A stretch of DNA of 35,425 nt, taken from assembly GCA_011043895.1 (NCBI GenBank), contig DRBZ01000006.1:1-35425 (forward strand), read 5' to 3'. The DNA is from Candidatus Cloacimonadota bacterium (GTDB taxonomy: Bacteria > Cloacimonadota > Cloacimonadia > JGIOTU-2). Both the position numbers and the translations under genes were made by a program. The notes beneath the pieces were generated by a model, which saw only the letters and a program-made list of their open reading frames with translations, was not told the origin of the DNA and made no database searches. The number at the start of each line of letters is the position of its first letter. The stretch's first letter is position 1. Positions 1-35,425 of this stretch are shown here, piece after piece.

Positions 1-312
1 GTAATTTTCCAACAAAATATATCGCAAACCCTTTATCTATAGTAATCCACAGAAATCACCTCCAAATTTTTGGGGGTATCCCTGTTTTCCGTAGCTGTAA
101 TATCTCACCTACTCTCAGATTTATTCCCGGATACTATTTCGATATAATCTTAAGCTGCATTACTTTTTAAAAATCTTCCAGATCTTTTTTGTTTCTCACT
201 TCAAAGGTGCAGGATTTTGATTTTCCAACGTTTTTTTGCTTGGATGTGCTGTCTGATTTCTTCTGATATGTCAAGTGCGGACACTTCTGGAAGATACTTT
301 AATGGAAAATAG

Positions 313-682
313 ATTGTTGCTTACAATTCATATAATTATGGTATCTGGGTAAGCGAAGCTCTTCCATCTATCACCTATTCTGATTTCTACGATAATGAAT
401 TTGAAAATTTTTTTGGTTGTGGAGATTCTGTTGGAAGTAATGTTTCCACAAACGTCAATGGAGATAGTTGCGATGTATATTATAATATCCAGGAAGATCC
501 GTTGTTCGTAGTTCCTGCAGATGAAGATTATCATCTAACCTGGACAGATTATTCATGATGAAATGAATGTTGGATAACATTCACTAACTTATCCGGTTAA
601 CAATTTATCATCTGGAATATATTTCATCATGATGAACATTGAGGGCAATGAAACGATCAGGAAGGTGGTATTGTTGAGATAA
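313..682 (+). pseudogene. Decayed 3' end of a secreted beta-helix protein with a T9SS-like C-terminal tail
   Basis: No intact gene is present in the first 796 bases, but two broken coding pieces can be read on the plus strand. Frame 1 is open from 313 to 555 and gives NYGIWVSEALPSITYSDFY, then DVYYNIQEDPLFVVPADEDY; this is the usual wording of parallel beta-helix surface proteins in FCB-group genomes. An in-frame TAG at 310 and the TGA at 556 break it. A second piece (frame 2, about 578-682) reads NNLSSGIYFIMMNIEGNE and ends VVLLR-stop, which matches a type IX secretion C-terminal sorting tail and resembles the tail of the intact gene at 797-4285. The segment that should join the two pieces is missing, so I infer a frameshift plus internal deletion. 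Upstream of 313 I see only weak traces and no clear beginning. The minus-strand ORF at 328-534 is a shadow of this remnant. Confidence 0.6.
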
Positions 683-796
683 GAAGGATTTACTTTTTTT
701 GTGGTCATTCGAGTCTTTCATGGTTCACTCTTCTTACAATTCTGGACATAAAAATACCTTTTTTCTTTTTGTATGAAAATTTTATAAAGGGGCAAA

Positions 797-3700
797 ATGA
801 AAAAGATTTTGTGTACTCTCGCAGTTTTTATCCTTGCAAATACTGCTCTTTTTGCAGGCAAACATTTTACCTTTAACACAAAAGGTGATGGTATAGACAT
901 TCATTTTACAGATAGCAGAGCAACAGAGATTTTAGAAGAAAAGGTTATATCTACGACTATTACATTACCCTCAATGGATGTTGAAATCATTATCAACGAT
1001 TGTACAATTGCAGAATATTCCACTGATGGTGAACTTCTTTCTACATACAAAGGGAGTGCGGGTCAAAGAATCGCCGTAGCAAATAGTTTTGCATTTCGTG
1101 AACTGATCGGACATACTATCACTATTAAGAATGTAATTTACGATAAAGAAAAGGATATATACTCCGAAATAGTATCTGCAGATATCTCGGTCATCCCAAG
1201 AGGGCAGTTCAATTATCCGGGAAGCATCTCAAGAGTGTATAAACCTGTATATAGAAGTTTGGTAGAAAACTTCGATTCGTCCTATCTGGCTGGACTTCCC
1301 ACTGAGCCATCCAAAATGCTTATTATTTGTCATCAAATTCTGGCAAATTACATTCAGGATTTCATTAACTGGAAAGAAGCAAAGGGTATAGAGTGCCAGG
1401 TAGCAACTCTTGATGAAACCGGCACAACTTCTAATGAAGTAAAGGCATACATTCAGCAGGTATATGATACGTCAGATGTGCCACCGGATTATGTACTCCT
1501 CATCGGAGATGTTGACGATTATTTTGCAGTTCCTTCCTTCTATTTTAGCGCAGAAAATGATGTGTCGGATCATCCATACTCAATGCTTGCAGGTTCTGAT
1601 TATTTTCCTGAGGTAATAGTTGGTAGAATTTCAATCGATGAAGTAAATCAGCTTTGGACAATCATAAACAAAGTTGTATCATATGAAAAAACACCATATG
1701 TAACTGAACCCGAATGGTTGAAAAAAGCGCTTGTGGTAGCTGGAAATTACAGCACAACACCTCCCACGCCAAGTACTCCTGTAAAAGTATCCCGCTGGTT
1801 ACGTGACAAAATGTTGAATTATGGATTTTCTCAGGTTGATACGGTTTTCTATCCTCCCATATATCCAGGCACTTCAGAGATCATCAGCAGAATAAATGCA
1901 GGAATCAGTTTTCTTAATTACCGTGGATGGGGTGACGCCAATGGATGGCATTATCCAGAGTTCCATGTCAGTGACATGACCAGTTTGAGCAACGGCTTAT
2001 TAACCCCAGTTGTGACATCTTTTGTGTGTAATACAGGTGATTTTGCAAATACTTCTGCTGATCCTTGTTTTGGAGAAGCAATCACCCAGCTTGGTACACC
2101 CACCGCTCCTCAGGGAGGAGTTGTTTTTATCGGTCCTTCGGATCTGCACACAAGCACAAAATTAAATAATTCAATATTTTCCGGATTTTATTATGGTTTA
2201 CTCGACGAAGGGATCTATGATTTTGGCTCGGCAGTGCTTCGAGGAAAAGTTGAGCTATATCATAATTTCCCCCTGCAACAAGCACCTGGAGAGCAGGTTG
2301 AATTTTATTTTCATGTATATAATATTCTCGGAGATCCCAGTCTCACTATGTGGACAACGATTCCGGAGGAAATCGATTGCACACTTCCGGGTTCACTGAG
2401 TATCGGGACAAATTATCTGGATATTGCATGTCCAAATCTTGATGATGCTGTTGTTACTGCGATTAAAGATGGTGAGTTCTACAGTGTGGAAATGATTGAA
2501 AATGGACAGACAACATTGGCAATCTCCCCACAATCCGAGGGCACTATGACAATAACAATTACCAGCCCTAATTATATTCCATTCATTCAGGATATAGATG
2601 TTATTCAGGAAACAGTTGATGTTGGTGTACTTAGTTATGATGCTGATCCCGCTCTTGTTGCTGGAAGTACAAGCGATATCAATATAACGCTGAAAAATTA
2701 TGGAACTGGTTCTGCTGGAGGAGTACAGGCAACGCTTTCTTCCAATAGTGATTATGTAAATATCGGAACACCTACACAATCCTTTGGCGATATTGCTGCT
2801 GGGGAAACAGCAGATGGTTCTTATGACGTTACTATGGACGTCGAAACTCCCGATAATGAGGTTATAGAATTTACTCTTGCAATATCTCCTGATAATATAG
2901 CTAAAATCTCTATGTTAACTTCTTCTCTTGTCTTTGAGGTTGATGCAGTTAATGTAGTGACAGATAATGGCTGGCTTATCTCAGGGCAAACTAATGAGAT
3001 CCATGTAACAATAAAAAATATCGGTTCTCTTGATGGAAACAATATTCAAGGAACCTTATCAGTTTACAGCGATGCTGCAACTATGATATCTAACCAAGCA
3101 TCGTTTGGAACTATTACTGCAGGTACTACTGGTCAGGGGACATTTGATGTGGAAATCTCTGCTAACTGCTTCATCGGCAGGAACATTCCTTTTGAGCTGG
3201 TTTTAACCGATGAAGAGGGGAGAATTGACCATGTATATTTTTCCCTGGAAGTAGGTCCTGTAGATACTTCGGCTCCAACCGGACCTGATGCGTATGGGTA
3301 TTATGCCTATGATAGCTATGATGTTGATTATGATGAAGTGCCAACCTACGAGTGGATTGAAATCGACCCGAATGAAGGTGGACTGGGCGAAGTAATTTTG
3401 ATGGTTGATGATGATTCAGAAACCATCGATCTGCCTTTCGATTTTACCTTTTATGGAGAAATTTTCAATGAGATAACTATCTGTTCGAATGGATGGATAT
3501 CTTTTATTACCAATAATTGGACGAATTTCAGAAATTGGGATATTCCTTCAGCCCTAGGACCTTATGGGCAAGTTTGTGCATATTGGGATGATCTTATTGG
3601 AGAAACCTTTACAATCAACGATACAATTTATCATCATGATATGCGGATATGCCATTATTACGATGCAGCACAAAATAGATTTATCATTGAATGGAATGGA

Positions 3701-4285
3701 TGCGTGAACAGATTTGATGATACTTCTGTAGAGAAATTTGAATTGATACTCTTTGATCCTGCTTACACGCCTGCAAATGATGGCAATGGAGAAATCCAGA
3801 TAAATTATAAAACGATAAATAATCCGGATGCTACGAGCAATTATAGTACGGTTGGCATTGAGAATCTCGATCAATCTGATGGAGTACTTTATACGTATGC
3901 AAATGTGTATCCTGCAAGTGCTACTGAACTCGAGAACGAATTGGCAATCAAATTTACCACCGATCCTCCTGATCCCTATTATGATTTTGATGAATCGGAA
4001 ATTGAAACAGTTACACTTCAGATCTATCCTCAACCAACTGAAGGTATAACGCAGATAAGTTATAAAAGAAAAGAGATTTCGCCAGATCAGATTACTGCAT
4101 CGATCTACAATATTAAAGGGCAGAAGATCATAGAACTGACACCAGAAACCTCAGAGGATAAGGTTATAATCTTAACCTGGGATGGTCGGAATGAAGCTCA
4201 AAATGCTGTACCAAATGGAATATACTTTATCAAGATAAGAGATAATAAAACTCAGATTATTGATAAAATAATTCTTTTAAAATAG
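797..4285 (+). CDS. Gingipain-like C25 family cysteine peptidase with T9SS-type C-terminal domain
   Basis: Predicted secreted cysteine protease of 1162 residues. A Sec signal peptide covers about residues 1-20 (hydrophobic run ending ALFA). The peptidase C25 domain spans roughly 170-520, with typical strings such as PPDYVLLIGDVDDY, FPEVIVGRIS and YNILGDPSL. The catalytic cysteine is probably C411 in SFVCNTGDF. The histidine motif, normally NYxGHG in gingipains, reads NYRGWGDANGWH here, so H385 may be the base or the site may differ. Two CARDB-like Ig modules follow (about 604-705 and 714-815), then a beta-sandwich region (about 825-1060), then an FlgD-like domain ending GIYFIKIRDNKTQIIDKIIL, the pattern of type IX secretion sorting tails. 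The ATG at 797 has an AAGGGG ribosome site. The protein should cross the inner membrane by Sec and the outer membrane by T9SS. Substrate unknown; family assignment is firm, activity is not. Confidence 0.85.
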   Translation: MKKILCTLAVFILANTALFAGKHFTFNTKGDGIDIHFTDSRATEILEEKVISTTITLPSMDVEIIINDCTIAEYSTDGELLSTYKGSAGQRIAVANSFAFRELIGHTITIKNVIYDKEKDIYSEIVSADISVIPRGQFNYPGSISRVYKPVYRSLVENFDSSYLAGLPTEPSKMLIICHQILANYIQDFINWKEAKGIECQVATLDETGTTSNEVKAYIQQVYDTSDVPPDYVLLIGDVDDYFAVPSFYFSAENDVSDHPYSMLAGSDYFPEVIVGRISIDEVNQLWTIINKVVSYEKTPYVTEPEWLKKALVVAGNYSTTPPTPSTPVKVSRWLRDKMLNYGFSQVDTVFYPPIYPGTSEIISRINAGISFLNYRGWGDANGWHYPEFHVSDMTSLSNGLLTPVVTSFVCNTGDFANTSADPCFGEAITQLGTPTAPQGGVVFIGPSDLHTSTKLNNSIFSGFYYGLLDEGIYDFGSAVLRGKVELYHNFPLQQAPGEQVEFYFHVYNILGDPSLTMWTTIPEEIDCTLPGSLSIGTNYLDIACPNLDDAVVTAIKDGEFYSVEMIENGQTTLAISPQSEGTMTITITSPNYIPFIQDIDVIQETVDVGVLSYDADPALVAGSTSDINITLKNYGTGSAGGVQATLSSNSDYVNIGTPTQSFGDIAAGETADGSYDVTMDVETPDNEVIEFTLAISPDNIAKISMLTSSLVFEVDAVNVVTDNGWLISGQTNEIHVTIKNIGSLDGNNIQGTLSVYSDAATMISNQASFGTITAGTTGQGTFDVEISANCFIGRNIPFELVLTDEEGRIDHVYFSLEVGPVDTSAPTGPDAYGYYAYDSYDVDYDEVPTYEWIEIDPNEGGLGEVILMVDDDSETIDLPFDFTFYGEIFNEITICSNGWISFITNNWTNFRNWDIPSALGPYGQVCAYWDDLIGETFTINDTIYHHDMRICHYYDAAQNRFIIEWNGCVNRFDDTSVEKFELILFDPAYTPANDGNGEIQINYKTINNPDATSNYSTVGIENLDQSDGVLYTYANVYPASATELENELAIKFTTDPPDPYYDFDESEIETVTLQIYPQPTEGITQISYKRKEISPDQITASIYNIKGQKIIELTPETSEDKVIILTWDGRNEAQNAVPNGIYFIKIRDNKTQIIDKIILLK

Positions 4286-4301
4286 GAAATAGGAGTACAA
4301 A

Positions 4302-5747
4302 GTGAAAGACCTTTTACAACTTGCCTTGGATGCTGCAATCTTGCACGGAGCATCCTATGCTGATATTCGTATAATAAACCTAAAAAATCAGAGTCTTGAG
4401 GTGAAGAATGGTGACCTTGAGACACTCGATAATAGCGACTCTCTCGGATTTGGTATTCGAGTGATTGCAAATGGTTCATGGGGATTTGCATCAAGTTCGA
4501 TCGTAACGAATAACGAGATTAAAAAAGTTGCGAAACAATCGGTCAAGATCGCCAAAGCTTCTGCCACACTACGGAAAAACAGTATTATCCTTGCACCAGA
4601 ACCTGTGCATCAGGATATTTGGACATCACCATATATTATCGATCCATTTGAGGTTTCAACAGAAGAAAAACTAGAGCTTCTCTATAAAATCAATAGCATT
4701 CTCAGGAAAAAAGACAAAATAAAAGTAGCGGAATCTTCGATGAGTTTCCTAAAAGAACATCAGTGGATGGCAAACACAGAGGGTACCTTTATCGAACAAA
4801 TATTACTCAGAAGTGGTGGAGGATATTCTGCCACTGCAGTTGATGGACCAAATGTTCAGGTTCGATCATATCCAGCTTCTTTTGGAGGACAATACTCGCA
4901 GATGGGATATGAGTTCATACTTGGAACTCCCTTTGTTGAGAATGCAGAACGGATTCGTGAAGAAGCGATTGCATTACTGGATGCTCCTGATTGCCCGGTT
5001 GGTGAGAAGGATCTGATCCTTGAAGGAAGCCAGCTTGCCCTACAGATACATGAATCCATCGGGCATCCTTCCGAGCTGGACAGAGTGCTTGGTATGGAAG
5101 CAAATTATGCAGGAACAAGCTTCCTTACTACTGATCTCTACAGAGATTTTCATTATGGTTCATCAATCGTAAATGTGGTAGCTGATTCGACCGTGCCAAC
5201 AGGGCTTGCAACCTTTGGATATGACGATGATGGCGTTCGTGCACAGCGTTATCATATGATACAGAATGGATTATACAAGATGTATCTGACAAACCGTGAA
5301 CTTGCGCATGTCATAGGAGATAAAAGAAGTCGGGGATGTAATCGAGCTGACGGTTATGACAATATTCCAATGATCCGTATGGTAAATATTTCACTTATGC
5401 CTGTTCTGGGGACTCTTGATGAGCTTATAGCAGATACAAAAGATGGAATCCTTATGGAGACCAACAAAACCTGGAGTATTGATCAACGGCGTTTGAATTT
5501 TCAATTCACTACAGAAATGGGTTGGGAGATCAAAAATGGTAAGAAGGTTAGAATGGTAAAAAATCCCACCTATCAAGGCATTACTCCAAAATTCTGGCAG
5601 AGTTGCGATGCGATCTGCGGTGAAGAGGAATGGCAACTCTGGGGTGTGCCAAATTGTGGGAAAGGACAACCTGGACAAACAGCAGAGATGTCTCACGGTG
5701 CAGCACCAGCACGATTCAGAAAAGTTACAGTCGGAGTAAATAAATGA
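4302..5747 (+). CDS. tldD: TldD-family metalloprotease (TldD/PmbA)
   Basis: 481-residue member of the TldD/TldE (PmbA) metalloprotease family. In well-studied bacteria TldD and TldE form a heterodimer that processes small peptides in the cytoplasm, for example antitoxins and modified-peptide precursors. The zinc site is visible as HESIGH at about residues 250-255. The C-terminal cysteine ligand is probably in VPNCGKGQPGQ, followed by the conserved MSHGAAPARFRKV-type ending. The start is a GTG at 4302, supported by AGGAG at 4291-4295; no better ATG is near. It lies 16 nt after the C25 peptidase gene and overlaps the next gene by 4 nt (ATGA), suggesting one operon. TldE, the usual non-metal partner, is not adjacent, so it is encoded elsewhere or this protein works alone. 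The having-HExxxH form marks it as TldD rather than TldE. Confidence 0.92.
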   Translation: MKDLLQLALDAAILHGASYADIRIINLKNQSLEVKNGDLETLDNSDSLGFGIRVIANGSWGFASSSIVTNNEIKKVAKQSVKIAKASATLRKNSIILAPEPVHQDIWTSPYIIDPFEVSTEEKLELLYKINSILRKKDKIKVAESSMSFLKEHQWMANTEGTFIEQILLRSGGGYSATAVDGPNVQVRSYPASFGGQYSQMGYEFILGTPFVENAERIREEAIALLDAPDCPVGEKDLILEGSQLALQIHESIGHPSELDRVLGMEANYAGTSFLTTDLYRDFHYGSSIVNVVADSTVPTGLATFGYDDDGVRAQRYHMIQNGLYKMYLTNRELAHVIGDKRSRGCNRADGYDNIPMIRMVNISLMPVLGTLDELIADTKDGILMETNKTWSIDQRRLNFQFTTEMGWEIKNGKKVRMVKNPTYQGITPKFWQSCDAICGEEEWQLWGVPNCGKGQPGQTAEMSHGAAPARFRKVTVGVNK

Positions 5748-7351
5748 TGAAACTAGTTACATTTATATTAGTTCTATTAATTCTGTTCATAGCTTCTTGT
5801 TCGTTGTTTAAACCCTATTCAGCCAAGGATATTGAATCGAGCATTCCGATTGAGTATCGTGAAAAGGTACTGGAAACACTTGATGAAGCTGGTGATAACC
5901 AGAAGGAATTGCTCAAGGTGCTCTATCACTATAAAAATGATCCTCAAAAGCTGGAAGCAGCATCTTTTCTTATTGCTTATATGCCCGATCATGGCTATGC
6001 AAACGTCGCACTGGTCGATTCTCTTGGAGAAAAAGTTCCCCTCAATGTGATGGATTTTGAAACAGCACAAGAGGTTCAGACGCATATTGATTTTCTTGAG
6101 AAGGAGTTGGGCGAGCTTCAGTACAAACTTATAGAAAAAAGAGAGGATGAGAAAACGATCACCGCAGATTATTTGATTAATGATATCGATCTTGCTTTTC
6201 ATGCCTATGAAACTTTGCCCTGGACAAAGCAATATTCATGGGAAGATTTTAAAGAATATATTCTTCCATACCGAGGATCATCAGAGCCAATTTCAAACTG
6301 GAGACGATATTTCTGGGAAGAATTTGCAGATCTGAGGGATTCCACAAATGACGCACTAGAGCTTGCTTTTCTTGTGAATGACAGAGCTCGAAAGTTGTTC
6401 ACCTTCAAAGATGTTTTCTATTACCATCCAGCGGATCAAGGGCTTGAAGACATGCTTAAAAATGGGTATGGTCGCTGTGAAGATATGACTAATTTTGCGA
6501 TCTATGCTATGCGTGCTAATGGATTGGCTATCACCAGTGATTACACTCCATACTGGCCGGATAGATCCAATAATCATGCGTGGAACTCAATAGTTTTGCC
6601 CGATGGAGAAGTGATACCTTTCATGGGTTCAGAAGCGAATCCGGGAAGCTATAACCTGCAGGATAGAATAGCAAAAGTATATCGAAAGCTCTTTTCTCAG
6701 GAAAAGGGTACCCTTGAGCAGCTCATGCCAGATTCCCTGAAAGCACCACCATGGCTTGGATATAGCAATTTCAGAGATGTTACGAATAAATATGTAAATG
6801 TTTCTGATGTAAAAGTAAATGTTGATACAGAAGAACTTTTCCTATACATTGCAGTGTATAATGACAATAAATGGAATCCGATCCATTGGGGTGAAGTTGT
6901 GGATAACAATTCAGTAACGTTTACTGCCATGGGTCGGGATATTGCGTATCTACCAGTTTCTTATGAAGTTGTTGATACAATAGTGGTTGATGATGAAGAA
7001 AAACCACAATACGAGGTAATCCCTGCAGCAGCACCTTTTATTCTAACCACGGAAGGTATTCCTGAATATTTTGATAATTCTCCATTTGCCGGGCGAGAAA
7101 AGATCAATCAAGAGTTCAGCATGCACAAAACCGGACATGGTAGAGCTAACAAAATAAAAATGGATAGCACATATACATGGTTTGCATGGGCAGAGAATGA
7201 TTGGGAAGTCCTAGCTGATACAACAGCAGCCAGTGATTCACTGGTTTTTGAGTATTATTATCCAAATTCATTATACAAAGTAGAGGAAGAATGTCTTCAT
7301 CCTGATCCGAGGATTTTTACCGTTGAAGACGGAGAAGTCATTTTCTGGTAA
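5744..7351 (+). CDS. Lipoprotein with transglutaminase-like (papain-fold) domain
   Basis: 535-residue predicted lipoprotein. The N-terminus has a charged start, a hydrophobic stretch and a lipobox IASC with C19 as the lipidated residue. The centre carries a transglutaminase-like domain: C245 in GYGRCEDMTNFA, H278 in SNNHAWNSIV, and an aspartate shortly after in LPDGEVIPF form the expected Cys-His-Asp triad. Helical sequence precedes it (about 30-200), and beta-rich sequence follows it (about 370-535) with no family I recognise. Such domains in bacteria are mostly peptidases or amidases acting on peptides or peptidoglycan rather than cross-linking enzymes. ATG at 5744 overlaps the tldD stop by 4 nt, so translation is probably coupled; a second ATG at 5747 is equally possible. 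The gene ends at a strong hairpin terminator. Enzyme fold is well supported; substrate is unknown. Confidence 0.75.
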   Translation: MMKLVTFILVLLILFIASCSLFKPYSAKDIESSIPIEYREKVLETLDEAGDNQKELLKVLYHYKNDPQKLEAASFLIAYMPDHGYANVALVDSLGEKVPLNVMDFETAQEVQTHIDFLEKELGELQYKLIEKREDEKTITADYLINDIDLAFHAYETLPWTKQYSWEDFKEYILPYRGSSEPISNWRRYFWEEFADLRDSTNDALELAFLVNDRARKLFTFKDVFYYHPADQGLEDMLKNGYGRCEDMTNFAIYAMRANGLAITSDYTPYWPDRSNNHAWNSIVLPDGEVIPFMGSEANPGSYNLQDRIAKVYRKLFSQEKGTLEQLMPDSLKAPPWLGYSNFRDVTNKYVNVSDVKVNVDTEELFLYIAVYNDNKWNPIHWGEVVDNNSVTFTAMGRDIAYLPVSYEVVDTIVVDDEEKPQYEVIPAAAPFILTTEGIPEYFDNSPFAGREKINQEFSMHKTGHGRANKIKMDSTYTWFAWAENDWEVLADTTAASDSLVFEYYYPNSLYKVEEECLHPDPRIFTVEDGEVIFW

Positions 7352-7377
7352 AAATTTTTAACCAAAAATCGACGAAG

Positions 7378-7404
7378 GCGAGGATGCACATCCTCGCTTT
7401 CTTT
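7378..7404 (+). terminator. Rho-independent terminator after the lipoprotein gene
   Basis: A perfect 9-bp stem GCGAGGATG/CATCCTCGC with a 2-nt formal loop is followed by TTTCTTTT. It sits 26 nt after the lipoprotein stop and closes the C25-tldD-lipoprotein unit. On the opposite strand no T-run follows directly, so it probably works mainly for the plus strand, although it also lies downstream of the convergent aldehyde dehydrogenase gene. Confidence 0.85.
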
Positions 7405-7425
7405 TATGCTCGTTTTGCTGTTATA

Positions 7426-8838
7426 TCATATCACAAGCAGTTTCAACTCGGTCATTTCCTCAATAGAGTATCTGACTCCTTCACGTCCGAAACCTGAATT
7501 TTTCACACCGCCATAGGGCATCTGGTCAACACGGAAAGTAGGAGTATTATTGATGATTACCCCGCCCACTTCCAATTTTTTGAATGCAGTTTTTGTGTGT
7601 TGTAGATTATTAGTAAATACTCCTGCCTGAAGTCCGTAATCAGAATTATTTACCATGTCGATCGCCTGTTCAAATTGAGTAAAAGGAGTGAGGGTAACGA
7701 TTGGAGCAAATACTTCATTCTTTTCAACCTTCATGGCAGGTGTGGTATCGGTCAGTATCGTTGCCTGAAGTTTTGTGCCTTCACGATTTCCACCACAACA
7801 AATTTTTGCTCCTAGTTTGGTAGCTTCATCGATCCAGCTCTCAGCTCGTATTGCTTCCTGCTCGTTTATCATACAGTTGAGGAATGCTTCCCCATCAAGT
7901 GGATGGCCGATTGTAAGATTTTTAGTCTTTTCTGTAAATTTTGCTGAGAATTCATCAAATTTGGATTTATGAATGAAGATTCTCTGCGTGTGTATACAAA
8001 CCTGCCCGGCATAGGCAAATCCGCCCACTAATGATTTCTCGACAGCAGCATCAATATCAGCATCTTCATCAATGATAACTCCCGCATTTCCACCAAGTTC
8101 AAGACAGACTTTCTTTTTGCCGCACTGATCTTTGAGCTTCCATCCGACAGGAGGACTTCCGGTAAAGCTTATCATTTTGATGCCTTCACTTTTCACGGCG
8201 CTCATTATTTCTGCACCTGGGCAGGGAAGTACTGACAGCATACCATCCGGTACGTATTTTATCACAATTTCTGCAAGATTGAGCGCTGAAAGGGGTGCCA
8301 ACGAGGATGGTTTTATAATGATCGGATTACCGACTGCAAGTGCAGGGGCAACCTTGTGTGCAACCAGATTCAAGGGAAAATTAAAAGGTGTTATTCCAAG
8401 TACGGTACCCAGAGGGAATCGTTTGACTAAAGCGCTTTTTTTTTCACCTTTTGGAACACTATCCAAATCGAAGTATTCACCATCGATACGTTTCGATTCC
8501 TCAGCAGCAAGTATGAACGTTTGTACAGCTCTCTGTACCTCTCCCCTTGCAAAATTGATATTCTTACCACATTCAAGCGCTAGAGTTTCTGCAAATGATT
8601 CTGCAGAATTTTCGATATCTCGTGCAATTGCAATTAAGATTTCTGCACGTTTCCATGTAGGCATATTCTTTGTTTGTGGAAAAAATGCTGCTGCTTTTTT
8701 TATCGCCTGTTGTATATGCGTTTCATTCGCCAAAGATACGTCTCCCACAATTTCATTATCATGGGGGCATAGTACTGTTTTAGATTCCTTGGTTTTTACG
8801 GGTGTGTTGCCTATAAAAAGCGGATATTCTTTACTCAT
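7426..8838 (-). CDS. NAD(P)-dependent aldehyde dehydrogenase
   Basis: 470-residue aldehyde dehydrogenase that oxidises an aldehyde to the acid using NAD(P). Visible motifs are the cofactor-loop PFNFP with N153, K176 in IIIKPSS, the general base E247 in LELGGNAG, the nucleophile C281 in GQVCIHTQRIF, and the C-terminal MPYGGVKNSGFGREG. The whole family length is present. The GQVCIHTQRIF wording is seen in soluble non-phosphorylating glyceraldehyde-3-phosphate or lactaldehyde dehydrogenase-like enzymes, but the substrate cannot be fixed from sequence. The ORF track extends to 8994; I chose the ATG at 8838 because AGAAGG lies 6-7 nt upstream on the minus strand, the product then begins at the normal family start, and a promoter lies just beyond. 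It stands alone, divergent from hflK and convergent with the lipoprotein gene. Confidence 0.93.
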   Translation of the reverse strand: MSKEYPLFIGNTPVKTKESKTVLCPHDNEIVGDVSLANETHIQQAIKKAAAFFPQTKNMPTWKRAEILIAIARDIENSAESFAETLALECGKNINFARGEVQRAVQTFILAAEESKRIDGEYFDLDSVPKGEKKSALVKRFPLGTVLGITPFNFPLNLVAHKVAPALAVGNPIIIKPSSLAPLSALNLAEIVIKYVPDGMLSVLPCPGAEIMSAVKSEGIKMISFTGSPPVGWKLKDQCGKKKVCLELGGNAGVIIDEDADIDAAVEKSLVGGFAYAGQVCIHTQRIFIHKSKFDEFSAKFTEKTKNLTIGHPLDGEAFLNCMINEQEAIRAESWIDEATKLGAKICCGGNREGTKLQATILTDTTPAMKVEKNEVFAPIVTLTPFTQFEQAIDMVNNSDYGLQAGVFTNNLQHTKTAFKKLEVGGVIINNTPTFRVDQMPYGGVKNSGFGREGVRYSIEEMTELKLLVI

Positions 8839-8865
8839 ATAAAACCTTCTTCTGAGTTTATAAAA

Positions 8866-8895
8866 AGTATCCATAGAATTAATTTGTGATGTCAA
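8866..8895 (-). promoter_or_regulatory. Candidate promoter for the aldehyde dehydrogenase gene
   Basis: On the minus strand a perfect TTGACA (-35) is followed after 18 nt by GATACT (4 of 6 matches to TATAAT). It lies 28 nt upstream of the chosen ATG at 8838, a good distance for a short leader, and supports the shorter start over the ORF-track start. Confidence 0.5.
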
Positions 8896-8977
8896 ATTTT
8901 TTAAAACAAGCAGAATATTAAATCTATCGAAAGAGAATCCCCAAAAATATAATTTTTTACGAAATCCTTGCAATTTA

Positions 8978-9006
8978 TTGAATTTTGTATACACTTTTAG
9001 TAAATA
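8978..9006 (+). promoter_or_regulatory. Candidate promoter for hflK-hflC
   Basis: TTGAAT, a 17-nt spacer and TAAATA lie about 115 nt upstream of the hflK ATG in the otherwise empty 282-nt divergent gap. Matches are moderate and AT-rich DNA gives such hits by chance, so this is a suggestion only. Confidence 0.3.
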
Positions 9007-9120
9007 TGATAGATAAAAACAAATTGCGCAATGAAATCTATGTTGTTTTACAGAATCAGAATTCTCGTTTATTAAACAGTAAAATTATAACATCATTTGT
9101 TACAACAATCAGGAGTTAAG

Positions 9121-10101
9121 ATGAATTCAACACTACAAAAATTTGAGGAGATCGATTTCCGTCGATTCAGGATGCCGAAACAATTTGTTATCATCGGACT
9201 AATCATTCTGGTGGTCATCATTTTCATCATCACAGGTCTTTACAGTATCAATCCTGAAGAAGTTGGTGTGGTACAACGTTTTGGAAAGTATCATTCAACT
9301 ACTCAACCGGGATTACATTTCAAGATGCCTTTTGGTATAGACAAACTCACAAAAGTTAAAGTAAAACGTGTTTTTAAGGAAGAATTTGGATTCAGGACTA
9401 TTGAAGCAGGCGTACGCACACGGTATTCTTCCCAAAGTTATGAAAACGAATCGATTATGCTAACAGGGGATCTCAATATTGCAGATGTACAGTGGATTGT
9501 TCAATATAGAATCAAAGATCCCGTACAATATCTGTTTAACGTTAGGAATGTTGAGGAGACCATGAGAGATTTAGCAGAATCAGTTATAAGAGAAGTAGTA
9601 GGTGACCGAAGCGTTGATGAAGTAATTGTACTTAACAGAAAAGAGATTGCTGATAAATCACAGATTATGCTTCAGGAACAGATTGATATTTATAAAGCAG
9701 GACTTGAAATTGTTACCATAAATCTTCAAAATGTCAATCCTCCTAAAGCAGTACAGCCTGCATTTAACAACGTTAACTCATCAAAACAGGAGAAAGAGCG
9801 GATAATCAATGAAGCACTGGAAAAATATAATGAGATTATTCCGGAAGCTGAGGGACAGGCAAAGAGGACTATAGAAGAAGCAGAGGGATATGCAATTGAC
9901 AGGGTCAACAGAGCAAGTGGTGACGCAGATCGTTTTGTTCAGATGTATGATCAGTATAAGAACGCAAAATCTGTAACAAAGAAAAGACTCTATCTGGAAA
10001 TGATGGAAAAAGTACTTCCCAATGTTGAGAAAAAATATATAGTGGATGATGCTCAGAGTGGAATATTACCTCTCCTCAATCTTAATGAAGGAGGAAAATA
10101 A
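9121..10101 (+). CDS. hflK: HflK, SPFH/prohibitin-family membrane protein
   Basis: 326-residue SPFH-domain protein. HflK and HflC form a large membrane-anchored complex that surrounds or modulates the FtsH protease in the inner membrane. An N-terminal transmembrane helix lies at about residues 22-41, followed by the typical INPEEVGVVQRFGKY start of the SPFH domain with PGLHFKMPFGID, and a long C-terminal alpha-helical section rich in Glu, Lys and Ala (about 215-285). The ORF track begins at a TTG at 9097; I moved the start to ATG 9121 because AGGAG at 9111-9115 is correctly spaced for it. hflC follows after 1 nt, the classical pair. No ftsH is present in this window. Internal helical membrane length and order with hflC make the HflK call safe even though the paralogues resemble each other. 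Confidence 0.9.
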   Translation: MNSTLQKFEEIDFRRFRMPKQFVIIGLIILVVIIFIITGLYSINPEEVGVVQRFGKYHSTTQPGLHFKMPFGIDKLTKVKVKRVFKEEFGFRTIEAGVRTRYSSQSYENESIMLTGDLNIADVQWIVQYRIKDPVQYLFNVRNVEETMRDLAESVIREVVGDRSVDEVIVLNRKEIADKSQIMLQEQIDIYKAGLEIVTINLQNVNPPKAVQPAFNNVNSSKQEKERIINEALEKYNEIIPEAEGQAKRTIEEAEGYAIDRVNRASGDADRFVQMYDQYKNAKSVTKKRLYLEMMEKVLPNVEKKYIVDDAQSGILPLLNLNEGGK

Positions 10102-10102
10102 G

Positions 10103-11041
10103 ATGAAAAAATCAAAAATATTACTTGTTCTATTATTCATAATAGCCCTCATTGTTCTATTCAATGCATTCTATATTGTTGATGAAACACAGCAGGTGAT
10201 AATTACTCAGTTTGGTAAACCTATTGGTGAAGCCATCAAAAGTGCAGGCCTTCATATTAAATTACCATTCATCCAGAAAGTTCATTATTTTGATAAGAGA
10301 ATCCTTGAATGGGATGGAGATGCGAAACAGATTCCCACATCGGATAAACGCTATATCTGGCTCGATACATTCTCACGCTGGCAAATCACTGATCCACTAA
10401 AGTTCTATGAAACAAATCGTTACGAAAGTAATGCGCACGGCCGTCTAGACGACATTATCAGCGGTATTACACGTGATGTAATAAGTTCGAATAAGTTAAT
10501 AGAAATTGTAAGAAATTCAAATAGAGATATGGTCTTTACTGCGGAATTTGAAGATAGTAAACTGCAGAATATTATCAGTGAAAGCATCAAAAACGGAAGG
10601 CAAGAGATCTCTGATTCTATCCTTACATTATCTAAGATCAAAGTTGCAGAATATGGTATTAACCTGATTGATGTTCGGATTAAAAGATTGAACTACAATC
10701 GGGATGTTCAAGCCAAGGTTTTTGAGAGAATGATATCTGAACGTAATAAGATTGCTGCGAAATATCTGTCAGAAGGTAAGGGAAGTTCTTCTGAAATTCT
10801 CGGTAAGATGGAGCGAGAATTGGATCAGATCCAGTCAACCGCATATCAGAAAGCTCAGGAGATAAAAGGACGCGCAGATGCAAAAGCAATTAAGATTTAC
10901 GCAGATGCGTATAATAGAGATCCTGAATTTTATGAATTTCTAAAGACTTTGGAAACCTATGAAAAGACCATTGACGAAAAAAATACAATGATTATGACCA
11001 CTGACAGTGATTATTATAAATTCCTGAAAAGAATAGAATAA
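10103..11041 (+). CDS. hflC: HflC, SPFH/prohibitin-family membrane protein
   Basis: 312-residue partner of HflK. It has an N-terminal membrane helix at about residues 5-22 and the diagnostic YIVDETQQVIITQFGKP beginning of the SPFH domain; GLHIKLPFIQKVHYFDKR and ILEWDGDAKQIPT are typical of HflC. The C-terminal part carries an alpha-helical segment with RADAKAIKIYADAYNRDPEF, a hallmark of HflC, and ends in a segment after YKFLK. The start in the ORF track (10046, within hflK) is too early; the ATG at 10103 follows AAGGAGG by a normal gap and begins one base after the hflK stop. The pair ends at a bidirectional terminator. Confidence 0.92.
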   Translation: MKKSKILLVLLFIIALIVLFNAFYIVDETQQVIITQFGKPIGEAIKSAGLHIKLPFIQKVHYFDKRILEWDGDAKQIPTSDKRYIWLDTFSRWQITDPLKFYETNRYESNAHGRLDDIISGITRDVISSNKLIEIVRNSNRDMVFTAEFEDSKLQNIISESIKNGRQEISDSILTLSKIKVAEYGINLIDVRIKRLNYNRDVQAKVFERMISERNKIAAKYLSEGKGSSSEILGKMERELDQIQSTAYQKAQEIKGRADAKAIKIYADAYNRDPEFYEFLKTLETYEKTIDEKNTMIMTTDSDYYKFLKRIE

Positions 11042-11067
11042 ACGGAATGATCAGAAAAAAGTGATAC

Positions 11068-11099
11068 AAAAAGCCCATGCTTCCAGTGTGGGCTTTTTT
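11068..11099. terminator. Bidirectional terminator between hflC and the FmdE-like gene
   Basis: AAAAAGCCCA and TGGGCTTTTT form a 10-bp stem, extended inward by wobble pairs (TGC with GTG) around a TTCCA loop. Read on the plus strand the stem ends in a T-run after hflC; read on the minus strand it also ends in a T-run and would terminate the convergent gene at 11160-11810. A second, short repeat CAAGATT-TC-AATCTTG lies beside it at 11110-11125. Confidence 0.85.
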
Positions 11100-11159
11100 A
11101 TATGTAATGCAAGATTTCAATCTTGAGTATTATACATTGGATTGTTGATTTACTATTAT

Positions 11160-11810
11160 TTATTTTAATGTATTGTATGCAATCTCTTTGATTTCGAACA
11201 ATCCTTGCACTTTATCAAAAAGTACATTCCTCACCATCTTAATCATTGCATTTCTATAAGTGATCTTATTATTTTCTGATACAGACTCTGGTTGTGTATC
11301 CAATGCTTTTTCAATTTTCCATAGTTCGTCCATTTTATCGTTTCCGATGATAAGATGTTTATGATAGAGGATCTCGACTGCTTTATGAGAAGGTTCATAA
11401 CCGATTTTATAACGGTATACACGTCTTTCCAGAGTTGATTCCGGTTTAATAGAATATCTGTTTTTCTTGGGATCATTTCTTCGTGGACAACCAAGGATAA
11501 ACGCTGCTACATCACTGATCGTATGATCGTGAGAACTCTGGAGCATAAATTGATCTCTTTCTAGAACTTCACTATCTGAGAGTTGATTTATCGCGTGTTG
11601 TACAATCTTGTAGCCACCAGCACCGCAAAGACATACATGACCGAGAAACGTACAAACATCTTCAAAAGAAAGTTGATATGTTGTGATGCCCTCGCTGAAA
11701 GAACCAGTAAAAACTCCATGAGGATAGTTGAATATTAGTGGTTCGATATCATAAATGAAATTATAATCTTTGTGCCATTTCTGCTTTTGAATTTTCATGC
11801 TACCATGCAT
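11160..11810 (-). CDS. FmdE-like domain protein, function unknown
   Basis: 216-residue soluble protein. The section LSFEDVCTFLGHVCLCGAGGY, followed by DHTISDVAAFILGC, resembles the FmdE family (named from formylmethanofuran dehydrogenase subunit E), where a pattern like F-x-GH-x-CPG-x-x-x-G-Y is followed by a cysteine-containing LTGC segment. Family members in organisms without methanogenesis are poorly understood and often bind metal. Here the cysteine pattern is VCLCGAG rather than the usual CPG, so binding may differ. No methanogenesis or formate genes are nearby. The gene is alone, convergent with hflC and divergent from rplM. The start is unsure: ATG 11810 and ATG 11798 are both in frame and neither has a good ribosome site; the 11798 start gives MKIQKQKW. 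The coding call is good; the family call is moderate and based on motif memory only. Confidence 0.65.
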   Translation of the reverse strand: MHGSMKIQKQKWHKDYNFIYDIEPLIFNYPHGVFTGSFSEGITTYQLSFEDVCTFLGHVCLCGAGGYKIVQHAINQLSDSEVLERDQFMLQSSHDHTISDVAAFILGCPRRNDPKKNRYSIKPESTLERRVYRYKIGYEPSHKAVEILYHKHLIIGNDKMDELWKIEKALDTQPESVSENNKITYRNAMIKMVRNVLFDKVQGLFEIKEIAYNTLK

Positions 11811-11920
11811 GGTTTGAATAAATTTCTGACAAGTTTTACTAAAAAATATTTGGCTTTTAACCTGTTATCACTTCATTTACCTGCCATTTATTTTGCGCTA
11901 AGTCTTTACTGTCGTTAAAC

Positions 11921-11950
11921 TTGACAAGGGTTTCTGGGCACAAACTTTAT
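11921..11950 (+). promoter_or_regulatory. Candidate promoter for the rplM translation cluster
   Basis: A perfect TTGACA at 11921-11926 lies in the 207-nt gap before rplM. The best -10 is CTTTAT at 11945-11950 (18-nt spacer), a weak match. That leaves a leader of about 60 nt before rplM, in which I see no convincing terminator or known ribosomal-protein leader fold. Confidence 0.4.
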
Positions 11951-12017
11951 GGCACTACTAAATCAAAATGTCATAAATATCGATGTATAAATAAACTGAG
12001 AATTTTTAGGAGACATA

Positions 12018-12449
12018 ATGAAAACGACATTGCCAAAAGTCGATGAAATTGAGCATAATTGGTATGTGATTGATGCCGAAGGTGTTCCACTTGGGAGATT
12101 ATCAACCAAGGTAGCAGAACTTTTGCATGGTAAACATAAACCAACCTATACTCCCTTTTTTGACATGGGAGATTTTGTGATCATTCTTAATGCTGATAAA
12201 GTAGTTCTGACTGGGCAGAAAGAACTGGCAAAAGAGTATAAATTTTATTCTGGCTATCCAAGTGGCCAGCGAACAGTTTCTTATTTACAAATGAAAGCGA
12301 AGAAACCTGATAATATTGTTCATCATGCTGTACGTGGAATGCTTCCAAAAAATAAGCTTAGAGATCGCATGCTTAAGCGACTCAAGATATATACAGGCAA
12401 TGTACATAATCACCAAGCCCAGAAACCTGTAGAAATCAAGATTTCATAA
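12018..12449 (+). CDS. rplM: 50S ribosomal protein L13
   Basis: 143-residue large-subunit protein, the normal length for L13. Recognisable segments are WYVIDAEGVPLGRLSTKVA near the N-terminus, the HKPTYTPFFDMGDFVIILNA segment, and VRGMLPKNKLRDRMLKRLKIY in the second half. A TAGGAG site lies 6 nt before the ATG. It opens a translation cluster: rpsI follows after 16 nt, which is the usual L13-S9 pair in bacteria, and rpsB-tsf-pyrH-frr follow, an order also widespread in the FCB group. Nothing is unusual about this gene. Confidence 0.97.
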   Translation: MKTTLPKVDEIEHNWYVIDAEGVPLGRLSTKVAELLHGKHKPTYTPFFDMGDFVIILNADKVVLTGQKELAKEYKFYSGYPSGQRTVSYLQMKAKKPDNIVHHAVRGMLPKNKLRDRMLKRLKIYTGNVHNHQAQKPVEIKIS

Positions 12450-12465
12450 TTTAGGAGAATGATAC

Positions 12466-12852
12466 ATGCAATATTTTGATGCAGTTGGCAGGCGTAAAGC
12501 CGCAGTCGCTCGTGTTCGTCTTTCCAAAGGAACTGGAAAGAGAATTATCAATAAAAAACCAATGAAGGAATATTTGAGTAGAGAAACCCTTGAGATGATC
12601 GTTGAAAAACCTTTTGATATTATCGATCAGGCAGACAAATTCGATATGAAAGTCAATGTTCGTGGTGGGGGACTTGCTGGTCAGGCAGGTGCTATCCGCT
12701 TGGGTATCAGTCGAGCGCTCCTGGAGTATGACCCAGAATTGCGGGGATTACTAAAAAAAGCAGGACTCCTTACCCGTGATGCACGAGTAAAAGAACGTAA
12801 GAAATACGGACTCGCCAAAGCACGTAAAGCATATCAATATTCAAAGAGATAA
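12466..12852 (+). CDS. rpsI: 30S ribosomal protein S9
   Basis: 128-residue small-subunit protein beginning directly with the conserved [17 protein letters not shown] block and containing [20 protein letters not shown]. The C-terminal tail ends [11 protein letters not shown]; the last lysine-arginine residues are known to reach the P-site tRNA in bacterial ribosomes and are intact. The residue before Gln is Tyr instead of the Pro found in many phyla; aromatic residues occur at this place in some lineages, so I take this as lineage variation. ATG 12466 is preceded by TTTAGGAGA. It pairs with rplM upstream. Confidence 0.97.
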
Positions 12853-12881
12853 AATATAAATCAATTAATTTCTGAGCTGCA

Positions 12882-12939
12882 AACGGTGTTCGGTTGTCGA
12901 ATATATGCAGTGTCGATGAAGTTAAAATAATAAACCGTT
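12882..12939 (+). promoter_or_regulatory. Possible rpsB mRNA leader structure
   Basis: In the 98-nt gap before rpsB, AACGGT at 12882-12887 can pair with ACCGTT at 12934-12939, whose last base directly touches the GGAGG ribosome site at 12940. Such a fold could present or hide the site. Ribosomal protein S2 is known to regulate its own operon through leader RNA in some bacteria, so autoregulation is a reasonable but unproven reading. The pairing is only 6 bp. Confidence 0.25.
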
Positions 12940-12950
12940 GGAGGACACAC

Positions 12951-13958
12951 ATGAGTGTCGTTGAAATGAAAAATTTACTCGAGGCTGGTGTACACTTTGG
13001 TCATCAGACCCGACGCTGGAATCCAAAGATGAAAAAATATATTTTCATCAAGAGGAACGGCATACACATCATTGATCTCAAACAAACACTTGAAGCTATT
13101 AATCAAGCTTATTATTTTTTTCGAGAACTTGCGGCAAAGGGCAAGAACATTCTGTTTGTTGGTACCAAAAAGCAGGTGTCCGAAGGCATCGAATCCGCTG
13201 CCCAGAAATGTGAAGAATTCTATATCAGTCATCGCTGGTATGGAGGGACATTGACCAATCTGAATACCATTAGAAAGAGTATTGCAAAACTCGATGAGTT
13301 CGAAGAACTAAAAGAGAGTGGAGAGATCAATAAATTTACCAAACTTGAGATACTTCGTATGCAACGTAAATATGATAAAATCCTCAGTGCGCTGGGTGGA
13401 ATTCGAGAAATGGATCAAATTCCATCTGCACTTTTCATTGCAGACATTGTGCATGAGAGAAATGCGGTAAACGAAGCTAAAAAACTCGGTATTCCTATTG
13501 TCGCAATTGTAGATACCAATGGAGATCCTGATGGTATCGATTACATCATTCCAGGCAATGATGATGCAATGAAATCAGTCAATCTCATCTGTGACATTAT
13601 GGCAAATGCAGTAATCGAAGGTAAGAGAATTGCAGCAGAAGGTGGAGATATCTCTGATTTTGAATCTGTCGATAAAGACCAAGAAGTTATCGAAGAAGAA
13701 GCAGAAGCCATAGCTGATGAAGTAGCAGCACCAGAAGAAGAAGTGGAAGTTGAAGAAGCGCTTGAAGAAGTTGTGGAGGTAGAACCAGAAGCGAAAACGA
13801 AAAAGACGGAAGAGAAGAAAGAGGATAAAAAAGAAGAAAAAACTCAAAAGAAGGAAGAGGAACCTGTGGAAAAACGTTTCGAATGCCCCGATTGTGGCAA
13901 AACCTTCTCATCAAAACGTGGACTAAAGATTCATCTTGGTCTTGTCCATCAAAAATAA
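12951..13958 (+). CDS. rpsB: 30S ribosomal protein S2 with charged extension and C-terminal C2H2 zinc finger
   Basis: 335-residue S2; the usual bacterial length is about 230-260. Residues 1 to about 228 are a normal S2: [21 protein letters not shown], the [10 protein letters not shown] block, [11 protein letters not shown], and [20 protein letters not shown]. From about 235 the chain becomes acidic (runs of Glu with Val and Ala), then Lys/Glu-rich (about 280-305), and it ends in [20 protein letters not shown] followed by LGLVHQK. This is a classical C2H2 finger: C312-x2-C315-x12-H328-x4-H333, including the conserved Phe and Leu. The frame is open throughout and tsf follows with its own ribosome site, so this is not an obvious sequencing error. 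The ORF-track start (12894) is too early; ATG 12951 follows GGAGG by 6 nt. Such a finger on bacterial S2 is not something I know as normal. Confidence 0.95.
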
Positions 13959-13973
13959 GGAATTGGAGTAATA

Positions 13974-14567
13974 ATGGAAATAACTGCAAAATTAGTAAAA
14001 GAGTTACGAGATAAAACAGGTGTCGGATTAATGGAGTGCAAGAAAGCACTTAAAGATTCAAATGGAAATCTCGAAGAAGCTATTAAGTTTCTGAGAACAA
14101 GCGGCTTAGTAAAAGCAGAGAAGAAGTCAGAGCGTGAATCCAACGAAGGTATTATCCATGCATATATTCACCCTGGAGCAAAACTTGGAGTGCTGTTAAA
14201 ACTTGCTTGTGAATCTGATTTTGTTGCAAAAACTGATGATTTTGTCGAACTTGCAAACAAGATCGCTATGCACATCGCAGCAACAGATCCACTTGCAATA
14301 TCAGAAGAAGATCTTGATACTAAGCTTGTTGAAGCAGAAAAAGAGATTTATAGAGAAAGAGCTTTGAAAGCAGGAAAACCAGAGAATATAGTTGATAAGA
14401 TCGTTGAAGGTCAGATTAAGAAATACTATACAGATAACTGTCTTTTGAGCCAGCCTTTCATCATGAATGAAGATATGACTGTCAAAGAGCTTATATCTGA
14501 TGCAGTTCTTAAACTTGGTGAAAATATCAATATCAAGGAATTTGCACGTTTCAGCATTGGTAAATAG
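13974..14567 (+). CDS. tsf: Translation elongation factor Ts (short form)
   Basis: 197-residue EF-Ts, the guanine nucleotide exchange factor that recycles EF-Tu. It starts with the UBA-like domain VKELRDKTGVGLMECKKAL, containing the conserved TGVGLMECKKAL motif that contacts EF-Tu, and has the core ACESDFVAKTDDF. The short length corresponds to the compact form with a single dimerisation region, as in Thermus-type EF-Ts, rather than the approximately 280-residue E. coli form. Start at ATG 13974 with TTGGAG 7 nt upstream. It follows rpsB by 15 nt and precedes pyrH by 1 nt, an operon arrangement common in bacteria. Confidence 0.97.
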   Translation: MEITAKLVKELRDKTGVGLMECKKALKDSNGNLEEAIKFLRTSGLVKAEKKSERESNEGIIHAYIHPGAKLGVLLKLACESDFVAKTDDFVELANKIAMHIAATDPLAISEEDLDTKLVEAEKEIYRERALKAGKPENIVDKIVEGQIKKYYTDNCLLSQPFIMNEDMTVKELISDAVLKLGENINIKEFARFSIGK

Positions 14568-14568
14568 C

Positions 14569-15273
14569 GTGAAATATAAAAGAATTCTCATTAAAATAAG
14601 CGGCGAGGTTCTTCAAGGAACCCAATCTTTTGGAATTGAGAATGAAGCAGTTACACGAATCGTAAAAGAGCTTGTTGAAATTCACACACAGGGAGTAGAT
14701 ATCGGTCTTGTTATTGGGGGTGGAAACTTCTTCCGTGGTGCAACCTCAGCAGTAGACGGCATGAAACGCTTTCAGGCAGATGAGATAGGTATGCTCGCCA
14801 CCGTTCAGAATGCGATTGTACTCCATGCAAAGCTGGACGAATATCATGTTCATTCGGAAATTTTTACTGCGAAACCAGTAAATAACATTGGCGGTTGTTT
14901 TACAGCGGAAGGTGCGCAATCTGCATTACGCGCCGGTAAGATATGTGTCTTTGCCGGTGGAACTGGAAATCCATATTTTACTACTGATACTGCTGCTGTT
15001 TTACGTGCACTTGAGATAGAAGCTGATATTCTGCTCAAAGGAACTAAAGTTGACGGTGTCTATGATCGAGATCCTGTAAAATTCCCTGATGCTACAATAT
15101 TTCGCTCAATTACCTATAAAGATTATATCCAACTCAACCTCAAAGTATTGGATCTTACTGCAATTTCTCTTGCGAAAAATCATAATCTTAAAATTCGAGT
15201 ATTTAATATCAGAGAAAAAGGAAATATTCTCAAAGCTGTTTCTGAGGATAATTTTGGTAGTATTATTGAATAG
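14569..15273 (+). CDS. pyrH: Uridylate kinase (UMP kinase)
   Basis: 234-residue UMP kinase of the amino-acid-kinase fold, phosphorylating UMP to UDP for RNA and nucleotide-sugar synthesis. Motifs are YKRILIKISGEVLQG at the start, GLVIGGGNFFRG in the nucleotide site, and FAGGTGNPYFTTDTAA with the LLKGTKVDGVYDRDP segment. The ORF track starts inside tsf at 14500; the family-correct start is GTG 14569, one base after the tsf stop, giving a protein beginning MKYKRILIK. No strong ribosome site is seen, so translation is probably coupled to tsf. A gap of 78 nt separates it from frr and contains a possible promoter. Confidence 0.96.
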   Translation: MKYKRILIKISGEVLQGTQSFGIENEAVTRIVKELVEIHTQGVDIGLVIGGGNFFRGATSAVDGMKRFQADEIGMLATVQNAIVLHAKLDEYHVHSEIFTAKPVNNIGGCFTAEGAQSALRAGKICVFAGGTGNPYFTTDTAAVLRALEIEADILLKGTKVDGVYDRDPVKFPDATIFRSITYKDYIQLNLKVLDLTAISLAKNHNLKIRVFNIREKGNILKAVSEDNFGSIIE

Positions 15274-15289
15274 TTAACTTGCTGACAGG

Positions 15290-15319
15290 TTGCAAATTAC
15301 TAAAATTAGTTTATATTAT
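15290..15319 (+). promoter_or_regulatory. Candidate internal promoter before frr
   Basis: TTGCAA at 15290-15295 is followed by TATATT (16-nt spacer) or TATTAT (18-nt spacer) in the 78-nt pyrH-frr gap. Both -10 options match 5 or 4 of 6 positions. This would allow frr and the downstream ferredoxin to be transcribed independently of the ribosomal genes. Confidence 0.4.
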
Positions 15320-15351
15320 AGTTCAATTTCGGAGGACCAAGGGAGAGCGTC

Positions 15352-15915
15352 ATGCAAGAATTAGAATCGATCTATAAAGAAACGCGTGCTAAGATGGATA
15401 AAACCATTGATGCATTGCGAAAGGAACTACTTCGAATTCGTACAGGCAAAGCAAACATCTCACTGCTCGAAGATATAACGGTGAACTATTATGGACAACC
15501 CACACCAATCAGTCATGTGGGAACCATCTCAACCCCAGAAGCTCGCCTTATTCTTATTAATCCATGGGAAAAGAACATGCTTCAGGAAATCGAAAAATCT
15601 ATTCTTTCATCAGATCTTGGTATCACACCTCAAAATGATGGTAATGTCATTCGTCTTGTGTTTCCACCTCTTACAGAAGATCGACGCAAAGAACTGGTTA
15701 AATTAGTGAAAAAGCATGGGGAAGAAGCCAAGATCTCTATAAGAAACACTCGGAGAAGTTCTAATGATGAAATAAAAAAACTGGAAAAAGACAGTGTGAT
15801 CTCAGAAGATTATTCCAAAGATGGTTTGGACGAGATTCAGGAGATCACAGACGATTACACAAAGAAAATTGATGAAATAGTAGATCATAAAGAAAAAGAA
15901 ATCATGGAGATTTAA
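15352..15915 (+). CDS. frr: Ribosome recycling factor
   Basis: 187-residue ribosome recycling factor, which with EF-G splits post-termination ribosomes. It shows the family order: N-terminal helix with LRKELLRIRTGKANISLLEDI, the domain II stretch YYGQPTPISHVGTISTPEARL, NDGNVIRLVFPPLTEDRRKEL, and the C-terminal helices with ISIRNTRRSSNDEIKKLEK. The length is normal. Ribosome site candidates GGAGG (15331-15335) and GGGAGAG (15341-15347) precede the ATG; the second is better spaced. It follows pyrH, as in most bacteria, and lies 5 nt before a small ferredoxin. Confidence 0.97.
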   Translation: MQELESIYKETRAKMDKTIDALRKELLRIRTGKANISLLEDITVNYYGQPTPISHVGTISTPEARLILINPWEKNMLQEIEKSILSSDLGITPQNDGNVIRLVFPPLTEDRRKELVKLVKKHGEEAKISIRNTRRSSNDEIKKLEKDSVISEDYSKDGLDEIQEITDDYTKKIDEIVDHKEKEIMEI

Positions 15916-15920
15916 CTATT

Positions 15921-16097
15921 ATGAGCTTTATCATAACATCAGATTGTATCAAATGCGGAGCTTGTGTCGATGTATGTCCAGAAAATGCAATTGTCGAAGA
16001 TGATACGCAATACTTTATTACAGGTGATTGTATCGAGTGTGGATTATGCCTTCCTGAATGCCCACTCGAAGCAATTGTCGGAAATGGCAAGAAATAA
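15921..16097 (+). CDS. Small 2[4Fe-4S] ferredoxin
   Basis: 58-residue protein below the size cut of the ORF track. It has two complete four-cysteine cluster motifs, CIKCGACVDVCP near residues 9-20 and CIECGLCLPECP near 39-50, each followed by the usual AI of bacterial clostridial-type ferredoxins. It is therefore a low-potential electron carrier with two [4Fe-4S] clusters, in the cytoplasm. ATG 15921 is preceded by GGAG overlapping the end of frr at 11-nt spacing. Position between frr and the DUF2723 gene gives no clue to its partner; the electron-transfer flavoprotein beta gene at 33481 is a possible user in general terms, but this is speculation. Confidence 0.93.
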   Translation: MSFIITSDCIKCGACVDVCPENAIVEDDTQYFITGDCIECGLCLPECPLEAIVGNGKK

Positions 16098-16106
16098 AAA
16101 AAGCTT

Positions 16107-18731
16107 ATGAATTTTGAAAATAAGTGTACTGTAAATAGAAGAACCAATGCCTTGATTGGTCTTGCAGTGTTTGTGGCATCCTTTATTATTTACTTCATTA
16201 CAAAACCAGTTTCCCTTTCTTTTTGGGATTGTGGTGAGTATATTGCTTGCAGCTCGATACTTGGAGTACCCCATCCTCCCGGAAATCCTTTCTATATATT
16301 GCTTGGAAAATTTATCACCTTGCTTCCCCTCGGATTATCTGATGCTCAATCTGTAAGTCTTCTTTCGATATTATTCAGTTCTTTTGCAGTATTGTTTGTA
16401 TATCTCTCGGTAGTGAAGCTGGTTACGATCTGGGAAGTAAAGCCCAGATTCGCATATTTTGCAGGTGTGGTTGCAGCATTGTTTATTGCATTTTCAAAAG
16501 AATTTTGGATCAATGCAATAGAAGCAGAAGTATATGGGGGACTCTCTTTTTTCATTGCTCTGATAATCTGGTTGACCTTGATCTGGACTGAGAAACAAAA
16601 GAATTTCGATCGTCAAAACATATTACTCTTTATTATATATTTATTTTTCCTTGGATTTGGTGTACACCAGACAACTTTGCAAATCGCTCCTGCAGTGCTT
16701 CTTATTGTAGTGCTTCCCCTCGTGAAGTTCAACAAGGCTTTCTACAAAAAACTCATAATGTTTGTACTCATTGCTCTGGTGCTATACTATATATTCTATC
16801 TTATTGGGACTGAATTTGGACATGGAAGTATTGGTAAATATGTATTTGCTTTATTCGTGATAGGTGTTTTGATATATTACCTACGGGGATATGTTGAACC
16901 ACGTGTATGGTTCTTTGCACTTTTGATGGTTTTGCTTGGTTTGAGTACTCACCTCATTCTCCCGATTAGAGCTGCAGCAGATCCTTTCATCAATGAAGGC
17001 GATCCATCCACTGTACAACGATTTCTTGATTACGTATTCAGAAAACAATATGGTCCCACAAGCTTCTTTGTGCGGCGTGCTCCGATTCTTATGCAACTTG
17101 ATTTTCACTTCATGCGCTACTTTAGCTGGCAGTTTTTTGATGCAGAAGTGATTGCTAATTTCATCAACATATCAAAACAGTTCGTACATGCAATTTTCCA
17201 GTTTATTGTAATAGCTCTTGGATTAACTGGTGCCTATTATCAATTTAAAAAGAGTAAGCGTTCATTCATCTATTTAGCTTCATTTTTTTTAATGGCGAGC
17301 ATTGGTATGATACTCGTGATGAATCTCTCAAGTGGTGAAGTGCGCGATCGGCCGTATTTCTTTATTACTGCGTATATGCTCTGGGCTTTCTGGATGGGTA
17401 TAGGTGTAATGGGAATCGTTCGATATATTTTGAAACGTTCTAAACCCATAGCAATTATCGCACTTGTACTGCTCTGTTCACTACCTATCATCAATATGGC
17501 TTCACATTATTATAAAAATGACAGAAGCCAGGAACTCCTTGCACTTGAATATGGCACAAACTTCCTGAATGGTCTCGATAAGAATGCGATCATCTTTACT
17601 AATGGAGATAATGATACTTTCCCGCTCTGGTATGCTCAAGCAGTATATGATCCTAATGCCGAAGAATATTATCTAGAAGATGACACCTTACTCTTCAAGG
17701 AAATAAAGGGTTTCTCTATTACTGATAAAAAGGAAATTCCTAAAGAAACGCAGTACAAACTCTATCAGGCATACGAAGCTAAGAAAAATCTCGGTGGCAT
17801 TCGTAAAGATGTATCAGTGGCTAATCTCAGTCTTTTAAACACTCCCTGGTACATCAAGCAATTACGCGATTTTGAGGGTATCGAGATCAACCTGACTGAT
17901 AAACAGATCGACGATCTACATCCAATCGAGCTTTCTAACGAAGCAACTTTCAAGGTCGGAGATATCAAAGTTACTTATCCTAAAGGTACAAGATTATTTG
18001 TAAAAGACCAGATGGTGCTTCAGATCATCAAAGACAATTTTGGAAAGCGACCGATCTATTTCGCAGTTACTGTGGCAGATAGAGTTGGATTTGATGAGTA
18101 TCTTCAAAGCGAAGGTATGGCAGATCGAATCGTTTCTACCAAAGGTGAATTCCAGATCAATGCTCCTCGCTTGAATCATAATATTGAGAACGTATTTGAT
18201 TACACATCGATCTATAACGAAGACCTGTATAAAGACGAAAACATGAAACGGCTTATCAATAATTACGGGGCTGACTTTATGCGTATGTCCACAATTTTCT
18301 ATAAGAATGGCGATTATGAGAACGCAGTGAAATATTTGAACAAGGCGATGGATTTCATTAGTAATAAGGAAAGATATCTGCCGAGTCTTGCCAATCTCTA
18401 TTATGAAATGGGACAGTATGATAGTGCACTTGTGATTATTGAGCCACTTATCAAAAAACAACCCAACGATCCTCAGCTGATCTATCTTAAAGTGGAATTC
18501 CTGAAACGAAAAGGGGATATCGATAATGCCCTTCTCACACTTGAGAGCTATATACTTGAAGACGTAGATGAACAATACTTCCTGAACCAATATATGAAAA
18601 TGCTCAGGAATAACAAGCAACACTTAGAACGAGCACAGGGATTCTTCGAGGAGCTTGAGCAAAGATATCCTAAGAATCAGTATGTTCAGCAGTACAAATC
18701 TCAGCTTGATAAATTAACTGAAAAAGACTAA
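16107..18731 (+). CDS. DUF2723 (TMEM260-like) multi-pass membrane protein with C-terminal TPRs
   Basis: 874-residue polytopic membrane protein. The N-terminal half has about a dozen hydrophobic helices and begins with the family signature PVSLSFWDCGEYIACSSILG followed by HPPGNPFYILLGK. D41 in this first loop is in the place expected for the acidic residue of GT-C-type glycosyltransferases. The family is related to human TMEM260, reported as a protein O-mannosyltransferase, so a glycosyltransferase using a lipid-linked sugar is the likely role; the bacterial substrate is unknown. Residues about 490-720 form a soluble domain, and the last 140 residues contain tetratricopeptide-like repeats (ENAVKYLNKAMDF, GQYDSALVIIEPLIKKQPND, GDIDNALLTLESYI). 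ATG 16107 begins 9 nt after the ferredoxin stop with no strong ribosome site. A hairpin follows. Confidence 0.85.
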   Translation: MNFENKCTVNRRTNALIGLAVFVASFIIYFITKPVSLSFWDCGEYIACSSILGVPHPPGNPFYILLGKFITLLPLGLSDAQSVSLLSILFSSFAVLFVYLSVVKLVTIWEVKPRFAYFAGVVAALFIAFSKEFWINAIEAEVYGGLSFFIALIIWLTLIWTEKQKNFDRQNILLFIIYLFFLGFGVHQTTLQIAPAVLLIVVLPLVKFNKAFYKKLIMFVLIALVLYYIFYLIGTEFGHGSIGKYVFALFVIGVLIYYLRGYVEPRVWFFALLMVLLGLSTHLILPIRAAADPFINEGDPSTVQRFLDYVFRKQYGPTSFFVRRAPILMQLDFHFMRYFSWQFFDAEVIANFINISKQFVHAIFQFIVIALGLTGAYYQFKKSKRSFIYLASFFLMASIGMILVMNLSSGEVRDRPYFFITAYMLWAFWMGIGVMGIVRYILKRSKPIAIIALVLLCSLPIINMASHYYKNDRSQELLALEYGTNFLNGLDKNAIIFTNGDNDTFPLWYAQAVYDPNAEEYYLEDDTLLFKEIKGFSITDKKEIPKETQYKLYQAYEAKKNLGGIRKDVSVANLSLLNTPWYIKQLRDFEGIEINLTDKQIDDLHPIELSNEATFKVGDIKVTYPKGTRLFVKDQMVLQIIKDNFGKRPIYFAVTVADRVGFDEYLQSEGMADRIVSTKGEFQINAPRLNHNIENVFDYTSIYNEDLYKDENMKRLINNYGADFMRMSTIFYKNGDYENAVKYLNKAMDFISNKERYLPSLANLYYEMGQYDSALVIIEPLIKKQPNDPQLIYLKVEFLKRKGDIDNALLTLESYILEDVDEQYFLNQYMKMLRNNKQHLERAQGFFEELEQRYPKNQYVQQYKSQLDKLTEKD

Positions 18732-18770
18732 GGATTCAATAACGAAAATAATTGTTATAAAAATTGACGT

Positions 18771-18798
18771 AAAACCCAGTACAAAATTACTGGGTTTT
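18771..18798 (+). terminator. Hairpin terminator or attenuator before secA
   Basis: A perfect 11-bp stem AAAACCCAGTA/TACTGGGTTTT encloses CAAAAT. Its 3' arm ends in TTTT, as in rho-independent terminators. It lies 40 nt after the DUF2723 stop and only 18 nt before the secA ATG, so secA either has a promoter inside this short gap or depends on read-through. Confidence 0.7.
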
Positions 18799-18816
18799 CA
18801 ATTATAAGAGAATAGT

Positions 18817-21800
18817 ATGTTTAAAAAAGTTTTAACAAAAGTTTTCGGCACTCAGTTCGAGCGGGAAGTGAAAAAGATACAGCCCGTTGTCGATGAGATA
18901 AACCGTATATATGAAACACTCTCATCCATCTCAGATGAAAAGTTGAAACACAAAACCGTCGAATTTAAAGAGAAGATACAGCAGCATATTGCAGAAAAGC
19001 AAGCGCTCCTCGAGGAACTTGAAGCAGACTATGACGAGACGATCGATGAGGATGCAAAAGACCAGATCGGCTTCAGGATCGATGAAGCGAAAAAGGATAT
19101 CGAAGATGAAACCGAGAAAGTGCTGGAAGAGATATTGCCCGAAGCTTTTGCTGTGATAAAAGAAACCTGCAGACGCCTTGTTGGTTCTTCGTGGAAAGTG
19201 CGGGACCACGAAACTCAATGGAATATGATCCCGTATGATGTGCAGCTTATCGGTGCGATCGCACTCCATCGGGGTATGGTGGCTGAGATGAAGACTGGTG
19301 AAGGTAAAACTCTTGTTGCGACAATGCCCTTATATCTGAATGCACTCGTGGGTAAAGGTGCGCATCTTATCACGGTTAACGACTACCTCGCCCAGCGTGA
19401 TGCTGAATGGATGGGGCAGATTTACAAGTATCATGGATTGTCTGTCGGATGCATCATTAATGATCAGGATCCATCTAAGCGAAAAGAGCAATACGAAGCA
19501 GATATTACGTACGGAACCAACAATGAATTTGGATTTGATTATCTTCGTGATAATATGGCTGTGAGCCCTGAGGGAATAGTGCAAAGAGGACATCATTACT
19601 GCATTGTTGATGAAGCAGATAGTGTTTTGATCGATGAAGCGCGTACTCCTCTTATTATTTCAGGAACAGTTGAGCATTCAAAGAATTATTATCGGGAGTT
19701 GAATCCGCAGATAAGAAAACTGGTAAACAAGCAGCAGAAATTGGTGAATGAAATTCTTGCTGATATCAATTCAATGATAGAAGCGGGAACTGCGCAGGAA
19801 AATGAGTTTGAATTTGGTAAAAAATTACTTACAGTTAAGCGAGCCGCACCCAAATCTAAAAGGTTTCTCAAGATCCTCAAAGAGGGAACATATCAAAAAA
19901 TAATGAATGAAGTTGAGGGGCAATATCTTAGAGAGAAGTCTCTACATAAAATTGATGAGCAGCTTTATTATGCGATCGATGAGGGTCAGCGTAGCGCAGA
20001 TTTAAATGAAATGGGACAGGATGAACTTTCCCGGTATGATGCTTCACTTTTTGTGATGCCGGATCTCGACGAGGAGATGGAAAAAATTGATGCTGATGAA
20101 TCGATTCCTGTGTCAGAAAAGCAGGCAAAAAAGCAGAAACTTCAGGAGGAATTCCTCGAGAAGAATGAAAAACTGCATAATATCAAACAGATGCTGCTTG
20201 CATATTCACTTTTTGAGAAGGATGTCGAGTACATCGTTGCAGAAAACCGAGTGATCATTGTTGATCAGTTTACCGGTCGTCTTATGCCGGGCAGGCGTTT
20301 TAGTGAAGGATTGCATCAAGCATTGGAAGCCAAGGAGAATGTACAAATTCAGGAAGCTACTCAGACACTTGCGACCATTACATTACAGAACTACTTCCGC
20401 ATGTATACCAAACTTGCCGGTATGACAGGTACCGCAGTAACCGAGCAGGTAGAATTCGAAGAGATTTATAAACTTCCGGTACTGGAAATTCCTACCAATG
20501 AACCAATCAGGAGGATAGATTATGATGATCTGATCTATCGTACGAAAAAAGAGAAATACGAAGCAATCGTCGATGAGATAGAAGAAAAATATAAGCAACG
20601 CCATCCAGTTCTTGTTGGAACAGTATCTGTTGAAGTATCTGAGGTGATAAGTAGAATTTTGAAACGAAGAAACATTCCACACGAAGTTTTGAATGCGAAA
20701 TATCATCAAAAGGAAGCAGAGATAGTTGCCTATGCCGGTCAGGCTGGTGCGGTTACCATAGCTACGAACATGGCTGGTCGTGGTACTGATATCAAGCTGG
20801 GTAAGGATATTGTTCGATGTGATACATGCGTGATTCATTGTCTGAATGATTGCGATAAAGCAGGTGCAAATAAACCCTCTGAAAATTATGATTGTGCAAA
20901 GGATATGCCCTGTGGACTTCACATCATTGGAACAGAACGGCATGAGAGCAGGCGAATTGACAGGCAGTTACGAGGACGTAGCGGACGCCAAGGTGATCCA
21001 GGTTCTTCTCGATTCTATCTCTCTCTGGAAGATGATCTTATGAGAATTTTTGGTTCAGACAGAATCGCAGGGCTTATGTCGCGTATGGGACTTGAAGAAG
21101 GTGATGCAATCAAACATCCCTGGATGACACGAGCTGTAGAAAATGCACAAAAAAGAGTGGAAAGTCATAATTTTGAGATTAGAAAACAGCTTATCAAATA
21201 TGATGATGTGATGAATCAACAACGTGAAGTTATTTATTCCTATAGAAGAAAAGTATTAAAGGGCTTGAATCTTCGTGATGAGATCATGGAAATGCTCTAT
21301 GATGTTGTGTCGAACAAGGTTAACTCATTTATCGGATCAACAGTATATGAGGAGAATTGGCCTCTTGAGGATATTTATGGATGGTTTGAAAATGAACTTA
21401 TAACCTCGCTTTCCATACCAGATGAGCTTGGTTCGATCAGAAATCAGGAAGATCTTATAGATAATATTTTTGATCAACTCAAGAAGGGATATTCAAAGAA
21501 AGAGAAGAATTTCGAAGAAGATCAGCGAAAATTAGAACGATACGCACTCTTATCAGTAGTTGATGAACAATGGAAAGACCATCTCTATGAAATGGATAGA
21601 TTGAAAGAAGGTATCGGTTTACGTGCATATGCTCAGAAAGATCCACTGATTGAATATAAAAAGGAAAGTTATAATCTTTTCTTGAATATGCTCGACACGA
21701 TCAAAGAAAAGGTTGTAAAAAAAACATTTACACTCTATCCTTCGATTTATTTCCAGATGAAGGATAAAGTTAAAGATATGCAGCTTTCTCATTCTGAACA

Positions 21801-22002
21801 AAACGCTTTCGATCATACAAAAGCACGTGCAGAGCAAGCAAGGCAACGACAGCAGTTACAGCAGATGCAGCAGCAACCTGAACCCGAACCGGAACACAAA
21901 CTTCAACCCATTCGAAGAACAGAAGAGAAAGTAGGCAGGAATGATCCCTGTCCATGTGGAAGTGGTAAAAAATATAAGCATTGTTGTGGAAGAAATAAAT
22001 AA
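18817..22002 (+). CDS. secA: Preprotein translocase ATPase SecA (long form with cysteine-rich insertion)
   Basis: 1061-residue SecA, the ATPase motor that pushes unfolded preproteins through SecYEG. Motifs: Walker A MKTGEGKT (about 158-165), DEAD-box [20 protein letters not shown], the [14 protein letters not shown] region, [32 protein letters not shown], and a zinc-binding C-terminus [20 protein letters not shown]. The length is greater than the approximately 900 of E. coli: extra sequence sits in the preprotein-binding region (about 295-440), as in Bacteroidota SecA, and between TDIKLG and LHIIGTERH, where a segment with six cysteines (C668, C671, C675, C679, C693, C699) is inserted. A Gln-rich low-complexity linker precedes the C-terminal zinc motif. 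Start ATG 18817 with AAGAGA upstream. topA follows after 12 nt. Confidence 0.97.
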
Positions 22003-22014
22003 TCGAAAGGATAT

Positions 22015-24213
22015 ATGGCAAAGAATTTAGTTATTGTAGAATCTCCAACAAAATCCAAAACCATTGGACAATATCTTGGTAAAGACTTCACTATTCTCGC
22101 TTCAATGGGACATATTCGAGATCTTCCTCAGAAGGATTTCGGAATCAATATCAAAGATAATTTCAAACCGACTTATGTGCTTGATCCAAAGAAACAAAAG
22201 ATCGTAAAAAAGATTAGAGATGCTGCGAAGGAAAGTGATAATATCTATCTTGCCTCAGATAACGATCGTGAAGGAGAAGCCATCGCCTGGCACCTGAAAG
22301 AGATACTGAAGAATACGATATCAGATGAGGATATATATCGTATTGTATTTAACGAAATCACAAAAGATGCAATTCTGGATGCAATCGAAAATCCTGCGCA
22401 TGTTGATGAAAACAAAGTAGAAGCACAACAAGCAAGAAGAATACTTGATCGAATTGTCGGGTACAAGGTGAGTCCAATCCTATGGAAAGTCATCACCAAA
22501 AAACTTTCTGCTGGTCGTGTACAAACTGTTGCTTTGAGACTCCTTTGTGAGCGCGAGCAAGAGATTCGTGATTTTGTTCCGAAAGAATACTGGTCTATCG
22601 ATGCAGAACTCAAAAAAGAAATCCCTTTTAATGCAACTCTGAAGAAATATAATGGCAAAACAGTTAAGCTTAACACGAAGGAGGAAGCTGAAGAGATCTT
22701 CGATAAGCTTGCTTCTGCGCAATATACTGTATACGATGTAAAAAAATCAGAGAAATCTCAAGCACCTTTTCCGCCATTTATCACCAGCACACTTCAACAG
22801 GAGGCTTCAAAACTACTTGGATTCACTACTAAAAAAACTATGCAAATTGCACAACAGTTGTACGAGGGAGTTACTATCAACAATCGTAATACAGGGCTTA
22901 TCTCTTATATGAGAACTGATTCTGTGCGCATCGGCGAAAAAGCGAATTTCCAACTGAGAAAGTATATTAAAGATAATTATCCGGAAGAATATCTTTGTAA
23001 ATATTTACGTGTATATAAGAATAAGAACAAAGCACAGGATGCACATGAGGCCATACGTCCGACCAACAGTTTCACTACTCCAGATTCTATCAAAGAATTT
23101 TTAACAAAAGACCAGTATAAACTCTATTCCCTTATCTGGAAACGCTTTGCAGCAACCCAGATGGCTAACATGAATATTCAAAACATCACTGCTCATATTT
23201 CAGCCGAAAAAGGGCTTTTTGAAACACAAGCAAGTTCAGTTCTGTTTGAGGGATTTTCAAAAGTTTATCCTTATATGCCGGTAAAAAATCTCAAGGAGAA
23301 ATTCCCGGATCTTATAAAAGGTGATAATGTTGAGCTTATAAAACTGGATAAGAAGCAGCATTTTACGCAGCCGCCGCCACGGTTTACAGAAGCATCTCTT
23401 GTAAGAAAACTTGAAGAAAAGGGTATTGGAAGACCAAGTACTTATGCACCGATTATATCTACTCTTCTCCTGAGGAAGTATGTTGAGCTGAAGAAAAAGG
23501 TTTTTTATCCTACTGAGCTTGGTGAAACCGTTGAGAAATTCCTCATTGAAAAATTCGAAGATTTCTTTAATGTGAAGTTCACCGCAGATATGGAAAGCAA
23601 GCTTGATGATATTGAGAATGGAGAAAGGAACTGGATAGAGATACTCGAACATTATTATGACGATTTTATAAAGAGCATAGACAGCATTGATATCTCAAAA
23701 GAAAAAAAGAAATACGAGCAGAAAACAGATATTCTTTGTGATAAATGCGGTTCACCAATGGTTATCAAATTTGGAAAATACGGAAAGTTTCTTGCATGTT
23801 CAGCATTTCCTAAATGCAAAAATGTGAAATCCTTGGATGAAAATGAGAAAATTGTCGATGAAACCACCGATGAAAAATGTCCTAAATGCGGAGGAAAAAT
23901 TCTGTTTAAGAATGGTAGATACGGCAAATTCTTTGCCTGCGAAAACTACCCTACCTGTAAATATACAAGACCCTACACGATTGGTGTGAAATGCCCTGAA
24001 TGTAAGGATGGGGATCTTATTGAAAGAAAAGGAAAAAAGAACAAATTGTATTATACATGTTCAAAGTATCCTGATTGTAAATTTACGACAAATAAAAAAC
24101 CTGTTGCAATTTCCTGTCCTGATTGTGGGGCACCTTCGATGTTTGAGAAATCCTCAAGAAAAAAAGTGAAGATCCTTGTGTGTGAAAAATGCGGTAAAGA
24201 GATAGCGCAATGA
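22015..24213 (+). CDS. topA: DNA topoisomerase I
   Basis: 732-residue type IA topoisomerase that relaxes negatively supercoiled DNA. The TOPRIM domain starts at NLVIVESPTKSKTIGQYLG and carries the acidic DNDREGEAIAWHL cluster. The catalytic tyrosine is Y298 in GLISYMRTDSVRIG. The C-terminal part has four cysteine zinc-ribbon units beginning CDKCGSPMV, CPKCGGKIL, CPECKDGDL and CPDCGAPSM, each with a second cysteine pair or near-pair. Zinc ribbons at this site are normal for the family and bind single-stranded DNA. ATG 22015 with GAAAGGA 6 nt upstream. The stop codon overlaps the start of the following permease (ATGA). Confidence 0.97.
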   Translation: MAKNLVIVESPTKSKTIGQYLGKDFTILASMGHIRDLPQKDFGINIKDNFKPTYVLDPKKQKIVKKIRDAAKESDNIYLASDNDREGEAIAWHLKEILKNTISDEDIYRIVFNEITKDAILDAIENPAHVDENKVEAQQARRILDRIVGYKVSPILWKVITKKLSAGRVQTVALRLLCEREQEIRDFVPKEYWSIDAELKKEIPFNATLKKYNGKTVKLNTKEEAEEIFDKLASAQYTVYDVKKSEKSQAPFPPFITSTLQQEASKLLGFTTKKTMQIAQQLYEGVTINNRNTGLISYMRTDSVRIGEKANFQLRKYIKDNYPEEYLCKYLRVYKNKNKAQDAHEAIRPTNSFTTPDSIKEFLTKDQYKLYSLIWKRFAATQMANMNIQNITAHISAEKGLFETQASSVLFEGFSKVYPYMPVKNLKEKFPDLIKGDNVELIKLDKKQHFTQPPPRFTEASLVRKLEEKGIGRPSTYAPIISTLLLRKYVELKKKVFYPTELGETVEKFLIEKFEDFFNVKFTADMESKLDDIENGERNWIEILEHYYDDFIKSIDSIDISKEKKKYEQKTDILCDKCGSPMVIKFGKYGKFLACSAFPKCKNVKSLDENEKIVDETTDEKCPKCGGKILFKNGRYGKFFACENYPTCKYTRPYTIGVKCPECKDGDLIERKGKKNKLYYTCSKYPDCKFTTNKKPVAISCPDCGAPSMFEKSSRKKVKILVCEKCGKEIAQ

Positions 24214-25469
24214 AGTATTCAGAAACCATTGTGTCGAGCATCAAAAGTATCCTTTCCCATAAATTGCGTTCTTTTCTCACGCTGGCGGGTATAATGATAG
24301 GTGTCGCTGCAGTTACTACAATGTTCTCTTCTGTGGAAGCAATGAAGAAGCTGATCGAAGATACTATTAGCTCTCTAGGATATGATAATGTCATAATACT
24401 GTATTCAAAATTTCCCGATACTAGCGAGGATGAACTAAAGAAATATAAATCAGTGAAACGCTTCAAGCAGATAAATTTTAATGATTTCTTCGCCTTAAAG
24501 AATAATTTAGAACATATTGAATATATTTATCCTACAGTAGATGATCAAAGGAACACCATAATAAATGGGAAAAAAAGCCAGATCCGCATTAAAGGTGTAG
24601 AGAATATATTCTTTGATGAAAAGGGTTACATTATTGCAGAGGGTAGAAAATTCAATGTGATAGAAACTGAAAATGGTGAAAACGTATGTGTATTGGGTAA
24701 AACTCTGAGTTCCAAGCTCTTCAGAGATGAGAGTGCGGTCGGTAAATTCATTTCCATTGGTGATGTGCGATTAAAAGTCATCGGAATATTGGATTTCGAA
24801 GAGAAACAAAGCAATTTTGCAAAGGGTAATGAATGGGAACGGAGACTTGCTCTTGAATCATGTTATGTACCAACTTACTTTAGCTCTAAGTATCTCAGGC
24901 CAACTATGAATATCGATGTAATATGGATAAAAGCAACTGATGCTCAGCTCGTAGGAGATGTATATAATTCAGCTGTTCAAATTTTAAGAGCACGCCATAA
25001 TATGGCTGATGATGTGGGTATGCGAGATATAAGCAAGGATATGCTCGAGGTTCGTCAGCAGATTCAAGAATTTCTGAAAAACTGGAATATTATCCTTCTT
25101 GCAATTTCAAGCATCTCGCTTTTTACGGGTGGAATCGGGCTTTTTAGCATATTGCTGATATCTATTACAGAGCGCATGAAAGAGATTGGGATTCGTAAAA
25201 GTGTTGGTGCAAAAAATCGAGATATCTTTTCATATTTTCTGATCGAATCTATCATGCTGGCTTTAATTGGTGGAATCGTTGGCTCTGGTTTTGCGCTTAT
25301 TCTTATCAATATACTTACAAAAGCATTGAAAGTTACTACAGCATTTCCATATCTCGGTATAATTGTTGGATTGATTTTTGCGATTGTGGTGGGATTGATT
25401 TCAGGTTTTTATCCAGCATATAAAGCATCAAAGATAGACCCTATACAGGCGATCTTTTACACCGAATAA
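24210..25469 (+). CDS. MacB/FtsX-type ABC transporter permease
   Basis: 419-residue permease of the MacB/LolCE family. One membrane helix lies near residues 20-40 (SFLTLAGIMIGVAAVT), then a large periplasmic core domain (about 45-285), then three C-terminal helices in the FtsX-like domain with ERMKEIGIRKSVGAKNRDIF, which is the coupling segment, and a final AYKASKIDPIQAIF. Such proteins act with an ATPase subunit of LolD/MacB type in mechanotransmission, lipoprotein or macrolide efflux. No ATPase, membrane-fusion protein or LolE-like second subunit is next to it, so its partner must be elsewhere. It overlaps topA by 4 nt and is 9 nt from rseP, so it sits in an operon of housekeeping genes. 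Confidence 0.88.
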   Translation: MKYSETIVSSIKSILSHKLRSFLTLAGIMIGVAAVTTMFSSVEAMKKLIEDTISSLGYDNVIILYSKFPDTSEDELKKYKSVKRFKQINFNDFFALKNNLEHIEYIYPTVDDQRNTIINGKKSQIRIKGVENIFFDEKGYIIAEGRKFNVIETENGENVCVLGKTLSSKLFRDESAVGKFISIGDVRLKVIGILDFEEKQSNFAKGNEWERRLALESCYVPTYFSSKYLRPTMNIDVIWIKATDAQLVGDVYNSAVQILRARHNMADDVGMRDISKDMLEVRQQIQEFLKNWNIILLAISSISLFTGGIGLFSILLISITERMKEIGIRKSVGAKNRDIFSYFLIESIMLALIGGIVGSGFALILINILTKALKVTTAFPYLGIIVGLIFAIVVGLISGFYPAYKASKIDPIQAIFYTE

Positions 25470-25478
25470 CTGCTGAAT

Positions 25479-27976
<2,498 letters not shown>

Positions 27977-27977
27977 T

Positions 27978-28023
27978 ATCAACCTGATAACAATATTTAA
28001 ATGCAAATCTTGTTAAGGTTGAT
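27978..28023 (+). promoter_or_regulatory. Long hairpin in the leader of the PorX-like gene
   Basis: ATCAACCT at 27978-27985 pairs with AGGTTGAT at 28016-28023, and, after a 2-nt bulge, TAACAA pairs with TTGTTA (28010-28015), giving a 14-bp stem with a 16-nt loop. It begins immediately after the tgt stop and ends 7 nt before the AAAGGA ribosome site. No T-run follows, so it is not a plain terminator; a regulatory RNA fold or a protein-binding palindrome are the options. Confidence 0.5.
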
Positions 28024-28043
28024 TGTTCGAAAGGATACATATA

Positions 28044-29600
28044 ATGAAAAAAGCAAAGATACTCTGGATAGATGACGAAATACAAATGCTTAAACCCCAT
28101 ATACTCTTTCTTCAGGAAAGAAATTTTGAAGTGATTACTGCATCAAATGGAAATGATGGCATTGAATTGGTAAAAGAACAGAATTTTGATATTGTACTTC
28201 TTGATGAGATGATGCCCGGTCTTGACGGACTGGAAACCCTGGAACAAATAAATAAGATCAACGAGACGCTTCCAGTGGTGATGGTTACTAAGAATGAAGA
28301 AGAAGGTTTGATGAATAAGGCGATCGCTCAGCAGATAACGGATTATATCATCAAGCCAATAAATCCCAATCAAGTTCTTATGTCATTGAAGAAAATACTG
28401 ATGTCAGAAGAAATTCGACGTAATCGAACAGGTGAAGAATATGCAGAATTCTCTGCCAAGCTCAATCAAAAGCTCTTTCGTGAGCCAAATTGGGAAGATT
28501 GGATAGATATTTATCGGTCCATTGTCGAATGGGATCTTAAACTTGACCAGCTTTATTATGAAGATATCATTCAGATGCATATTTTTGAGAAGAAGAACTG
28601 CGATAATGAGTTCTCGAACTACATCGCAAATAATTATGAGAATTTCTTCACAGATCAAGATAAACCAGTTCTTTCTCATGAAGTGGTAAAAAAATATGTT
28701 GCTGATAAACTATACACAAAGAAATTAGTATACTTCATTGTGCTGGACTGCCTTCGTCTTGACCAATTCCTAGTTTTTAAGCCCTTCATTGAAGAAATTT
28801 TCAATGTGAAGACGGATTACTATTACTCTATCTTACCCACATCAACACCGTATTCACGTAATGCGATTTTCAGCGGTATGATGCCTAGCAGAATAGCAAA
28901 GATATTCCCTCAATATTGGAGAAACAGCAAGGATGTGGAAAACAGTTTTAACCGTGATGAACATTTTTTTTTGGATGAGCAACTCAAGCGATTTGATATC
29001 CCAATACCACAAGGTACAAAATATACGAAGGTACTCAATACTGAAGAGGGAGAATTTGTGACTAAGAAGATCCCGTCCTACAAGAAGGAACGATTGGTGA
29101 TAGTTGTATATAATTTTCTGGATCTATTGTTGCATCACAGATTTAAAGATGAGGTTCTGCAGGAAATAATCCCTAATGATCGTGCCTTACGTTCATTAAC
29201 AAAGCTGTGGTTCCTTAATTCTCAGTTCTATGAGACTCTTAAATTGATCTCTCAGCAGGATGCGATCGTGGTGCTGACAACTGATCATGGTTCAATCAAA
29301 GTCGAGCATGCAACCAAAGTGATCAGCGATAAGGAAATTTCGTCTGGCTTGAGGGCTAAACATGGGAAAAATATCACCTGCAATGAGCGACATACTATAA
29401 AAGTGACCAATCCATCAAAATATCATCTGCCGATCGAGAATGTGGTGGAGAACTACATCTTTGCAAAAGGTGATCATTACTTTGTATATCCAACTGATTA
29501 CAACGAATATAAGCGAAAATTTGATGGAACATACCAGCATGGTGGAGTATCCATGGAAGAGATGATACTACCGATATCAGTGCTAACTCCGAAGAAATAA
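28044..29600 (+). CDS. porX: PorX-like response regulator: receiver plus PglZ (alkaline-phosphatase superfamily) domain
   Basis: 518-residue two-domain regulator. The receiver domain (1 to about 120) has acidic D10/D11 in WIDDE, the phospho-acceptor D54 in VLLDEMMPG and the conserved Lys in IIKPINP. A linker helix follows. The PglZ domain starts at about 225 with YFIVLDCLRLDQF, has T266/T268 in LPTSTPYSRNA as candidate nucleophile region, D414 and H415 in LTTDHGSIKVEH and H499 in YQHGGVSMEEMILP as expected metal ligands. This is the architecture of PorX, the T9SS-related regulator of Porphyromonas, which is of nearly identical length. The sensor kinase PorY is not in the window. The start was moved from 28023 to ATG 28044, supported by AAAGGA. 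A Bacteroidota-style type IX function is inferred from the family, not proven. Confidence 0.82.
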   Translation: MKKAKILWIDDEIQMLKPHILFLQERNFEVITASNGNDGIELVKEQNFDIVLLDEMMPGLDGLETLEQINKINETLPVVMVTKNEEEGLMNKAIAQQITDYIIKPINPNQVLMSLKKILMSEEIRRNRTGEEYAEFSAKLNQKLFREPNWEDWIDIYRSIVEWDLKLDQLYYEDIIQMHIFEKKNCDNEFSNYIANNYENFFTDQDKPVLSHEVVKKYVADKLYTKKLVYFIVLDCLRLDQFLVFKPFIEEIFNVKTDYYYSILPTSTPYSRNAIFSGMMPSRIAKIFPQYWRNSKDVENSFNRDEHFFLDEQLKRFDIPIPQGTKYTKVLNTEEGEFVTKKIPSYKKERLVIVVYNFLDLLLHHRFKDEVLQEIIPNDRALRSLTKLWFLNSQFYETLKLISQQDAIVVLTTDHGSIKVEHATKVISDKEISSGLRAKHGKNITCNERHTIKVTNPSKYHLPIENVVENYIFAKGDHYFVYPTDYNEYKRKFDGTYQHGGVSMEEMILPISVLTPKK

Positions 29601-29604
29601 TGTT

Positions 29605-30036
29605 ATGATAGAATTACCTGTAGAATATATCAGCAAAAGCGAAGAAGAAACAGCAAGTATTGCAGATAATTTCTCAAAGGAGATTGAATCAGGTTCTCTG
29701 ATTGCATTAGTTGGTGAACTTGGAAGCGGGAAAACCTTTTTTGTGAAGAAACTCGCAAAAATCCTTGGTTTCGACGGATATGTGTCCAGTCCAACGTTTA
29801 CCATACTAAATATTTATGAAGGAGAGTTACCTATATTCCATTTTGATTTTTACCGGCTGAAAGATCAGGTTGACATTGAAAATATCGGATTTTATGATCT
29901 TATACGTGAAGACGGTATCTTTCTCGTTGAGTGGCCAGAGAAGGCGCGTTCTCTGTTTCCTGAATGGTATTATCAGATAACATTTGACATTCTCGGTAAA
30001 GATACGAGGAATATTAAAATTGAAATAATAAAATAA
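29605..30036 (+). CDS. tsaE: TsaE, ATPase for tRNA t6A synthesis
   Basis: 143-residue P-loop ATPase needed for threonylcarbamoyl-adenosine (t6A37) formation in ANN-decoding tRNAs, working with TsaB and TsaD. The Walker A motif is GELGSGKTFFVKKLAK (about 37-52) and the downstream conserved strings are SSPTFTILNIYEG and FHFDFYRLKD, then IFLVEWPEK. Length is typical. ATG 29605 begins 4 nt after the preceding stop without a strong ribosome site, suggesting coupling. TsaB and TsaD are not nearby. Confidence 0.95.
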   Translation: MIELPVEYISKSEEETASIADNFSKEIESGSLIALVGELGSGKTFFVKKLAKILGFDGYVSSPTFTILNIYEGELPIFHFDFYRLKDQVDIENIGFYDLIREDGIFLVEWPEKARSLFPEWYYQITFDILGKDTRNIKIEIIK

Positions 30037-30044
30037 GGTAGCGT

Positions 30045-31391
30045 ATGTCCAGATTAATGAAAAGCGTATCCGGTATCAGAGGAATCGTAGGTGATACTCT
30101 GAATGTAGAGCTTGTGCTCTCGTTTGCAAAACGCTTCGGTGTGTTTACTGGTCGAGGAAGAATTGTTATTGGAAGAGATTCAAGAACAACCGGAAAGATG
30201 CTTCAGCAGGTGGTTTCCGCAGGTTTGATGTCAGTGGGATGTGACGTGATCGATATCGGGATATGTCCCACACCCACCGTACTTCTAGCAGTTGAAAATC
30301 TCAATGCGAATGGTGGTATCGCAATTACAGCAAGCCATAATCCACCTGAATGGAATGCACTCAAGCTGATCAATGCTGAAGGAACATTTCTTACTCCTGA
30401 GCAAGGAAGAGAGTTCTGGAATATTCCTGAACAAGAGTTTGTTGATCTTGATTGGGAGAAGGTTGGTTCACTTTCTAACTATGAGAATGCAATCGATGAT
30501 CATATTCGGGCTATACTTGGTCTCGATGTTGTAGCTGTTAATGAAATTCGAGAAGTACATTTCAAAGTTGTGATAGACTCCACTAATGGTGCTGGTGGAT
30601 TGATGTCCCCAGGATTGCTGAAAGCACTTAATTGTGAAGTTATCGAACTGTTTTCTGAACCAACAGGTAAATTTTCCCGTGTAGCAGAACCTGTTGCAAA
30701 AAATCTAACTGAGCTTGAGAAAGTAGTGAAAGAGAACAATGCTGATATTGGATTTGCAACCGATCCCGATGTTGATAGATTGTCCATTGTATCTGATAAA
30801 GGTAAGGCACTTGGTACTGAATTTACTTTACTGCTTGCAGAGAAATATATTCTTTCTCAGGAAAAAGGATGTATAGCCACAAACTTGTCATCCTCAATGG
30901 CATCAGAAGAAATAGCAAAAGAGTATGGTATAAAAGTTTTTAGAACACCTGTGGGTGAAATCAATGTTGCACAAGCTATGAAGAAGCATGGATGTGTGAT
31001 CGGTGGAGAAGGAAATGGCGGAGTTATTTATCCCAATCTGCATTTCACCAGAGATGCACCACTGGCAATGACGCTGATTCTATCGTATATGGCAAAAACA
31101 GGAAAGAAAATATCAGAACTTGTAGTAGAGATTCCTCATTATTTCATGTACAAGACTAAAATAGAAATCGATGCTGGACTTGATTTTACTACACTTGAAT
31201 CAGATATACAAAAAGATAATGTTGATTTAAAAATTGATCGACAGGACGGAATTAAATTGATAGCTGATGATTATTGGATACACATAAGAAAATCTGGAAC
31301 TGAGCCGATCGTAAGAGTGATTGCAGAGAGCGATACAGAAGAAAAATCTGAGAAATTGTGTGACAAGATTATCACAAAGTATTTTAAATAG
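30045..31391 (+). CDS. Phosphoglucosamine mutase / phosphomannomutase family enzyme
   Basis: 448-residue alpha-D-phosphohexomutase that moves phosphate between positions 6 and 1 of a sugar. The phosphoserine loop is TASHNP (S97), the Mg2+ loop ATDPDVDRL, the sugar-binding loop GGEGNGGVIYP, and the phosphate-binding loop RKSGTEPIVRVIAES. The GEGNGG sugar loop resembles archaeal-type/FCB-group GlmM rather than the classical GEQSGH of proteobacterial GlmM, so glucosamine-phosphate is a favourite substrate but mannose- or glucose-phosphate cannot be excluded. It would supply sugar-1-phosphate for UDP-GlcNAc and cell-wall or lipopolysaccharide synthesis. ATG 30045 begins 8 nt after tsaE; AAGGTAGCG is a weak ribosome site. 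Confidence 0.9.
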   Translation: MSRLMKSVSGIRGIVGDTLNVELVLSFAKRFGVFTGRGRIVIGRDSRTTGKMLQQVVSAGLMSVGCDVIDIGICPTPTVLLAVENLNANGGIAITASHNPPEWNALKLINAEGTFLTPEQGREFWNIPEQEFVDLDWEKVGSLSNYENAIDDHIRAILGLDVVAVNEIREVHFKVVIDSTNGAGGLMSPGLLKALNCEVIELFSEPTGKFSRVAEPVAKNLTELEKVVKENNADIGFATDPDVDRLSIVSDKGKALGTEFTLLLAEKYILSQEKGCIATNLSSSMASEEIAKEYGIKVFRTPVGEINVAQAMKKHGCVIGGEGNGGVIYPNLHFTRDAPLAMTLILSYMAKTGKKISELVVEIPHYFMYKTKIEIDAGLDFTTLESDIQKDNVDLKIDRQDGIKLIADDYWIHIRKSGTEPIVRVIAESDTEEKSEKLCDKIITKYFK

Positions 31392-31394
31392 ACT

Positions 31395-32363
31395 ATGGAA
31401 CAAGTTACTGGCTGGCTGCATAATATAACCAATATCGAACAGGATATTTTGAGTAAAATTATCATTTCGATCCTGATACTGATAGTGCTTAAGATAATAC
31501 ATCTGGTTGTTCTCAAGATAATGTGGAAGAATATTGAAGAACCTCGTAAGCGTTATCGATGGAAAAAAACAGTCACATATATTTTTGTATTTATCGGATT
31601 TCTCATATTAGGCAGAGTCTGGCTCAAGGCGTTCCAATCACTGGCTACATTCCTTGGATTGCTCTCAGCTGGACTGGCGATTGCATTGAAAGATATCATA
31701 ACTGATATCGCAGGATGGATATTCATTATTTGGCGCAAACCCTTTGAAGTGGGGGATCGTATCGAGGTTGGAAAACATGCTGGTGATGTAATTGACATCA
31801 GGTTATTTCAGTTCAGTTTACTTGAGATTCGTAACTGGGTGGATGCAGACCAGAGTACAGGACGCATCATAAATATCCCAAACAGCAGAGCACTTAATGA
31901 TGTCGTAGCTAATTTCAGTAAAGGATTTCAGTATATATGGAATGAGATTCCAGTCCTGATAACTTTTGAGAGCAACTGGCGAAAAGCAAAGACGATCTTA
32001 CAACAGATCGGTAATAAACATGCAGAACATCTCACTCCCCATGCGCAGAGAAGACTGAAAGAAGCTTCTCGAAAATTCATGATCTTTTATAAAAATCTTA
32101 CTCCTACGGTATACACTTCAGTAAAAGATAGTGGTGTGATGCTGACTGTAAGATACCTGTGTGAACCACGTAGGAGAAGAGCCACTGAACAGGCGATTTG
32201 GGAGGATATTTTAGTTGTTTTCAATAGTACACCCGGGATCGAATTCGCCTATCCCACCCAGAGATTCTATTATGATAAAGCTCGCGACTTTTCAATGGAG
32301 AGCCCTGAGAAAATGGTAGATGAAAATGATCAATCAGAAGGAGATGATAAAAATGGAATTTGA
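31395..32363 (+). CDS. MscS-family mechanosensitive channel
   Basis: 322-residue small-conductance mechanosensitive channel, which opens under membrane tension to release solutes during osmotic downshock. There are three hydrophobic segments (about 15-37, 57-74 and 80-107); the last carries the pore-lining LGLLSAGLAIALKDIITDI and is followed by the beta-domain signature KPFEVGDRIEVGKHAGDVID and INIPNSRALNDVVANF. The C-terminal cytoplasmic cage is present. The start ATG 31395 begins 3 nt after the mutase stop with no strong ribosome site. Its end overlaps the 2TM gene. Which of the several MscS-type subfamilies is unclear. Confidence 0.9.
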   Translation: MEQVTGWLHNITNIEQDILSKIIISILILIVLKIIHLVVLKIMWKNIEEPRKRYRWKKTVTYIFVFIGFLILGRVWLKAFQSLATFLGLLSAGLAIALKDIITDIAGWIFIIWRKPFEVGDRIEVGKHAGDVIDIRLFQFSLLEIRNWVDADQSTGRIINIPNSRALNDVVANFSKGFQYIWNEIPVLITFESNWRKAKTILQQIGNKHAEHLTPHAQRRLKEASRKFMIFYKNLTPTVYTSVKDSGVMLTVRYLCEPRRRRATEQAIWEDILVVFNSTPGIEFAYPTQRFYYDKARDFSMESPEKMVDENDQSEGDDKNGI

Positions 32364-32637
32364 TAAAGAATCACAGGAGTATAAGGAAGCAAAAGCTCGA
32401 GTTGATGAGTTACGAGGATTCTGGTCACATTTTGTGGTTTACCTGATTGTTAATGCAGGATTGTTGATCATTAATCTTATTACAAGTCCTCATCAATTGT
32501 GGTTTTATTGGCCTCTGATAGGTTGGGGAATTGGTTTATTTGCACATGGTTTTCATGTTTTCGGAGCTCAGAGAATCATGGGTAAGGATTGGGAAGAACG
32601 GAAGATCAAGAAATATATGGAAAGAAAAACAAAATAA
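32353..32637 (+). CDS. 2TM-domain membrane protein
   Basis: 94-residue protein with two predicted membrane helices (about 20-43 and 49-66), the short spacer SPHQLWFYWPLIGWGIGL, and a charged C-terminus ending WEERKIKKYMERK. This matches the small '2TM' family, in which the first helix is preceded by a helix rich in Glu and Lys and the tail is WE-x-(R/K). Members are often next to or fused with histidine kinases and other membrane regulators; their role is unknown. The ORF-track start (32320) lies inside mscS; ATG 32353 follows AAGGAGATG and is the better start, giving an 11-nt overlap with mscS. Confidence 0.85.
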   Translation: MEFDKESQEYKEAKARVDELRGFWSHFVVYLIVNAGLLIINLITSPHQLWFYWPLIGWGIGLFAHGFHVFGAQRIMGKDWEERKIKKYMERKTK

Positions 32638-32726
32638 CTTTGAGACCAGAGAAAAAGAGAAATATTAAACCTGGTCAAGAAATTAGTTGCGATATAGCAG
32701 ATAACATAATCCACAAAAAGGAAGTA

Positions 32727-32744
32727 AGATAAGTTATCTTATCT
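32727..32744. terminator. Weak hairpin between the convergent 2TM and kdsB genes
   Basis: AGATAAG-TTAT-CTTATCT forms a 7-bp, AT-rich stem just beyond the kdsB stop codon in the 115-nt convergent gap. A competing repeat ATCTCA...TGAGAT overlaps it. No T-run follows, so termination here is uncertain; nothing else is evident in the gap. Confidence 0.3.
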
Positions 32745-32752
32745 CAAGTAAA

Positions 32753-33484
32753 TTATGAGATGTTTTTCAACAATTTTTCAGCTTTGCTCAAGTCTTCCTC
32801 GGTATCTATCCCGAAACCCTTATAATCTATTACATTTACTCTAATTTTTACATTATTCTCCAGCAATCTGAGTTGCTCAAGTTTTTCAACTTTTTCCAAT
32901 GTAGATTGTTTCAATTTACTAAATCTTATAAGTGCTTCTTTTCTAAATGCATACACGCCGATATGTCCGAGATAGGTATAGTTTTCATCACCTCTTTTGT
33001 AAGGGATAACAGATCTGGAAAAATATAATGCATCTCCATCTTGATCACAGATAACCTTAACCCTATTGGGATTTTCAATATCTTCATTATTAGTAAGCTC
33101 ATGGGCTAATGTTGCAACTTGTATATTTTTATCCTCGAAGCAGCTAAGAAGTGATTGCAGTGCATATTTTGAAATGAATAATTCATCCCCCTGCACGTTA
33201 ACAAATAACTCTGCATTGATGTCTTGTGCGATTTCTGCAATACGGTCCGAACCAGAGTTATATTGTTTTTGTGATATTTTTACTATCCCACTAAAAGATT
33301 TCACCTCATCACTTATACGTTCGTCATCTGTAACTACGATCACGTCTTCGAAGAGTTTAGAATTACGGATATTGTTATAGATATGATTGATGAGCGTTTT
33401 GCCCGCTATTTTTCGTAAGGGTTTGCCAGGCAGACGTGTGGAGCCATACCTGCTTGGAATTATTGCAACTGACCTCTTTGTCAT
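32753..33484 (-). CDS. kdsB: CMP-Kdo synthetase (3-deoxy-manno-octulosonate cytidylyltransferase)
   Basis: 243-residue enzyme that activates Kdo with CTP to CMP-Kdo, the committed donor for lipid A-core assembly in lipopolysaccharide. The N-terminal SVAIIPSRYGSTRLPGKPL nucleotide loop, VIVVTDDERI, and FVNVQGDELFI (here -DELFI in place of the common -DEPFI) are present, along with YLGHIGVYAFRK and GFGIDTEEDL at the end. Presence of this gene supports a Gram-negative outer membrane. Start ATG 33484 overlaps the etfB stop by 4 nt, so the two are translationally coupled. It is the third gene in a minus-strand set with the nucleotidylyltransferase and etfB. Confidence 0.94.
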   Translation of the reverse strand: MTKRSVAIIPSRYGSTRLPGKPLRKIAGKTLINHIYNNIRNSKLFEDVIVVTDDERISDEVKSFSGIVKISQKQYNSGSDRIAEIAQDINAELFVNVQGDELFISKYALQSLLSCFEDKNIQVATLAHELTNNEDIENPNRVKVICDQDGDALYFSRSVIPYKRGDENYTYLGHIGVYAFRKEALIRFSKLKQSTLEKVEKLEQLRLLENNVKIRVNVIDYKGFGIDTEEDLSKAEKLLKNIS

Positions 33485-34263
33485 TGTTGTAATTCTTTCA
33501 GATAGTCAGCTAATTTCTTAGCAACTTCTTCCGGATCACCTTCCAGCATCATGGTTTTCTTCTCATGAGAGGGAGTGAATATTTTCTCGACCCATGTTGG
33601 CGAGCCGTTCAAACCGACTCTTTTTTCATCCAGTTCCAGATCATCGAAAGTCCATACAGGTATTTCTGCTTTTTTGGCTTTCATCTTAGTTCGAAGTGAA
33701 GGCAGTCGCGGTTCATTAATATCTTTTACTACTGTTAGTGCGATTGGGAGATGTGATTCTACTATATCAAAGCCATCTTCCATCATTCGATGAGCTACGA
33801 TTTTTCCATCTTCGATAGAATCAATCTTTTTCACAAAAGCGATCTGAGGGATATCAAGATGGCATGCAACTCCTGGTCCAACCTGGGCAGTGTCACCATC
33901 AATTGCCTGTTTCCCAAAGAGAATGATGTCGAAATCACCAAGCTTCCGTATGGCAGAAGCAAGCGTGTAACTTGTTGCTAGTGTGTCAGATCCAGCAAAT
34001 CTCTTATCTGAAACAAGGATAGCATTATCCGCTCCGATAGCTATGGCTTCTCGTAATGCAATTTCTACTTGTGGAGGTCCCATACTCAGTACAGTTACAG
34101 TTCCACCATGTGCTTCTCTGATACGAATTCCTTCTTCCAGCGCGTACATATCAAAGGGATTTATGATACTTTCCACACCTTCACGAATAAGTGTATTGTG
34201 TTCGGGATTTATCTTTATATCCGTTGTATCCGGAACCTGTTTTATACATACGATAATATTCAT
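33481..34263 (-). CDS. etfB: Electron transfer flavoprotein beta subunit
   Basis: 260-residue EtfB, the subunit that holds AMP or a second FAD in the heterodimer with EtfA and passes electrons from dehydrogenases. Markers are MNIIVCIKQVPDTTDIKINPEHNT at the start, REGVESIINPFDMYALEEG, the LFGKQAIDGDTAQVGPGVA motif, and PRLPSLRTKMKAKKAEIPVW. The KQAIDGDTAQVGP wording is that of anaerobe-type ETFs. The expected partner etfA is not in the window on either side: the upstream gene is the nucleotidylyltransferase and the downstream gene is kdsB. Either etfA lies elsewhere or this gene was moved; the rest of the sequence appears intact. Ribosome site GGAG precedes ATG 34263. Anaerobic metabolism is inferred. 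Confidence 0.94.
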   Translation of the reverse strand: MNIIVCIKQVPDTTDIKINPEHNTLIREGVESIINPFDMYALEEGIRIREAHGGTVTVLSMGPPQVEIALREAIAIGADNAILVSDKRFAGSDTLATSYTLASAIRKLGDFDIILFGKQAIDGDTAQVGPGVACHLDIPQIAFVKKIDSIEDGKIVAHRMMEDGFDIVESHLPIALTVVKDINEPRLPSLRTKMKAKKAEIPVWTFDDLELDEKRVGLNGSPTWVEKIFTPSHEKKTMMLEGDPEEVAKKLADYLKELQQ

Positions 34264-34271
34264 AATACTCC

Positions 34272-35345
34272 TTACAGCTCACCAATTAGTTTGTCGTCAG
34301 AACCGAGCAGTAACGTACACTTATTATTTAATGTAATATTCATGATTTCTACATTTTTTCCAATAATACTATCTCTAATCGTTCCCTCAACATTCTGGAT
34401 AATTGAATCCTCGAGCATGATCGAATCTTTTAATGTAGCATTTTTTATTCTCGTTCCGCTACCAATACAGGTATTCGGTTGTAGTATTGCATTCTCTAAT
34501 TCACAATTTTCTCCGATAACAACCGGACCCTGGAAATTGCACTTGCGAATCTTTGATCCTCTTCCAATATATAGCGCCCCATCGATAATCGAATCTTCGT
34601 CGAGATCGCTATCGCCAGAGATGTGCCAGCCGTTGAGTTTTCCACAGAAAAATTTGTTTGCATCTATGATATCTTTAGGTTTACCTGTATCGAGCCATTT
34701 GCCTTTTAGTATCTCTCCTTTTATGGTAAGACCTTTATCAATTAATCCTTGAATCGCATCAGTGATCTCATATTCTCCACGCCAGGAAGGTTTGAGTTCA
34801 TCGATCGCTTGAAAGACATCCTTATCAAAAATATACACGCCAGCAATTGCAAGATTTGATGGGGGATTTTTCGGTTTTTCCACTACTTTGATCATAGTGT
34901 CATCTTTAAGTACTGCAATGCCAAATCGTTGTGGCTCATCAACCTCTTTCAATATAATAATACTTGAGGGCTTCTCTTCGTTGTATCTGTGCACGAGATT
35001 AGTAAGATCATCTTCAAATATATTGTCTCCAAGAAATACCATGAACGGTTCATCTCCAACAAAATCCTGTCCCATTTTCACTGCATGTGCAAGACCTTTG
35101 GGAGTATCCTGAACAATATATGTTATTTTAGCTCCAAGCTGTGAGCCATCTCCCACCTTTTCTCTGACTTGCTCTTGCTTGTAACCGACGATCAATCCAA
35201 TTTCCGTAATGCCAAGATTAACAAGTTTCTTTATTATGTGATATACAATTGGAGTATTGGCAAGAGGAAGAATGTGTTTGGGCATAGAATAGGTAAGCGG
35301 TTGTAAGCGTGTTCCTTTTCCAGCGCAAAGGATCAATGCTTTCAT
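34272..35345 (-). CDS. Long-form sugar nucleotidylyltransferase (RmlA/GlmU-like, with left-handed beta-helix tail)
   Basis: 357-residue nucleotidylyltransferase. The N-terminal domain starts MKALILCAGKGTRLQPLTYS, with signature GKGTRLQPLTYSMPKHILP and the acid motif FLGDNIFEDD, typical of glucose-1-phosphate thymidylyltransferase (RmlA) and related UTP enzymes. The C-terminal 110 residues hold a left-handed parallel beta-helix of hexapeptide-like turns (GPVVIGENCELENA, IGSGTRIKNATLKDS), as in the 'long' RmlA branch and in GlmU-like fusions. It probably activates a sugar for O-antigen or surface glycan synthesis; nucleotide and sugar are not certain. The track starts at 35381, but ATG 35345 has GGAGG 8 nt upstream and gives the family start. 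It opens the minus-strand group with etfB and kdsB. Confidence 0.9.
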   Translation of the reverse strand: MKALILCAGKGTRLQPLTYSMPKHILPLANTPIVYHIIKKLVNLGITEIGLIVGYKQEQVREKVGDGSQLGAKITYIVQDTPKGLAHAVKMGQDFVGDEPFMVFLGDNIFEDDLTNLVHRYNEEKPSSIIILKEVDEPQRFGIAVLKDDTMIKVVEKPKNPPSNLAIAGVYIFDKDVFQAIDELKPSWRGEYEITDAIQGLIDKGLTIKGEILKGKWLDTGKPKDIIDANKFFCGKLNGWHISGDSDLDEDSIIDGALYIGRGSKIRKCNFQGPVVIGENCELENAILQPNTCIGSGTRIKNATLKDSIMLEDSIIQNVEGTIRDSIIGKNVEIMNITLNNKCTLLLGSDDKLIGEL

Positions 35346-35381
35346 AGAAAAACCTCCAGAATGAGCTTTTGTTTTCGACAT

Positions 35382-35408
35382 TTGATAAACAATGAATCAG
35401 CATGTCAA
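35382..35408 (-). promoter_or_regulatory. Candidate promoter for the minus-strand rmlA-like/etfB/kdsB group
   Basis: On the minus strand TTGACA is followed after 15 nt by TATCAA. The -35 is perfect; the -10 is a moderate match and the spacer short. It lies about 37 nt upstream of ATG 35345, with GGAGG between. Confidence 0.4.
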
Positions 35409-35425
35409 TGATTAATCGAACAAAA

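Follow-up and report, generated by a model that had tools for sequence, protein, structure and literature searches.

A single C2H2 zinc finger usually binds nucleic acid weakly, and fingers of this class bind proteins too. Bacteria have Cys2His2 proteins of their own in Ros/MucR, DNA-binding regulators whose loop is shorter and whose fold is larger. The zinc sites of bacterial ribosomal proteins are, to our knowledge, ribbons or small cysteine clusters. Ribosomal protein uS2, the product of rpsB, lies at the back of the 30S subunit, at the hinge between head and body; it is required for the binding of bS1 and has been proposed to stabilize the Shine-Dalgarno helix (PMC10931766). In Escherichia coli S2, phenylalanine F32 is the place where bS1 docks, while H18, D188, D204 and D205 make up a zinc pocket (PMC4288201).

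The window analysed here, a stretch of 35,425 nucleotides from a Cloacimonadota MAG assembly (65% complete), holds the single S2 match of its source genome. The gene stands in a cluster of apparently ordinary make-up, rplM, rpsI, rpsB, tsf, pyrH, frr (names other than rpsB were assigned by eye), with tsf starting at 13974. The core of the protein fills the whole PF00318 (Ribosomal_S2) profile, positions 1-216 of 216, with 310.7 bits against a cut-off of 26.1, and it matches ribosomal S2 chains in structure comparison. It shares with bacterial uS2 at large the complete core fold, the rpsB-tsf order, the phenylalanine that docks bS1 and the residues of the zinc pocket: positions equivalent to E. 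coli F32, H18, D188, D204 and D205 are invariant in 14 sequences of the family to which the genome belongs. What sets it apart is an addition of some 110 residues beyond the core, with a C2H2 finger at its end. An earlier note on this DNA had claimed such a finger at the end of a 335-residue S2, and this is what the open frame holds, with a zf-C2H2 match above the Pfam cut-off. The tail is acidic and then rich in lysine and glutamate, as had been described; its length had been put at about 75 residues, and some 85 in fact separate core from finger (Table 1). An alternative upstream TTG start, which would make a protein of 354 residues, was rejected: it has no suitably placed Shine-Dalgarno sequence, and in the relatives the protein starts at the position that corresponds to the ATG.

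Table 1. Position of rpsB, of the parts of its product and leader, and of related features named in the text
Feature	Position	Strand	Remarks
rpsB	12951-13958	+	335-residue uS2; ATG 12951, stop 13956-13958
rpsB Shine-Dalgarno GGAGG	12940-12944	+	ahead of ATG 12951
uS2 core, residues 1-224	12951..13622	+	PF00318 match 9-224, E 5e-93
Charged linker, residues 225-309	13623..13877	+	acidic then Lys/Glu-rich, predicted disordered
Classical C2H2 zinc finger, residues 310-335	13878..13955	+	very C-terminus of uS2; PF00096 above cut-off
Conserved rpsB leader RNA	12865..12944	+	nested stems and candidate pseudoknot
Candidate pseudoknot, ACGGT with ACCGT	12883-12887 / 12934-12938	+	2 nt before GGAGG Shine-Dalgarno
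Second S1-domain protein, examples	L154 850-2349; G018:C1:1970168-1971544		

By its spacing, hydrophobic core and predicted fold, the terminal module is a classical C2H2 finger, and zinc binding is predicted from its invariant ligands. The zf-C2H2 model matches residues 310-333 with 26.4 bits in the whole protein (cut-off 25.2) and the isolated finger with 32.0 bits, while some members of the family score slightly under the cut-off, at 22-25 bits. The ligands C312-x2-C315-x12-H328-x4-H333 are those that had been proposed, and the hydrophobic positions (F310, F319, L325) are equally in place. In an alignment of 14 sequences, which covers five named genera with full-length proteins and includes partial members of others, both cysteines, K317, the string S321-K-R-G-L-K-I-H328 and the string G330-L-V-H333 do not vary. 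The invariance of the helix thus goes beyond the residues needed to bind zinc and to form the hydrophobic core. Its surface is strongly basic, and the hydrophobic residues I327, L331 and V332 are also found on the conserved surface. AlphaFold2 models the finger alone as a beta-beta-alpha unit with a pLDDT of 90. When run on the family alignment it returns the S2 fold, a stretch of low confidence at residues 233-306 (pLDDT below 50) and, from about 310 to 335, a finger modelled with confidence, so that core and finger are predicted to be separate folded units joined by disorder, in keeping with the flexible tether that the earlier note had suggested.

The closest structures to the finger model by TM-score are fingers of Tramtrack, CTCF and Kaiso (0.88 to Tramtrack, 2drp); the Foldseek E-values are 0.05 or worse, which is expected for a query of about 30 residues. 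With these TFIIIA/Krueppel-type fingers the module shares ligand spacing, hydrophobic pattern and the predicted beta-beta-alpha fold. It differs from them in being single, in being carried by a bacterial ribosomal protein, and in the residues found at positions 3 and 6 of the helix (G324 and I327), which are uncommon there and which we take to be unusual for base reading; any binding of nucleic acid by it is to be understood as putative. With Ros/MucR it has in common the Cys2His2 ligands and a bacterial host, but the Ros/MucR Pfam model is absent among the 24 families that match the finger at E-values up to 1.

The finger is a trait of the whole family and not a product of chance. It is found on the sole uS2 of 16 of the 17 family genomes, in six genera; in the 17th (G014, 61% complete) rpsB was not detected. 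A profile built from 14 family fingers and searched through the phylum gives 64-79 bits in these 16 genomes, each time as the last part of the S2 frame; one of the matches lies on a 50-residue fragment at a contig edge. The same profile finds the finger in none of 108 other Cloacimonadota genomes: its lone phylum match outside the family (18.5 bits) falls in an unrelated frame of 1057 residues. The Pfam C2H2 model, run across 123 genomes of the phylum, passes its cut-off on these S2 proteins only. With the sampling widened to 387 genomes, of which about 260 lie outside the phylum, matches beyond the family reach at most 23 bits and none is recognizable as S2 by the length of its frame; the clear C2H2 motifs among those weak matches that were inspected are not in S2. 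CxxC occurs in the tail of none of 76 S2 proteins fetched by similarity from other phyla, which thus differ from the window protein, as do those of the other Cloacimonadota, in having no finger. A recent fusion, a chance event or a misassembly can be excluded, because 16 genomes from six genera, each assembled separately, share the finger and because 14 of its 15 invariant amino-acid positions use more than one codon. Of the two origins that had been considered, lineage trait or unusual fusion, the first is therefore retained, with the support of purifying selection described below, and the second is dropped.

As to the tail itself, uS2 commonly carries a long charged extension that holds no domain, both in the phylum and beyond it. 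Those of the nearest outside family (G017) and of the rest of the class span 25-188 residues, are often equally charged, and carry no finger. The comparison with relatives that the earlier note had called for thus gave no refuting outcome inside the family, where the extension and its finger are kept; beyond the family there are tails without finger. This distribution among genomes, considered without a tree, points to a single gain, probably at the root of the family, where the uS2 tail would already have been long and charged.

Elsewhere in the source genome a search for the same finger gave zinc-knuckle-like matches only, at about 22 bits or less and mostly in a prolyl-tRNA-synthetase-like protein, and a search for a phage donor gave weak relatives only. 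The most similar arrangement belongs to an MptE-like protein of a viral contig (L134, about 2001-2066; IMGVR_UViG_3300035698_014170), in which a charged linker also precedes a C-terminal finger, EFICPICNKSFTTDLGLKIHIGRVH. The host protein is unrelated, and no donor is established, because the two fingers are just 59% identical over 22 residues. Two further loci, L140 and L141, likewise have C-terminal fingers. A genome labelled as bacterial (L167 and L175, G150:C28:3625-4371) was also seen to encode proteins in which a signal-like N-terminus is followed by at least six C2H2 fingers; they are possibly a eukaryotic contamination, or an unusual protein.

Purifying selection acts on the finger as strongly as on the S2 core when the whole family is compared, and more strongly within the genus. 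Within the genus of the window, dN/dS is 0.023 for the finger, 0.064 for the core and 0.35 for the linker; family-wide values, which are rough with synonymous sites near saturation, are 0.075, 0.074 and 0.46. More than one codon is used at all but one of the invariant positions, and conservation therefore operates at the level of the protein. The linker aligns poorly in sequence but keeps a length of 83-97 residues (standard deviation 4.4) in 14 family members, to be compared with a standard deviation of 42 for tail length outside the family. That its length is held while its sequence turns over is suggestive, the sequences being related and the comparison hence not amounting to a test. Against this background the idea that the finger is a neutral or vestigial tail, acquired by chance and trimmed off after translation, appears hardly credible: domain-free charged tails are indeed widespread, but selection on the finger matches or exceeds that on the core and all 16 family genomes with rpsB have retained it.

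What, then, would the finger do? Its invariant basic helix surface exceeds the needs of folding, and for this reason it should touch something specific. The explanation that we favour, tentatively and at a little less than an even chance, is that the finger would be a module that binds nucleic acid while it stays on the 30S subunit, close to the uS2/bS1 mRNA platform. With its tether of some 85 residues it would, as an estimate, have a reach of several nanometres from uS2; within that range it might probe mRNA close to the exit side or 16S rRNA in the vicinity, and would supply, next to bS1, a further RNA contact that is basic and folded around zinc. The charge of the helix, the site on the ribosome and the partners that such fingers commonly have all favour RNA as the target, and so does an independent parallel in a Mollicutes MAG (L062, PULR01000002.1). 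There the S2 gene, starting at 3001, codes for 354 residues, and the charged tail of its product has a Rho_N domain (E 1.6e-11) at its end; this domain family is linked to the binding of nucleic acids. Both proteins consist of a uS2 core, a long charged linker and a small C-terminal module; the Mollicutes one differs by its domain and phylum, and is a single sequence. Against a nucleic-acid target count the weak binding that is usual for a lone C2H2 finger, the residues G324 and I327 in its helix, and the capacity of such fingers to bind proteins.

The ribosomal RNA of the family bears no corresponding mark. Five family 16S genes, compared with those of six other Cloacimonadota, show an intact anti-Shine-Dalgarno sequence and scattered differences only, with no family-specific expansion or cluster of changes. 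Loss of the anti-Shine-Dalgarno sequence was discarded as a correlate of the finger, GGATCACCTCCTTT being intact and Shine-Dalgarno-like sites standing ahead of many genes of the window. The finger does not replace bS21, which is present in the family, nor bS1, which is kept. In most of the class a second S1-domain protein, of about 500 residues with five S1 domains and an E. coli-like N-terminus, is found beside bS1; it was not found in the family of the window or in the neighbouring family. A link between its loss and the finger is not supported: the loss is common to the fingerless neighbouring family and to some genomes elsewhere.

The main rival to an RNA target is a protein partner, to which we give a real but clearly lesser chance. 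The finger helix would then be an adaptor that brings a protein to the back of the 30S subunit, for which bS1, other 30S proteins, an assembly factor and RNA polymerase are examples. Such a use has a eukaryotic counterpart: PRMT3 and ZNF277 associate with uS5, which lies next to uS2, and depend on their C2H2 fingers to do so (PMC10216425). The presence of I327, L331 and V332 within the conserved surface would fit this role, as would the conserved N-terminal segment MYE[EK][TS]M of the family bS1. The strongly basic character of the helix speaks against it, and a partner unique to the family was not found, bS1 and bS21 being present on both sides of the family boundary. Returning to an RNA target, a further proposal is that in this one family a eukaryote-type C2H2 finger is a fixed stoichiometric part of the ribosome, a zinc-dependent RNA-reading arm that would select messages or feed back on the rpsB leader; taken as a whole, we consider this unlikely.

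The leader deserves attention of its own. It is common to nearly all Cloacimonadota examined, with stems that show compensatory changes between genera (as judged by eye) and a candidate pseudoknot in which (A/G)CGGTG pairs with AACCGT beside the Shine-Dalgarno sequence. No Rfam model reaches its gathering score anywhere in the window, and within 12840-12970 none matches even at E-values up to 5; the strict leader pattern is absent upstream of 76 rpsB genes from other phyla. It is probably a uS2 autoregulatory leader. In Bacillota, the rpsB genes of a series of loci (L036-L108) have another conserved string about 60 nt upstream, roughly GCGGAGGA..AAACCA..AGGAGG; this may be an S2 leader of another kind.

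It is known that uS2 of E. coli represses rpsB-tsf through the 5' leader (PMC10931766). Accordingly, one may imagine that the finger helps free uS2 to recognize the rpsB leader and to repress the operon that encodes it; the place of the finger on the ribosome would then be secondary. The distance from the pseudoknot strand to the GG of the Shine-Dalgarno sequence, 5-9 nt elsewhere and 4 nt in the neighbouring family, is 2 nt in all 14 fingered genomes, and because both ends of rpsB have changed in the same family this autoregulatory role is a serious alternative. The leader is nevertheless also that of fingerless relatives and hence does not require the finger, and the coincidence amounts to a single lineage event, so that we place this possibility decidedly on the unlikely side.

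Bacterial ribosomes are known to be reservoirs of zinc, and the invariant ligands would suit a finger that chiefly holds or reports the metal. Storage leaves the invariance of the non-ligand residues of the helix (SKRGLKI, GLV) unexplained, and a zinc store or sensor appears quite improbable.

With reference to the architecture as such, a limited literature search returned no published uS2-C2H2 protein, and we could not find described a classical C2H2 finger carried throughout a family on a core protein of the 30S subunit; the architecture appears to be new, built of known parts. The host of the finger is the protein that anchors bS1 and adjoins the Shine-Dalgarno helix, and because of this position the family would offer a natural test of whether bacteria are able to fit the mRNA platform with an RNA- or protein-binding arm, and of whether arms of this kind adjust translation. 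The near-unchanged sequence of the finger suggests that it does a real job on a bacterial ribosome and, as the Rho_N-tailed uS2 of a Mollicutes genome hints, the tail of uS2 may be a recurrent site for the addition of modules.
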